NCBI GenBank assembly: GCA_900199595.1
Contig: FZRB01000019.1
Coordinates: 27,456-82,624, forward strand
Source of the DNA: Lachnospiraceae bacterium
Lineage (GTDB): Bacteria > Bacillota > Clostridia > Lachnospirales > Lachnospiraceae
Length of the DNA: 55,169 nucleotides
Direction: 5' to 3'
Shown here: one piece after another, positions 1 to 55,169 of the stretch
Layout of the letters: each line of letters starts with the position of its first letter
Position numbering within the stretch: the first letter of the stretch is position 1
The notes under the pieces: generated by a model
Databases searched by the model: none
What the model was told of the DNA's origin: nothing
What the model saw: only the letters and a program-made list of their open reading frames with translations
Translations under genes and position numbers: made by a program

Positions 1-384
1 GGTTCTGGTACCGGCTGCGGTACCGGCTGTGGTATCGTTGGCTGTACCGGTTCTGGTACCGGCTGCGATACTGGCTCTGGTATTGTCGGCTGTATCGGTT
101 CTGGTATCGGCTGTGGCTCTGGCTCAATTGCCGGCTCTGCTTCCGATACTGGTTCTTCTACAGGTTCTGACTGTGGCTCTGTAGCAGGCTCTGCTTCTGC
201 CGCAGGCTCTGACTGTGACTCTTCTGCAGCTGCCGGTTCTGACTGTGGCTCTGTAGCAGGCTCTGCTTCTGCCGCAGGCTCTGACTGTGACTCTTCTGCA
301 GCTGCCGGTTCTGGCTGTGGCTCTGTAGCAGGCTCTGCTTCTGCTACAGGCTCTGCTGTAGGCTCTGCCTCTGCTTCTGCTGCA
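1..384 (-). repeat. Two nested tandem repeat arrays (48-nt and 72-nt periods) inside the Pro/Glu repeat gene
   Basis: Positions 1-48 and 49-96 are near-identical 48-nt units with a third, decayed unit from 97, encoding 16-residue VPQPVPE-type repeats. At about 165-384 a 72-nt unit occurs three times (the same GTAGCAGG landmark at 181, 253 and 325), encoding 24-residue repeats. Copies 1 and 2 of the 72-nt unit are almost identical in DNA, which suggests recent duplication. Confidence 0.85.
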
Positions 385-698
385 GTCTCTGGTTCAGATA
401 TAGACTCTTCTGTAGCTGCCGGTTCTGGCTGTGGCTCTGCTGCAGACTCTGGCTCTGATATAGATTCTGACATCGGCTCAGGTTGTGGTTCTGGTCCCGA
501 TACAGGCTCTGCTACAGGCTGTGGCTGTATCTGAGGTTGTGGCGCAGCCTTCCTCAGCGTAATAACTGTGCCGGGAAACAGCCTGTCATTTAAATCTCTG
601 ACAAGCGCTATAGCTTCTTCTCTAGAAAGCTTACTCATCAAGTAATCAGGTAATGAAACCCCTTCAGGAATCCCAAGAAAATTATTATCCTGCATCAT
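1..698 (-). CDS. Pro/Glu/Ala repeat protein, partial (C-terminus beyond window)
   Basis: An uninterrupted minus-strand frame runs from an ATG at 698 (or the next codon, 695) to the window edge, so the C-terminus is missing. GGGGAGG lies just upstream of the tandem ATGs. The first ~55 residues look globular and charged, with LSREEAIALVRDLNDRLFPG near residues 27-46, perhaps a small interaction domain. The rest is low-complexity P, E, A, Q, S and V: first 24-residue repeats (units of EPAAEAEPATEPQSEP type), then 16-residue repeats of PVPQPVPEPVQPTIP type. No signal peptide or membrane segment is visible in the part present. I do not recognise the family. It lies directly downstream of the FHA-domain gene on the same strand, so the two may be co-expressed. 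Similar linkers occur in envelope-spanning or scaffold proteins, but that is inference. Confidence 0.8.
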   Translation of the reverse strand, partial: MMQDNNFLGIPEGVSLPDYLMSKLSREEAIALVRDLNDRLFPGTVITLRKAAPQPQIQPQPVAEPVSGPEPQPEPMSESISEPESAAEPQPEPAATEESISEPETAAEAEAEPTAEPVAEAEPATEPQPEPAAAEESQSEPAAEAEPATEPQSEPAAAEESQSEPAAEAEPATEPQSEPVEEPVSEAEPAIEPEPQPIPEPIQPTIPEPVSQPVPEPVQPTIPQPVPQPVPE

Positions 699-761
699 AA
701 ATACCTCCCCACGTATACCCCATAATACGTTATTTTTTATCGTTTCTTTATAAACACGTAA

Positions 762-789
762 AGTTCAGAGTGTTTTCGCACCCTGAACT
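762..789 (-). terminator. Hairpin between the FHA gene and the repeat-protein gene
   Basis: AGTTCAG...CTGAACT arms extend into a GTG/CAC inner stem around a short loop. It lies just after the FHA gene stop codon and before the next minus-strand gene. There is no good T tract, so it could be a weak terminator or a 5' leader hairpin. Confidence 0.4.
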
Positions 790-816
790 ATACTTATTCA
801 AGCCCCATAAACTATT

Positions 817-2259
817 TTAACTTAACTTGAATACAAAATCTTCATCTCCCAGCGTTATGGTACAGTTGTTGTTAAGAAGAACCTCTTCATCTCCTTCAAC
901 CTGCTTATTATTCACATACGTGTGATTTGTTGATTTATTGTCCTTTATATAATATGACTCACCTTTATGAAGGATAATTGCATGCTGACGGCTTACCGCA
1001 CCATTGCCACTGATATGGTAATCAACACCTCTGCTGGCTTTTCCTATCTTAAATACAGGCTTGTTGATAACTATCTTCTCATCTGTATTTACTCGTGTCA
1101 GATAAGGATTAATCTTGATAGCTCCACCCCTTCCGAGGATTGTATTATCAACAATCTCAGTTTTGCCCTTTGGAGCCACTTCTTTTGCGTCTTTATCTTC
1201 TTCAGCTGACTTATCGCTGTCAGCCTTTTTGTTCTTCCCTTTATTCTTTGCATCAGAATCTTCTGCGCCTTCAGCTTCTGCCTCTGCATTTTCTTCTGCT
1301 GCCTTCTTGTCTTCTTCAGCAAGTTCCTCTGCTGCTGCCTTAAGCATAGCTGCTCTGCTGACCTTTACAGGCTTCTGCATTCCTACATTTCCTGGCTCAG
1401 CCTTACTGTCATCAGCACCAACAAGCTCCTGAATCTTAACCTTAATATCCTCTATGGACTCAGCCGGCTCTTCTTTCAAAGGCATTTCTTCAAGAGGCGC
1501 TTCTTCTACATCCTTTATCTCTTCTATATCTGAATCATCATCGTCTCCGATTTCAGGAAGCTTTTCATCTGCCTCTCCAAGATCTTTCATGAAGTCCATG
1601 GTGCTCTGCTCTTCAGCTATTTCTTCAAGACCGGCATCACTTACTACCTCTGTACCGTCATCTGTAGATATTCCTTCCTCTGCAGTAAATCCAATACCGG
1701 CATCCTCCATCAGAGCTTCTGAGAGACCTATCAGTCCTCTTAAATTGAAATTGTTTCCGTTGATATATGTAAGCAGCTGACCTACGTATGAAAGATCTTC
1801 TTCTACATCATAAGTAAAGCCTGCTACAAGCTGTCTTACAAAGCTCTTAAATTCAGTTGAAAGAGATGCATCACTCTCAACAGGAAGATACAGAAACTGA
1901 ACATCCATACTGTCCGGATCTATATACATAAATTCTTTGTTAAGAAGAATGTATGAAAGAGGAATAGCATGCTCCTTTATGCTGATCATTCCTAAGGCAA
2001 CATTTCTCAGAAGCTTCAGAACGGTTTCTCTTTTCATTACCCCCTGCGAGAAATTATCAATTGTCATCTTTCCTGTAATATCATAGGTAAGATAATCAAA
2101 ATCATCGTCCTCTTCATAAATTATTTCTACTATTTCTGATAAATTATTTTCCTCGCAGTAATCAAGAACATCCTCGTCAACTTCCATGCCTTCTCCCATA
2201 ATGTATGTAAGATAACGCTCATGTCCCAGGTTCTTTGCTGTAAATCTGAAATATCTCAT
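817..2259 (-). CDS. FHA-domain protein with N-terminal DUF6382-like domain
   Basis: 480 aa. The N-terminal ~180 residues (YLTYDITGKMTIDNF, and a PVESD end to a beta-rich domain) resemble the DUF6382 / YukC-EssB-like pseudokinase region found in FHA proteins of Clostridia. Residues ~200-370 are an acidic then Lys/Ala-rich low-complexity linker. The last ~90 residues are an FHA domain with the phosphothreonine-binding signature SRQHA followed by TNHTYVNN. FHA domains read phosphothreonine marks made by Ser/Thr kinases, so this is probably a cytosolic signalling adaptor. AGGAGG lies 12 nt before the ATG. The next gene on the strand is the Pro/Glu repeat protein. A link to a type VII-like or surface system is possible but unsupported here. 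Confidence 0.75.
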   Translation of the reverse strand: MRYFRFTAKNLGHERYLTYIMGEGMEVDEDVLDYCEENNLSEIVEIIYEEDDDFDYLTYDITGKMTIDNFSQGVMKRETVLKLLRNVALGMISIKEHAIPLSYILLNKEFMYIDPDSMDVQFLYLPVESDASLSTEFKSFVRQLVAGFTYDVEEDLSYVGQLLTYINGNNFNLRGLIGLSEALMEDAGIGFTAEEGISTDDGTEVVSDAGLEEIAEEQSTMDFMKDLGEADEKLPEIGDDDDSDIEEIKDVEEAPLEEMPLKEEPAESIEDIKVKIQELVGADDSKAEPGNVGMQKPVKVSRAAMLKAAAEELAEEDKKAAEENAEAEAEGAEDSDAKNKGKNKKADSDKSAEEDKDAKEVAPKGKTEIVDNTILGRGGAIKINPYLTRVNTDEKIVINKPVFKIGKASRGVDYHISGNGAVSRQHAIILHKGESYYIKDNKSTNHTYVNNKQVEGDEEVLLNNNCTITLGDEDFVFKLS

Positions 2260-2299
2260 GTCGCTGCTAATCCTCCTGTAAATCTATTGATGTTAAACC

Positions 2300-3382
2300 T
2301 TAATATTCATCTTCTCCGCTGTCTTCATCATCAGACAGTGTTTCCTCGTGTTCCTCTAAAGTTTCAGTAAATATATGCTCACCCTTTTCCTCATCAATAA
2401 TGTGATAATACATATAGTTTGTATCTGCAGGCTCCAGAGCCGCCTTTATACAGGCAAGACCCGGATTACATATAGGTCCCACCGGAAGTCCGCTTGAAAC
2501 ATATGTATTATATGGAGATGGGTAGGCAAGATCCTCTTCTAATACTTTTGGTTTATCGTACATTCCCTCAGTCATGGGATAAAGAAGAGTCGAATCGATC
2601 TGAAGCTGTGTATTTTCTTCCAGACGATTATAGATAACGGAAGCAATCTTAGGACGTTCCTCATCTATTTTAGCTTCTCTCTCTATCATTGAAGCAACCG
2701 TCAGCACTTCGAACGAATTATATCCTTTTTCAAGCGCAATGGATTTTAACTCGTCTGTATAATACAGCTTAAATGCACTCAGCATCATATTTACTATATC
2801 GATTGCCTTTGTATTCTTTGTGATATCATAAGTAGCCGGAAACATGTAACCCTCCAGCTTATACCTTACATTTGCACCTGAAGGAACATCTTCCAGGTAC
2901 TCAAAATCATTTGAAGTTATAGACTTAACAGCATTGATAAAATCGCTCTTTGAGCATATGTCCTCTTCCTGACACTTAGCTGCTATCATATCTATTGTAT
3001 AACCCTCAGGAATAACCAGCTGTTTAACGATCTTAGAGTCCTCGTCCTCCTTGGACATTATCTCCATCATTTCCAGGGTATTCATACCTTTTCTGAGGGT
3101 AAATGTACCCGCCTGAAGCATTCCTCTGTACTGGGACTCCTGAAGCCTTTTGACAAAAGCTTTTTCAAAACGAATAAGTCCGTTCTTATGAAGTATTTTT
3201 GCTACTTCTTTAGCGGACGAATCCTGGGGAATTTCTATAGTAACTTCTTCACCAGGTGCAGAATATGTACTTGTGTATTCATCTTCATAAGCATTTCTAA
3301 AATCTTTGACATAGTCAAAAACTATGAGACAAAGCAGAAACGCTGCCGACAGGCCTATTAAAAACTTGACTGCTTTAACCAT
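2300..3382 (-). CDS. mltG: Endolytic murein transglycosylase MltG (YceG family)
   Basis: 360 aa. MltG cleaves nascent glycan strands in the membrane and sets their length. One N-terminal membrane anchor (about residues 4-23) is followed by a LysM-like lobe and the YceG catalytic domain. The hallmark catalytic Glu lies in SMIEREAKIDEERPKIASVI, and the C-terminal GLPVGPICNPG signature is present. The C-terminus adds a short acidic tail. The frame stays open to a TTG at 3415, but AAAAAAAGGA sits 8 nt before the ATG at 3382, which I therefore choose; ATG 3391 has no separate SD. It precedes no obvious partner, though NagZ and AlaA, also cell-wall related, lie upstream on the same strand. Confidence 0.9.
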   Translation of the reverse strand: MVKAVKFLIGLSAAFLLCLIVFDYVKDFRNAYEDEYTSTYSAPGEEVTIEIPQDSSAKEVAKILHKNGLIRFEKAFVKRLQESQYRGMLQAGTFTLRKGMNTLEMMEIMSKEDEDSKIVKQLVIPEGYTIDMIAAKCQEEDICSKSDFINAVKSITSNDFEYLEDVPSGANVRYKLEGYMFPATYDITKNTKAIDIVNMMLSAFKLYYTDELKSIALEKGYNSFEVLTVASMIEREAKIDEERPKIASVIYNRLEENTQLQIDSTLLYPMTEGMYDKPKVLEEDLAYPSPYNTYVSSGLPVGPICNPGLACIKAALEPADTNYMYYHIIDEEKGEHIFTETLEEHEETLSDDEDSGEDEY

Positions 3383-3441
3383 TGATGTCATCCTTTTTTT
3401 GTCAATTGGGTGCAATTACCCACTTTTACAGATATAGTCTA

Positions 3442-4521
3442 TCATTTTTCTGTCAAAATCGCAACTGCCCTTTTTATTCCTTCCGAAATATTTACATTTG
3501 CCTTCCATCCAAGGCTGCTGAGTCTGTCACTATTCATTATCTCAGGGGTCTGCTTTGTATAATCTATGGTGACTTCCTTCTCATCCTCCGGATTAGCAAA
3601 GCTGAGTGTAAGCCCTTTTTCAGGAAATGCTTCTACAGCTTTTTTTGCAAAATCCCTGATGGTTACATTTCCACCCTCACTGGAGATATTGTAAGGGAAC
3701 AGATTCTCGCCCTTCAGAAGAACCATAAGCATCGCAGCTGCGGTATCTGTTACGTAACAGAAGGATCTGTAAGGAGCACCATTACTCTTCAGCAGGATAT
3801 TTTCTCCTCTTACAACATTTGCTATAAACTGTGCCCATACCCTGTCATCATCCAGACTTGCTGCACCATATATATAACTTGGACGTACTATCTTTATATT
3901 CATTCCATACTGTTTACTATAGCTGGCAGCAAGGGTTTCTGAAGCACGCTTTCCCATAGCATAACAGTTTTTATAAGAATCAGGATCCACATAACCCTGA
4001 GTTTCCTCCATAAGCTCATGGGATCCGTCAGTTACCAGACCATAGGTTTTAAGACTGGACACAATAAGAACCTCTGCCTTGTTCTGAAGAGCATATCTCA
4101 GAACTTTATCAGTTCCCACAAGATTAGCCCTGATAGTACCTACTGGATCATTTTCAAAGTGCCAGTTAGACGCCTGGGATGCCGCATGAATCACATAGTC
4201 TGCCATCGGAACCATATCAAAATCATCACATACATCCTGTTCTACAAGAATCAGATCCTCGCGTCCAAGTATATTTCCATATTTTTTTTCAGCCCTCTCC
4301 ATGCTTCTTACAAGACCGATAACTTTAATATTACTGTTATGGTCATCATTTCTCAGAAGCAGAGAAAGAACCAGATGTGAACTGATGAAACCGGATGCTC
4401 CGGTTATTGTTATACTCTTCCCTTCCAGTTTTGACCAGTCGATGGGAGATGAAGCAATCTCCTCGATATCAGCAAGGAAGGTTCCTGAAATATTATTTCT
4501 TATGAGTAAATCTTGATCCAT
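3442..4521 (-). CDS. NAD-dependent epimerase/dehydratase (extended SDR)
   Basis: 359 aa. The Rossmann glycine motif is TGASGFISSHL and the catalytic pair is YAMGKRASE (YxxxK), as in nucleotide-sugar epimerases and dehydratases such as UDP-glucuronate decarboxylase. The likely substrate is an NDP-sugar; which one cannot be read from sequence. An ATG further upstream in frame (4587) would translate through palindromic repeat copy 1, so it is rejected: AAAAGGAG sits a few bases before ATG 4521 and gives a normal N-terminus (MDQDLL). No other glycan genes flank it, so it is an orphan sugar-modifying gene. Confidence 0.82.
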   Translation of the reverse strand: MDQDLLIRNNISGTFLADIEEIASSPIDWSKLEGKSITITGASGFISSHLVLSLLLRNDDHNSNIKVIGLVRSMERAEKKYGNILGREDLILVEQDVCDDFDMVPMADYVIHAASQASNWHFENDPVGTIRANLVGTDKVLRYALQNKAEVLIVSSLKTYGLVTDGSHELMEETQGYVDPDSYKNCYAMGKRASETLAASYSKQYGMNIKIVRPSYIYGAASLDDDRVWAQFIANVVRGENILLKSNGAPYRSFCYVTDTAAAMLMVLLKGENLFPYNISSEGGNVTIRDFAKKAVEAFPEKGLTLSFANPEDEKEVTIDYTKQTPEIMNSDRLSSLGWKANVNISEGIKRAVAILTEK

Positions 4522-4536
4522 GTTTTCTCCTTTTCC

Positions 4537-4582
4537 AAAAAGATGACACTTCTGAACCAGGTTCACTACTGTCATCTTTTTT
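4537..4582. repeat. Palindromic repeat family A, copy 1 (terminator-like)
   Basis: AAAAAGATGACA arm, central GAACCAGGTTC palindrome (4554-4564), TGTCATCTTTTTT arm. Starts 14 nt after the aminotransferase stop on the minus strand and precedes the epimerase RBS, so it reads as an intrinsic terminator between the two genes. The inner stem segments (CTTCT versus ACTACT) pair only partly. Confidence 0.9.
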
Positions 4583-4595
4583 GTCAACCAATGTA

Positions 4596-5816
4596 TCAGT
4601 CAATCTGTCTATAGGTTGCCAGGAAATCTCCCAGCTTCTTTCCGGCTTCTTTAAGTACATCCATTTCAGGAAGATATACTATTCTGAAATGATCCGGTGT
4701 TTCATAATGGAAGCCTCCACCATGGGTAAACAGAATTTTCTTATCACGAAGTACATCCAGTGCGAAACGTTCGTCGTCATGGATATTGAACTTCTTCATA
4801 TCCAGCTTAGGGAAGCAGTAAAATGCGGCTTCCGGTTTTACTACGCTCACTCCCGGTATATCATTAAGCAGGTTTACTATACATTCCCTCTGCTCATAGA
4901 CTCTTCCGCCCGGTTCTACCAGCTTTTCAGTTTCGTCAAGCATTTCGAGCGCAGGTGCAATAAGGGACTGAGCCGGTACATTTGAACATAAACGCATAGA
5001 GGAAAGCAGCTTGATTCCTTCTATGTATCCCTTTGCATTGCTCTTATCTCCGGAAATGCTCATCCACCCTACTCTGTATCCGGCTATCAGGTGGGACTTT
5101 GAAAGTCCATTATAGGTAATGCAGACCAGATCCGGTGCAAGACTAGCAATTGATGTGTGTTTTTTTCCATCCATAACCAGTCTGTCATATATTTCATCTG
5201 CAAATATTATAAGATCATGCATCCTTGCAAGCTTAACAACTTCTTCCAGAATTTCTTTTGGATATAGTGCTCCCGTAGGATTGTTAGGATTAATAATTAC
5301 TATACCTTTAGTTCTTGGAGTTATTTTTTTCTCGATATCTTTTACATCAGGATACCAGCCTGCCTGCTCATCACATACGTAATGTACTGCTGTTCCACCT
5401 GCAAGAGTTACTGATGCAGTCCATAAAGGATAGTCCGGAGATGGAACGAGAATCTCATCGCCATAGTCCAGCAGTCCCTGCATTGAAAGGGTTATCAGCT
5501 CACTGACACCGTTTCCGGTATAAATGTCATCGATCGATACATTGGGAATACCCTTCTTATCATCGTATTCTTTTATTGCCTCTCTTGCGGAAACTATTCC
5601 TTTAGAATCTGAATAGCCTTCCGTATGTGTAAGATTACCGGACATTATTTCTATCAGCTTATCAGGCGCTTTAAATCCAAATGGAGCAGGATTTCCGATA
5701 TTGAGCTTCAGTATCTCTTCGCCTCTTGCTATCATCCGGTTTGCCTCATCCATTACAGGGCCTCGTATATCATAACAGACATTATTAAGTTTTACGGATT
5801 TCTCAAATTTTCTCAT
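4596..5816 (-). CDS. alaA: PLP-dependent class I aminotransferase, AlaA-like (alanine/glutamate-pyruvate type)
   Basis: 406 aa, cytosolic fold-type I PLP enzyme. Sequence closely follows E. coli AlaA throughout: NVCYDIRGPV near the N-terminus, LNIGNPAPFGF, IVIINPNNPTGALYP, the PLP-binding Lys in NGLSKSHLIAGYRVGW, and the C-terminal substrate Arg in FRIVYLPEMD. AlaA makes alanine from pyruvate and glutamate; alanine feeds peptidoglycan. GTGAGGAAA precedes ATG 5816; an upstream TTG at 5834 has no spaced SD. It ends with palindromic copy 1 as terminator and follows NagZ on the same strand. Confidence 0.9.
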   Translation of the reverse strand: MRKFEKSVKLNNVCYDIRGPVMDEANRMIARGEEILKLNIGNPAPFGFKAPDKLIEIMSGNLTHTEGYSDSKGIVSAREAIKEYDDKKGIPNVSIDDIYTGNGVSELITLSMQGLLDYGDEILVPSPDYPLWTASVTLAGGTAVHYVCDEQAGWYPDVKDIEKKITPRTKGIVIINPNNPTGALYPKEILEEVVKLARMHDLIIFADEIYDRLVMDGKKHTSIASLAPDLVCITYNGLSKSHLIAGYRVGWMSISGDKSNAKGYIEGIKLLSSMRLCSNVPAQSLIAPALEMLDETEKLVEPGGRVYEQRECIVNLLNDIPGVSVVKPEAAFYCFPKLDMKKFNIHDDERFALDVLRDKKILFTHGGGFHYETPDHFRIVYLPEMDVLKEAGKKLGDFLATYRQID

Positions 5817-5840
5817 TTTCCTCACCTGACACAAATCTTT

Positions 5841-5867
5841 GGGGACATCCGTAAATTGGACGTCCCC
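5841..5867 (-). terminator. Hairpin downstream of nagZ
   Basis: GGGGAC and GTCCCC arms with an inner CC/GG pair, directly after the NagZ stop codon at 5877 and before the aminotransferase RBS. The T-rich run is on the plus side rather than the minus side, so its use as a minus-strand terminator is uncertain. Confidence 0.45.
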
Positions 5868-5876
5868 GTGTATTTT

Positions 5877-7208
5877 TTATTTAAGTGTGTTTTTAACTTT
5901 AACTATTCTGGCGACTGATTCATTTAATCTTTCTTCTGATATTTCACCAGACTTTACAGCATTTAAAATTCCATTATATGCCACATCGAAATTCTCAGGC
6001 ATGAGTATCATATCGGCTCCGGCTTTTATCGCAAGGCACGCCGCCTCGTCCGAAGTATATTTCTGTGATATGGCACCCATTTCCATGGCATCAGTAACTA
6101 CGATACCATCATATCCCATTCTTCCTCTGAGTATATCAGTTATCATTATATCTGAAACTGATGCAGGCGTATCATGACCTGTTATTCCGGGTGCTGAAAT
6201 GTGTGAAACCATAATAAAGTTTGCACCATCATCAATGGCCTCCTGGAAAGGAACCAGCTCGGAAGCACTGAGCTCATCAACTGATTTGTTTGTAAATGCG
6301 GCTCCGAGATGTGTATCTCCTGCCGTTGCCCCATGTCCCGGGAAATGTTTGAATACTGCTTCAAGTCCCTCAGATCTAAGCCCGTCAGCCATAGCAACTG
6401 ACATATCCGAAACCTTACTACTGTCATCTCCGAAGGAACGTCTCTTAACTATGGAATTATCAGGATTGGTCAAAACATCCGCAACTGGAGCAAAATCAAC
6501 ATTAAATCCTAGCTCTGACAGATATGTACCTATGGTAACTCCTGCCTGTCTGGCATCTTCTGTTGTTCCTGTCGCACCGATATCAGCCATGTCTCCGACA
6601 TCGCTTACATCAAATCTTCCACTTCCTGCAACTCTGGCTACTGTTCCGCCTTCCTCATCCACGCAGAGGAACATCGGAAGACCTATTCTTTCTTCACTGA
6701 ATTTGTTTGTATTGGACAGCATCTCCTGGACCTGTGTTTTATCCTGAAGATTATCTCCCATGTATATAACTCCACCTACCGGTGTTTTTTCTATAGCTTT
6801 TTTGGTTGCATCTCCGGCAAGAGTAACGCCATCACTATTTGTAAGCATTTCCGGTGTCAGGATAAAGAGCTGAGCAACCTTTTCTTCAACAGTCATAGAA
6901 TTCACAAACTCTGTGACCTCATCCACCTCTTCCTCAGACTGCATATCGCTGATAACCAGCTCCTGCTCCGGAGCATCTGTTTCCGTCGCTACATCATCCG
7001 GATAGATATAGTCAACATCTCCGTAAACATTCAGACCCTCCGTCTCTATGACACCATCTGTACGGTTTACACCTGCTGCTTCTATGTTAGAAGGGATTTT
7101 TTCAATTTTTTTCACTTCTCCTGCCTTTCCGCTGCCTATGGTCACACTTAATATAAGCATGAATGTAGCTGCAATAGTAAGCAGTTTTTTTCTAAATGTG
7201 CTCTTCAC
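5877..7208 (-). CDS. nagZ: Beta-N-acetylhexosaminidase, glycoside hydrolase family 3 (NagZ-type)
   Basis: 443 aa. Hydrolyses terminal beta-GlcNAc, typically from muropeptides in wall recycling. An N-terminal hydrophobic segment (about residues 8-28) suggests export or membrane anchoring, followed by an acidic linker to ~residue 105, then the GH3 TIM barrel. The NagZ signature KHFPGHGATAGDTHLGA with its His/Asp acid-base pair is intact, and the nucleophile Asp is in VVTDAMEMGAI. CVDEEGG in the middle is also typical. A secreted NagZ is usual for Gram-positives. Neighbours MltG and AlaA fit cell-wall metabolism. Confidence 0.9.
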   Translation of the reverse strand: MKSTFRKKLLTIAATFMLILSVTIGSGKAGEVKKIEKIPSNIEAAGVNRTDGVIETEGLNVYGDVDYIYPDDVATETDAPEQELVISDMQSEEEVDEVTEFVNSMTVEEKVAQLFILTPEMLTNSDGVTLAGDATKKAIEKTPVGGVIYMGDNLQDKTQVQEMLSNTNKFSEERIGLPMFLCVDEEGGTVARVAGSGRFDVSDVGDMADIGATGTTEDARQAGVTIGTYLSELGFNVDFAPVADVLTNPDNSIVKRRSFGDDSSKVSDMSVAMADGLRSEGLEAVFKHFPGHGATAGDTHLGAAFTNKSVDELSASELVPFQEAIDDGANFIMVSHISAPGITGHDTPASVSDIMITDILRGRMGYDGIVVTDAMEMGAISQKYTSDEAACLAIKAGADMILMPENFDVAYNGILNAVKSGEISEERLNESVARIVKVKNTLK

Positions 7209-7290
7209 TTTTTATCTCTCTGTTTTTATAATTTTTACGGATAATTGGTTTACAGAACATAATCGGAACTATTGTAACATTAAAAATAAG

Positions 7291-7318
7291 AAAAAGCCAC
7301 TATATTTTGTGGCTTTTT
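7291..7318 (-). terminator. Intrinsic terminator after the adenosine deaminase gene
   Basis: AAAAAGCCAC (7291-7300) pairs perfectly with GTGGCTTTTT (7309-7318), giving a GC stem with U tracts on both sides. It lies about 115 nt after the minus-strand stop at 7433 and before nagZ. The 224 bases between the two genes otherwise hold A/T-rich sequence, presumably the nagZ promoter. Confidence 0.8.
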
Positions 7319-7432
7319 TAATAATATTTCCTAATTTTTTACAAATATAGAGCATAAAAGTGATATAAACTGCAGAATTTTAGGAATTTATGTAAACTGT
7401 TTGGTTTCCCATAATCTTTTAAAGGTGTTTTT

Positions 7433-8530
7433 TTATAAATGTCCCTCCTCGGCATTTCTCCTGAGTATTCTTTTCTCCTCATCAGAAATACCGGTTGTTT
7501 CTTTCAAAAATTCAAATTCTCTGACCACATTTGTATCGGAAACAGTCATATTATCTGAATTAACAGTAACCTTCATATCGTGCAGAAGGAACAGTCTCAG
7601 TGGGTATTTTGACATATCCTGTACCGCTCCTGTCTGAAGGTTGCTTGTCGGGCACATTTCTATTACCGTGTGCCTTTTAGCCAGCTCCTGCATCAGATAT
7701 TCATCCTCCTGGGCTGCTATGCCATGTCCTATTCTGGTTGCTCCCATTTCAAGAGCTTCCCAGACGCTTTCCGGTCCGGCAGCCTCACCTGCGTGTATGG
7801 TAAAGGGGATGTGATATTTTCTGGCAAGTCCAAAAAAATCTCTGTATTCATCTGTTGGATACAGCCCCTCTGCCCCGGCCAGGTCAAGTCCGGCAATAAG
7901 AGAATTACCCTCGCTCATGAGATGTCTTGCAACCTCAACCGTTTCCATATTCATTTCATACAGCCTCTGATCCTTCGCGCTTCCCCGCATGAGGCATAAT
8001 ATAAATCTGATATGAGGATACTCAGGCCGCCTGTCAAGTCCCATATCCACCCCGGTCATATTCTCATACGTCATCATTTTTTTTGTAAGCAGCGAGTCCC
8101 GGTCATCTCCACTAAAATCAAGTCTTCTCTGATAGCCCTCTAAAACCGCTTCTACTGCCTTGAGCTGCGTAAGCCCTCTTGCCGTATGAAGCTGCGGCGC
8201 AAATCTTATTTCTGCATAATCTACATCCAGCTTCTTCAGATTTTTTGCTATATCCATAACTGCATAGCTGAGATTTTCCTCTGTCTGAAGAAGAGAAAGT
8301 GGCAGATCAAACTTTTTAAGATACTCATTCAGGCTTCTTTTCTCTGAAATGTTCCTGATACCATTTCCATATCCTGACGCACTTACCGAGCCTACGGATA
8401 GCAGAGACCATAAATCACTGTCCTCATATGGCAGATCTATTTCTGCCACCTCATCCATCCAGGCCAGAAACTTAACAGCCTCCGATGATAATGAACCATC
8501 CAGATGCAGATGTAAATCTGTATATCCCAT
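7433..8530 (-). CDS. add: Adenosine deaminase-family metal-dependent hydrolase
   Basis: 365 aa, amidohydrolase TIM barrel, cytosolic. Metal and substrate motifs in order: TDLHLHLDGSL at residues 3-13 (HxH), TIHAGEAAGP with the catalytic Glu region, GATRIGHGI, EMCPTSNLQTG, and VNSDN near residue 328 where adenosine deaminase has NTDDP. The reaction would be hydrolytic deamination of adenosine or adenine to inosine or hypoxanthine. The NSDN variant leaves the exact substrate open, so the symbol is provisional. It sits just downstream of a Nudix gene on the same strand. Confidence 0.8.
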   Translation of the reverse strand: MGYTDLHLHLDGSLSSEAVKFLAWMDEVAEIDLPYEDSDLWSLLSVGSVSASGYGNGIRNISEKRSLNEYLKKFDLPLSLLQTEENLSYAVMDIAKNLKKLDVDYAEIRFAPQLHTARGLTQLKAVEAVLEGYQRRLDFSGDDRDSLLTKKMMTYENMTGVDMGLDRRPEYPHIRFILCLMRGSAKDQRLYEMNMETVEVARHLMSEGNSLIAGLDLAGAEGLYPTDEYRDFFGLARKYHIPFTIHAGEAAGPESVWEALEMGATRIGHGIAAQEDEYLMQELAKRHTVIEMCPTSNLQTGAVQDMSKYPLRLFLLHDMKVTVNSDNMTVSDTNVVREFEFLKETTGISDEEKRILRRNAEEGHL

Positions 8531-8576
8531 GTATTTCCCCCTCTTCCTCTGGCTTTAATCCGGGTCCTTCCTCTGG

Positions 8577-9110
8577 CTATTTAGTCGGATCTTTGTGGGT
8601 AAATGCCCCATTATGATTCCTTAGAAAATAAAGCAGCGAAATAAAAGATGTTTTGTATAAAACAAATTCCTTCGTTTTAAGCATATCCAGGATTTCTTCC
8701 TCGGTTGCCCACCTGACCTGCTCAACCTCTGTTGTCTGAAGCTGCAGCTTATCTATATCCACATCAAGATTAACTGTATATATATCATTGAAGCCGCCAT
8801 CAAAATAAATAGTCATGGCAGGTCTTATTCCCTCAAGAGAATAATCTATTCCTACTTCCTCCAGCAGTTCCCTTGATGCAGCCTGCTGACTCGTATCTCC
8901 CGCCATTGCACTTCCTCCGGCTGTTATATCCCACATACCGGCCCAGCCTTTCTTGAAGGGCTGCCTCTTCTGTATAAGCATTCTTCCATCACTTCCGAAT
9001 ACACATACATGAACTACAAGACGATAATAACCTTCCGGTACCTTATTTCCCCTCTCCAGTACCTTTCCGGTTTTGTTTCTGTTTACATCATATAAATCAA
9101 AACACTCCAT
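8577..9110 (-). CDS. Nudix hydrolase (IPP isomerase/YfcD-like subgroup)
   Basis: 177 aa, cytosolic. The Nudix box reads GGSAMAGDTSQQAASRELLE followed by EVGI; the first Glu of the GX5EX7REUXEEXGU pattern is Asp, the catalytic REXXEE part is intact. WDITAGGSA placed before the box and the N-terminal FDLYDVNRNKTG resemble YfcD and isopentenyl-diphosphate isomerase-like Nudix proteins. Substrate unknown. GAGGGGG precedes ATG 9110 with good spacing; the upstream in-frame ATG at 9125 has a poor site and overlaps that SD. The downstream neighbour is the deaminase gene. Confidence 0.82.
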   Translation of the reverse strand: MECFDLYDVNRNKTGKVLERGNKVPEGYYRLVVHVCVFGSDGRMLIQKRQPFKKGWAGMWDITAGGSAMAGDTSQQAASRELLEEVGIDYSLEGIRPAMTIYFDGGFNDIYTVNLDVDIDKLQLQTTEVEQVRWATEEEILDMLKTKEFVLYKTSFISLLYFLRNHNGAFTHKDPTK

Positions 9111-9248
9111 ATTCAGCCCCCTCATACTTCATCAGAATTATTATCTTGTTACACTTATGTCTCATTATAACTCAAATTCACGATATATAAAAACATAAAA
9201 AGCAGGATGACAAAAAATAGTCAAAAGTCAGAAAATTTATTCTTTCTT

Positions 9249-9300
9249 TTGACTCAGATTGTTTATACAATAATCATGATAGTGTATAGGTCATGCCTAT
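9249..9300 (+). promoter_or_regulatory. Promoter/operator region of the AKR operon
   Basis: A -35-like TTGACT (9249-9254) is followed by two inverted repeats: ATTGT-TTAT-ACAAT (9258-9271) and ATAGG-TCATG-CCTAT (9286-9300). No strong -10 is seen at normal spacing. Two palindromes about 28 bp apart suggest regulator binding sites. Confidence 0.45.
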
Positions 9301-9340
9301 GTCACTTTGTTAACCATCTACAAGATATGGAGGTATTGAA

Positions 9341-10459
9341 ATGAGTATTGATTTAAGTAAAATGCCGAAACTGGGGTTTGGTCTTATGCGCCTTCCTGAG
9401 AAGGATGGAGAGATCGACATAGAACATGTAAAAAAAATGGTAGATAAATATATGCAGATGGATATGAATTATTTTGATACTGCATATGTATATCACGGTG
9501 GAAAGTCAGAGGTGGCTGCCCGCGAAGCTCTGGTAAAGAGATATCCGAGAGACAGCTTTATGATAGCTACAAAACTTCCTGCCTGGGAAATAAAACAGGC
9601 AAGTGATGTGGACAGAATATTTAATGAACAGTGTGAACGTGCAGGTGTTGATTATTTTGATCTCTACCTTCTGCATTCTGTTGAGGATGGATCAAATTAT
9701 GATACCTATGAAAAATATGACTGCTTTAACTGGGGAATGAAAATGAAGGAAGAAGGCCGTATCCGCCATCTGGGCTTCTCTTATCATGGTAGTCCGGAGC
9801 TTCTGGTGCAGATACTTGATAAGCATCCTGAAATTGAATTTGTTCAGATACAGCTGAATTATCTGGACAGGTCAAATCCGGTTGTAAGATCTGAAGAGTT
9901 ATATAACATTTTACATGAGAGAAACATTCCGATTATTGTTATGGAACCTATAAGAGGAGGAATGCTGGCAAATCTTGCTCCTGAACTTGAAGAAAAGATG
10001 AAAACGGCACGTCCTGATAAATCCATCGCATCCTGGGCGCTCAGATTTGTAGGTACTCTTCCGGGCGTAATGACTATTCTCTCAGGTATGTCTAATGAAG
10101 AACAGATGGATGATAACATCAGTACCTTTACTGATTTTGAACCACTTTCTTCTGAAGAAATGAAAATAGTAGATGAAGTTACTGATGAGATACTCCGGAT
10201 TCCTCAGATCGGATGTACAGCTTGTAAGTACTGTACACCGGGATGTCCGATGAAGATCAGTATTCCGGATGTATTCAGAACTATTAATACACTTCGAAGA
10301 TATCCCGATGACTGGAGATCCAAAAACTTCTATTCAGGAGTTGTATCCAGAGGCGGAAGGGCATCGGACTGCATAGGCTGCGGACAGTGTGAGGGAGTAT
10401 GTCCGCAGCACCTTCCGATCATTGAACTGATGAAAGAAGCGGCTGATATACTCGATTGA
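9341..10459 (+). CDS. Aldo/keto reductase with C-terminal 2x[4Fe-4S] ferredoxin domain
   Basis: 372 aa. Residues 1-~280 form the AKR TIM barrel: GFGLMRLP at the start, catalytic Tyr in NYFDTAYVYHGG, FDLYLLHSV and LGFSYHG. Residues ~290-370 carry two clusters of cysteines, CTACKYCTPGCP and CIGCGQCEGVCP, typical of the Fe-S AKR family common in Clostridia and Bacteroides. Such enzymes couple carbonyl/alcohol redox to ferredoxin or electron bifurcation; the substrate is not known. TATGGAGG precedes the ATG. First gene of a tight operon with a sugar-phosphate isomerase-like gene (22 nt gap) and an FMN-type hydroxy-acid dehydrogenase. Confidence 0.9.
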   Translation: MSIDLSKMPKLGFGLMRLPEKDGEIDIEHVKKMVDKYMQMDMNYFDTAYVYHGGKSEVAAREALVKRYPRDSFMIATKLPAWEIKQASDVDRIFNEQCERAGVDYFDLYLLHSVEDGSNYDTYEKYDCFNWGMKMKEEGRIRHLGFSYHGSPELLVQILDKHPEIEFVQIQLNYLDRSNPVVRSEELYNILHERNIPIIVMEPIRGGMLANLAPELEEKMKTARPDKSIASWALRFVGTLPGVMTILSGMSNEEQMDDNISTFTDFEPLSSEEMKIVDEVTDEILRIPQIGCTACKYCTPGCPMKISIPDVFRTINTLRRYPDDWRSKNFYSGVVSRGGRASDCIGCGQCEGVCPQHLPIIELMKEAADILD

Positions 10460-10481
10460 AAATAACAAGGAGAATAACTTT

Positions 10482-11294
10482 ATGAGATTAGGAACTTCAT
10501 CACCTCTTACGCATACTTCTGCTAAACAATGGGCCGAGCAGCAGGTAAGCCTCGGATGTAAAACGGTTGTCTTCCCTGTTCAAAGCAATGAACCCATAGG
10601 AAAGATCAACAGCTACAAAAATGCAGCTGAAGAATATGGACTTTCAATAGCAGAAGTCGGAATATGGAGAAATGCGCTTTCTCCGGACCTGAACCAGAGA
10701 AAAACCGATATGGATTATTGTATCGAGCAGCTTCGTCTGGCAGATTATCTGGGAGCCCGCTGTGCCGTAAATGTAGCAGGTGCATTTGGCCCCAGATGGG
10801 ACGGGCATTATAAAGCAAATTTCTCAAAAGAGGCAAGATGCGAAACTATCAAAATGGTTCGCGAGATTATAGACAGGGCAAATGTAAAAAACACATTCTT
10901 TACACTTGAACCGATGCCATGGATGATCCCCACAGGACCTAAAGATTATCTAAAATTGATTGAGGAAGTCGACCGTGACAGATTTGCCGTTCATATGGAT
11001 ATTATCAATATGACAAACTCCATGGAGAGATATTTTCAGGCAGAAGAATTCATAGATGAATGCGCCGAGCTGTTAGGTGACCGTATAAGAAGCTGTCATA
11101 TCAAGGATGTTCATTTAAAAGAAGAATATACCTTCCAGCTGCAGGAATGTGCTCCGGGATGTGGCGAATATCCTCTGGGCTACTATATGTCTAAAATGAA
11201 TGAAATAGATAGTGAGATGCCAATTATTCTTGAACACCTGAACACTGATGACGAGTATAAAAAGTATCTGAAATATATTCAGGATCTGACATGA
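10482..11294 (+). CDS. Sugar phosphate isomerase/epimerase (xylose isomerase-like TIM barrel)
   Basis: 270 aa, cytosolic AP-endonuclease-2/xylose isomerase-like fold. Probable metal ligands are the Glu in FTLEPMPWM, the Asp/His in AVHMDIINM, the His in RSCHIKDVH and the Glu in PIILEHLN. The family isomerises or epimerises keto-sugars or sugar acids. AAGGAG lies 11 nt before the ATG. It is the middle gene between the Fe-S AKR and the FMN enzyme, so the three probably process one hydroxy/keto sugar-type compound. Exact substrate cannot be read. Confidence 0.83.
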   Translation: MRLGTSSPLTHTSAKQWAEQQVSLGCKTVVFPVQSNEPIGKINSYKNAAEEYGLSIAEVGIWRNALSPDLNQRKTDMDYCIEQLRLADYLGARCAVNVAGAFGPRWDGHYKANFSKEARCETIKMVREIIDRANVKNTFFTLEPMPWMIPTGPKDYLKLIEEVDRDRFAVHMDIINMTNSMERYFQAEEFIDECAELLGDRIRSCHIKDVHLKEEYTFQLQECAPGCGEYPLGYYMSKMNEIDSEMPIILEHLNTDDEYKKYLKYIQDLT

Positions 11295-11316
11295 TTCAAA
11301 GCAAGGAGTGATTTAA

Positions 11317-12216
11317 ATGGATTATAAAAGAATATCGGATGCCAACGAAATAACCGCGCGCTATATGGACAGCATACTTATCAAGGAAAGACTTATAGAT
11401 TCTGTAGTAGCGGATACTAAATTATCATTTCTGAATGAAACCTTTGATATGCCTGTTATGATGCCTGCATTTTCTCATCTGGGATGCTTCAATGGACGTG
11501 AAAAGACAGGACTTGAAGAATACTCCATGGCAGCAAAGGATCTTAATATACTTAATTTCGTAGGCATGATGGAGAATAGTGACTTCGACCGTATCATTGC
11601 CACCGGTTCAAAGACAGTCCGAATCGTAAAACCTTATGCTGATAACGCCAAGGTCAGAGATCAGATGCAATACGCAGAGGAGAAGGGTGCCTTCGGAATC
11701 GGTATGGATATAGACCATATTTTCGGTCCTGAAGGTGAGGACCTGGTAGTAGGCGAAAAGATGGCCGTTCAAACCACTGAAATGTTAAAGTCCTATGTTG
11801 AATCAACCAGACTTCCATTTTTTGTAAAAGGTGTACTAAGTGCTGAGGACGCAGTCAAATGTGCTGATATCGGGGCAAAAGCCATAATAGTAAGTCACCA
11901 TCACGGAAGACTTCCTTATGCTGTACCTCCGATGATGATTCTTCCTGAAATTAAGGAAGCTCTGTCCGGACGTGATGTTAAAATAATAGTAGACTGCGGT
12001 ATCTCAAGCGGAGCCGACGTTTTCAAAGCTCTTGCCCTCGGAGCAGACGCTGCGGCCGTTGGAAGATCCATGCTTCCTTCACTGGAAAAAGAAGGAACTG
12101 CGGGAGTCCTTGATTTCATTAAGGACGTTCAGAAGGAGCTTAGATTTATCATGAGCTGTACAGGATATGCAAAAACCTCCGATATAGATGATATTTGCAT
12201 TAAAAAGCTTTTATGA
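11317..12216 (+). CDS. FMN-dependent alpha-hydroxy-acid dehydrogenase family protein
   Basis: 299 aa, shorter than lactate oxidase (~360) but similar in size to clostridial LldD-like proteins. TIM barrel: FFVKGVLSAEDAVK with the phosphate-side Lys, AIIVSHHHGR in place of the usual VSNHGGRQ (catalytic His-Arg), and IIVDCGISSGADVFKALALG, the FMN phosphate-binding loop. It would oxidise an alpha-hydroxy acid to the keto acid. The SHHHGR variant is unusual and may mark a different substrate. AAGGAG precedes the ATG. Last gene of the operon begun by the Fe-S AKR; the 120 bases after it hold only A/T-rich sequence leading to the next gene. Confidence 0.8.
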   Translation: MDYKRISDANEITARYMDSILIKERLIDSVVADTKLSFLNETFDMPVMMPAFSHLGCFNGREKTGLEEYSMAAKDLNILNFVGMMENSDFDRIIATGSKTVRIVKPYADNAKVRDQMQYAEEKGAFGIGMDIDHIFGPEGEDLVVGEKMAVQTTEMLKSYVESTRLPFFVKGVLSAEDAVKCADIGAKAIIVSHHHGRLPYAVPPMMILPEIKEALSGRDVKIIVDCGISSGADVFKALALGADAAAVGRSMLPSLEKEGTAGVLDFIKDVQKELRFIMSCTGYAKTSDIDDICIKKLL

Positions 12217-12336
12217 AAGTTCTTGCATGATAAGTTAATATATGTTAACATCTGTTAATGGATACAAAAATATTTTAACAAGTGTTATAAATAATTATTT
12301 GTAATTATATATTCTTATTATTCGGGAGGTATAAAA

Positions 12337-12726
12337 TTGGCAATGGAAATTCACCAGTCTGCAGAGGATTATCTGGAGGCCATACTAATGATCAAAGAAA
12401 AGAAGGGATATGTTCGTTCTATAGACGTAGCAAACCAGCTTTCAGTTTCAAAGCCCAGTGTCAGCTATGCCACCAAAAGACTTCGCGAGAACGGATATAT
12501 AACATTTAATGAGGATGGTATGATTTCTCTTACAGAGACGGGAATGACAATTGCCTCAAAGATATACAAAAGACATAAGGTTCTTACCGATATATTCAAA
12601 GCTCTCGGTGTTGATGATAAAATAGCTGCCGAAGACGCATGTAAGATAGAACACGATCTTGAACCGGAGACCTTCGATGCCATCTGCAAATATGCAGAGG
12701 AACATGGTCTCACAACAAATCTGTAA
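12337..12726 (+). CDS. DtxR/MntR-family metal-dependent transcription regulator
   Basis: 129 aa. Winged helix (residues ~8-65, with VANQLSVSKPSVSYATKRL as recognition region) followed by the dimerisation/metal domain. IEHDLEPETFDAICKY holds the conserved His and Glu ligands of MntR-type sites. The C-terminal SH3 domain of DtxR is absent, as in MntR. It likely senses Mn2+ or Fe2+ and represses metal uptake, but no transporter is adjacent. Start is TTG 12337: GGGAGG lies 7 nt upstream, whereas the ATG at 12343 would be 13 nt away. It converges with the ABC exporter genes and shares palindromic copy 2 with them. Confidence 0.87.
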   Translation: MAMEIHQSAEDYLEAILMIKEKKGYVRSIDVANQLSVSKPSVSYATKRLRENGYITFNEDGMISLTETGMTIASKIYKRHKVLTDIFKALGVDDKIAAEDACKIEHDLEPETFDAICKYAEEHGLTTNL

Positions 12727-12730
12727 ATAC

Positions 12731-12776
12731 AAAAAGATGACAGAAGCGAACCAGGTTCACTTCTGTCATCTTTTTT
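12731..12776. repeat. Palindromic repeat family A, copy 2 (bidirectional terminator)
   Basis: AAAAAGATGACAGAAG...CTTCTGTCATCTTTTTT around GAACCAGGTTC. The stem is almost fully paired. It begins 5 nt after the DtxR-type gene stop and lies 16 nt before the end of the convergent ABC gene, so it can serve both strands. Confidence 0.92.
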
Positions 12777-12791
12777 ATGTAAACCGATATT

Positions 12792-14711
12792 CTATGCACT
12801 GAGTCCGGTGTAGAGCTGATAATACTTACCTTTCTGCTCCAGCAGTTCGTCGTGGGTTCCGCGTTCGATAACACGGCCATGTTCAAGTACAAGTATACAG
12901 TCGCTGTTTTTTACTGTGGAAAGCCTGTGGGCTATGACAAATGTAGTCCTTCCGCTCATCAGCTTATCCATTCCCTCCTGAACCTCACGTTCCGTTCTTG
13001 TATCTATGGATGAGGTTGCTTCATCAAGTATAAGTGCCGGTGGATCGGCAACGGCTGCTCTCGCTATGGCAAGCAGCTGACGCTGGCCCTGACTTAAGTT
13101 TCCGCCATCACCTGTAAGCATGGTATTGTAGCCTTCCGGAAGCTGTCTTATGAAATGATCCGCATTTGCAAGCTTTGCAGCTGCTATACATTCCTCATCT
13201 GTCGCATCAAGTCTTCCATAACGGATATTCTCCATAACTGTATTTGTAAAAAGATGCGTATCCTGAAGAACAAGACCAAGAGATCTTCTCAGATCTCCTT
13301 TTTTTATCTTATTGATATTGATGTTATCAAATCTTATCTTTCCGTCCTGTATATCATAGAACCTGTTTATCAGATTGGTAATGGTTGTTTTACCTGCTCC
13401 GGTTGAACCAACAAAAGCTATCTTCTGTCCGGGCTTAGCATCCAGTGAGATATTATGCAGTACCATCTTGTCCGGGACATATCCGAAGTCGACATCATCC
13501 ATGAAAATAGCTCCCTCAAGGCGCTTATAATCTATTGATCCATCTGCCTGATGCTGATGCTTCCAAGCCCAGATACCGGTTCTTTCCTTAGTCTCGATCA
13601 GATTTCCGTTTTCGTCCTCTTTTACATTTACCAGAGATACATAACCATCATCCGTTTCAGATGGCTCGTCAAGAAGCCTGAATACCCTGTCCGCTCCGGC
13701 AAGTGCCATGATAATAGAATTAAACTGCATGGACACCTGATTTATAGGCATATTAAAGCTCTTGTTAAATGTAAGGAATGATACCAGTCCTCCGACAGTA
13801 AGAGGTGCAAGACCTGCAAATCCCGCTCCCTTGATTCCAAATTCCGAAAGCACCAAAAGAGCTCCGATAACCGTACATACAACATAGCTGAGATTACCCA
13901 GCTGAGCCATAGCAGGCATAAGTATATTTGCGTATTTATTTGCATTATAAGCACTGTCATACAGCTGATCATTCAGCTCGTTGAATTTTCGTATGCTTTC
14001 TTCTTCATGACAGAAAACCTTGATAACCTTCTGACCGGTTATCATTTCCTCAATATATCCGTTTTCTATACCAAGATCTCGCTGCTGTGCCATAAAATAG
14101 CTTCCACTCTGCTTTGATATCTTCATAGTGACACTCAGCATGAAACCGACCATAATAAATGAAACTATGGTAAGAGGTATATTTCGGATGACCATACAAA
14201 CAACTACACCTATCAGCGTAAGTGCACTGGAATAAAGCTGAGGTATACTCTGACTGATAACCTGCCTTAAGGTATCCACATCGTTTGTATAGATAGACAT
14301 GATATCGCCATGGGTATGTGTATCAAAATAGCTTATAGGAAGTGTCTGCATATGATCAAACAGGCTGTCACGGATACGCCGGAGAGTTCCCTGGGATACA
14401 TTTACCATGATTCTGTTATACGCATATGTGGAGATTACTCCTATACCGTAAAATGTAGCCGTCTTAAGAATAGCTTTGAGAAGCGGCCCGAAATCGCCGC
14501 TGTGATCTCTGATCATAGGATTGATATATTCGTCGATCAGAGTCTTCATGAACATAGTTCCCTGAAGATTTGCCAGCACACTAACTAATATGAATATGAA
14601 TACAAGAACAAGCTGTATACCATAATATTTAAAAAGATAAGACATCAGGCGTTTAAATATCTTGCCCGGGTCCTTTACCGTAGGCTTCATGCCACGTGGT
14701 GTTCTTGCCAT
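12792..14711 (-). CDS. ABC exporter half-transporter, catalytically competent NBD
   Basis: 639 aa type IV (ABCB-like) exporter half: six-helix TMD over residues ~20-330, then an NBD. Walker A is GSTGAGKTT, signature LSQGQRQ, Walker B LILDEATSSID with the catalytic Glu. A long extra linker (NVKEDENGNLIETKERTG region) separates TMD and NBD, seen in many Lachnospiraceae homologues. It pairs with the next upstream gene (14736-16496), whose Walker B Glu is replaced, so the two probably form a heterodimer in the membrane exporting drugs, lipids or peptides. Their intergenic gap is 24 nt, one operon. Terminated by palindromic copy 2. Confidence 0.9.
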   Translation of the reverse strand: MARTPRGMKPTVKDPGKIFKRLMSYLFKYYGIQLVLVFIFILVSVLANLQGTMFMKTLIDEYINPMIRDHSGDFGPLLKAILKTATFYGIGVISTYAYNRIMVNVSQGTLRRIRDSLFDHMQTLPISYFDTHTHGDIMSIYTNDVDTLRQVISQSIPQLYSSALTLIGVVVCMVIRNIPLTIVSFIMVGFMLSVTMKISKQSGSYFMAQQRDLGIENGYIEEMITGQKVIKVFCHEEESIRKFNELNDQLYDSAYNANKYANILMPAMAQLGNLSYVVCTVIGALLVLSEFGIKGAGFAGLAPLTVGGLVSFLTFNKSFNMPINQVSMQFNSIIMALAGADRVFRLLDEPSETDDGYVSLVNVKEDENGNLIETKERTGIWAWKHQHQADGSIDYKRLEGAIFMDDVDFGYVPDKMVLHNISLDAKPGQKIAFVGSTGAGKTTITNLINRFYDIQDGKIRFDNININKIKKGDLRRSLGLVLQDTHLFTNTVMENIRYGRLDATDEECIAAAKLANADHFIRQLPEGYNTMLTGDGGNLSQGQRQLLAIARAAVADPPALILDEATSSIDTRTEREVQEGMDKLMSGRTTFVIAHRLSTVKNSDCILVLEHGRVIERGTHDELLEQKGKYYQLYTGLSA

Positions 14712-14735
14712 AGTTGTTCCTTTCCAGAATCCTTT

Positions 14736-16496
14736 TTAATCATCAAAGTCCTTAGATCCACCCTGCTGGGATTCAAATACATCGCGGTAGATATCATTTG
14801 TTTTAAGAAGCTCTTCATGACTTCCAAAACCATTTATCCTGCCGCCATCCATTACAATTATCTTATCAGCATCCATAACACTGGATATTCTTTGAGCAAT
14901 TATTATCTTTGTAGTATCCGGAATATACTCCCGGAAGGATTTTCTTATCCTTGCATCTGTAGCTGTATCAACGGCACTGGTGGAGTCATCCAGAATAAGT
15001 ATCTTTGGTTCCTTAAGAAGTGCTCTGGCTATACAGATTCGCTGTTTCTGACCACCGGAAACATTTGATCCGCCCTGCTCCAGCTTTGTGTTATATTTCT
15101 CAGGAAAGCCCTCTATAAAATCATCTGCACACGCAAGACGACAAGCCTCCCTGCACTCCTCTTCTGTAGCATCCTCCTTGCCCCATCTCAGATTATCAAG
15201 AATAGATCCGGAGAAGAGTACATTTTTCTGAAGGACAACTGCAACATTATTACGAAGAGTTTCAAGATCGTAGCTTCTGACATCCTTTCCACCAACTTTT
15301 ACGGCACCACTCTGGACGTCGTAGAGACGGCTTATAAGGTTGATAAGACTCGTCTTTGAGCTGCCTGTAGCTCCGACGATTCCTATAGTTTCACCTGAAT
15401 CAATATGAAGATTTATATCCTCCAGAACAGGTTTTTCAGAAGTATCATTGTATCTGAATATTACATCCTCAAAATCTATGCTTCCGTCCGGAATGTCCTT
15501 ATCAGGATCTTCGGGATTCACAAGATTACTCTTCTCCTCAAGGACCTCAGCTATACGCTTTCCACTTGCGGTAGACATAGTGATCATGATAACAACCATT
15601 GAAAGCATCATAAGACTCATAAGAATCTGCATGCAGTATGCAAGCAGTGTAGAAAGATCACCTGTAGTAAGCGCACCCGGCTGACCGAATTCTTTTACTA
15701 TAAGCTTTGCGCTTGTCCAGCTGACCATAAGTATGCAGAAATAAATGGTAGACTGCATTATTGGCATAACAAATGCCATCAGGCTCTCTGCCTTTACAAA
15801 CAGCTTATAAATCATTCCGCTGGCTCTTCCGAAACGTTCTATTTCATAATCCTCACGGACAAAGCCTTTGACAACTCGAATAGAGGTTACATTTTCCTGA
15901 ACGCTCTCATTCATTTCGTCGTACTTCGGGAATGCCGCTGAAAAGTACTTAGTCACTCTGCCCATCAGAACCACTGCGACCAGTGATAAAAATATAACTG
16001 CATAGAGATATATCATAGCCACTTTCGGGCTGATCCAGAAGGCTGCAACCATAGCAAATATAAGATTCATCGGTGCTCTTGCGAACATTCTGAGAATCAT
16101 CTGATAAGCATTCTGTATATTTGTAACATCAGTAGTCATTCTTGTGACAAGACTTGCTGACGAGAATTTATCGATATTGGAAAATGAGAAGCTCTGAATA
16201 TTCTTATACATATCGCGGCGGATATTTCTTGCAAGTCCGGCGGATGCCTTTGCACCGTACTTACCGCCCATGATACCTACAAACAGTGAACCCAGCGCAA
16301 GAAGAACCATGATGAAGCCATATAGCATAATATGCTTCATATCTATAGTTTCTCCTGCGGATATGTCAATGATCTTACCCATTACTATAGGTATGATGGT
16401 CTCAAATATAACCTCGAGAATCATAAAAATAGGCGTGGCAACAGATGCTAAAACAAATTCCTGTACCTCTGAAATTATAACTTTTATTACTTTCAA
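14736..16496 (-). CDS. ABC exporter half-transporter, degenerate-site NBD
   Basis: 586 aa, type IV exporter half with a six-helix TMD then NBD. Walker A GATGSSKTS lacks the usual Gly before Lys (GSSKT rather than GSGKT) and Walker B reads LILDDSTSAVD, with Asp where the catalytic Glu should be. The signature VSGGQKQR is intact. This is the pattern of the degenerate subunit in heterodimeric exporters such as TM287/288, BmrCD and LmrCD, where one of two ATP sites hydrolyses slowly. First gene of the two-gene operon; transcription starts in the 188-nt divergent region shared with the oxidoreductase at 16685. Confidence 0.9.
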   Translation of the reverse strand: MKVIKVIISEVQEFVLASVATPIFMILEVIFETIIPIVMGKIIDISAGETIDMKHIMLYGFIMVLLALGSLFVGIMGGKYGAKASAGLARNIRRDMYKNIQSFSFSNIDKFSSASLVTRMTTDVTNIQNAYQMILRMFARAPMNLIFAMVAAFWISPKVAMIYLYAVIFLSLVAVVLMGRVTKYFSAAFPKYDEMNESVQENVTSIRVVKGFVREDYEIERFGRASGMIYKLFVKAESLMAFVMPIMQSTIYFCILMVSWTSAKLIVKEFGQPGALTTGDLSTLLAYCMQILMSLMMLSMVVIMITMSTASGKRIAEVLEEKSNLVNPEDPDKDIPDGSIDFEDVIFRYNDTSEKPVLEDINLHIDSGETIGIVGATGSSKTSLINLISRLYDVQSGAVKVGGKDVRSYDLETLRNNVAVVLQKNVLFSGSILDNLRWGKEDATEEECREACRLACADDFIEGFPEKYNTKLEQGGSNVSGGQKQRICIARALLKEPKILILDDSTSAVDTATDARIRKSFREYIPDTTKIIIAQRISSVMDADKIIVMDGGRINGFGSHEELLKTNDIYRDVFESQQGGSKDFDD

Positions 16497-16583
16497 TATA
16501 TAACCTCTTTTATTGATATTAGTTTTACAGTACGTAGTTTAGCACGCTTTTAATCTTTTTACAATCAAAAGGCAAAGGCACTT

Positions 16584-16612
16584 TTGACACTTGTAATAAA
16601 GTATTATATAAT
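16584..16612 (+). promoter_or_regulatory. Consensus sigma-A promoter for the Gfo/Idh gene
   Basis: TTGACA (16584-16589), a 17-nt spacer, and TATAAT (16607-16612): perfect -35 and -10 boxes about 70 nt before the ATG at 16685. It lies in the divergent region with the ABC exporter operon. Confidence 0.85.
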
Positions 16613-16684
16613 TAATGACGTTCTGAGCAAAAGGGCATTAGTCCTGAGTTAAAGAATCTTTATAATCGATAGAGGAGAATTAAT

Positions 16685-17710
16685 ATGATTGAATTTAAAG
16701 TAGGTATCCTCGGCGCAGGACATATTGCAGGAGTCATCGCCGATACGCTTAATAAACTTGACGGATTTACGCCCTATGCTATAGCATCTCGTGATATGGA
16801 CAAGGCTGTAGCCTTCGGAACTGAGCATAATATCAAAGTCTGCTATGGTTCTTATGATGAGCTGATTGCTGATCCTGAAGTAGAGCTTGTTTATATTGCT
16901 ACAGTTAATTCCACCCATGCAGAGCTTGCAAAAAAATGTATAGAAGCCGGAAAGCCTTCTCTTGTAGAGAAACCATTTTCCTACAATGCTGTAACTGCCG
17001 CTGAGGTTCTGAAGCTTGCAGAGGAAAAAAATGTTTTCTGCGGTGAAGCCATGTGGCTCAGATATACGCACATGATGAACCTGACTCTGGATCTTATAAG
17101 AAAAGGAATCATAGGAGATATAAGAACAGTAGTTGCTAGTCTCGGCTATAATCTTAGAGACAGTGAACGTATCAAGAGTATAGAAACAGCAGGCGGCGCA
17201 CTTCTTGATCTTGGTATATATCCTCTTACAATGGCATTTATGCTTATAGGCGCACCGCCTACATCAGTTGCTTCCAACTACGTGAAGCTCAATACCGGAG
17301 TAGACGCTTATTCTACTATTCAGATGAGCTTTCCGAATGGAAAATTTGCAACAGTTATCAGCTCTATGCTTGGCGTCCTTGATAACAAATGTACTGTATA
17401 CGGAACCGGCGGCCGAATAGAAATCGAAGGTGTTACCTGCCCACAGCGTGTAAGAGTATTTGCACCTGACGGAAAACAGGTTCAGGAATTAAATCCTACA
17501 GATAAATTCATAAACGGTTACGAATATGAATTCCTTGCAGCACGCGAAGCTATAATCGTCGGAAGACTTGAAACTCCTCAGAACACCAGAGGTCATATCA
17601 TGGCTCTGTATTCATTTACCGATACACTTCGTAAGACCTGGGAAATGATATATCCTCTTCCGGGAGAAGATACCGTGGCAGCTAAACGCCCTGATGTAAA
17701 GAAAGTATAA
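16685..17710 (+). CDS. Gfo/Idh/MocA-family oxidoreductase
   Basis: 341 aa, cytosolic NAD(P)-dependent sugar or cyclitol dehydrogenase. N-terminal Rossmann fold with GAGHIAGVIADTL at residues 8-20, then the family EKP motif in SLVEKPFSYNA, and the C-terminal alpha/beta substrate domain with AGGALLDLGIYPL. This family includes trans-1,2-dihydrobenzene-1,2-diol dehydrogenase-like and myo-inositol dehydrogenase-like enzymes; the substrate is not identifiable. GAGGAG precedes the ATG and a consensus promoter lies upstream, so it is a single-gene unit, closed by palindromic copy 3. Confidence 0.87.
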   Translation: MIEFKVGILGAGHIAGVIADTLNKLDGFTPYAIASRDMDKAVAFGTEHNIKVCYGSYDELIADPEVELVYIATVNSTHAELAKKCIEAGKPSLVEKPFSYNAVTAAEVLKLAEEKNVFCGEAMWLRYTHMMNLTLDLIRKGIIGDIRTVVASLGYNLRDSERIKSIETAGGALLDLGIYPLTMAFMLIGAPPTSVASNYVKLNTGVDAYSTIQMSFPNGKFATVISSMLGVLDNKCTVYGTGGRIEIEGVTCPQRVRVFAPDGKQVQELNPTDKFINGYEYEFLAAREAIIVGRLETPQNTRGHIMALYSFTDTLRKTWEMIYPLPGEDTVAAKRPDVKKV

Positions 17711-17721
17711 TAGGTTAACAT

Positions 17722-17768
17722 AAAAAAGATGACAACAGTGAACCTGGTTCACTGTTGTCATCTTTTTT
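17722..17768. repeat. Palindromic repeat family A, copy 3 (bidirectional terminator)
   Basis: The best-paired copy: from AAAAAAGATGACAACAGTG through AACCTGGTT to CACTGTTGTCATCTTTTTT, an almost perfect 23-bp inverted repeat. It lies between the convergent Gfo/Idh gene (stop 17710) and aroD (stop 17774). Confidence 0.95.
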
Positions 17769-17773
17769 ATATT

Positions 17774-18568
17774 CTATTGATTCCTTAGAAGCGCGATCAG
17801 ATCCGCAGCCTCCATCTGTCCAGGTGCACTTTCCTGTCCCACCGTTGCAAAGGTAAGACACGCTCCGGTCTCTTTACATTTGAATCTGGACTTAACTCCC
17901 TTTTCACCCATTGAAATCAGAACAACCGGTTTGAAGCATTCTGATACCATTCTTTTGTTCAGATCCATCATACGTCTGGTATCAAATTCATTTTTAGGAG
18001 TAACTGCTATCTTGAGAATATCTCCTCCGAGTATTTCCATATCACGAAGCTTCTCTATCAGATCCTCATCATGGGGTGTATGTCTCGTGTCGTGATAAGA
18101 CATGAGTACTTTTACCCCCTGTGAATGAGCGCCGGTTGTTGCTCTTGCTATCTTATAATTTCCACAGGTAACTTCGATATCTACTATATCAATAAGCCCG
18201 GAACCGATAGCTGCTCTCATAACAGGCTCCAGATTGCCTCCGACTCTGTCATGTCTCAGCTCCCCGCCCTGCTCCTCACTTCTGAATGTGAAAAGAAGCA
18301 GCCTGTCGATAAATATCTCCCGGATCTTTTTAAGTATTTCCAGAAGCTTGTCAGTATTACCAAGCTGTTCATAGAAATCAGCTCTCCATTCTATCACAGC
18401 AATCTTAAGCTCCGGGTTATCCTTATACTTAGCATCGAGTCTGTTAATCTCACTTCTTATTAAGTTTGCATGATTTAAGATTTCATCTTCGGTTCTTCCA
18501 ATAAGAGGCACGCAAATCCTCGGTGTGCCATTTCCGAAGGTAAAATCCCCGACTCTCAGTTCGTTCAT
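17774..18568 (-). CDS. aroD: Type I 3-dehydroquinate dehydratase
   Basis: 264 aa, cytosolic. Dehydrates 3-dehydroquinate to 3-dehydroshikimate in the shikimate pathway through a Schiff base. Motifs: VIEWRADFYEQL, catalytic His in VLMSYHDTRHTP, Schiff-base Lys in DILKIAVTP, and SMGEKGVKSRF near the C-terminus. Length matches the family. No other aro gene is in the window. It is 29 nt downstream of the MraY-like gene's neighbour strand unit and ends at palindromic copy 3. Confidence 0.93.
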   Translation of the reverse strand: MNELRVGDFTFGNGTPRICVPLIGRTEDEILNHANLIRSEINRLDAKYKDNPELKIAVIEWRADFYEQLGNTDKLLEILKKIREIFIDRLLLFTFRSEEQGGELRHDRVGGNLEPVMRAAIGSGLIDIVDIEVTCGNYKIARATTGAHSQGVKVLMSYHDTRHTPHDEDLIEKLRDMEILGGDILKIAVTPKNEFDTRRMMDLNKRMVSECFKPVVLISMGEKGVKSRFKCKETGACLTFATVGQESAPGQMEAADLIALLRNQ

Positions 18569-18597
18569 ACCTTACTCCATAATAAAACATAAAGCTA

Positions 18598-19578
18598 TTA
18601 GGTCAATTTTACTATAAGACCAGTAATAACTGCAAAAACTATTTCACAAACAGAAAAGAAAATAACTATCTTCGGTATCTTCCATCCCCTGTTCTTTCTC
18701 AGCTCATCATGAAAAGGAAATCTTATTTTACTTAAAAACGGTTTTTTTGTAACACGCATAACCGCAAGCTTAAGAAGTCCCAGTCCACCATCAAACAAAA
18801 ATACAAATGAAAGCAGAATAAAGCTAAATGGATGTCCTGACTTCATGCATAAAAGAGCAAGCATATAACCTATCGTTCTGGATCCTGCATCACCCATAAG
18901 CACTGTGCTTGGATTCCAGTTAAATGCCAGATATGCCACGAGAGCAAACGCAAGTATTATAGCCACTCCCGAATATTCATTCAGACTTTTTCTGAATATA
19001 AATGCAATGGCGAGCAGCTCAATTAATGATACTGTTCCGGCAAGTCCATCGACACCGTCCGAACAGTTTGTTACATTTATTGATCCCCATATAAGCATAA
19101 CTGCCAGAATCGCATAAAGTACAAGTGGAATATGACTGTCAGAACCGAAAAATGTTATATCCGACGAATTAAAAACGAGAAATACCACCACGGTCAGAAC
19201 AGCCAGCCCCAGATCCATCATTCCCTTGATCAGCTCACCCCATGGGCTTCTGGATGCATCATCCAGATAACCTGTGAGCATCATCAGACCCGCCAGACAT
19301 ATGTATAGCATAAGCTCTACTGAAAACTGAACAAACAGCAGAGTCAGTACCAGAAATATACAAACAAATACCAGTCCGACTCCGGTAAACTTACCGCTGG
19401 AGCTTTCATTTACAGCAACTTTATTACCCTTTGCATCTATTACAAATTTACCCCCGTCTCTGGGAAGAAACTTAAAAGGTTTTGCCATACACATATATGT
19501 TAAACCAAAGCATATGGCTGATGCAATAATAATTATTATATTATCGGGAAACTTATTACTTAATATATTATACAACAT
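18598..19578 (-). CDS. MraY/WecA-family phospho-sugar transferase
   Basis: 326 aa, about ten membrane helices. It belongs to the polyprenyl-phosphate HexNAc-1-phosphate transferases: GYLDDASRS (Asp pair), [11 protein letters not shown] (DGxDG loop) and [12 protein letters not shown] are diagnostic, and [13 protein letters not shown] replaces the MraY HHHFE loop. It could be MraY for lipid I synthesis or a WecA/TagO homologue; the divergent His loop leaves this open. The start chosen is ATG 19578, with AGAGG upstream, which overlaps the buk stop by 11 nt; an ATG at 19602 is also in frame. The overlap implies translational coupling to buk. Confidence 0.82.
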
Positions 19579-20635
19579 AAGTTTTTGCCTCTTCCTCGCC
19601 ATTTATAACGCGAAGAGCACCCTCTGCGAGAGCCAGCAGTTCATCCTCACCCGGATATACAGTGACTGGAGCTATAAAACTCACTCTTTCCTTAATATCA
19701 TTTGTCACCTGCTCACCATAAGCTATGCCACCGGTAAGAATTATCTGATCTACTTTACCTTTAAGCACTGCTGCCATGGCTCCGATGTCCTTAGATACCT
19801 GATAAACAAATGCGTCAAAAACAAGCTTTGCTTTTTCCTCTGTAAGGCTTCTCTTGTAAACCTCACGAGCATCATTAGTTTCAAGGTATGCATTAAAACC
19901 ACCGTTACCAATGAGCTTTTTCTTCATCTCGGCCTGAGTATATCTGCCTGAGAAGCACATATCAACAAGTGCTCCGGGAGGAACTGCGCCTGCTCTTTCA
20001 GGTGAAAATGCACCATCACCGGAAAGTGCATTAAACACATCTATAACTCTTCCACCGGTATGAGCACCGACAGAAACTCCGCCGCCCATATGAACTACTA
20101 TTAAATTCAGATCCTCATATGCCTTTCCGATTTCCTTTGCGTATCTCTTTGCAACGGCCTTCTGATTAAGCGCATGGAATATGGAAACTCTCGGAAGTTC
20201 AGGAACTCCGGACAGTCTTGCGACATCCTCCAGCTCATCCACAACTACCGGATCAACTATATAAGACTTAACACCTATTTCATCTGCTATGGATTTAGCA
20301 AGAATTCCACCAAGGTTTGAAGCATGCTCACCGCCTACCGCATTTTTCAGATCTTCAATAAGAGTATCTGTTACCTCATATGTACCACTTGGTATCGGTC
20401 TGAGAAGCCCGCCTCGTCCGACAATAACATCGAAGGACTTAACATCAACACCGTTGCTCTCAAGAAATCCAAGTATCATTTCCTTACGAAAATCTATCTG
20501 ATCAACTATTTTGTCAAACTGAGCTATCTCCTCAGTTGTATGTCTCAGAGTCTCCTCGGATACGAGATTAGTATCCTCAAATATTCCCAGCTTTGTAGAA
20601 GTTGAACCGGGATTTATAATTAATGATTTTATCAT
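19568..20635 (-). CDS. buk: Butyrate kinase
   Basis: 355 aa, cytosolic ASKHA-fold acyl kinase. Converts butyryl phosphate and ADP to butyrate and ATP, the final energy-yielding step of butyrate fermentation. Motifs: [15 protein letters not shown] at the N-terminus (phosphate 1), [24 protein letters not shown] (phosphate 2), [10 protein letters not shown] and LTGGIAYGE. Length is typical. Lies 12 nt after ptb in the same operon. Branched-chain fatty-acid kinase is an alternative activity of this family, but pairing with ptb in a gut-type Clostridia genome favours butyrate. Confidence 0.93.
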
Positions 20636-20646
20636 AGTTTTCTCCT

Positions 20647-21564
20647 CTATTTACTCTTCAGTGAATCGGCAACCAAAGCTCCAAGTGCAAGAGAATTAAC
20701 CTTTACCTCGAAGCTGTCTGCACGTGATGTAAGAATAACCGGAGCCTTAGTACCTGTGATAAGATTTCCGTTTCTTGATTTTGTAAAATGTACCATTCCC
20801 TTATACAGTATATTACCTGCATGTATATCAGGGCACAGAAGTATATCTGCATCACCGACTATCTTTCTTCCTGTAGCACCCTTATGCTCTGCTGCTTCAG
20901 GGCATGTGGCAAGATCAAGTGACAGAGGTCCGTCAACTATACAGCCCTCTATCTCTCCTCTTTCATTCATTTTAGTAAGCTCATCAGCTTCAACTGTAAC
21001 AGGCATTTTCGGATTTACAACCTCAACAGCAGCAAGAGGTGCTACCTTAGGATTGTTGATTCCGCAAGCCTCACAGATGGCAACAGTGTTTCGAATGATA
21101 TTTGCCTTGTCCTCGAGCGTGGGGTATGGAACAAATGCAACATCTGTAAGGAAGAGAAGATGATCTACGCCTTCCATTTCAAATACACATACATGTGACA
21201 GAGGACGTCCTGTTCTGAGACCGACCTCCTTATCAAGAACACTTCTGAGAAAGTCCTTTGTATCAATAAGTCCCTTCATATACATATCGGCCTTACCACT
21301 TGATACAAGACTGACAGCCTCGCGTGCTGCCTCAACAGGATCCTTGATATCAACTACTTCATAATCACTGAGATTCATTCCTATCTCTGTAGCAATCTCG
21401 CTGATCTTATCAGCATCACCTACAAGAATCGAATCTGCAATACTTCTTTCCTTTGCAGCCTTAACTGCAAGAAGTACTTCATTGTCCTGTGCAACTGCAA
21501 CAGAAACCTTTTTCTTCTCAACCTGAGAAAGCTTTTTCAGTAAATCATCAAAATTCTTACTCAT
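20647..21564 (-). CDS. ptb: Phosphate butyryltransferase
   Basis: 305 aa, phosphate acetyl/butyryltransferase fold. Exchanges the CoA of butyryl-CoA for phosphate, giving the substrate of butyrate kinase. Conserved stretches: [52 protein letters not shown] and a C-terminal [16 protein letters not shown]. The frame is open to 21609, but CAGGAGG lies before ATG 21564 and the earlier part has no family similarity. First gene of ptb-buk-MraY-like; the palindromic copy 4 upstream insulates it from the small membrane protein gene. Confidence 0.93.
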
Positions 21565-21633
21565 CTTATTTTTTTCCTCCTGAAAGTTAACCACCCTTAA
21601 ATGTACCATATCATATAGCTTTTTTCAACATGC

Positions 21634-21697
21634 AAAAAGATGACACTTGAATCAAAAAGATGACACTTTGAATCAGGTTCAAAGTGTCACTTTTTTT
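21634..21697. repeat. Palindromic repeat family A, copy 4 with an adjacent half copy
   Basis: Full copy at 21654-21697 (AAAAAGATGACACTTTGAA, TCAGGTTC, AAGTGTCACTTTTTTT). Directly in front, 21634-21653 repeats only the left arm, AAAAAGATGACACTTGAATC. It starts at the stop codon of the 83-aa gene (21700) and works as its terminator before ptb. The half copy suggests partial duplication or slippage. Confidence 0.9.
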
Positions 21698-21699
21698 AA

Positions 21700-21951
21700 C
21701 TATTTAGCATCCTTTTTATCTACTATAAGCTGTAAAACAACTGGTGCTGATGCAAGAATAATTGCCAGAATAGCAATCATCTTATCAGGACTCTGCTTAC
21801 GAAGTGCTTTTGTGTAAGCAGCCTTTATATCCTTACGTTCTCTTTTCTCGGCTTTTTTAGCAGCCTTCTTCGCCTTCTTTGCAGCCTTTTTTAATTCCTT
21901 TTTAGTAATGCTTACAGCTGATTTTGCCTTTGTAACACCATTCTTTTCCAT
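21700..21951 (-). CDS. Small Lys/Ala-rich membrane protein, unknown
   Basis: 83 aa. Residues ~17-50 are strongly basic and helical (KKELKKAAKKAKKAAKKAEK), followed by one hydrophobic segment at ~58-77. It would be a single-pass protein with a very positive cytoplasmic helix that could touch nucleic acid or membrane phospholipid. No family recognised. It is 14 nt downstream of a second small membrane protein gene on the same strand, and a palindromic repeat follows its stop at once. Confidence 0.65.
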   Translation of the reverse strand: MEKNGVTKAKSAVSITKKELKKAAKKAKKAAKKAEKRERKDIKAAYTKALRKQSPDKMIAILAIILASAPVVLQLIVDKKDAK

Positions 21952-21965
21952 ATTTCATACCTCTT

Positions 21966-22382
21966 TCAGACCCACAAATGTGACAGATAGCTGAGAAGCG
22001 CTGCAATCAGTATAAAGCCCAGCAGTGGCAGTGTTCCTATCAAAGTTTCCTTTATACCCTTCTTATGAACTCTGTCATTTCCAATAAATCTATGAACTCC
22101 ATCCTTTTCTATCAGCTCAACTTCTTCTCCCTTTTCATATATACAGAACATAGGGCTTTGCTTTGCATATACTGTGTTGCCGTTATCAGTTTTAATAGTT
22201 AATTCAATTACAGTTCTATGAGTAAGCTCGTCCTGTATCTTTTCAACCGACTTAATTCTTCCCTTTACTACATTCCATCCCTTAAGCTTTTTCTTCTTTC
22301 TATGTGCACTTCCGGCAGATGAAAAGAAAAGCTCAACCAGAAATATAATAATAAAAATAACTGCTATTATGTTTTTTACCAT
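21966..22382 (-). CDS. Small membrane protein with a central beta domain (DUF3592-like)
   Basis: 138 aa. Hydrophobic helix at ~5-20, a basic HRKKKKLKGW stretch, a beta-rich domain (residues ~38-105, with GRIKSVEKIQ and TDNGNTVYAK patterns), and a second helix at ~112-135. This layout resembles DUF3592-type membrane proteins. Function unknown. Likely in one operon with the 83-aa gene; a tandem terminator pair separates it from pckA, which lies upstream on the same strand. Confidence 0.65.
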   Translation of the reverse strand: MVKNIIAVIFIIIFLVELFFSSAGSAHRKKKKLKGWNVVKGRIKSVEKIQDELTHRTVIELTIKTDNGNTVYAKQSPMFCIYEKGEEVELIEKDGVHRFIGNDRVHKKGIKETLIGTLPLLGFILIAALLSYLSHLWV

Positions 22383-22455
22383 ATATTATTTCCTCTTTTA
22401 GAGTTCTTACAATGATTAATCATACCAAAAAGCTTTCGAAAACTCAATAATAAAA

Positions 22456-22477
22456 CCCCCAGACATAAGTCTGGGGG
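22456..22477 (-). terminator. Second, classical terminator behind pckA
   Basis: CCCCCAGAC (22456-22464) pairs perfectly with GTCTGGGGG (22469-22477) around a 4-nt loop. The minus strand continues with a TTTTATTATT tract. It follows palindromic copy 5, so pckA has two terminators in a row. Confidence 0.88.
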
Positions 22478-22492
22478 AATATAGCTTTATCC

Positions 22493-22534
22493 AAAAGGTG
22501 ACAGTTTGAACCTGGTTCGGGTGTCATCTTTTTT
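22493..22534. repeat. Palindromic repeat family A, copy 5
   Basis: AAAAGGTGACAGTTTGAACC...GGTTC...GTGTCATCTTTTTT, lying 7 nt after the pckA stop on the minus strand. The left arm has GGTGACA instead of GATGACA and the inner right segment (GGG) does not pair well with TTT. Confidence 0.88.
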
Positions 22535-22541
22535 GATTATC

Positions 22542-24155
22542 TTAGAGCTGTGGGCCTGCTGCAACGAGTGCCTTACCAGCATCGTTTGTCTCATACTTCT
22601 TGAAGTTCTTTACGAATCTCTCAGCAAGATCCTTAGCCTTAGCTTCCCACTCTGATGCATCTGCGTATGTATCGCGAGGATCAAGGATTGCAGGATCAAC
22701 ACCAGGAAGTGATGTAGGAACTTCGAAATCGAAGAATGGGATCTTCTTTGTCTCTGCCTTGTTTACATCTCCGTTAAGGATTGCATCGATGATTCCACGA
22801 GTATCCTTGATTGAGATTCTCTTACCTGTTCCGTTCCATCCTGTATTTACGAGGTAAGCCTTAGCTCCGCTCTTCTGCATCTTCTTAACGAGCTCTTCAC
22901 CATACTTTGTAGGATGAAGCTCAAGGAATGCCTGACCAAAGCAAGCTGAGAATGTAGGTGTTGGCTCTGTGATTCCTCTCTCTGTACCAGCAAGCTTAGC
23001 AGTAAATCCTGAAAGGAAGTAATACTGTGTCTGCTCTGGTGTAAGGATTGAAACTGGAGGAAGTACTCCGAATGCATCAGCTGAAAGGAAGATAACGTTC
23101 TCAGCATCTGGTCCTGAAGACTTTCCATTAACCTTAAGAGCGATATTCTCGATGTGATCGATAGGATATGATACACGAGTATTCTCTGTAACTGACTTAT
23201 CAGCAAAATCAATCTTACCCTCTGCATCTACTGTTACGTTCTCAAGAAGAGCATCTCTCTTGATAGCATTGTAGATATCTGGCTCTGACTCTTTATCAAG
23301 GTTGATAACCTTAGCATAGCAACCACCCTCGAAGTTGAATACACCGTTGTCATCCCAACCGTGCTCATCATCTCCGATAAGAAGTCTCTTTGGATCAGTT
23401 GAAAGTGTTGTCTTACCTGTTCCTGAAAGACCGAAGAAGATTGCTGTGTTCTTTCCGTCCATATCTGTGTTAGCTGAGCAGTGCATTGCTGCAATACCCT
23501 TAAGTGGAAGATAGTAGTTCATCATTGAGAAGATACCCTTCTTCATCTCTCCACCATACCATGTATTGATGATAACCTGCTCACGGCTTGTGATGTTAAA
23601 TGCAACTGCTGTCTCTGAGTTAAGGCCGAGCTCCTTGTAGTTCTCTACCTTAGCCTTTGAAGCATTGTATACTACGAAATCAGGCTCATAAGTCTCAAGC
23701 TCCTCAGCTGTTGGCTGGATGAACATGTTCTTGATGAAATGTGCCTGCCAAGCAACCTCAACGATGAAACGAACAGCCATTCTTGTGTCCTCATTAGCAC
23801 CGCAGAAAGCATCTACTACGAAAAGCTTCTTATTGCAAAGCTCTTTCTTAGCAAGATCCTTAAGTGTCTCCCAAACTTCCTGTGTCATAGGATGGTTATC
23901 GTTTGGATAACCCTCTGTTGTCCACCATACAGTATCCTTTGAATTCTCATCCATAACGATGTACTTATCCTTAGGTGAACGTCCTGTGTAGATACCTGTC
24001 ATAACATTAACTGCCTTAAGCTCTGTCTCTACACCTTTGTCAAATCCCTCAAGTGAAGGATCCATCTCATATTTATACAGATCCTCAAATGATGGATTGT
24101 GGATAATTTCTGTTGTGCCTGTGATGCCATACTTTGTTAAATCAACATTTGCCAT
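22542..24155 (-). CDS. pckA: ATP-dependent phosphoenolpyruvate carboxykinase
   Basis: 537 aa, cytosolic. Interconverts oxaloacetate + ATP and PEP + CO2 + ADP; in rumen and gut anaerobes it often runs toward oxaloacetate for succinate. P-loop [14 protein letters not shown] at ~241-254, kinase-2 region [29 protein letters not shown] near residue 54 and [13 protein letters not shown] are diagnostic of the ATP type. Length is standard. A structured leader lies upstream and two terminators follow. Its codon choice (GCT, AAG, CTT heavy) looks like that of a highly expressed gene. Confidence 0.96.
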
Positions 24156-24231
24156 TTTATTTTCCTCCTAATTAATTTTCTTTTATTATGTGATTTTCAA
24201 AATTTATTTGATTTCATATACCATACATAAT

Positions 24232-24275
24232 AAGGGCATCGACGAAAGTTAATATAAACTAACGCCAACGCCCTT
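24232..24275 (-). promoter_or_regulatory. Structured hairpin in the region upstream of pckA
   Basis: AAGGGC (24232-24237) pairs with GCCCTT (24270-24275), with an inner GTTA/TAAC stem (24248-24251, 24260-24263). It lies between the DUF885 stop and pckA. It could terminate the upstream gene, but there is no T run, so a pckA leader element or operator is equally possible. Confidence 0.45.
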
Positions 24276-24320
24276 TAGTATAAATATTTGCTTAAAATAA
24301 GTCAAGAGAGTATTACATTT

Positions 24321-26267
24321 TTATTTGTTTTCTTCTATATATTTATCTACCACGGTTCTGAGTTCCTTGTACTGGCATGGACCGGCAGTCAGAATAGCCT
24401 TATGATACTCCTTCTCATCGAATTTGCTTCCCAGCTCCTGCTCCGCATAGTTACGAAGCTCCTCCATCTCATAATAACCTGTGGTATAGCTGAGATATAG
24501 TCCCGGATCTCCGATAACTACACCCATTATTTCCTCGGCACCATCTGAGCTGTAACCACTGGTTTCAAGATATTTCTTTACATCGTCCAGATTCCAGCCT
24601 TCGAAATTAACTCCAAGATCTATTCGACCATATAACAGATAACCAAGATCTTCATTAATCTTATATAGCTGGGCATATTGCTGAGCATACTCAGACCCTC
24701 CGAAATCACATTTGGATAAGGTTTTATAGCTGGCGTATACTGCCCATCCCTCCATATAGCCAAGATTTCCCTGAATAGCTCTTATTGGCTTCGGATTTGT
24801 AGACTGAAAAAATGTATTCTGATACATATGTCCCGGACACCCCTCATGGCTAAGTGTTGTCCACATACCATCCGTATGAGCACCATTAACATATATCAGA
24901 TTGTTTTCTTTATCATCGATAGGCGGAGACATATAGTATGCTAGTACCTGATCCATGATTTTTTCCATATGCTTATCAAGGTAATTAGCCTTGTACGGAA
25001 TGCTTGAAAGCTCCGGATATTCATCCATTACATTTTCCATAAAATAATCAAGCAGCTCTGTAGCACTCATCTTGTCATAATCTGACTGAAGCGTATTATA
25101 ATTATCTGTAAAAGATTTATATGCGTCAGGATTTGCATAGTATACTGCTGACAGCTGCAGTACAAGATTCTGCTGTCGGGACTCCATAACCGTTATTTCT
25201 TCATTACAGGTCTTTGATGATCCTGAATAAAAAGGAAATAAATACCCCGAATAATAGTCTCTTCCTCCTTCATAATTACAGATACCCAGCTCATTCTTTC
25301 CTGTACCCTTCAACTCCTGAAGAGTCTTTTTTATATCCTGAAATGCGGGAATTGCACTGTTTAAAACCGCTTCCTTATCCCGTTTCTTGAAATCCTCTTT
25401 TTCCTTATCACTGAGAAATGTAAGCTGATCTATTCTTTCATCAAAGCTTTCTATCAGAAAATGATTTTCTCCCTCAGCTGTAAACTCGTCACACTGCTTT
25501 ATTACAGTATCAGCAGTCTTATCAGACATGAAGTACCCGGCCTCAGATTTCTCATACTCAAACTTAAGTGCTTCATCAACATAGTCTCTCATCTGAGCTA
25601 CCATAGTAACATAGTCTTCAACGTCAGACTTATCATCAAAACGATAATCTGTCAGATTTGTTGCTATATTTGCCTGAAAGCCACGCATAGGAGAAAATGG
25701 TTCGTTAAGATATACATTTTCAAGTGCTACACTTTCTATTTCCTTATCAGCTTTTAGTGATTCATATATAAAACGCTCTTCTTCAGTTAGGGCAGCAGAC
25801 TCAAAGGACAGAAGCTTGTCATAATCCTCCTGAAATTCCTTTTTCTGCGCTTCTATAGTAGCCTTGTCCATCTTAGCATCACCCAGTGTAGCCTTCGGAG
25901 GTTCTATACCATATTTGCTTCCATCCTTAATTGTATTATTATAGCTCAGCGAATCCTGGGTTACTGCCTTTTTAAATACTTCATTAATATAGTCTTCAAA
26001 CTCCTGATTTTCGGTATCTGCATACTCTATAGTGCTATTAGAATCATCCTGCTGTGTCTCTTCATTATTACTGTCTGATGAGCTGCTGTTATCGCTATTA
26101 CTGCCTGATAATGAATCAGTATCAGCCTTTTCCATCAGATCAAGCTGGTGAAGCCCCTTTCCATACTGATAATTATCATTAGTTCCACAGCCTGCTGCTG
26201 AAAGAATAAATGAAAACAGAAGAATCAATGCAAGTATTTTATTTCTTTTCATCTTTCTTATATTCAT
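24321..26267 (-). CDS. DUF885 lipoprotein (probable metallopeptidase-like)
   Basis: 648 aa. Lipoprotein signal with lipobox LSAAGC at about residues 21-26, then a Ser/Asp/Asn-rich linker, then a helical domain like DUF885 proteins. The HExxH-like zinc motif appears as TLSHEGCPGHMYQ (HEGxxGH), typical of this family, so a cell-surface peptidase is likely. C-terminal GPCQYKELRTVVDKY is also typical. Start ATG 26267 is preceded at distance by GGAG; ATG 26291 lacks any SD and ATG 26252 is also possible. Substrate and physiological role are unknown. Downstream of ispD on the same strand. Confidence 0.78.
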   Translation of the reverse strand: MNIRKMKRNKILALILLFSFILSAAGCGTNDNYQYGKGLHQLDLMEKADTDSLSGSNSDNSSSSDSNNEETQQDDSNSTIEYADTENQEFEDYINEVFKKAVTQDSLSYNNTIKDGSKYGIEPPKATLGDAKMDKATIEAQKKEFQEDYDKLLSFESAALTEEERFIYESLKADKEIESVALENVYLNEPFSPMRGFQANIATNLTDYRFDDKSDVEDYVTMVAQMRDYVDEALKFEYEKSEAGYFMSDKTADTVIKQCDEFTAEGENHFLIESFDERIDQLTFLSDKEKEDFKKRDKEAVLNSAIPAFQDIKKTLQELKGTGKNELGICNYEGGRDYYSGYLFPFYSGSSKTCNEEITVMESRQQNLVLQLSAVYYANPDAYKSFTDNYNTLQSDYDKMSATELLDYFMENVMDEYPELSSIPYKANYLDKHMEKIMDQVLAYYMSPPIDDKENNLIYVNGAHTDGMWTTLSHEGCPGHMYQNTFFQSTNPKPIRAIQGNLGYMEGWAVYASYKTLSKCDFGGSEYAQQYAQLYKINEDLGYLLYGRIDLGVNFEGWNLDDVKKYLETSGYSSDGAEEIMGVVIGDPGLYLSYTTGYYEMEELRNYAEQELGSKFDEKEYHKAILTAGPCQYKELRTVVDKYIEENK

Positions 26268-26314
26268 TATTATTACGTCTCTCCAAAGCATTATTTATGA
26301 TTAGGGTATCATTA

Positions 26315-26992
26315 TTATAAAAATAATTCTGCCAGTCTGATATCCTCCGGGGTTGTAACCTTGAAATTCTCGTAACTTCCTTCTATCATTTTTGACTGAA
26401 CATCCATATATCTTTCTACGATCATAGTATCATCGGTTATATCTCTGTCACCACTGATACGAAGTCTGTCATAGGCTTCCTCAAGAAGCTTTCTGTCAAA
26501 GGTCTGGGGAGTCTGAATCTGATACACCGTATTTCTGTCAGGAGTTTCCACTCCAAAGCCTTCCTCATTTACTATCTTAATTGTATCCTTAACCGGCATA
26601 GCTACCGTACATGCCTTGTAGCGTCTTGCTCCTGATATGGAATCAAGGATCATTCGATTTGTTACACAGGGTCTTGCTGCATCATGGATCATAACTATCT
26701 TGTTTCGTTTATCACAGACTTTAAGACCTTTACTTACAGATTCAAAACGCTCTTTTCCTCCGGCAATCACCTTGCGAACTTTATTAAATCCATATTTTTC
26801 AACGATTTCCTTACGAACGTAATCGATATCCTGTCCTCTTGTAACAAGAATTATCTCGTCAACAACGCTCGCATCAAAAACCCTTATGCTGTAATACATT
26901 AAGGGCTTTCCGTTTATTTCTATAAACTGTTTTGCTTTATCGGATTTCATGCGGCTGCCGGAACCTGCCGCGAGAATTATAGCACTTACCAT
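26315..26992 (-). CDS. ispD: 2-C-methyl-D-erythritol 4-phosphate cytidylyltransferase
   Basis: 225 aa, cytosolic. Transfers CMP from CTP to MEP in the non-mevalonate isoprenoid pathway. IspD motifs: ILAAGSGSRMKSDKAKQF at residues 6-23 (nucleotide-binding loop), VMIHDAARPCV, CTVAMPVKDTIK and IQTPQTFDRKLL, plus DDTMIVE. Its ATG overlaps the tsaD stop by one base (TAATG), so it is translationally coupled to tsaD. TarI-type cytidylyltransferases are relatives, but MEP-type motifs dominate. Confidence 0.9.
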   Translation of the reverse strand: MVSAIILAAGSGSRMKSDKAKQFIEINGKPLMYYSIRVFDASVVDEIILVTRGQDIDYVRKEIVEKYGFNKVRKVIAGGKERFESVSKGLKVCDKRNKIVMIHDAARPCVTNRMILDSISGARRYKACTVAMPVKDTIKIVNEEGFGVETPDRNTVYQIQTPQTFDRKLLEEAYDRLRISGDRDITDDTMIVERYMDVQSKMIEGSYENFKVTTPEDIRLAELFL

Positions 26993-28020
26993 TATCTTTC
27001 ACCAATCTTCAAATTAGGTATAGCATTAAGGTACAGGTCTGCACGCCTTCCTGCCTTGTACTCGAAATAACCTGCAGATGCTATCATAGCTCCGTTGTCG
27101 GTACAATATACCAGCTCCGGGCATCTAAATGTCAGCCCCTTCGCCTCAGCTCTTTCCTTCATGGTTTCCCTGAGAAGCGAATTTGCTGCTACACCACCGG
27201 CCAGAGCCACGGTCTTCATACCAAAGTTAACTGCAGCTGTGATAGTGTGATCACACAAAACATCTATAACCGCCTGCTGGAAGGAAGCAGCCACATCGGC
27301 TTTATTCACCTCTTCGCCCTTCATCTCAGCACCATTCAGATAATTTAAAACTGCAGACTTTATACCACTGAAGGAGAAGTCATAGGGCGAATCTCCTACA
27401 CTTGCTCTCGGAAATGTAATGGCATTCGGATCACCCTCTCTCGCCAGCTTGTCTACCTTCGGTCCTCCCGGATATCCAAGTCCAATTGCACGTGCAACCT
27501 TGTCAAAGGCTTCACCTGCAGCATCATCATGGGTTCTTCCTATTATTGTATATTTATCATAATCATCAACTCTTACTATATGTGAATGTCCTCCGGAAGC
27601 CACAAGACACATATACGGAGGCTCCATTTCCTTATCACATAAATAATTAGCACAGATATGCCCCTCTATATGATTTACACCCACAAGCGGGATATTTTTT
27701 GCATATGCAACTGCCTTTGCCGTACTTACACCTATAAGCAGCGGACCAACCAGCCCCGGTCCATAGGTTACCGCTATGGCATCTATATCCTCCCACGTAA
27801 GTTCAGCGTCCGACAGAGCCTTCTTTATAACCTGATTAATCTTCAGGACATGCTCTCGGGAGGCTATCTCCGGAACGACTCCGCCATACAGAGTATGTGT
27901 CGGAATCTGCGTATATATTACATTTGATATAACCTCTCTGCCGTCTGCAACAACTGCTGCTGCAGTTTCATCACAGGAGGTTTCTATTCCAAGTATTATG
28001 GTTCTTTCTTTATCAGACAT
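26992..28020 (-). CDS. tsaD: tRNA N6-adenosine threonylcarbamoyltransferase TsaD
   Basis: 342 aa. With TsaB and TsaE it transfers the threonylcarbamoyl group to A37 of ANN-decoding tRNAs (t6A). ASKHA fold: [16 protein letters not shown] at the N-terminus, metal ligands in [11 protein letters not shown] (HxxxH), [12 protein letters not shown], and [20 protein letters not shown] within the end of rnz serves as RBS for ATG 28020, one base after the rnz stop; a longer in-frame start at 28047 lies inside rnz. TsaB and TsaE are encoded upstream in the same window. Confidence 0.95.
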
Positions 28021-28021
28021 C

Positions 28022-28945
28022 CTAATCTTCCTCAAAATTAAGCTCAACCGTACGACGGTCCTTGCTGATTACAGCACGTTCAAATATCTCCTGAACTGCC
28101 TCTGTATACTGCTCCGGTTTTATCATAGACGGCGAATAATGAGTCAGCCACATTTCCTTTGGCTGCGCCTTCTTTGCTATCTCAGCAGCCTCATACATCG
28201 TCATATGCTTCTTCTCTCTGGCTTTTGATATGGACTCTTCATCCTTTTCTCCATACATACCTTCGCAGATAAATATATCTGCGCCCTCAGCCTCTTTGAC
28301 TATTTTGTCAGTAGGACGGGTATCGGTTGTATAGGTTATCTTAAGACCTTTTCTGGGCTCTCCCATTACCAGGTCACTGGTATAGGTCTTTCCTTCATAC
28401 TCAACAGTTTCACCATTCTGAAGATGACTCCAGTACTGTACAGGAAGTCCCAGACCTTTTGCTGCCTCTGCATCGAACTTTCCTGCCCGGTCCAGTTCAA
28501 AGCTGTAACCGTAGCAGAGCATGTTATGATTAACCTTGAAGGCCTTTATCCTGAGGCCGATTAATTCCAGCACCTCTTCATCCTTTTCTATATCAAGCTC
28601 TATGAACTTTATTTCAAAGGGAAGTCTGGGCGCTATAACAAGCAGTGACCTGACTACATGCTCTATCCCCTTGGGACCCACTATAGTAACAGGTGCCTCA
28701 CGATCAGAATTTCCCATAGCAAGAAGCATTCCCGGCAGACCGCTTATATGATCAGCATGGAAATGCGTTATAAGTATCACATCTATTGGATTAAAGCTCC
28801 AGCCTCTTCGTCTCACCTGTATCTGGGTAGCTTCACCGCAGTCAACCAGAAGGCTGCTGCCATTATAGCGAAGCATCAGCGACGTCAGAGCTCTGTATGG
28901 AAGCGGCATCATACCGCCCGTTCCAAGTAAACAAACGTCAATCAT
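28022..28945 (-). CDS. rnz: Ribonuclease Z
   Basis: 307 aa, metallo-beta-lactamase fold tRNA 3' endonuclease that removes 3' trailers. Metal motif [13 protein letters not shown] (HxHxDH), further ligands in [11 protein letters not shown] and the C-terminal WLTHYSP. This fits its genomic context among tRNA-modification genes, and the tRNA-Lys in this window lacks an encoded CCA, the kind of precursor RNase Z processes. Its upstream neighbour rimI is separated by palindromic copy 6, and tsaD starts one base after its stop. Confidence 0.93.
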
Positions 28946-28959
28946 TCTTTTATCCTCTT

Positions 28960-29000
28960 AAAAGGTGACAGTTGAACCAGGTTCAAACTGTCATCTTTTT
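28960..29000. repeat. Palindromic repeat family A, copy 6, overlapping the rimI stop codon
   Basis: AAAAGGTGACAGTTGAACC...GGTTCAAACTGTCATCTTTTT. The minus-strand A tract of this copy contributes the first two bases read as the rimI TAA stop (28999-29001). It also occupies nearly all of the space before the rnz RBS, so it would attenuate rnz-tsaD-ispD transcription from the upstream promoter. Confidence 0.9.
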
Positions 29001-29415
29001 ATAATTCCAGTTGGAATATCAGTGCATCATCTTCGGGATTATGATAATAATTCTCTCGTACAAATATATCCTTAAATCCAAAGGCTTTATACAGCTTTAC
29101 TGCCGCTATGTTGTGAGCCCGAACCTCCAGTGAAACTCTTTCCGCTTCAAAACTGGTAAGCTCCTCCAGCATATCACTCATCAGGCTTCTTGCTATTCCC
29201 TGACGTCTCATGCTCTTATCAACAGCAATTCTAAGCAGCTCTGCCTCTCCCTGAACTTCGGAGTAAATAAGATATCCGGCTACTTTGCCGTCTCTTTTTT
29301 CCACCAGCAGATGATTATAATCATATTCAAATGTGTCTGCAAGCATTTCTTCGCTCCAGGCATCTGAGAAATACTTCTCTTCAAGCCTTGCTATTTCCCG
29401 AAATAAATCTGCCAT
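28999..29415 (-). CDS. rimI: Ribosomal protein alanine N-acetyltransferase RimI (GNAT)
   Basis: 138 aa GNAT fold. Acetyl-CoA loop R-x-x-G-x-G/A is RRQGIARSLM at ~70-80, with ELLRIAVDKSMR before it and the C-terminal EVRAHNIAAVKLYKAFGF typical of RimI. It would acetylate the N-terminus of ribosomal protein bS18; genomic linkage of rimI to tsaB is very common in Firmicutes, which supports the name. The RBS is weak (GAGT), and the ATG lies 10 nt after the tsaB stop, suggesting coupling. Confidence 0.88.
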   Translation of the reverse strand: MADLFREIARLEEKYFSDAWSEEMLADTFEYDYNHLLVEKRDGKVAGYLIYSEVQGEAELLRIAVDKSMRRQGIARSLMSDMLEELTSFEAERVSLEVRAHNIAAVKLYKAFGFKDIFVRENYYHNPEDDALIFQLEL

Positions 29416-29425
29416 AACTAACTCA

Positions 29426-30160
29426 CTACTCTCTTTTTTCCGAACGAACTCTCTCTGCCTGTGATTTTCTCAGATATTCCGGAGCAAAATCATCGGCATC
29501 TATAAATCTTCTTTCCTTATATAACAGTTCTCCATAAGCTGCTATACTGGCTGCCCTCTGTCTGTTCATTGAAGCAGGCGCCAGCTTACAGGGAATCTTT
29601 ATCTCGTTAGCTATTATATCTTCATATATAGGTACACCGTCTCCCAAAAATGTAACCTGAGTCATAGGAGATATTACATTTTGACTCATTTTATCTTCGG
29701 ACAGGTTATTTATTATTTCTATCAGCTCATGTATATCCATAGGCTGTTGATCCATAACAACCTCCAAGCCTCCGAGAACCTGGTAGAGTCCTGTATAAAC
29801 CTGGTTACGTCTTGCATCCATGATCGGGCAGATCAGTCCTTCGGTTCCCCACAGGTTAAAGGCAAGGCCTTCACAGGTATTAACCGGAATAATAGGCTTA
29901 TCTATTGACATGGCCAGTCCCTTGGCTGTTGCCGCTCCTATTCTAAGACCCGTAAATGAACCCGGTCCGGCTGCAATTGCTATAGCATCCAGCTCTTCCA
30001 GTTTTGTTTCCGATGTTTTTACTATTTCATCTATCATGGGAAGCAGAGTCTCTGAATGAGTCCTCTTATGATTCATTGTATATTCAGCTATTAACACATC
30101 ATCCTGCACAATGGCAACAGATGCTACCATGCCGGAGCTGTCTATTCCGAGTATCTTCAT
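29426..30160 (-). CDS. tsaB: tRNA threonylcarbamoyladenosine biosynthesis protein TsaB
   Basis: 244 aa, inactive ASKHA paralogue that scaffolds TsaD and TsaE. Signature: MKILGIDSSG, NHKRTHSETLLPMI, AIAAGPGSFTGLRIGAATAK (near residues 62-81), and CPIMDARRNQVYTGLY. First gene of tsaB-rimI-[repeat]-rnz-tsaD-ispD on the minus strand. The 204-nt divergent region with the ECF sigma gene must hold its promoter. Confidence 0.94.
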   Translation of the reverse strand: MKILGIDSSGMVASVAIVQDDVLIAEYTMNHKRTHSETLLPMIDEIVKTSETKLEELDAIAIAAGPGSFTGLRIGAATAKGLAMSIDKPIIPVNTCEGLAFNLWGTEGLICPIMDARRNQVYTGLYQVLGGLEVVMDQQPMDIHELIEIINNLSEDKMSQNVISPMTQVTFLGDGVPIYEDIIANEIKIPCKLAPASMNRQRAASIAAYGELLYKERRFIDADDFAPEYLRKSQAERVRSEKRE

Positions 30161-30189
30161 TTATATATTTACCTTTTCACTTATTTTGA

Positions 30190-30241
30190 TTTTTGACACT
30201 TGAACCCAATTTTACCATTAATTCCTGATAAGTGCCAAAAA
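30190..30241. repeat. Degenerate inverted repeat related to family A
   Basis: TTTTTGACACTT (30190-30201) pairs with AAGTGCCAAAAA (30230-30241). The left part continues TGACACTTGAACC, the same 13-mer style as the half copy at 21634. There is no stop codon nearby; it lies in the promoter region between tsaB and the sigma gene. Confidence 0.5.
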
Positions 30242-30305
30242 TTTTTTCGGTTATAATTTTTTTTTGGATAGAAATCAGATACATTTTACGTATATATTAA
30301 TGTAC

Positions 30306-30333
30306 AACAACTGATCAGAAGTATTTGGACGTC
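30306..30333 (+). promoter_or_regulatory. Candidate ECF-type autoregulated promoter
   Basis: AACAAC (30306-30311) and CGTC (30330-30333) are spaced much like the AAC and CGTC boxes of ECF promoters, about 30 nt before the GTG start of the sigma gene. The -35 is imperfect (no TGAAAC), so this is tentative. Confidence 0.3.
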
Positions 30334-30364
30334 CTATATCTTAAAAAAACTAAGGAGCATAATC

Positions 30365-30955
30365 GTGTATAAGCCAAAAATAACAGATAAAAACTACATA
30401 GAGCAACTTCGCAAGAAGGATGAAGCGGCGCTGGAATATGTCATAGAAAGATATGGTGGCCTTCTATATTCGATACTTAGAAAGAAGCTGATATTACTTC
30501 CTGATAAGGTTGATGAATGCTTCGATGATGTCCTGCTTAAGGCATGGGATCATATAAATGATTATGATGAAACGAGAAGTGAATTTAAAGGCTGGCTTGC
30601 AGCAATCGCAAGATATCAGGCTATAGACTATCTGAGAAAAGCAAAACGTGAAGAGTTCGGACAGATGGTCCAGCCCCTTGATGATATGCAGTTTGAGCCC
30701 GGATTTGATGATGACAGATATCGGAGTATAGAAGAATCAATTGATGATGAGACAGAGAAGATTCTCGCCTGTCTAAGGCCAGAGGACCGGGAGATCTTCA
30801 GAAGGCTTTATCTTGAAGAGGACAGCATAGAAAATGTAAGCAGGGATATGAACCTCTCTAAGGAACAGATCTATAATCACACCTCCAGAGGAAAAAAGAA
30901 AATCAGGAAATTCTATCCGATACGTAAGGAGAAAATCTATGGACAATATATATAA
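30365..30955 (+). CDS. ECF-type RNA polymerase sigma factor
   Basis: 196 aa with regions 2 and 4 only. Region 2: AALEYVIERYGGLLYSILRK and FDDVLLKAWDHINDYDE followed by FKGWLAAIARYQAIDYLRKA. Region 4: REIFRRLYLEEDSIENVSRD then the helix-turn-helix LSKEQIYNHTSRGKKKI. Start is GTG with AAGGAG 7 nt upstream; no ATG is better placed. It overlaps the next gene by 17 nt, the usual sigma/anti-sigma arrangement. It probably responds to an envelope signal through that membrane protein and drives its own operon. Confidence 0.92.
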   Translation: MYKPKITDKNYIEQLRKKDEAALEYVIERYGGLLYSILRKKLILLPDKVDECFDDVLLKAWDHINDYDETRSEFKGWLAAIARYQAIDYLRKAKREEFGQMVQPLDDMQFEPGFDDDRYRSIEESIDDETEKILACLRPEDREIFRRLYLEEDSIENVSRDMNLSKEQIYNHTSRGKKKIRKFYPIRKEKIYGQYI

Positions 30956-32387
30956 ATATTTAAATGATGTTGATACAGATCTCAGTGAGTTTGAAGAAGA
31001 ACAGCTTTCAGAGATTGAAATCAAAAGAATAAACAAAAGACTTAAAGGAAAAATGGATTCCCATAACGGCAGCAGTTCAAAGAAAACCATGATATGGGTT
31101 GGACGCGCAGCAGCAATAGTTCTCTGCTGTCTCACAGTTGGCGGCGGCGCATATGCAGCTGCTTTCTACAGAAAGAATACCAGAGATGACTTAAGAATCA
31201 AAGCTTCAGAGTCAAAGGTAGTTTCAGAAGATGGCAACAAGGTTACAAAGGAAATCTATGATGATGAAACCGGTGGAAAAATCACCTATGATGTAGTTAA
31301 CGAAACAGCTGACGATGCAGTTCTTGAAGAAACTGCTGACGGAGATATAAAGCTTGTTGAAAAAGTAGAAAAAGCCGGATTTGCAAATGCAGAAATCACA
31401 AGTATCAGTAAAGAAGGAGAAACTCTCAAGATTGGAGTCAAATTCAACTTTGAAAAGGATCCGGGACTTGAAGCTTTAAAGGAAAAAATAGATAAATACT
31501 CCGTCGAGGGAGAATACTGGAATGCCACAGAAGATACCGGCATATCTCTTAAAACAAAGATAGCTGATAGAGAAATGGTCTGCTGGGGAAACGACTCCAA
31601 GATTGAAGAAAACTCACTCTATCTGGATTTCTTTGTACTTTCCAAGACTCCTGAGGATTACTCAGATGATGAAAATGTTCCTAAGCGTGATACTCCGCTC
31701 ACCGCTGATGCCCCTCAGGAAGAGTTTGATGCATGGTTCAAAGAATGGGAAGAATATGAAAAAACTCTTCCCGATCCGCTAAACAGCACAATTGAAGTAA
31801 GCATTGATCTTGGCAAAGATTACGGAGATACATATACATTTACCACTAAGCTTGAAGGAAATTATGAAGAATCTGACCGTGAATTAATCAGTGTAAATGG
31901 TGGCAGCGGTGAATACACTCTTGATGGAATATATGAATACATGTCAATTGACAGCTACTCCATGGGAGCAACCGGACTTCAATTTCATGGAACAACCATT
32001 TGTAAGGACGATTGGGATATCATTAATAAAACCTGCGAAGAACAGGGCATCGAATATTGTGGTTTCCTCAGAATCAAAGCCTGGGATGACCTAGGAAATA
32101 CATATCTAATGTACATGTGCAACGAACCGGGTGATGGAAGCGAAAAAGATACTCCATATGGTAAAGCCCCTGTAGATCGTTTCTTTGCCCCTCTTTACGA
32201 CAATGCAATCGCACTTGAAACATTTAGCAAAGAAACAGGCATTACTTACTCCAGCGAATGGGCTGACGGAATCTCTCAAATAACCTTCGCCATTGAAAAG
32301 GTTATTGATATGGATGACGCAGATGGAAAATCCACAACAACCGTTGAACTCGTATCTGAACCTGTAACTATAAATATCCCACAGTAA
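30939..32387 (+). CDS. DUF4179-type transmembrane anti-sigma factor/sensor
   Basis: 482 aa. About 50 cytoplasmic residues (EEEQLSEIEIKRINKRLKGK) would bind the sigma factor. One membrane helix lies at ~49-67 (RAAAIVLCCLTVGGGAYAA), followed by a large acidic extracytoplasmic domain of beta-rich character with no catalytic motif visible. The layout and overlap with the ECF gene match DUF4179 anti-sigma partners of Clostridia. The ligand or stress sensed is unknown. It converges with tsaE; hairpin family B lies between them. Confidence 0.8.
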   Translation: MDNIYKYLNDVDTDLSEFEEEQLSEIEIKRINKRLKGKMDSHNGSSSKKTMIWVGRAAAIVLCCLTVGGGAYAAAFYRKNTRDDLRIKASESKVVSEDGNKVTKEIYDDETGGKITYDVVNETADDAVLEETADGDIKLVEKVEKAGFANAEITSISKEGETLKIGVKFNFEKDPGLEALKEKIDKYSVEGEYWNATEDTGISLKTKIADREMVCWGNDSKIEENSLYLDFFVLSKTPEDYSDDENVPKRDTPLTADAPQEEFDAWFKEWEEYEKTLPDPLNSTIEVSIDLGKDYGDTYTFTTKLEGNYEESDRELISVNGGSGEYTLDGIYEYMSIDSYSMGATGLQFHGTTICKDDWDIINKTCEEQGIEYCGFLRIKAWDDLGNTYLMYMCNEPGDGSEKDTPYGKAPVDRFFAPLYDNAIALETFSKETGITYSSEWADGISQITFAIEKVIDMDDADGKSTTTVELVSEPVTINIPQ

Positions 32388-32430
32388 AAAAAACAAACTA
32401 TACCCTGTTTATCATGTGGGTGCTCAGAAA

Positions 32431-32494
32431 AAAGAGTGTCGCTTGCGACACTCTTCGCGCGAGGCGCGTGCTGCCAAAGACAGCTATCTTCCTT
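32431..32494. repeat. Stacked mini-hairpin repeat family B, copy 1
   Basis: Three hairpins in a row: AGAGTGTCGC-TT-GCGACACTCT (32433-32454), CGCGC-GAG-GCGCG (32456-32468), and CTG...CAG (32471-32483), ending in CTATCTTCCTT. The same ~64-nt block recurs at 54720-54783 with only about three differences. It lies between the convergent anti-sigma gene and tsaE, so the first hairpin can act as a terminator. Confidence 0.88.
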
Positions 32495-32508
32495 TTATTA
32501 TCATTTCG

Positions 32509-32937
32509 TCACATCGTGATTCTTCTGTAATCGAACCCTTTTTCAACATCTTTTTCGATTTTTATCCAAACCGCTGTGTCCGGTATCTCCTCACGTACAA
32601 GCTCTGCCCACTCGATCAGTGCAACTCCCTCTCCTCCCACATATTCGTAGAAGCCGGTCTCCTCAAGCTCATCCGCATCACCGATTCTATAAACATCATA
32701 GTGATAAAGCGGCAGTCTTCCTTCAGTATATTCCTGAAGTATAGTAAATGTAGGACTGGACATAGGCTCTGTCACACCGACACCGGCACCAAAACCTTGT
32801 GCAAAAACGGTTTTTCCTACTCCGAGATTGCCACTAAGACAATAAATCTGACCGGGCTCAGCTTTTTCGCCCAAAGCCTTTGCAAATTTATATGTATCCT
32901 CTCGACTAAAAGATTCGAATAAATTAACTGTCCCCAT
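32509..32937 (-). CDS. tsaE: tRNA threonylcarbamoyladenosine biosynthesis ATPase TsaE
   Basis: 142 aa P-loop ATPase that recharges the TsaB-TsaD complex in t6A synthesis. Walker A GNLGVGKTVFAQGFG at about 36-50, then SSPTFTILQEY, HYDVYRIGDADEL and VALIEWAE, all typical TsaE motifs. It lies 8 nt downstream of the dCMP deaminase gene on the minus strand and ends in front of repeat family B. Confidence 0.94.
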   Translation of the reverse strand: MGTVNLFESFSREDTYKFAKALGEKAEPGQIYCLSGNLGVGKTVFAQGFGAGVGVTEPMSSPTFTILQEYTEGRLPLYHYDVYRIGDADELEETGFYEYVGGEGVALIEWAELVREEIPDTAVWIKIEKDVEKGFDYRRITM

Positions 32938-32945
32938 TGACTCTC

Positions 32946-33446
32946 CTATACAGTCAGAGTGATATCTCGCTCTGCCATTTCATACTGTCTGTACTTTACT
33001 CCTGTCATATCAAACATCTTCTTTGAAGCTATGGTGCTGTCTGTTGATGCATATTTGTCTGACAAATAAATAATCTCTTTTATTCCGCTCTGAATGATAG
33101 CTTTGGCACATTCATTACAAGGGAAAAGTGTTACATATACTTTTGCTCCCTTCATGGAACCTGTTCCACGATAATTTAGAATAGCATTCAACTCTGCATG
33201 ACAAACAAATATATATTTGGTATCAAGGGCTGCTCCGTCTCTTCCCCATGGCATATCATCATCGTCACAACCCTCAGGCATTCCGTTATAGCCTACGGAA
33301 AGTATTCTGTTATCCTCTCCTACGATACAGGCTCCCACCTGTGTGCTGGGATCCTTGCTCCTGTGTGCTGACAGCTGGGCGATTCCCATAAAATATTGAT
33401 CCCAGCTGATATAGTCTGTTCTTTTATAATCGATTTTCTTTGGCAT
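32946..33446 (-). CDS. Deoxycytidylate deaminase (ComEB family)
   Basis: 166 aa zinc-dependent cytidine/dCMP deaminase. Zinc ligands: His in FVCHAELNAILNYR and the two Cys of FPCNECAKAII. N-terminal SAHRSKDPSTQVGACI is typical of dCMP deaminase, which makes dUMP for thymidylate synthesis; the ComEB name is historical from competence operons. It is followed immediately by tsaE and preceded by the phosphatase gene. Confidence 0.92.
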   Translation of the reverse strand: MPKKIDYKRTDYISWDQYFMGIAQLSAHRSKDPSTQVGACIVGEDNRILSVGYNGMPEGCDDDDMPWGRDGAALDTKYIFVCHAELNAILNYRGTGSMKGAKVYVTLFPCNECAKAIIQSGIKEIIYLSDKYASTDSTIASKKMFDMTGVKYRQYEMAERDITLTV

Positions 33447-33471
33447 TTCTATTTCCCCTTTCAGTTTTTCG

Positions 33472-35550
33472 CTATCTCTTTAATACAACCATTGTAATAT
33501 CATCAAACTGCTTTTCACCATCTACAAATACTTCAACCTCGGATCTGATTGAAGTAAGAATCTTCTTCACTTCTTCAGCTGAATGTTTTTTCAGACATTC
33601 CTTAAGTCGCTCTTCACCGAAGAATTCTTTCTCAGCATTTCTGGCCTCTGTTACACCATCCGTATATAAGAATAAAATATCTTCCTTATCAAAATCAATT
33701 ATATTATTTTCATATTTAGTATCAGGCATAAATGCCAACATAATGCTTCTGCTATAGGTTTTATAATCCATATAAACAGGATCACATCCCTTCTTCTTCA
33801 GAAGCGGCGGATTATGACCAGCATTTGAGAATTCAAGAGTACCCTTTTGATAATCCAGAATTCCGAGCCATGCAGTTACAAACATACCATTTTCATTATT
33901 CTCACCCAGCTCGGCATTTGCATGCTGAAGAGCCTCTGCAGGGCTCTTACCACTGAGTATAAGATCCTTTATCATAGTCTTTGCTGTCATCATGAACAGC
34001 GCTGCCGGAACACCCTTACCGGAGACATCAGCTATAATAACTCCTATTCTTCCATCCTCAAGAAGATAAAAATCAAAGAAATCTCCACCTACCTCTTCGG
34101 CTGTATCCATGGTTCCCCAAACCGAATACTCCCTATTTTCATTCTGGAAATATTCCGGATTCGGAAGAGCCGAGAGTTGTATCTCCCTGGCAAATTCTTT
34201 TTCCTGATGATTTTTCTCTTCTATCTCATCCATGGTATTCTTAAGAGCTGTAACTGTATCATTTATACCTTGTGACAGTTCTTCAAATTCTGTATTTCCG
34301 GTAACATTTACAACTTCATCCAGATTGCCACCACGAATTTCAGCAAGCGAATCGTTTATTATTTCTATTCTATTAACTACTCTTCTCTGAACGAGGAAGG
34401 TTATAACAAAATAAAAAATTATAAATACAAAGCTAAGTCCGATCAGAAGTATGGCAAGTATTTGATTTCTTCCAGCATATATCTCACTTGACGAGATAAA
34501 TGCTGCCACGATTTTTCCATCTACATACTTGCTTGCGCATACTCCATATATCCCATTATAGTAGCCTTCTTTCGACAGGATGGTATCTCCTATATTATTA
34601 TCGGGCTTAAAATCATTATTATCTTCGTCAATTTCTTCGCCCTCAAGATCCTTATTTCCGCAACGTACTATTTTATTATCTTCTATGATGATAACATATC
34701 CATGATCTGCAAAAATAAGATCATCATCATCTATAGTCGCATCGGCAATACTGAGCACCTTGGAGACTCCATATACCTTTTCTTCTGTTATTCTCTTAAA
34801 ACCTGCCATGTTCTGATAACTGAGAAGAGAATATAGAAAATATAATATAACAAAGAAAGATATATTATTAATCAGAAAAAGCCATTTCTGGAAGGTCTTC
34901 CTGATAGGCTTATTCTCTTTTAGTTCATCTTCTTCATTATTCTTTTCTTTCTTCTTTGCCTTTACAACATTATAAATATAATTAACTACAAAGGTTGAAA
35001 GCAGAACAAGAGCTATCTCAAATGTAACATTTGTCTCAAGAAGACTTGCTATTATAGTTGTAGTTGCAGAAATGCCTCCTCCAATATTTAATTTATCCGG
35101 ATATAAAATAATAAGTGCAAGAACAACAAAAAATGTATTAAAAAATGAACCGCAGAATGCAGGGAACAGCTTGTATATATAACTGGCAAGATAAGTATTA
35201 TCATCTATTCTTCGACTCAGGGCTCTATTCACCAGCCAAACTAAGATGGGAATCATAAGTCTCGGAAGAACAGAAAGAAGGGGATTTCTGAACAAATAAT
35301 CAATTGAGTCCGGATTTGTGTTTCCGGCTGCCATCATCGATGAAAATCCAAAGAAAAGAGACACTATAATGCCCTCGGGAAGCCCCATAAAAAGAGTCAC
35401 AAGAATAACCGGGATATGAAGAATTGTTATTGACATATCCCCAAGATCAAAATAACCAAAATCAAAGAAATATGTTGAAATATATAATACTGCAAGAATT
35501 AGGATTATTAACCATGTTTTGGGATCTTTTAATCTAATTCTAAAATTCAT
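33472..35550 (-). CDS. Membrane-bound PP2C-type serine phosphatase (SpoIIE/RsbU family)
   Basis: 692 aa. N-terminal half holds about six membrane helices (to ~residue 215) resembling a transporter-like or MASE-type sensor, then a further helix, a periplasmic sensor region with helices either side, and a HAMP-like segment (RRVVNRIEIINDSLAEIRGG). The C-terminal phosphatase has EEVGGDFFDFY, GVIIADVSGKGVPAALFM and LYTDGVTEARN with metal-binding Asp residues. It probably controls a partner-switching module. The frame extends back through the tRNA gene to 35724, but AGGA before ATG 35550 marks the real start. Its leader contains the tRNA-Lys gene 77 nt away. Confidence 0.88.
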   Translation of the reverse strand: MNFRIRLKDPKTWLIILILAVLYISTYFFDFGYFDLGDMSITILHIPVILVTLFMGLPEGIIVSLFFGFSSMMAAGNTNPDSIDYLFRNPLLSVLPRLMIPILVWLVNRALSRRIDDNTYLASYIYKLFPAFCGSFFNTFFVVLALIILYPDKLNIGGGISATTTIIASLLETNVTFEIALVLLSTFVVNYIYNVVKAKKKEKNNEEDELKENKPIRKTFQKWLFLINNISFFVILYFLYSLLSYQNMAGFKRITEEKVYGVSKVLSIADATIDDDDLIFADHGYVIIIEDNKIVRCGNKDLEGEEIDEDNNDFKPDNNIGDTILSKEGYYNGIYGVCASKYVDGKIVAAFISSSEIYAGRNQILAILLIGLSFVFIIFYFVITFLVQRRVVNRIEIINDSLAEIRGGNLDEVVNVTGNTEFEELSQGINDTVTALKNTMDEIEEKNHQEKEFAREIQLSALPNPEYFQNENREYSVWGTMDTAEEVGGDFFDFYLLEDGRIGVIIADVSGKGVPAALFMMTAKTMIKDLILSGKSPAEALQHANAELGENNENGMFVTAWLGILDYQKGTLEFSNAGHNPPLLKKKGCDPVYMDYKTYSRSIMLAFMPDTKYENNIIDFDKEDILFLYTDGVTEARNAEKEFFGEERLKECLKKHSAEEVKKILTSIRSEVEVFVDGEKQFDDITMVVLKR

Positions 35551-35627
35551 TTTTAATATTCCTGCTTTCAAACAAATAAGAAAAGGCCAAAAACCTTGTC
35601 TACACAAAGTCCTCAGCCCTCCTGGAG

Positions 35628-35700
35628 TGGGCCGCCGGGGGCTCGAACCCCGCACACCCTGATTAAGAGTCAGGTGCTCTACCAAATGAGCTAGCGGCCC
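35628..35700 (-). tRNA. tRNA-Lys (anticodon CTT)
   Basis: 73 nt on the minus strand: acceptor GGGCCGC with GCGGCCC, D arm GCTC/GAGC, anticodon stem CCTGA/TCAGG with loop CTCTTAA giving anticodon CTT, T arm CGGGGTTCGAGCCCCCG, discriminator A. CCA is not encoded. A37 in this ANN-codon tRNA is a substrate for the t6A enzymes encoded nearby. Upstream lies a good promoter; no clear terminator separates it from the phosphatase gene downstream. Confidence 0.97.
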
Positions 35701-35735
35701 GTAAATATACGGTGTACTCTTCAAAGTACCAAGTT

Positions 35736-35764
35736 AGTATATTACAAAGGATTTGATTTTGCAA
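35736..35764 (-). promoter_or_regulatory. Sigma-A promoter for tRNA-Lys
   Basis: On the minus strand TTGCAA (35759-35764), 17-nt spacer, TATACT (35736-35741). Initiation would fall near 35729, about 29 nt before the mature tRNA 5' end. Confidence 0.75.
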
Positions 35765-35849
35765 CATTTTTTTCATGGTTTGTTCAAATTTGGAAAAATA
35801 CCACAAAATACTAAACTAAATTTGACATATTTCCTAATTTATCACAAAT

Positions 35850-35890
35850 AGAATATAGATATTCTGTCATTTATATGACATAAGTGTCAT
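35850..35890. promoter_or_regulatory. Three consecutive palindromic boxes downstream of larB
   Basis: AGAATA-TAGA-TATTCT (35850-35865), TGTCAT-TTAT-ATGACA (35865-35880) and, sharing the middle half-site, ATGACA-TAAG-TGTCAT (35875-35890). All are perfect 6-bp arms with 4-bp spacers, phased at 10 bp for the last two. They lie directly after the larB stop and about 85-150 bp upstream of the tRNA promoter. No T run, so not an ordinary terminator. Confidence 0.5.
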
Positions 35891-35893
35891 AAA

Positions 35894-36628
35894 TCATTTG
35901 CTATCTGCATTAACTGAAGAACCCGCTGCCAGCCTGTAAATCTGAGTCGCCACATATCCAGCGCCATATCCATTGTCTATATTTACAACCGTAATACCAT
36001 TAGCACAGGAATTGATCATTGTAAGAAGTGCAGACATTCCACCAAAGGAAGCGCCATATCCCACAGAAGTAGGAACAGCTATCACAGGATTTCTGACAAG
36101 TCCTCCTATTACACTTGCAAGTGCTCCTTCCATTCCGGCAACTGTGATTACACAGCATGCCTTCTGAAGAACATCCTGCTTCGAAAGAACTCTGTGAATT
36201 CCACTGACTCCGACATCATAGATACGCTCAACCTTTGCACCGAAATATTCAGCGGTCTGAGCCGCTTCCTCAGCAACAGGTATGTCGGCAGTACCACCGG
36301 TGCAGACTGCTATATAGTGAGGTAGATTCTTAGATTCCTCTTCACCCTCTCCGGAATATCCTTTATTATCCACGTTGCTCTTCGTTTCAACCTTCAGTAT
36401 TCGTGATATTTCGTCGTACTCTGCATCAGGCATCTCTTTTTTGATTATTTCATACTGCTCTCTGCTTGCTCTGGTTCCGAATACCCTTCCATCTTTTTCA
36501 AGAAGTTTCTTGTATATTCCGATAAGGTGTTCATCCTTTTTACCTTCACAAAATACTACTTCCGGAAAACCTGTTCTGTTTTCTCTGTCCATATCCAGAT
36601 TGGCATAGCTCATTTCATCATTATCCAT
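35894..36628 (-). CDS. larB: Nickel pincer cofactor biosynthesis protein LarB
   Basis: 244 aa. LarB carboxylates and hydrolyses nicotinic acid adenine dinucleotide to start the nickel-pincer nucleotide (NPN) cofactor. C-terminal PurE/AIR carboxylase-like half: TGGTADIPVAEEAAQTA, VAGMEGALASVIGGLV and VPTSVGYGASFGGMSALLTM, all LarB hallmarks. ATG 36628 overlaps the stop of the GGDEF gene (ATGGATAA), with purine-rich AAGAGAAAGAAG upstream; a start at 36670 would overlap more. LarC- and LarE-type genes lie 5 and 8 kb away. No larA racemase is present in the window. Confidence 0.9.
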   Translation of the reverse strand: MDNDEMSYANLDMDRENRTGFPEVVFCEGKKDEHLIGIYKKLLEKDGRVFGTRASREQYEIIKKEMPDAEYDEISRILKVETKSNVDNKGYSGEGEEESKNLPHYIAVCTGGTADIPVAEEAAQTAEYFGAKVERIYDVGVSGIHRVLSKQDVLQKACCVITVAGMEGALASVIGGLVRNPVIAVPTSVGYGASFGGMSALLTMINSCANGITVVNIDNGYGAGYVATQIYRLAAGSSVNADSK

Positions 36629-37859
36629 ACAATTGCTTCTTTCTCTTCTTACAGTTATACATTTCAGCATCAGAGGTTGCTATACAAGCTCTGATATCTT
36701 CCTCCAGACTGGTCATCGTATGTGCTCCAAATGACATGGCCAGCTTTTGATCCATTATGGAAAATACATCATCCATTCCATTAAGTATATTTACATACCT
36801 TCTGACTGTATCATCTTCAACTCCCGGAAGAAAAACAACAAATTCATCACCACCTGTTCGGCAGATGATAGTTTCCTCAGGAAGAATCGTTTTAATGAGG
36901 GTTACTGACATTCTTATATACTCATCGCCCACCATATGTCCGTATCTGTCATTTATCTTTTTCAGATTGTCACAGTCTCCTGAAATAATACCTAAGGGAA
37001 GTAAATCTTCTGTGATTTTTGTTATGTAATTATCAAAAAATGCTCTGTTATAAATACCGGTAAGATTATCAGTATAGGATAGCTTTTCCAGCTGTCTTTT
37101 CAGCTCCTCCTGCTCCGTAACATTATTGATAAGAGCAATTATTCCTCTGATCCTTCCATCTTCATACTTAAGCGGTTCCTTAATGATCTGAAGAAATTCA
37201 TGCTGACCGTCTTCATTTACTTCTATAATATAAGAACGTCCATTCCCATCCTTTATCATTTGAAGATCGGACTCGTAGGCCTTTTTGGCATTTTCTGTAT
37301 CCTTACGGATCTCCATATCCGTCTTACCTCTGATAGTCCAGTCCGGATCATCATAATGCTCCAGATGGTGCCAGTATTGAGAACTGAAAACATATCTTCC
37401 TCTGGCATCCTTCAGATATATCAAGGATGGAAGAACTCTTAGCATATTTGCAAATTCAGAAAATGATACTGAGTTAAGAAACTGAGAAGCTCTTTCAATC
37501 TTATTGATAAGTAATTCTTCAGAAGTATTTATATCAAAAATATCTATGACAGGATCACCTAAGAATGTTTCGTCATCCTTCATAGTTTTTTCTGTAGTCA
37601 TAACCAGAGCGGGAATAGCAAAAATAACAGTATTCGATTCATTCATATAATCAAGCAGTTTTTTGATGTTATCGATTTCCGAGGGTTTATAAATAATAAC
37701 CGATGCTATATCATCGGATTTCTTTTCGATATAATCAACTGCACTATCAACACTTGTCTCAAATTTAACTGTATATTTATTCTTTAGCAGATTGATTACT
37801 GAAATTAATTCTCTTTCCTCTGTATTACTAAGTAATACTATCTTTCTAATTTTAGCCAT
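36621..37859 (-). CDS. PAS-GGDEF diguanylate cyclase with N-terminal receiver-like domain
   Basis: 412 aa, cytosolic. Residues 1-~125 look like a degenerate receiver or sensor (IVLLSNTEERELISVINLL) without clear phospho-Asp pattern. A PAS domain follows (SLIYLKDARGRYVFSSQYWH to INNVTEQEEL), then the GGDEF domain with DNLTGIYNRAFFD, DNLKKINDRYGHMVGDEY and an intact RTGGDEF at ~334-340. An I-site RxxD is not evident. It should make c-di-GMP in response to the PAS signal. It overlaps larB by 8 nt, an odd partner for a cofactor gene. Confidence 0.88.
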   Translation of the reverse strand: MAKIRKIVLLSNTEERELISVINLLKNKYTVKFETSVDSAVDYIEKKSDDIASVIIYKPSEIDNIKKLLDYMNESNTVIFAIPALVMTTEKTMKDDETFLGDPVIDIFDINTSEELLINKIERASQFLNSVSFSEFANMLRVLPSLIYLKDARGRYVFSSQYWHHLEHYDDPDWTIRGKTDMEIRKDTENAKKAYESDLQMIKDGNGRSYIIEVNEDGQHEFLQIIKEPLKYEDGRIRGIIALINNVTEQEELKRQLEKLSYTDNLTGIYNRAFFDNYITKITEDLLPLGIISGDCDNLKKINDRYGHMVGDEYIRMSVTLIKTILPEETIICRTGGDEFVVFLPGVEDDTVRRYVNILNGMDDVFSIMDQKLAMSFGAHTMTSLEEDIRACIATSDAEMYNCKKRKKQLYG

Positions 37860-37968
37860 ATTATCCGCTCCACAATTACTATAATTCTTTTTAAGATCAA
37901 TGTTATTTAGTTAATATCATGATGTGGGTGTCATATCATTACTTTTTATAATTTCAGAAATAAAAAAT

Positions 37969-38006
37969 GCACTGTCCACATTTTATCACCAAAATATGGA
38001 TAGTGC
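37969..38006 (-). terminator. Intrinsic terminator after the M48 protease gene
   Basis: GCACTGTCCACATTTT pairs with AAAATATGGATAGTGC with two mismatches around a short loop, followed on the minus strand by ATTTTTTATTT. It lies 20 nt after the stop codon at 38026. Confidence 0.82.
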
Positions 38007-38025
38007 TATCTCATTTTTACTTCTT

Positions 38026-39324
38026 CTATCTTTTCACATTATCCTTATTTCTAATCGCTACTATCCTCTGATATATCGTCGGATGGTCATGATACAGGAT
38101 AACCATTAATGGGTGTGGATTTATATCAATCAGTTCGTCACTGCTCATACGCTTAAAAGTTGCTATAAGCTCCTCACCATATCCATTTTTTACTGCCTCC
38201 TGATCAGCCTCATACTCTTCCTTTCTCTGTCTGTAATTTCCAAATATACCAAATAGTGAGAGTACCGGTCTTCCTATCCCGAGCATCATAGAAAATAATA
38301 TGTAATTATTTGGCACTGTAATATTAAATGACCTGTTTATCCATTCAAGAAAACCAAATTCCTGGGGTACCGTCTCCGGCATAGCAAGGATTATCCAAAA
38401 ACAAACCATAAACAATATAAAGACTATGTATTTGCTGTAATCCATAATATTTTTTTTATGCTTCAGATGCCCTATCTCATGAGAAAGTACTGCAAGAAGT
38501 TCTCTTTCTGAGTTCTCATTAAGAAAGTTGTCTGCAATACCAAACTCTCTATAGAACAAAAATCTTAATAAGAAGGCATTTTTTGAAACCGACTTCTTAG
38601 ACTCGTCGTACACATAGATTCTCTTTACTTTCTTCTTTGAGGATTCCTGAAGGGCATTTATCTTATTCCTCAGATCACCTTCTTCCAACGGCGTAAACTT
38701 ATATTGAATACGAAGTGAAACTATCTGAATAACAACCATAATAACTACAAAAACAAAGAAAGCTGCAGCTATAGCCAGACATACCAGAAAGCTTTTAAAA
38801 TAATCCAATTTATATGTCACTGCAAAATCATCCATCTCTGTAATAAGAGCTGTAAATACCTCCATAACTGCAGTTACTACCATTAACTGAGTAATAATTC
38901 CTACAATTGAGTCCTTCACAAACTCTTTTAAATTCATTTTATTCAGCTTATACTTTTCCCTTATAACAAATGTATTGTAATAGCGAAAAGGTATGCCGAC
39001 TATTTCATCTATAAACATTAATATCATTACTGTTATCATAACAATGACATATACATTTTTATTCGATATATCTTCTATCCACACAAAAATCGGCGATAAA
39101 ATAACAACCGTATCTATAATGAACTGTATCAGCTTTCTTATAAAGAATATCCTTTTTTTATCGGATTTATAATCCAAAAAAGTCTGATATCTATCTTTAT
39201 CATAAATATCAGACACTTCCTCCGGAAGAGGCTTACTGCGTTGTATCTTAGCTATATGAGCTTTGATCATGGACCATATAAGATCCAGTACATTTAATAA
39301 AATAAAAACTATACGAGCTGACAT
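38026..39324 (-). CDS. M48-family membrane metallopeptidase (Ste24/HtpX-like)
   Basis: 432 aa, about six membrane helices at ~2-18, 65-83, 90-108, 140-160, 180-202 and 290-312 and one later. Zinc motif HEIGH at ~282-286 in VLSHEIGHLKHKKNI, with the third ligand Glu in KEEYEADQEAV. FREKYKLN-like IREKYKLNKM before the protease domain is typical of CAAX-protease/Ste24 relatives. It starts one base after the stop of the XRE regulator, with AAGGAG inside that gene. A membrane protease controlled by a one-gene-upstream HTH protein resembles signal-cleaving pairs, but no target is known. Confidence 0.87.
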   Translation of the reverse strand: MSARIVFILLNVLDLIWSMIKAHIAKIQRSKPLPEEVSDIYDKDRYQTFLDYKSDKKRIFFIRKLIQFIIDTVVILSPIFVWIEDISNKNVYVIVMITVMILMFIDEIVGIPFRYYNTFVIREKYKLNKMNLKEFVKDSIVGIITQLMVVTAVMEVFTALITEMDDFAVTYKLDYFKSFLVCLAIAAAFFVFVVIMVVIQIVSLRIQYKFTPLEEGDLRNKINALQESSKKKVKRIYVYDESKKSVSKNAFLLRFLFYREFGIADNFLNENSERELLAVLSHEIGHLKHKKNIMDYSKYIVFILFMVCFWIILAMPETVPQEFGFLEWINRSFNITVPNNYILFSMMLGIGRPVLSLFGIFGNYRQRKEEYEADQEAVKNGYGEELIATFKRMSSDELIDINPHPLMVILYHDHPTIYQRIVAIRNKDNVKR

Positions 39325-39325
39325 A

Positions 39326-39592
39326 TTATTTCTCCTTACCTGCAGGAATGTTTTTATCTCTTTCTAAAAAATTAATCTCTACATCCAGATTCATACAGTC
39401 CGCTATTTTAACAATCATATCAATTGTGGGATTATAATCCTCACTCTCAAACCTGGTTATATTAGGTCTCGAAACACCTATTTTGTCAGCAATATCCTTT
39501 TGAGACATGCCCAGCATATTTCTGTAAGCAATCAGTCGTTTTATAGCCTTTCTTCTTGTTTCTAATTGAATATCCTGAATATTCATTTCCAT
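39326..39592 (-). CDS. XRE-family HTH transcription regulator
   Basis: 88 aa. HTH at about residues 20-75: RNMLGMSQKDIADKIGVSR with recognition helix PNITRFESEDYNPTID, as in Cro/CI-type repressors. GGAG lies 10 nt before ATG 39592. Immediately followed by the membrane protease gene, and 36 nt downstream of hicB on the same strand. It may regulate the protease or the toxin-antitoxin pair. Confidence 0.88.
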   Translation of the reverse strand: MEMNIQDIQLETRRKAIKRLIAYRNMLGMSQKDIADKIGVSRPNITRFESEDYNPTIDMIVKIADCMNLDVEINFLERDKNIPAGKEK

Positions 39593-39628
39593 TCTTTAAT
39601 ATCTCCTATCTAACTTATATCCTTTTCT

Positions 39629-40024
39629 TCAATTAATACCTATTTTGGCTTTTAATGCGTCTTGAAGCACTTGAGAAAAATTAATCCCTGCCTCAGTAGC
39701 CATTTCATTTAACCACTCAGGTATTGTCAACGTCTTTTTTACAGCCTTATTATTATTCATTTTTTGATATTCTAAAGTATCACAAGCTATGTAATTGACA
39801 AATGAATTAACCGGAATAGTTTCACCAGATAAACTAGAAGGATTAGGAATAGTTTCTTTTCTTTTTTCCATACTATAAAGAGTAAATGCCAAAACATCCT
39901 CTGCCATATATATGGCATCCGCCAAATCATCTCCACAACTATAACATCCTTCTAAATCAGGAAAAACCACAGAATATTTACCATCTTCCTCCTCTGTAAA
40001 TAATGCAGGATACACATATCTCAT
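39629..40024 (-). CDS. hicB: HicB-family antitoxin
   Basis: 131 aa. N-terminal partial RNase-H-like HicB domain (YPALFTEEEDGKYSVVFPDL and EGCYSCGDDLADAI), then a C-terminal ribbon-helix-helix-like DNA-binding part (KKTLTIPEWLNEMATEAGI). It should neutralise HicA and autorepress the operon. AAGGGAAG precedes ATG 40024; an earlier start at 40063 would overlap hicA and adds residues not in the family. Downstream of hicA on the minus strand. Confidence 0.88.
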   Translation of the reverse strand: MRYVYPALFTEEEDGKYSVVFPDLEGCYSCGDDLADAIYMAEDVLAFTLYSMEKRKETIPNPSSLSGETIPVNSFVNYIACDTLEYQKMNNNKAVKKTLTIPEWLNEMATEAGINFSQVLQDALKAKIGIN

Positions 40025-40046
40025 ATAATTCACTTCCCTTCTATAA

Positions 40047-40232
40047 TCACTTAATTCCAGCATCTTTCATTATTCTTACTGCTGTTCCATTAGGAATCTC
40101 TTTTCTTTTATGTCTTGGTATTCGAAAATACTTTTGAGTTATTGGACTATACCACTCATCATGCTCTTTTCCATGATCTGTCAGATAACATCCTTGCTTT
40201 TTTAATTTCTTAACTAATTCTGATGTTTTCAT
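40047..40232 (-). CDS. hicA: HicA-family mRNA interferase toxin
   Basis: 61 aa, dsRBD-like fold typical of HicA: N-terminal SELVKKLKKQGCYLTDHGKE with the catalytic-type His in the loop, then FRIPRHKRKEIPNGTAVRIM. A translation-blocking RNase kept in check by HicB. First gene of the pair, behind a strong promoter that contains twin direct repeats. Confidence 0.88.
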   Translation of the reverse strand: MKTSELVKKLKKQGCYLTDHGKEHDEWYSPITQKYFRIPRHKRKEIPNGTAVRIMKDAGIK

Positions 40233-40247
40233 AATCCTCTCTCTTTA

Positions 40248-40276
40248 TTTATAACACGTATTAACACGTGCGTCAA
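40248..40276 (-). promoter_or_regulatory. hicAB promoter with embedded twin operator repeats
   Basis: On the minus strand TTGACG (40271-40276), exact 17-nt spacer, TATAAA (40248-40253), 16 nt before the hicA ATG. Within the spacer, ACGTGTTA occurs twice as a direct repeat (40262-40269 and 40252-40259) with a 10-bp period, one helical turn, which suits HicB binding that blocks RNA polymerase. Confidence 0.75.
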
Positions 40277-40282
40277 TAGCGC

Positions 40283-40333
40283 AAAAAAGAAACTTATATG
40301 TTACCCACTCATAGTAACATATATGTTTCTTTT
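40283..40333. terminator. Strong bidirectional terminator upstream of hicA
   Basis: AAAAGAAAC/GTTTCTTTT outer arms and TATATGTTAC/GTAACATATA inner arms around a 9-nt loop. It insulates the alpha/beta hydrolase gene from hicAB. Confidence 0.85.
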
Positions 40334-40362
40334 AACAATACTTTATCTGACCAATACAGATA

Positions 40363-40935
40363 TCATCCTATGAATTCATCTGTCTTGTTCATCACATCCT
40401 GCAGGATTTTTATATTCTTTAAAACATCCCCAGCTTCAAGTGAGTGATTACAGTCAGGATAGGATAATAACTTGATTCCAAGTTCTTCGGCAAGTCGCTT
40501 GTCTTCATCAACATCCGACCAGGGATCTGCATCGCCTAAAAAACTGATGATTCTTTTATCCGGCTCATTTCCCGCAAAGGAAAATGTCGCCTCCACCGGC
40601 GTATACCACACTTGTTTTGCATCAACCATGCTTTCCATCGCATACTTGGCTGCTACTACGGTTCCAATACTCTTTCCCACAAAGATTATCTCGGTAAATG
40701 CTTCAAAATCCACATCTGCCAGCTGCTCCACAGCCTGTACATAGGCCATCTCAAAGGCCTTCTTCATCATTTCCTTATCACCCTTAACCTTTGAAGGCAG
40801 ATCATGATATTCAACAAACAGATTCTGATATCCGTAAGTTTGAAGTAGTCTTGAACTATAATATAATAGTGGTTTATCTTTGTGATAACCTATTCCCGGA
40901 AAATATATTGCAAGCTTATCTTTTTTCTTATCCAT
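40363..40935 (-). CDS. Small alpha/beta hydrolase
   Basis: 190 aa, cytosolic. Nucleophile elbow GKSIGT with Ser at about residue 94, acid in FLGDADPWSDVDED and His in YPDCNHSLE, an intact triad. Shorter than most hydrolases; resembles DUF-type esterases that act on small thioesters or esters, substrate unknown. The frame continues upstream to a TTG at 40974, but ATG 40935 with AAGTAAAG in front is the better start. An inverted repeat (CCAACA...TGTTGG, 40968-40991) precedes it. Confidence 0.78.
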   Translation of the reverse strand: MDKKKDKLAIYFPGIGYHKDKPLLYYSSRLLQTYGYQNLFVEYHDLPSKVKGDKEMMKKAFEMAYVQAVEQLADVDFEAFTEIIFVGKSIGTVVAAKYAMESMVDAKQVWYTPVEATFSFAGNEPDKRIISFLGDADPWSDVDEDKRLAEELGIKLLSYPDCNHSLEAGDVLKNIKILQDVMNKTDEFIG

Positions 40936-41113
40936 TATCTTTACTTCTTTCTGTACTATATGTTTTACCAACACGCTGGAACGCTTGTTGGCGTTATCCT
41001 CAAGTCACATGATACCACAAAAAAACACAGAGTTTCTATGATATTTTAATTTACTTTATATTCGTACTTGGATATAATTTTTTATAAAATAACAAACGGA
41101 AGCAAAAAATCTT

Positions 41114-41129
41114 TGACATCCTTATGTCA
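41114..41129. promoter_or_regulatory. Perfect palindrome before larC
   Basis: TGACAT-CCTT-ATGTCA, 6-bp arms, 20-36 nt before the LarC ATG. It is the same size and layout as the TGTCAT/ATGACA boxes after larB, so a shared metal regulator is conceivable but not shown. Confidence 0.45.
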
Positions 41130-41149
41130 CAACCACGAAAGGAAATAAA

Positions 41150-42154
41150 ATGGGTAATAAGCTATACATAGAATGTAATACAGGAATAAGTGGAGATATG
41201 AGTGTTGCATCACTTCTGGATCTCGGAGCGGACAAGGATGTGCTTCAAAAAACACTGGATAGTCTGAAGGAGAAGGTTGGGGGCTTCGATATAAAGATAT
41301 CTCAGGTTACAAAGGCAGGGATAGTTGCCTGCGATTTTGATGTTATATTGGATGAAGATAATCACGATCATGACATGGAATATCTTTACGGGCATGACCA
41401 CGGTCACCACCATGAACACGAACATCATCATGAACATGACCACCACCACGAACATGATTATCACCATGAACATGACCACCATCACGAACACAACCACCAT
41501 CACGATCATGAGCATCTTCATGAGCATGACCACCATCACGAACACGACCACCATCACGATCATGAACACCATCACGATCATGAACACCATGATCATAATC
41601 ACCATCACAGTAATGACCATCACCACGTACATCGCTCGCTATCTGATGTTATCGAAATAATTAATAGCGCAGAAATGACTGATTCAGCCAGAGAGCTCGC
41701 TATTCGTGTATTCACTATCGTTGCTGAAGCTGAGGCTGCGGTACATGGAAGAGGGATTGATGAAGTCCATTTTCATGAGGTTGGAGCTATCGATTCGATA
41801 GTAGATATAATAGCTGCATCGGTATGCTATGATAATATAGTTACTAAGAATGATATCGAAGAAACCATAATCACAAAGCTTGTTGATGGTACCGGAACTG
41901 TCAGATGTCAGCATGGAATTCTTTCGATACCTGTTCCTGCAGTCATGAAGATAGCAGAACAATGTCAGATACCTATTTCTATTTCAAACAGACAGGGTGA
42001 ATATGTCACGCCAACAGGAGCAGCATTTGCAGCTGCAGTTATGACTAAGGATCAACTGCCGGAAAGCTTCCGTATAATAAAAACCGGTATCGGTGCAGGA
42101 AAGAGAGATTATAATATCCCCGGTATGGTCAGAAGCATTATAATTGATGACTAA
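41150..42154 (+). CDS. larC: LarC1-type nickel insertion protein with an extreme His-rich loop; C-terminal domain missing
   Basis: 334 aa. LarC inserts Ni into the pincer cofactor. Seen: N-terminal IECNTGISGDMSVASLLDLG, then ~90 residues (72-161) with about 50 His (HHEHDHHH-type repeats), then HRSLSDVIEIINSA, VHFHEVGAIDSIVDIIAA, VDGTGTVRCQHGILSIPVPA and YVTPTGAAFAAA, all LarC N-domain marks. The protein stops right after GAGKRDYNIPGMVR, where full-length LarC continues into the ~150-residue CTP-binding LarC2 domain. No LarC2 reading frame follows in any phase; palindromic copy 7 does. In Lactiplantibacillus LarC1/LarC2 are split by a programmed frameshift. It could be nickel storage or a chaperone. 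Confidence 0.85.
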   Translation: MGNKLYIECNTGISGDMSVASLLDLGADKDVLQKTLDSLKEKVGGFDIKISQVTKAGIVACDFDVILDEDNHDHDMEYLYGHDHGHHHEHEHHHEHDHHHEHDYHHEHDHHHEHNHHHDHEHLHEHDHHHEHDHHHDHEHHHDHEHHDHNHHHSNDHHHVHRSLSDVIEIINSAEMTDSARELAIRVFTIVAEAEAAVHGRGIDEVHFHEVGAIDSIVDIIAASVCYDNIVTKNDIEETIITKLVDGTGTVRCQHGILSIPVPAVMKIAEQCQIPISISNRQGEYVTPTGAAFAAAVMTKDQLPESFRIIKTGIGAGKRDYNIPGMVRSIIIDD

Positions 42155-42170
42155 ATATATTATGCCAAAC

Positions 42171-42213
42171 AAAAGATGACAGTTTGAACAAAAGTTCAAC
42201 TGTCACCTTTTTA
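42171..42213. repeat. Palindromic repeat family A, copy 7
   Basis: AAAAGATGACAGTTTGAAC-AAAA-GTTCAACTGTCACCTTTTT. The central palindrome is changed to GAACAAAAGTTC. It lies 16 nt after the larC stop and 3 nt before the stop of the convergent 711-aa gene. Confidence 0.9.
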
Positions 42214-42215
42214 AT

Positions 42216-44351
42216 TTAATGTATCACTCTTTGATTGTTTGCTTCTCTTTGAACTACGTTTCCTCTGTTTCTGTTTGCTGCCTGCTTCTTAGCGGTATAA
42301 TCTTTTATGAGAACTCCGCTTAACTGTGGATCCATAAGACAGCTCTTTATTTTATCCATTGTATAATGACCATTGTATTTATTAAGTATATCTCGATCTT
42401 TTATGTATTTGGATATGTTTTCTGCAAATGCATCAAATTCATTAGCACCTTCTATAGATATTGCTCTTCCCAAATTTCTTCCCTGTGGTGATGTAATGAT
42501 CTGAAGAGCTAACACCCTTCCCAGCTTCTGGAATTTTTCATTCTCTGTAGAATAATCTATTCCATTTTCTTTATGCCAAATATATAAGTATTTAGCAGTG
42601 AGTGTCTCTCGACGATTACCGATTATTCTATCAAGTTCTTCCTGATAACCTTTTATTACTTTATCAGTATTTTTTTCAATGTTATCCCACTTTGAAAATG
42701 CTGTCTGGGGATTCTTCTTCATACAATCAATAAATAAAGGATTCTTTGCCAGAGCTTCATATTCCTTCTTTACATTTTCCGGATTAAACTCATCTGCTAC
42801 TTTTTTTATATCGTCATTTGTAGCTGAAGGACGATATGCCTTGTCCATATATTTTTTAAATATAATATATCTTGCCTTATCTGTAATACTCATACCCTTT
42901 TTTATATTCAGATAATGATCAACTCCCAGTGTAATGTCATAATTCTTAGCAAAGGTCTTTGACATCTTCTTGATCTTATTCCTAAGCTCTATCTGATTAT
43001 TAGAACGTGTCTTTATCTGATCATACGAGTATTTACTTCTTTTAATATCTGTTTCTCTTCTAATCTCGTCTCTGTTATTGGCAAAATTAAACACCGTGGC
43101 TTCATTTTGCAGATCTGTTATTACGTCATTTATCGGCTTATTTCCGTGAATAATACCATCTTCAGACTTTGTATAACAAACTCCATTACGAAGTGTATCA
43201 TGAAGATTAATCATTCCCGGAAGTATCTCTGTAAGCTTATCTGATATATCGAGTCTCTCTCTACCCTTCGTTCCTTTTCTCGGCTTCCAGAGAAGTCCGC
43301 AATGGTCGTTATAATAATCCAGCGAAGCTTTATAAAGATCAGAAAGTGACTTACGAACCTGTGAAGGAGCCATATCCCTGCTCTTCAGCGAATCTATGGC
43401 CTTCTGGAGTGCCTCTGTCATGGCGCGATATTTTTTTCCACCTTCTTTTTCTTGTTTACCGAAGTTGGCATTCTGATTTGTCTGACCCTTCTCTTTCAAA
43501 TCCTTTTTTATTGTTTCAAGATCATTTGCCAGTCCATCAACACCAATTAAATACTCATCTAAATAGAACTCTGAACAATAAGCTCTCCTTGCTGCTTCTG
43601 AGAAATGTACCTGCTGGTTATCAGGTTCTGCAGCATTTATATTTGCCGCAGCATTATTGACATTATTTCCCACCCCTAATATAGGAGGAGCGTCCATATC
43701 CTGTCCAACCTGAGGTGCTCCTACTCCCGGTGCTTCCTGTCCAACCTGAGGTGCTCCTACTCCCGGTGCAGCCACTCCACCTATTGGTGGTGCCATTTCA
43801 AAAGGAGGCGCCATCATATTTACAGGATTACCGGCACCAAGATCGATAACATCATTTATCTCCCTATTCTCTAAATCCGGATCAACTATATTATGCTTTT
43901 GGTTATACTCTAACTCCAGGTCTGTCAGATTCAGCCCAAGGTCCAGCATATTATTCAGCTTTGAAAGAGGTATATCAAACTTCTTCTTTCTTTCCTCTAA
44001 ACTATTGAATTTGAGCTGATCCATAAGGATCTCATAAAAGCTCTTTCCTGAATCTGCGGATCTTTTATGAAGCATTTCATTCAGATTTCCTAGAACTTGT
44101 ATATAATAATTGTAGTCATTTTCATTTTCAAAATCGGCTATTTCATTAATTGCACTTGAATATTGTTCACTTATATACTTCTGAAGTAATCCTATTCCTT
44201 CATGATCATTAGGATCAATACCACCCTTATATGCCTGAGTAGCGGCTGTTAATAGGTCTGTTCCCAAACTAAAAAGCTCTGTAGCTTCATTGTCACTGAA
44301 CCACTGATTATTATTTTTCTTCTCCTGCACCTCTGCATATGTTATAGCCAT
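42216..44351 (-). CDS. Hypothetical 711-aa helical protein with Pro/Gly repeats
   Basis: No family recognised. N-terminal ~190 residues are helical and charged, a low-complexity stretch (~190-240) has MAPPFEMAPPIGG and tandem 12-residue APGVGAPQVGQ(E/D) units, then a long helical C-terminal half rich in Asn and Lys. No signal peptide, membrane helix or catalytic motif seen; apparently cytosolic or exported by a dedicated route. AAGGAG precedes ATG 44351; the frame is open to 44402. It stands alone between larC and larE. An effector-like or structural role is possible but nothing shows it. Confidence 0.7.
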   Translation of the reverse strand: MAITYAEVQEKKNNNQWFSDNEATELFSLGTDLLTAATQAYKGGIDPNDHEGIGLLQKYISEQYSSAINEIADFENENDYNYYIQVLGNLNEMLHKRSADSGKSFYEILMDQLKFNSLEERKKKFDIPLSKLNNMLDLGLNLTDLELEYNQKHNIVDPDLENREINDVIDLGAGNPVNMMAPPFEMAPPIGGVAAPGVGAPQVGQEAPGVGAPQVGQDMDAPPILGVGNNVNNAAANINAAEPDNQQVHFSEAARRAYCSEFYLDEYLIGVDGLANDLETIKKDLKEKGQTNQNANFGKQEKEGGKKYRAMTEALQKAIDSLKSRDMAPSQVRKSLSDLYKASLDYYNDHCGLLWKPRKGTKGRERLDISDKLTEILPGMINLHDTLRNGVCYTKSEDGIIHGNKPINDVITDLQNEATVFNFANNRDEIRRETDIKRSKYSYDQIKTRSNNQIELRNKIKKMSKTFAKNYDITLGVDHYLNIKKGMSITDKARYIIFKKYMDKAYRPSATNDDIKKVADEFNPENVKKEYEALAKNPLFIDCMKKNPQTAFSKWDNIEKNTDKVIKGYQEELDRIIGNRRETLTAKYLYIWHKENGIDYSTENEKFQKLGRVLALQIITSPQGRNLGRAISIEGANEFDAFAENISKYIKDRDILNKYNGHYTMDKIKSCLMDPQLSGVLIKDYTAKKQAANRNRGNVVQREANNQRVIH
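43699..43770 (-). repeat. Tandem 36-nt duplication in the unknown 711-aa gene
   Basis: 43699-43734 and 43735-43770 are identical except the last base, starting TCCTGTCCAACCTGAGGTGC. Encodes two 12-residue Gly/Pro units. Near-perfect DNA identity points to a recent duplication. Confidence 0.9.
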
Positions 44352-44434
44352 TATAATATCTCCTTTTTTGATCCTTTCATAGATATTCCTAGAGTAACTC
44401 ACTTAATACAACAAAAGCGCAACATTTGAAAATG

Positions 44435-45256
44435 TCATTTAAAGATTTCATCCATCGCCCCGGTTCGGTAGCCTCTCATATCCACAGTTACATACAAAAA
44501 TCCTATTTCTTTTAACACATTGTCCACTTCTTCTCTAATACTTATCAGCTGATCCATATTATCTGCAGGAATTTCTATCCTTGCAAGAGCTTTTTCTCCT
44601 ACCTCATGAAGTCGGACTCTTACCTGGTCAAAGCCCTTTTTTACAAGGAACTCTTCAGCACTGTCTATCATTGAAAGCTTTTCCTGTGTAATATATTCTC
44701 CGTAGGGTATCCTTGTAGCAAGACACGCAAGTGAAGGCTTGTTCCAGGTCGTAAGTCCAAGCTCCTCTGATAAAATCCTAATATCATCCTTACTAAGTCC
44801 TGCCTCTCTGAGAGGGCTCTTTATTTCCAGCTCCTCGATCGCTTTCATACCCGGACGGTAGTCACCCATATCATCCGTATTAGTTCCTTCGGCAACATAT
44901 CTAAAGCCCTCTTCAGACATATATTCTTTAAATCTTAAAAAAATACTTTTCTTACATATGTAGCATCTATCCTTCGGATTCTCTATAAAACCGGGTATAT
45001 CCAGCTGCTTAAGCTCTACTTCTTTGTACTCAATTCCTTCCTTCTGACAGAAGCTGATTGCTTCATTTCTCTCTCTTTCAGGAAAAGAAGGAGTTACCGC
45101 AGTTACAGCCTTGCAGTTTTTTCCCAGAACATCATGCGCTGCCTTCAGAAGAAATGTTGAATCAACGCCACCCGAAAAAGCGATCACAACAGAAGAATAT
45201 TCAGACAGAATATCCTTTAGCTTATTATATTTTTCTTGTAAATCTACTGATATCAT
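44435..45256 (-). CDS. larE: ATP-dependent sulfur transferase LarE, three-cysteine type
   Basis: 273 aa. LarE sulfurises the pincer nucleotide in NPN synthesis. N-type ATP pyrophosphatase fold with PP-loop FSGGVDSTFL at ~27-36, then Cys98 and Cys101 in KDRCYICKK and a Cys near 178 in PSLACLATRIPYG. L. plantarum LarE has only the last of these as sacrificial sulfur donor (it reads WYYAK at the CxxC place). Homologues with three Cys are known to carry a [4Fe-4S] cluster for catalytic sulfur transfer. The last ~50 residues have VDMRGYRTGAMDE. Separated from the ABC permease by a hairpin. Confidence 0.88.
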   Translation of the reverse strand: MISVDLQEKYNKLKDILSEYSSVVIAFSGGVDSTFLLKAAHDVLGKNCKAVTAVTPSFPERERNEAISFCQKEGIEYKEVELKQLDIPGFIENPKDRCYICKKSIFLRFKEYMSEEGFRYVAEGTNTDDMGDYRPGMKAIEELEIKSPLREAGLSKDDIRILSEELGLTTWNKPSLACLATRIPYGEYITQEKLSMIDSAEEFLVKKGFDQVRVRLHEVGEKALARIEIPADNMDQLISIREEVDNVLKEIGFLYVTVDMRGYRTGAMDEIFK

Positions 45257-45271
45257 TTACTCCCTCTTTTT

Positions 45272-45308
45272 AAAAATGTGACACTCACATCAATTGTGAC
45301 TGTCACAC
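45272..45308. repeat. Degenerate hairpin related to family A (terminator)
   Basis: AAAAATGTGACA (45272-45283) pairs with TGTCACA (45301-45307), with an inner TCACA/TGTGA stem; the central GAACC palindrome is replaced by CAATTG. It overlaps the permease stop codon and ends the ABC-2 operon before larE on the minus strand. Confidence 0.7.
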
Positions 45309-46097
45309 CTTATCATTCTTCGACGAAACCTTAATTACTGCCCAATAATAGGTAATAATCAGTACCACTATGTTCAGAATCAGCGGACCGGTTACACTTG
45401 AGTAATCGCTTCTGCTGTCATATACAAAGGTAAGCATATATGTCGGAAAATACTTTCCTATCGGCATATAATTCATTATATCCGGAACGAAAAGAACTGT
45501 TCCAAGTGTTGATATTGCGGCAACCACACTGCTTCTGAAGCATACCGACAGAAGCATGGTATTTGCAAGAATAAAGAAAAGATTCAAACCATGAATAAAT
45601 GCGCAGAATAACGCATTTAAAAATGGCATATCTCTCTCCATAAAAGTATTAGCAACCATATAATAAAACATATAACTGATAAATACTGAGCATCCCGCAA
45701 ATGTACTGTAACAAAGGGTCTTGCTGGCAACGATCTCTCTGGCCTCATAACCCTGCTCTATGGGAAGGATCCATTTTCCCTTTGCCCTTTCCTTTGGAAG
45801 TAAGCTGTGCGTCACAATTACAGTTATGAGTGTAAAGAAAACACCTAAATAATAGGAAAAAACACCCAGACTTCCTCTTGTCATTTTAGGATAGATCATC
45901 CTCATCATGCTTTCCAGCGATTCGATGTCAAAGCCTGGCAGCTGAACTGTCAGCTCATCCGGTATATCAGTGAAAAGAACTGTTATACCCATAATCATAA
46001 AAGCTATTCCAAAAGAAAGCGCCAGAAATAAAATGAGCTTACCTGTTCTTAAAACTTCTTTTATATCCTTTTTTATAAGACATTTATATCTGATCAT
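45303..46097 (-). CDS. ABC-2 type transporter permease
   Basis: 264 aa with six membrane helices (ILFLALSFGIAFMIMGITVL first, VVLIITYYWAVIKV last). It pairs with the ATPase upstream: its ATG at 46097 overlaps the ATPase TGA (ATGA) with AGGAGG inside the ATPase end. A longer GTG start (46106) would sit too near that SD. Substrate unknown; ABC-2 pairs in Clostridia often handle bacteriocins, lipids or drugs. Confidence 0.85.
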   Translation of the reverse strand: MIRYKCLIKKDIKEVLRTGKLILFLALSFGIAFMIMGITVLFTDIPDELTVQLPGFDIESLESMMRMIYPKMTRGSLGVFSYYLGVFFTLITVIVTHSLLPKERAKGKWILPIEQGYEAREIVASKTLCYSTFAGCSVFISYMFYYMVANTFMERDMPFLNALFCAFIHGLNLFFILANTMLLSVCFRSSVVAAISTLGTVLFVPDIMNYMPIGKYFPTYMLTFVYDSRSDYSSVTGPLILNIVVLIITYYWAVIKVSSKNDKV

Positions 46098-46981
46098 CCT
46101 GCGCACACCTCCTGGAATATACTATCCAGTGAAAGTGCCGCACTGGTTATTTTTGCAATCTCGATACCCTGAGCTGCTATTCCCTGAAGAGCCCTCTGCT
46201 GACTCTCCTGCTTATTATTTTCATCAATAACAATTCTGATAGTTTGTGGGTCTATTACATACATTACAGGTGCATACTTATATAACTCATCCAGATCAGG
46301 CTCTTTCTTAAATGTTACCAGTATCTCTGAGGTTTGAGAACGTACCTTAGCTACATCCACCTCCCGGACTATCACACCATTATTAAGAAAGCCTGCCTTA
46401 TCACAGATACTGTCCATATCAGCAAGTATATGTGTTGAAAGAATAATTGTTTTTCCCTCTTCCTTCAGCTTCATCAATATATTCTTTACATCATTTCTTC
46501 CTGAAGGATCAAGCGCACTTGTGGGTTCATCCAGCAGTATTATATCCGGATTATTTACCAGAACTGCTGCAATTCCAAGCCTCTGCCTCATACCTCTGGA
46601 CATGGTCTTAAGCCGCACATTTGGCGGCAGACTTACAAGCTTCAGCAGCTCATCCCGCCTTACAGGATTCTGATCCATCAAAAGAAGATCCAGATACTCA
46701 TCCGTAGTCAGGTAATCATAGAATTCCGGCAGATCCGGCAGATACCCAATCCGCGAAAAAGATGACACCCTCGAACCAGGTTCAGTGCTGTCATCTTTTT
46801 TTATGATGCACTTTCCTGAGTCGGCTTCCATAAGGCCGGACATTATATTCATAAGAGTAGTCTTTCCGGCACCGTTACGGCCTATCAGTCCATAGATGGA
46901 TCCTGCCTCAACTTCAAAGCTGACACCTCGTAGAACCTTATTATATGCAAATGTCTTATGTATATTGTCTACTTTAATCAC
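46094..46981 (-). CDS. ABC-2 transporter ATPase with a palindromic repeat built into its reading frame
   Basis: 295 aa. Walker A GLIGRNGAGKTT at 31-42, signature MSRGMRQRLGIA, Walker B PDIILLDEPTSALD, H-loop STHIL. After the Q-loop region the family normally has a short variable hairpin between the SG turn and IGYLP; here residues 61-75 (KKDDSTEPGSRVSSF) are exactly the translation of palindromic copy 8. The length between SGK and IGYLP is close to family average, so the repeat seems to have replaced, or been tolerated in, a surface loop. All catalytic motifs are intact, so it looks functional. Coupled to the permease. Confidence 0.88.
   Translation of the reverse strand: MIKVDNIHKTFAYNKVLRGVSFEVEAGSIYGLIGRNGAGKTTLMNIMSGLMEADSGKCIIKKDDSTEPGSRVSSFSRIGYLPDLPEFYDYLTTDEYLDLLLMDQNPVRRDELLKLVSLPPNVRLKTMSRGMRQRLGIAAVLVNNPDIILLDEPTSALDPSGRNDVKNILMKLKEEGKTIILSTHILADMDSICDKAGFLNNGVIVREVDVAKVRSQTSEILVTFKKEPDLDELYKYAPVMYVIDPQTIRIVIDENNKQESQQRALQGIAAQGIEIAKITSAALSLDSIFQEVCAG
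46756..46802. repeat. Palindromic repeat family A, copy 8, inside the ABC ATPase gene
   Basis: AAAAAGATGACACCCTCGAACC...GGTTCAGTGCTGTCATCTTTTTT. Outer arms and the central palindrome are intact but the inner segments (CCCTC versus AGTGC) no longer pair, unlike the intergenic copies. It stays in frame without a stop codon on the minus strand. Confidence 0.93.
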
Positions 46982-47005
46982 TTCTGTTCCTTCTTTCCAG
47001 GCTTC

Positions 47006-47779
47006 CTAAATCTCTGCTAAATCCTTCACTACCTCACCGGCGATTATCAGTCCCGCCACAGATGGTACAAATGCGACTGAGCCGGGTGTTTGCTTCTTTC
47101 TTCCTGTTTTCTTTTCTCTATCTTCAATCTGATCAGCTTCTTTATCTGACATATTTTCATTGACAGATAAAGCTTCTTCAGTTGAATAAACGCATTTCAG
47201 CTTTTTAATCCCTCTCTTTTTCAGTTCTCTTCTCATGACCTTTGCCAGAGGGCATACACTGGTCTTATATATATCTGCCACCCTGAAACTCGTCGGGTCC
47301 AGCTTGTTTCCTGCCCCCATTGAACTTATGATCGGAACGTTATATTCCGAAGCCTTTTCTATAATAAACAGTTTTGCGGTTACTGTATCAACTGCATCAA
47401 CTACATAATCATATGTAGAAAAATCAATTCTGTCATACTCTTTAGTTTTTTCATATTCATTTGCAGTATCCGGAAGATAAAACAGATTATGAGTAATAAC
47501 CTCCGCTTCCGGGTTTATGTCCAGAATTCTATCCTTCATCACTTCAGTTTTGTATCTGCCGATAGTACTATGAAGCGCTATGATCTGACGGTTGATATTT
47601 GTTTCATCAACCACATCCTTGTCTACGAGTTCTATATGACCAACACCTGATCTGGCAAGAGCCTCTGCCACATAACCTCCAACTCCACCGATTCCGAATA
47701 CTATAACCCTTGCTTCAGTCAGCTTATTTAATGATTCTTCACCAAGAAGCATCCTGGTACGGGCAAATATCTCTGACAT
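47006..47779 (-). CDS. tcdA: tRNA threonylcarbamoyladenosine dehydratase TcdA
   Basis: 257 aa E1-like enzyme. With ATP it dehydrates t6A37 to cyclic ct6A in tRNAs. Glycine motif VFGIGGVGGYVAEALARSGV at ~26-45, NINRQIIALHSTIGR, YVVDAVDTVTAK and SSMGAGNKLDPTSFRVADI are TcdA signatures. An inserted Lys/Asp-rich loop (DREKKTGRKKQTP) is a local feature. With TsaB, TsaD and TsaE in the same window this completes the path from t6A to ct6A. Lies 28 nt after the alcohol dehydrogenase gene and 24 nt before the ATPase gene. Confidence 0.92.
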   Translation of the reverse strand: MSEIFARTRMLLGEESLNKLTEARVIVFGIGGVGGYVAEALARSGVGHIELVDKDVVDETNINRQIIALHSTIGRYKTEVMKDRILDINPEAEVITHNLFYLPDTANEYEKTKEYDRIDFSTYDYVVDAVDTVTAKLFIIEKASEYNVPIISSMGAGNKLDPTSFRVADIYKTSVCPLAKVMRRELKKRGIKKLKCVYSTEEALSVNENMSDKEADQIEDREKKTGRKKQTPGSVAFVPSVAGLIIAGEVVKDLAEI

Positions 47780-47807
47780 TTATTTCTCCATTTCCATAAA
47801 ATGTAAT

Positions 47808-49010
47808 CTATCCCGCGATGTTCTCCAGCACTTCTCTGTTTACAGGATAAGGAACCTTTTTTATCCTTTCCGGAGCAGCGAGAATATCTTTGATAGAATT
47901 CTCAACAAGAATACTGTACTCAACATCTGTTATATTTCCGATATCACAGGTCTTCCCGAGAAAGCTCTTAAAATCATCCATATCCTTAAAATCCATCGCT
48001 CTGAAAAGCTCTTTCTGAGTTTTCTCATCAGCAAAGCTTATAAATCCGGGCTGGAAGATACCTGTAGCCGGACCGTGAGCCACGCGAGCCTCGTAGGTCA
48101 GCCTGTAGCTGAGGGCATGTGGCAGTGATGTTCCTGTTATGGCTATTGCTTTTCCGGCTATATTTGATGCCTTCAACATATCTTCAAGTATCTTAAGATC
48201 TGTTATCTCATCTGCCATGGCCTTTTCAGGATCACTCGATCGTCTCACGTAGTCGGATACATTTCCCGGCTTTTCATCCTTTACATAGCCTACCTTACGA
48301 TTACCCAGTATAACCTGCTTACCCTTACTCCACAGCTTAAGTCCCTGTATACATAGAGACTTACTTTCTGGAGTGGCTCCGGTATTTATATAGCTCTCTA
48401 TCAAATGTGCCATTGTATCTATGGCTGTATTTCTGAGCACCTTATATGGTGCGTACATCAGATAGGTTGAGTCAAGAAGTGACAGACTGGGATAAACTCT
48501 GTGAGGAAGACTGACTTTTGTTCTGAGATCTGGTCTCGAAAGGACCGAAACACCCGTTGCTTCCGAGCCTGTTCCGCAGGTTGTCGGAATACATATAACC
48601 GGAAAACATATGGTCTGTCCATAATCATCTGTTTCGGCACGTCCTTTATTTTTATCAGGCTTAGTATAAAGAAAATCTTCCTTTTCGCTATTATAAAATA
48701 ACAGTATAGAAACTGCCTTCGCCGCATCCATAGGCGAACCGCCGCCTATTCCTATTACAAAATCACAGCCCTTTCCTATTCCCCTGCCTCTGGCTCTCAT
48801 TATCTCAGATACAGGAGGATTCTCGCTTATTTCGTCAAAAATCTCATATCGCGTCCCTGTTTCTTCCATAACATCCAGTACATCCCTCAGGGCTCCGTTC
48901 TCTTTGGCTGAATTTCTGCCTGTTATAATAAGTGCGCGACTTCCCAGACGGGCTATATCAGCAGCATGATTTTTTACTGCACCCTTTTCTATATATGTAG
49001 GAATATTCAT
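47808..49010 (-). CDS. Iron-containing alcohol dehydrogenase
   Basis: 400 aa, group III Fe-ADH. NAD-binding GIGGGSPMDAAKAVSIL at ~90-106, CGTGSEATGVSV, and metal ligands in NTAIDTMAHLIESYIN, LPHALSYRL and EARVAHGPATGIF. Family members reduce butyraldehyde, acetaldehyde, lactaldehyde or dihydroxyacetone; substrate not identifiable. AAGGAG-like purine run precedes the ATG. The 178-nt region before it (49011-49188) holds the terminator of the secreted-protein gene. Confidence 0.9.
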   Translation of the reverse strand: MNIPTYIEKGAVKNHAADIARLGSRALIITGRNSAKENGALRDVLDVMEETGTRYEIFDEISENPPVSEIMRARGRGIGKGCDFVIGIGGGSPMDAAKAVSILLFYNSEKEDFLYTKPDKNKGRAETDDYGQTICFPVICIPTTCGTGSEATGVSVLSRPDLRTKVSLPHRVYPSLSLLDSTYLMYAPYKVLRNTAIDTMAHLIESYINTGATPESKSLCIQGLKLWSKGKQVILGNRKVGYVKDEKPGNVSDYVRRSSDPEKAMADEITDLKILEDMLKASNIAGKAIAITGTSLPHALSYRLTYEARVAHGPATGIFQPGFISFADEKTQKELFRAMDFKDMDDFKSFLGKTCDIGNITDVEYSILVENSIKDILAAPERIKKVPYPVNREVLENIAG

Positions 49011-49132
49011 ATGCAGATCTCCTTGGAAACATTTTTTCAGATACCCGATATAAAAAACAATACATTCTCATGGTATTATTTTTTTGATTTGAAGTCAACT
49101 GTGACATGTTTAGTAATTATATCAAAGAAAAA

Positions 49133-49151
49133 TCAGGAGCAAAGCCCCTGA
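49133..49151 (-). terminator. Terminator after the secreted-protein gene
   Basis: TCAGG and CCTGA arms with a GC/GC inner pair around AAA; the minus strand continues with TTTTTC. It lies about 38 nt after the stop at 49189. Confidence 0.7.
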
Positions 49152-49188
49152 CTCTTCAATCTGTAACTAATATATTAGCTAAACTATT

Positions 49189-50961
49189 TTATCTGGATGT
49201 CTTCTTGGATTTTGAACATGGTGTATATCCCATGTATTTATCATTTGAATATCCATATACAGAAAGCTTTGATGGAGGATTTCCGGTTGTAGTAAACTTA
49301 AATACCTTTCCTTTACCCTTAACCTTAACGCCCATGCAGCTGATACCTTTGCAGCCTTTAAGCTTGGACTTAAGAGTAATAGTTACTGTATAAGAAGTAA
49401 TAGTTACATAATGACCTCTATGCCATACATTACCTGACCAGTAACCATCTATCCATCTCTTTGTTTTCCTTACATTTGATATCTTTGCTGACTTAATAAC
49501 AGGCTTCTGCTTTGGACCTGTCTTAACCTTAAATACGCTTTCTGTCTTAACTGTCTTTCCGTTTGTAAGCTCCTTAGTCATAACAAGCTTAACTTCATAT
49601 TTCTTGTTTGCCTTAAGCTTCTTAATAGTTCCGCCTTTTCCACCCGGAGTAGTTGAGATCTTCTTAACCCATTTACTTCCGTTCTTAAGATAAATAGTAA
49701 CCTGAGCAGGCTTTCCACTTCCGAAATCAGGAAGCCTCTGAGTATCAATATTGATATAGTTATATCCGGTTGTTAATCCTATATCAGATATCTCAATACC
49801 TGTCATAATATCAACAGAATAAGGTCTTCCTTCATCTACACTTGTAGGATTATATTCATGCTTTACAGGATTAAGCTCTTTAGCATTAATAGTTATAGTA
49901 TCAACACCTGCCTGATTTCTAGTCTTAAACTCAAATGATGCAGTGAGGCCGTCATCTGAGACCTGCATAGTTTCACCTGAAGTTCCAGGTGCAGTATAGG
50001 TCATATTCTTAGGAAATCTTCCGTCAGACTCAGGATTAGTTATCTTTGCTGTAATATGTATAGTTTTCTGCTGCTTGAATGCTTCGTTTATATCGCCTTC
50101 TTTAGCTGTCCATACAACATTACAATGGATATATTTTCTGAATTCCATATTGAAGCTGAACTCTGTTCCTGCAGAAGACTTAGAAACAAGATAATGTGTA
50201 CCCTTGTTAAGAGGGAATTTTAATCCATTTGCACTATCCCATGAATTAAGAATTGCATTGGTAGACCATGTATGTAAATAATCATTCATATTAGGCGCTT
50301 TGCCTTCCTGAAGCTCATCAACTATAGCCAGCGATGCGTTATTATCACTGCTGCCACCATCTTTATTTGTAACCTTGTAATCAGAAATAGTAACCAGGGC
50401 ATCCTCAGTTGCATTCAGCTCATATATAGTATAACCGTATGCAGCATTCATTTTTTTATAATTGACAGCTCCTGATTTCATCTCAACCTTAATTTTGCTC
50501 TTTACAGGATCTGTCTCTGAATAAGCAAGCTGTATTTCTGCTGCTTCGCTAAATGCATTCGCCGGAGTTACTCCTGCATTTCCACCCCATATCTTTATCT
50601 TATCTGCAGATGGAAATGTCTTTTTATAGGTGTAGGAAATATTTCCACCACTTGAAATAACATCAGTTCCCTTTGTTCCATCTTCTTCGGCAAGAACATT
50701 TCCGTTTAAATCAAATGCGTAGAACTTAAAGTTTTGCATCTTATTTCCATTATAAAAATTTAAGGATACATATACAGCTACAGTTCCGTCTTCAGGATCC
50801 TCATATGATACATACTCAATTAAATTACCACCTTTTCCACTTACCGGCAAACTGGAATTTACACCAGGACCTGCTAACCTGGCATAAGACTGCACGGGCA
50901 TCATAAAAAGAATGATCAATGAAGCCAATGCTAAAACCATTATTTTTGAAATTTTCTTCAT
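49189..50961 (-). CDS. Secreted protein of unknown function with C-terminal fibronectin-III-like part
   Basis: 590 aa. Sec signal peptide: MKKISKIMVLALASLI then a hydrophobic core, probable cleavage near QSYA-RLA (residue ~27). The mature part is beta-rich and Thr/Asn/Lys-rich, with FN3-like patterns near the end (KWVKKISTTPGGKGGTIKKL, then KVKTGPKQKPVIKSAKIS). No catalytic or anchoring motif is seen. A Tyr/Trp-rich patch (RWIDGYWSGNVWHRGHY) might bind carbohydrate. Function unknown. Preceded by a noncoding hairpin array. Confidence 0.7.
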   Translation of the reverse strand: MKKISKIMVLALASLIILFMMPVQSYARLAGPGVNSSLPVSGKGGNLIEYVSYEDPEDGTVAVYVSLNFYNGNKMQNFKFYAFDLNGNVLAEEDGTKGTDVISSGGNISYTYKKTFPSADKIKIWGGNAGVTPANAFSEAAEIQLAYSETDPVKSKIKVEMKSGAVNYKKMNAAYGYTIYELNATEDALVTISDYKVTNKDGGSSDNNASLAIVDELQEGKAPNMNDYLHTWSTNAILNSWDSANGLKFPLNKGTHYLVSKSSAGTEFSFNMEFRKYIHCNVVWTAKEGDINEAFKQQKTIHITAKITNPESDGRFPKNMTYTAPGTSGETMQVSDDGLTASFEFKTRNQAGVDTITINAKELNPVKHEYNPTSVDEGRPYSVDIMTGIEISDIGLTTGYNYINIDTQRLPDFGSGKPAQVTIYLKNGSKWVKKISTTPGGKGGTIKKLKANKKYEVKLVMTKELTNGKTVKTESVFKVKTGPKQKPVIKSAKISNVRKTKRWIDGYWSGNVWHRGHYVTITSYTVTITLKSKLKGCKGISCMGVKVKGKGKVFKFTTTGNPPSKLSVYGYSNDKYMGYTPCSKSKKTSR

Positions 50962-51045
50962 AGTTACTCCTCCTTAACCTTCAAAATATACGTTTATTTT
51001 CACATTTCATATAGTATTTGTAAAGTATCCATTGGATACTTTTAT

Positions 51046-51350
51046 ATAATAGAGCCAGTTTCTTTGCCTTATTCACAGTAGTTTGGATGTCATTCGGAAA
51101 ATCCGCTCTTCGAGCTTTACCGTCTGCTCTCGCAGACTATTTTCCTCATGCATCCAAAGCTCCTGCTTGTGCCATATCACTTCATGATATGCAAGCCTTC
51201 CTTCGTAAGGCTTGGTTCTGCTTTGCAGAACGCATCCTCGTTTCACTCGGACCCTCGATTACTTTGTAATCGAGAGCTAATTCGCAGGTACGATAAAAAA
51301 TAGAACCAGTTTCTTTGCTTGCTAGCAAGCACGAAACTGGTTCTATTTTT
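51046..51350. repeat. Hairpin array (family C) filling a 408-nt gene-free region
   Basis: The region 50962-51369 has no gene. It holds in series: a partial copy (about 51046-51068) of the left side of the terminator, GTCTGC/GCAGAC (51122-51137), a GCTTG/CAAGC stem-loop with ATATCA/TGATAT (51164-51196), AAGCCTT/AAGGCTT (51193-51213), GTTCTGC/GCAGAAC (51215-51231), CTCGATTAC/GTAATCGAG (51254-51274), then the terminator at 51299-51347. Mostly TTT or TTCG loops. It looks like a mosaic mobile or structured element. Confidence 0.8.
51299..51347. terminator. Long bidirectional terminator after the AIM24-type gene
   Basis: AATAGAACCAGTTTC (51299-51313) pairs perfectly with GAAACTGGTTCTATT (51333-51347), and inside it GCTTGC pairs with GCAAGC (51317-51330). 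T tracts flank both sides. 22 nt after the minus-strand stop at 51370. Confidence 0.88.
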
Positions 51351-51369
51351 TATCTACTGTGAATAGTCA

Positions 51370-52047
51370 CTAATTACTTGTCACGATGTATGGCTGGATT
51401 GCTCCTGCGAGGCTTGATGCCGGCATGGTCTGTACCCAAACATGTCCAGGTCCTGTAACTACTGTGTTGAAGAGTCCCTCTCCACCAAATGCGATATTCT
51501 TAAGACCCTTAACTGTCTGGATATCCATCTGGCATGTCTCTGACATAGCTGCAAGATGACCTGTATCAAGTACTATCTGCTGTCCTGGCTGAAGATCATA
51601 CTCAACTACATGACCATCGAACTCAGCAAAAGCAACACCCTGTCCGGAAACTTTCTGCATGATGAAACCTTCTCCACCAAACATGCCTGCGCCGAGCTTC
51701 TTCTTAAAATGTACTGAAAGCTCGATATTTCCTACTGATGCAAGAAAAGCAGACTTCTGGAAAACCATGTTGTTTCCAGGGCCTATCTCAAAAGCTCTGA
51801 TTGATCCAGGGAAGCTTGATGCACAAGCTATAAATCCAGGACCTCCCTCAGCTGTATAGATGTTCTGGAAAACAGACTCTCCTGATACTGCACGGCTGAA
51901 CATCTTTCCAAGTCCGCCACCTGATGTTTCCATCTTCATGTTAGGTGACATCCAAGACATTCCACCACCTTCTGTTACTACCTTCTCCCCCGCATCAAGA
52001 TTGATGATTACTACAGGTAGAGTTCCTCCATCGATTTGATAATTCAT
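51370..52047 (-). CDS. AIM24/TIGR00266-family protein
   Basis: 225 aa, beta-sandwich TRAP-like family (AIM24). It begins MNYQIDGGTLPVVIINLDAG and carries GGMSWMSPNMKMETSGGG, GGEGFIMQKVSGQGVAF and FGGEGLFNTVVTGPG, all family marks. Function in bacteria is unknown; it is usually a soluble trimer-like protein. GGAGG precedes the ATG; a 7-bp hairpin sits in its leader. Confidence 0.88.
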   Translation of the reverse strand: MNYQIDGGTLPVVIINLDAGEKVVTEGGGMSWMSPNMKMETSGGGLGKMFSRAVSGESVFQNIYTAEGGPGFIACASSFPGSIRAFEIGPGNNMVFQKSAFLASVGNIELSVHFKKKLGAGMFGGEGFIMQKVSGQGVAFAEFDGHVVEYDLQPGQQIVLDTGHLAAMSETCQMDIQTVKGLKNIAFGGEGLFNTVVTGPGHVWVQTMPASSLAGAIQPYIVTSN

Positions 52048-52073
52048 TTTGCTACCTCCTAAAATAATACTTT

Positions 52074-52097
52074 AATCCTTCGATTAAGCTAAGGATT
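52074..52097 (-). promoter_or_regulatory. Leader hairpin of the AIM24-type gene
   Basis: AATCCTT (52074-52080) and AAGGATT (52091-52097) with a 10-nt loop, between a TATAAT-like -10 (near 52100) and the RBS. Could be an operator or mRNA-stabilising stem. Confidence 0.4.
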
Positions 52098-52135
52098 ATT
52101 ATATACCAAGATGAAGATTTTTTCATCTGGATTTT

Positions 52136-53149
52136 TTATCCCCGACCGACTTTATGAAGCGCTGCACCACAGCTTCTGCAGTAAAATGCGTGGAAGCTGT
52201 TTATTTCATTACACACAGGACAATGCATCTGCACTGATCGATTCATAACAACTTCAGGCTGTTGATTCTGAACCCCGACAACCTGTGGATTAGGCACTCC
52301 TCCTCCGGAAGGAGGTGCAAAACGGGAATTATCCTGATTAGGCTGTGCATAACCTCCATACATAGGCGCATCAAATCCACCATAAGGTATATAAGGATTT
52401 GCTGCCGGTCCTGCCCAGTACTGGCGGTATTCCGGCGCCTCGTACATTTTAAGATTTTCTTTTTTAGCTTTATGAATACGAATTATCGTTAGTATATCAG
52501 CGGCAACTACGAATACAACAAATATTATCAGGAAGAGAACTCTCTGGGTCATTAAGCAGAAATCATAAAATGCGTGCAGAGAGCATGCTATCATAAATCC
52601 GGTAAACATATTTTTTCTACAGCCGGCTCTGTCCCCAAAGGACTTAGCATACTTGGCATTTCCGTAATAATATCCCATAAATATAGCACACATCGCATGA
52701 GCCGGAATCGCCAGAAGTCCTCTTGATATTCCCATACCTAATATCGAGCTTGATTCCACACGGAACAGATAAAGAACATTTTCAATCGCCGCAAAGCCCA
52801 TGGATCCAAAAAGACAGTACACTACTCCATCAAACTTGTAATTAAAATGCTTATTACGCCAGGTCACAAGATATGCAGCCAGGAACTTGAAGCCTTCTTC
52901 GATAACCGCAACTCCGAAAAATGCCGTTATCATGTGATATATGAGAAATGTTCCGCCGAAGGTTACGTCGATTATATTTCCTATCAGCCACTCTGCCACG
53001 ATAGAAGGAACGGCAGATAAAACTCCCAGAAAAAATATTTTCAGAAGAAGACCTATTGGTTCCTTCTCAGATTTATCCTGCAGATAGATATAAAGCATCA
53101 TAAGTGCTGCAGGGATGACAGCTATTAAAATTACTACAAAATCACTCAT
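52136..53149 (-). CDS. PrsW-family intramembrane metalloprotease with C-terminal zinc ribbon
   Basis: 337 aa. Seven or eight membrane helices in residues 1-~225. Catalytic motifs of the PrsW/CPBP-type clan: EEGFKF (EExxK), the His in AIPAHAMCAIFMG, and the His in ACSLHAFYDFC. Then a Gly/Pro/Asn-rich linker and a C-terminal double CxxC zinc ribbon (CPVCNEINSFHAFYCRSCGA). PrsW cleaves anti-sigma factors such as RsiW in Bacillus. The added zinc ribbon may recruit a substrate. It might act on the anti-sigma of the ECF pair at 30365, though nothing here links them. Confidence 0.88.
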   Translation of the reverse strand: MSDFVVILIAVIPAALMMLYIYLQDKSEKEPIGLLLKIFFLGVLSAVPSIVAEWLIGNIIDVTFGGTFLIYHMITAFFGVAVIEEGFKFLAAYLVTWRNKHFNYKFDGVVYCLFGSMGFAAIENVLYLFRVESSSILGMGISRGLLAIPAHAMCAIFMGYYYGNAKYAKSFGDRAGCRKNMFTGFMIACSLHAFYDFCLMTQRVLFLIIFVVFVVAADILTIIRIHKAKKENLKMYEAPEYRQYWAGPAANPYIPYGGFDAPMYGGYAQPNQDNSRFAPPSGGGVPNPQVVGVQNQQPEVVMNRSVQMHCPVCNEINSFHAFYCRSCGAALHKVGRG

Positions 53150-53188
53150 CTAAATTCTCCAATAAAACAAAGGTAATTCTATAACATA

Positions 53189-54694
53189 CTACTTTAAACC
53201 GTACTTTTTATTCTTTTTGCGAGTAGGCTTAGTTTCCTTTATCTTAACCTTATGATCAGTTATTCCATGCTTATATAAAGCATTTGAAACAAGTTCTCCC
53301 GTCTGGACGCTGATTGGCCAGTTAGACTCTGCCTTAAAACTCGGAACATAAACTGTTATATCTTCCTTATTTTTTTCTCCCGCAGAGACTATCTGATCTA
53401 TTATGTCATTATCAATTGCTATACATTTCTGATGATTAATATTTCTTATATTAGTTTCTTTAAATGTAATGCCCTGTGTATTTATTTCGAAAAAAACAAC
53501 TATAACAATAAGAGGCAGCGCAATTCTGATTACAGGCTTTTCTCTCATCAACGAAAGCAGCATCGTCATCAGCATAATAAAAAGAAAGAATATATGACCG
53601 AATAATATGTCAGGTCTCTGTATACTTCCTATATAATGAAGCGATGAAACCATGATCAGATATATTAGTATTATAAATGATGTAAGTATACAGAATAATA
53701 CTGTTTTTACATCTTCTTTGTAATTGCTTGTTTTTTGTTTACAACCTATTATGAGAGCAATTATAAATATCAAACATATAATAATATAGAATATCGAAAA
53801 AGATGTACTTAGGGTTTCACCGAGAGCCAGATACTGCTTAGCCTGAGCTCCAAAAAGCTGCAGCTTAGAAGTCTTTGTTTTTATATCATCAGCCCGTCCG
53901 CCATTTACTTCAAAGATCTGTACCACCAGCCAGAAAATGAGAAGTATTATACGAAAGGTATTTCTTTTTAATAGCTCTTTTAAAGAATCCTTTTTCTTAA
54001 ATCCCCAAATTATATCTATCACAAATCTACAACCAACATATCCTGCCAGAATAATACTTGCATAAAGATTTGAAAGAAGTGCCAGATAAATAAATACTAT
54101 ATATACGCCATATCTTACCGGATTCTTCATAATAGCTTTTCTGTCATAAGTCAGAACATCCTTTTCGGAAAGCTGCATCACTATACAGGCATTTATTATA
54201 TTCGGAATAATATAATAGAAGTAACAGGTAAGATCCAGACCGTTAAACATATATTCGTTTGAGCTATCCTTATATCTGAATATCCAGAAATGCATTATCA
54301 GAAATAATACAGAAATAAAGATATTTGTCAGCTGGGACGTCTCGTATTTTTTTTCTATAACTTTATAAAATGTATAAATATAAAGCGTAATGAATAAACT
54401 TACAACAATAGCATTAATTATAATATTTGCATTAATGAAGTCCTTAGTAAAAGGATAAATGACAAATGAACCAATCTCGGCAACAAGAGACATGAATATC
54501 TCCGGCAGTACTCTTGTGGGATTCCATTCCTTCCATACAGGGAAAGCATGACGGGTAAATACTATATATTTCCAGTCATCTGAATCGTAAATAACCAGCG
54601 GATGGATACGGGAATAGAAAACAAACATAACAACAAACACCGCTGCAGTAAATATGAACAGTACTATTCGGTTTTTTCTGTCATTTACATTCAT
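53189..54694 (-). CDS. Polytopic membrane protein, glycosyltransferase-like (GT-C/DUF6056-type)
   Basis: 501 aa with about ten to twelve membrane helices. Near the start, after helix 1, an extracytoplasmic DSDDWKY loop (YDSDDWKYIV) resembles acidic catalytic loops of GT-C glycosyltransferases. Ends in a soluble lobe with basic tail KPTRKKNKKYGLK. Probably uses a lipid-linked sugar to decorate surface glycans, but the family is not certain. AGAGGAAAAAAG precedes ATG 54694; the open frame back to 54766 is only the family B repeat being translated. Confidence 0.72.
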   Translation of the reverse strand: MNVNDRKNRIVLFIFTAAVFVVMFVFYSRIHPLVIYDSDDWKYIVFTRHAFPVWKEWNPTRVLPEIFMSLVAEIGSFVIYPFTKDFINANIIINAIVVSLFITLYIYTFYKVIEKKYETSQLTNIFISVLFLIMHFWIFRYKDSSNEYMFNGLDLTCYFYYIIPNIINACIVMQLSEKDVLTYDRKAIMKNPVRYGVYIVFIYLALLSNLYASIILAGYVGCRFVIDIIWGFKKKDSLKELLKRNTFRIILLIFWLVVQIFEVNGGRADDIKTKTSKLQLFGAQAKQYLALGETLSTSFSIFYIIICLIFIIALIIGCKQKTSNYKEDVKTVLFCILTSFIILIYLIMVSSLHYIGSIQRPDILFGHIFFLFIMLMTMLLSLMREKPVIRIALPLIVIVVFFEINTQGITFKETNIRNINHQKCIAIDNDIIDQIVSAGEKNKEDITVYVPSFKAESNWPISVQTGELVSNALYKHGITDHKVKIKETKPTRKKNKKYGLK

Positions 54695-54719
54695 CTTTTT
54701 TCCTCTCGAGTTTATAGAA

Positions 54720-54843
54720 CAAAGAGTGTCGCTTGCGACACTCTCCGCGCGAGCGCGTGCTGCCAAAGGCAGCTATCTTCCTTATGCGCCGAGACGCATC
54801 CTTAGCGGAGCGCTTTTTATATAATAGGAAGCGCAGTTTCCTA
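54720..54843. repeat. Stacked mini-hairpin repeat family B, copy 2, extended with further hairpins
   Basis: Bases 54720-54783 match the block at 32431: AGAGTGTCGC-TT-GCGACACTCT (54723-54744), a CGCGCGAGCGCG stem, and CTGCC-AAA-GGCAG (54760-54772). Then ATGCG/CGCAT (54784-54799), AGCG-GAG-CGCT (54804-54814) and TAGGAA/TTCCTA (54825-54843). It fills the gap between the membrane protein gene and the IS110 left end. Confidence 0.85.
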
Positions 54844-54918
54844 CTACAATGATTTTATAGTGAATATTCTTAACATCCAGTTAAGATATTATCTATCTTA
54901 TTGCTTAAGCTGTATAAT

Positions 54919-55100
54919 GATGGGGCAATAGGTATATCGGCAGTTTCCATGGACTTTGCGTCCGTATAATAGACTGATAACCAGCTCCTCATTAGCAGCG
55001 TTCGTTTTATGCAGGTTGTTTCACCATAAGGTGCATTCGTGTCACACCACAGTAGATTGAATAGGCAATGAGTAAAACTGGTGTATATCCATTGCACTAT
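54919..55100 (+). ncRNA. Candidate IS110 bridge RNA
   Basis: A TATAAT box at 54913-54918 precedes about 175 nt of noncoding sequence that can close on itself: GCAATAGGTATAT (54925-54937) pairs with ATATCCATTGC (55085-55095) with two bulges. Inside are GGAC/GTCC (54951-54963) nested in CAGT/ACTG (54941-54976) and CACC-ATAA-GGTG (55022-55033) with an alternative GGTG/CACC pairing to 55045-55048. IS110 bridge RNAs of about this length are known to be made from the noncoding end next to the transposase gene. The RNA here is predicted only. Confidence 0.5.
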
Positions 55101-55123
55101 TTTTTTTAAGGAGTGACAAATAT

Positions 55124-55169
55124 ATGAACGCAGTAGGTATTGATGTATCAAAAGGTAAGAGTACAGTTT
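55124..55169 (+). CDS. IS110-family transposase, N-terminal fragment at window edge
   Basis: 15 codons, MNAVGIDVSKGKSTV, cut by the window end. GIDVSKG is the first motif of the RuvC-like DEDD domain, with its first catalytic Asp. AAGGAG lies 10 nt upstream of the ATG. Whether the gene is full length cannot be seen. Confidence 0.85.
   Translation, partial: MNAVGIDVSKGKSTV

Follow-up and report, generated by a model that had tools for sequence, protein, structure and literature searches.

A predicted bridge RNA gene in the left end of an IS110-group insertion sequence, with two alternative target loops in one Lachnospiraceae genome

Introduction

When a contig ends inside a mobile element, what does the non-coding DNA that remains encode? 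The window (the whole stretch of 55,169 nucleotides analysed here) raises this question at its right edge. Contig C33 ends where the window ends, inside an insertion sequence, and the transposase gene is cut after 46 bases. Upstream of the transposase ATG lies a leader of 281 nucleotides (54843-55123), which we find to be non-coding; a sequence-only reading of this DNA had put the non-coding stretch at about 200 nucleotides and had proposed that it specifies a bridge RNA. Bridge RNAs are known and are under development as tools for rearranging DNA. Judged from the sequence comparisons presented here, the leader is almost certainly the bridge RNA gene of an IS110-group insertion sequence.

Results

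The element and its transposase

The left end of the element occupies positions 54841-55169 of the window, and its features are collected in Table 1. The sequence-only reading had placed the element at 54844-55169; the left end stands, and the start given for it falls slightly inside the element, which begins with the core CT. The transposase start that it recognised is also present, as an ATG at 55124 followed by MNAVGIDVSKGKSTV. The gene is cut after 15 codons, and an intact copy is absent among the assembled contigs of this genome. In another genome of the genus there is a left end, L025, that is 94% identical to that of the window, and the 128-residue protein start that it encodes (P0001) matches PF01548, DEDD_Tnp_IS110, with an E value of 1e-21. 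Because this near-identical left end encodes a PF01548 start, the transposase of the window belongs to the IS110 family, as had been supposed. When 61 genomes were searched with the left end, there was a match of any kind in 10, mostly short. Among 299 genomes from the same family, 46 contain relatives of the P0001 transposase start, and the nearest ones of full length are about 80% identical. L042, one of these, carries both PF01548 (DEDD) and PF02371 (the transposase domain with serine) and shows homology to two bridge recombinases of solved structure, IS621 and ISCro4; ISCro4 is its best match among solved structures, a local similarity of the proteins over two stretches with E 4.9e-17.

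Table 1. Features of the left end and of its flank, in window coordinates
Feature	Position	Strand	Evidence or remark
Hairpin-rich interspersed repeat (family B) holding the target	54716-54842	+	ends in the left half of the target hairpin
Left target half GCAGTTTC	54833-54840	+	identical to left target guide 54940-54947, 8 of 8
Core CT, flank/element boundary	54841-54842	+	first bases common to all 7 own left ends (6 distinct flanks)
TACAAT, candidate -10 half of an end-junction promoter	54845-54850	+	right end supplies TTGACT; 17-bp spacer
5' stem-loop (helix 1)	54858-54895	+	both-side changes in 10 of 14 pairs
Bridge RNA as matched by model R1	54896-55072	+	184 bits, E 1.4e-45
Main stem, 5' strand (helix 2), partner 55063-55072	54897-54906	+	96.7% of cells paired
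Stem below target loop, 5' strand (helix 3), partner 54984-54999	54909-54926	+	both-side changes in 6 of 16 pairs
Target-binding arm (helices 4, 5)	54931-54982	+	hot spot of differences between copies
Left target guide GCAGTTTC and core position CA	54940-54949	+	equals left flank
Target-loop tip hairpin TGGAC..GTCCG (helix 5)	54950-54964	+	95% of cells paired, 24 diverse sequences
Right target guide TATAATAG, reverse complement CTATTATA	54965-54972	+	fits right flanks of own copies
Donor-binding arm (helices 6-8)	55000-55062	+	
Left donor guide TGCAGGTT	55010-55017	+	element right end reads TGCAGGCT
Right donor guide AGTAG	55051-55055	+	complementary to left end CTACT
Tail segment TATCCATTGC, can pair with 54925-54934	55086-55095	+	complementarity conserved; covariation not significant
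Shine-Dalgarno-like site of the transposase, AAGGAG	55108-55113	+	sequence
IS110 transposase start, cut by contig end	55124-55169	+	ATG then MNAVGIDVSKGKSTV; PF01548 in matching copy P0001

The opposite end of the element can be read from other contigs. The right ends of the relatives read TTGACTTTTTATTTGCAGG-CT, a few differing by one base, and TTGACTTTTTATTTGCAGG occurs exactly eight times in the genome under study, never more than 343 bases from a contig end and always with CT directly 3' of it. The pattern search in this genome gave 10 matches, of which two with three mismatches were discarded as non-ends and the eight exact ones were used. On contig C13 one locus (L074) retains a 65-residue C-terminal piece of a transposase that by eye resembles the C-terminus of the relatives; a Pfam scan of this piece gave no match. 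Here, and in the relatives inspected, the right end lies about 130 nucleotides past the stop codon; in the window the left non-coding end is long, with 281 nucleotides upstream of the gene. A transposase with PF01548 and PF02371, a long non-coding left end and a short right end together point to membership of the IS110 group. Seven left ends were found in the same genome (the window and L002-L007). They share their sequence from 54841 on, are about 95% identical and differ mainly in the target loop; their flanks differ, except that the flank of L006 equals that of L007.

Several observations in the neighbourhood of these ends may be recorded. The contigs that carry L006 and L007 (C25 and C23) begin alike: over the 100 bases compared, neither the element ends nor the flanks differ, through either an extended duplication or an artefact of assembly. 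The right end of one copy (L076, 1-320) is interrupted, and an opposite-strand frame there resembles by eye the helix-turn-helix part of a transposase. In L025 (3-1500) the element stands directly upstream of a frame that by eye is plasmid-relaxase-like, and its left flank is of the Shine-Dalgarno type. The one PF01548 match in the own genome was borderline and lay in a 1415-codon frame whose sequence is by eye unlike a transposase, and it was rejected; the one PF02371 match, in a 224-codon frame on contig C10, is perhaps a remnant of another IS110-type element. Adjoining the insertion in the window is a membrane-protein-like frame of 504 residues (53189-54703), a Pfam scan of which gave no match.

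The leader folds as a bridge RNA

Four parts make up the fold of the leader, namely a 5' stem-loop, a main stem and two arms, of which the first is termed target-binding and the second donor-binding. The sequence-only reading had noted internal stem-loops, and the segment 54858-55072 does fold better than shuffled sequence, with -64.1 kcal/mol, a z value of -3.89 and none of 200 shuffles as good. The fold is conserved among related copies. When the tail hairpin is counted in, 86.7% of cells are paired over 56 related leaders, and 18 of the 86 pairs show changes on both sides. In 24 diverse leaders 92.9% of cells are paired, as against at most 43.6% when the fold is slid along the alignment, and there are both-side changes in 27 of 74 pairs (95 such cells, compared with 29 in shuffles). 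The covariation score for these 24, in a test that left out the tail hairpin and one guide pair, is 0.233, compared with 0.141 for shuffles, of which none of 500 reached the observed value, and with at most 0.062 for slid folds.

A covariance model, R1, was built from 27 relatives without the own copies or L025, and from these elements of other genomes it matches the window at 184 bits. R1 recovers all seven own left ends, including a truncated one on contig C4 at 106 bits. Across 13 sources it finds a match upstream of the transposase in 11, with the distant ones at 31-140 bits; L031 and L033 do not match. The leaders of other IS110-type elements in the genus and beyond (L027, L028, L029, L066, L068, L032, L070 and L030) scored 31-140 bits. 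A second R1 match in the window, at 39144-39192, had 12.9 bits and E 0.13 and was taken as chance. An Rfam scan of 54000-55169 gave no match up to E 1.

A different fold had been drawn by the sequence-only reading, in which a long stem joins 54925-54937 with 55085-55095. This stem can form. It appears when 54920-55100 is folded (z -1.27, with 22 of 200 shuffles as good), and in the 24 diverse sequences nine of its pairs are 82.5% paired, compared with at most 42.0% when slid. However, its covariation is no better than that of shuffles, and the base of the target-loop arm, for which the support is good and the covariation strong, cannot form together with it. A test of the pairing gave z -3.2 (9 of 10,000) with 16 diverse members, a set chosen post hoc, and z -1.0 (338 of 2,000) with all 71. 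We reject the long stem as the main fold and consider it very unlikely that it is the functional one. What remains of the earlier proposal is a foldable leader, in which the fold that matters is the bridge fold of 54858-55072. In the longer mRNA the long stem may form as an alternative, and the conserved complementarity of the target-arm base to the sequence just before the ribosome site of the transposase is possibly a switch between guide RNA and mRNA.

The donor loop and the promoter

If the leader encodes a bridge RNA, its second loop should match the ends of the element itself. On the left side of this loop the donor guide contains TGCAGG, the same as the TGCAGG of the right ends of the own copies, and right ends hardly vary. 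On the right side the guide is readable in 16 of 24 loci, and most of these pair a left end CTAC with a guide GTAG. By eye, left end and right donor guide change jointly in L062 (CTCC with GGAG) and in L063 (CTAT with ATAG), where the boundary is fixed because the left-target match is good. GGAG is also found in L054, L055, L059 and L060, but CTCC occurs in the target as well, which makes the boundary ambiguous there. The match of the second loop to the ends, TGCAGG to the right end and AGTAG to the left end CTACT, has the form expected of a bridge RNA, and we conclude that this loop would pair with the element's own ends. In L028, L029, L066 and L068 the right end reads AGCAGG-TT, and perhaps the core is TT in these elements.

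The ends also supply a candidate promoter. A TATAAT box that had been pointed out in the leader is indeed present, at 54913-54918, and it sits inside a conserved RNA stem. In many relatives it is not kept and reads TTAGAAT, and by eye there is no properly spaced -35 element; it was accordingly rejected as the main promoter. The own right ends read CCTTGACTTTTTATTTGCAGG followed, across the boundary, by CT, and when the two ends are joined the sequence reads TTGACT-17-TACAAT, with the spacing counted by eye. Compared with TATAAT, this junction of right and left ends would make the better candidate for a promoter.

Two target loops in one genome

The first loop reads, in order, left guide, CA, tip hairpin and right guide. 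In the window the left flank is GCAGTTTC-CT, equal to the left guide, and the right guide predicts CT-ATTATA. The same guide (guide 1, which predicts CTATTATA) is carried by four left ends, those of the window, L002, L003 and L004. A second one (guide 2, which predicts CTATGTTA) is carried by the other three, L005-L007. The sequences that follow the eight exact right ends also fall into two classes, CTATTA in five (CTATTATATAA in four and CTATTAAAATAG in one) and CTATGTT in three, so that the CTATTATA predicted from the window follows four own right ends. Since both flanks are never found on one own contig, left and right ends were assigned to lineages by their sequence class. There are five and three right flanks to four and three left ends, and it seems that one left end is unassembled.

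How good is this fit? All eight own right flanks match the better of the two right guides at five or six of six bases, while the right flanks of 52 relatives, scored in the same best-of-two manner, have a mean of 2.7 and a maximum of 5, reached once. The left flanks of the guide-1 copies match guide 1 at 8, 6, 8 and 7 of 8 positions, compared with a mean of 2.4 and a maximum of 5 for the left flanks of 63 relatives. The guide-2 copies fit their left flanks less well, at 5 of 8 in each of two distinct flanks, and the L006 flank scores equally with guide 1. Two alternative target loops thus appear on otherwise near-identical copies in a single genome.

A match of this kind might arise without any guiding, if flank sequence had been copied into the leader by chance or by gene conversion, and the left guide of the window is in fact a nine-base copy of the flank, GCAGTTTCC. 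However, the same guide is found at the non-repeat flank of L002 as well as at two other repeat copies (L003 and L004), the right guide has its match at the opposite end of the element, in reverse complement, and the register is fixed over dozens of elements. We give hardly any credence to copying, and return to guiding by the loop.

The target of the window lineage is part of a repeat. The stretch 54716-54842 matches 15 further places in the genome over this part only, 12 of them over at least 69 bases. The repeat (seen in the window and in L011-L023) is about 130 bases long and contains many small hairpins; its usual end is a larger, terminator-like hairpin between runs of T and A. The end of most empty copies is a hairpin that reads ..TATAATAGGAAACGCAGTTTCC.. 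and continues into a right arm of varying sequence. One empty copy, at C35:32886, reads GCAGTTTCCTATTATA, in agreement with the left and right guides of the window and with the earlier suggestion that the loop should match the family B repeat; there is one mismatch at C10:144305 and at C33:7080. Three of the four guide-1 left ends (window, L003 and L004) are within the repeat, and L002 is outside it. Hairpin copies that continue with CTATTATA make up 2 of 10 empty and 4 of 4 occupied ones, a difference with a hypergeometric p of 0.015 that is based on small numbers and was counted after looking. This count excludes L189 and L191, which are not hairpins, places with three mismatches, and the L073 site, which is outside the repeat. 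The loop of the window lineage matches the hairpin that ends a repeat, unlike the usual target of the clade, to which we now turn.

Guides and flanks across the relatives

The correspondence between guides and flanks extends to related elements. Of 330 related stretches the best 80 were taken up, and a guide parser with a strict pattern read 71 rows from the full set of loci; loci that it did not recognise, for example L085, L087, L088, L118, L126 and L143, were left out. L007 was merged with the identical L006, and L001, identical to the window, was left out of the permutation test. The left test has 69 elements (L089 is without a flank), and the right test has 52, at least six readable bases of right flank being required. 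Left guides match their own flanks at 389 of 552 positions, compared with 301.3 (sd 8.1) for shuffled flanks (z 10.9), and right guides at 207 of 312, compared with 118.4 (sd 7.4; z 11.9). In these tests, which include relatives and own copies, none of 10,000 shuffles on either side was as good as the real pairing. With a single element per guide, z is 7.8 on the left (28 elements) and 9.4 on the right (30 elements). Target positions -1 to -5 on the left match in 55-62 of the 69 elements, and positions 1-5 on the right in 33-40 of the 52, the sixth base matching in 17 only. Some fits are poor: L090 and L133 have 2 of 8 on the left, L097 and L107 have 3 of 8, and the L042 flank is offset by one base; on the right, L049, L052 and L110 have 0-1 of 6. 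As these results suggest, both target strands would be paired with the first loop, which covaries with the flanks.

They also bear on whether the leader might be only the structured leader of an mRNA that controls translation of the transposase, with the protein choosing the target. Control of translation by the leader has been reported for ISPpu9 of the IS110 family (PMC8450116), and the base of the target arm is a possible pairing partner of the tail segment at 55086-55095. A leader acting in this way alone predicts no match between guide and flank, and the proposal is therefore contradicted by a variable loop that fits the flanks on both sides and that exists in two versions in one genome as well as across relatives. 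We regard it as highly improbable, and the bridge RNA remains our interpretation.

The usual target of the clade is Shine-Dalgarno-like

The commonest left guides among the relatives are forms of CTTCCTTTCT, and the guide of the clade presumably resembles the anti-Shine-Dalgarno tail of 16S rRNA. A large share of the left flanks, 47 of 66 by a loose pattern, read CTCCTTTC, which is a Shine-Dalgarno sequence in reverse complement. Of the 66 left flanks of at least 250 nucleotides, 38 have an open reading frame, 60 codons or longer, whose start is 4-22 bases to the left of the element and which reads away from it, as against 14.9% for random places within the same flanks. In the 50 insertions for which both flanks are known, a start codon lies just outside the element on the left in 28 and on the right in 2, and on the left shifted by 122 bases in 7. 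Insertions thus tend, as far as these positions indicate, to fall upstream of a neighbour's ribosome site, the neighbouring gene being on the opposite strand, and they leave that site intact. By eye, the left flanks of the own guide-2 copies are also of the Shine-Dalgarno type.

We think it likely that these elements form an IS110 clade, mainly from Lachnospiraceae in the present material, that is programmed for Shine-Dalgarno sites, and that one lineage in this genome keeps that guide while its sister has been redirected to a hairpin repeat. As a part of this reading, it is likewise probable that the redirected lineage fills four of the six hairpin copies that best fit its right guide. No report of Shine-Dalgarno targeting by IS110 bridge elements was found in a search of mostly open-access literature, without bioRxiv, and a word search of PMC11208160 gave no match for Shine, start codon, intergenic or Lachnospir.

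Discussion

The sequence-only reading could have failed on three counts, and on each of them it stood: the structure is conserved among related copies, the loops are complementary to flank and ends, and the transposase is of the IS110 family. We infer transcription, binding and catalysis, which would proceed as follows. The element would excise as a circle, and the joined ends would create a promoter of the sigma-70 type (TTGACT-17-TACAAT) from which the leader is transcribed. The bridge RNA would be bound by the DEDD/serine recombinase. One lineage in this genome would then be guided to one side of the hairpin at the end of the repeat; the guide of the other resembles those of relatives at Shine-Dalgarno-like sites, the usual target of the clade.

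This architecture is already known from the bridge RNA of IS621, as described in PMC11208160 and PMC11208158. According to the former, IS621 has in its left end a 5' stem-loop followed by two stem-loops with internal loops. In each loop, as here, the 5' side pairs with the bottom strand over 8-9 nucleotides and the 3' side with the top strand over 4-7. The CT core and the palindromic repeats as targets (PMC11208160) are shared as well, and the end junction found here is a candidate for the kind of promoter that IS621 rebuilds at its circle junction. The present elements differ from IS621 in their host and sequences, in the Shine-Dalgarno-like usual target and in the two target programmes in one genome. 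The seekRNA elements ISEc11 and ISXne4 (IS1111) and ISEc21 (IS110) also obtain a guide RNA from the non-coding end. According to PMC11187229, redirection has occurred naturally between ISEc11 and ISXne4, two elements with 72% identity of their transposases. In contrast, the redirection found here is between left ends about 95% identical within one genome. ISPpu9 of Pseudomonas putida resembles the present case: it belongs to the IS110 family, its seven copies lie in REP palindromes, and its transposase mRNA has a structured 5' leader (PMC8450116). It differs in its reported control by two small RNAs. As far as our literature searches show, two things are new, the presence in one genome of near-identical copies with two target programmes, and a clade whose targets are Shine-Dalgarno-like sites.

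Near-identical copies with two target programmes amount to a natural experiment, and they support the idea that the loop, and not the protein, sets the site. The many diverged loops of the clade are a source of target-guide pairs from which the rules for mismatches might be learned. Its preference for Shine-Dalgarno-like sites suggests a route by which an RNA-guided element may find a generic target of low harm. If this is true, a Shine-Dalgarno guide would provide a harmless landing place beside almost any gene, with both the ribosome site and the gene left intact.
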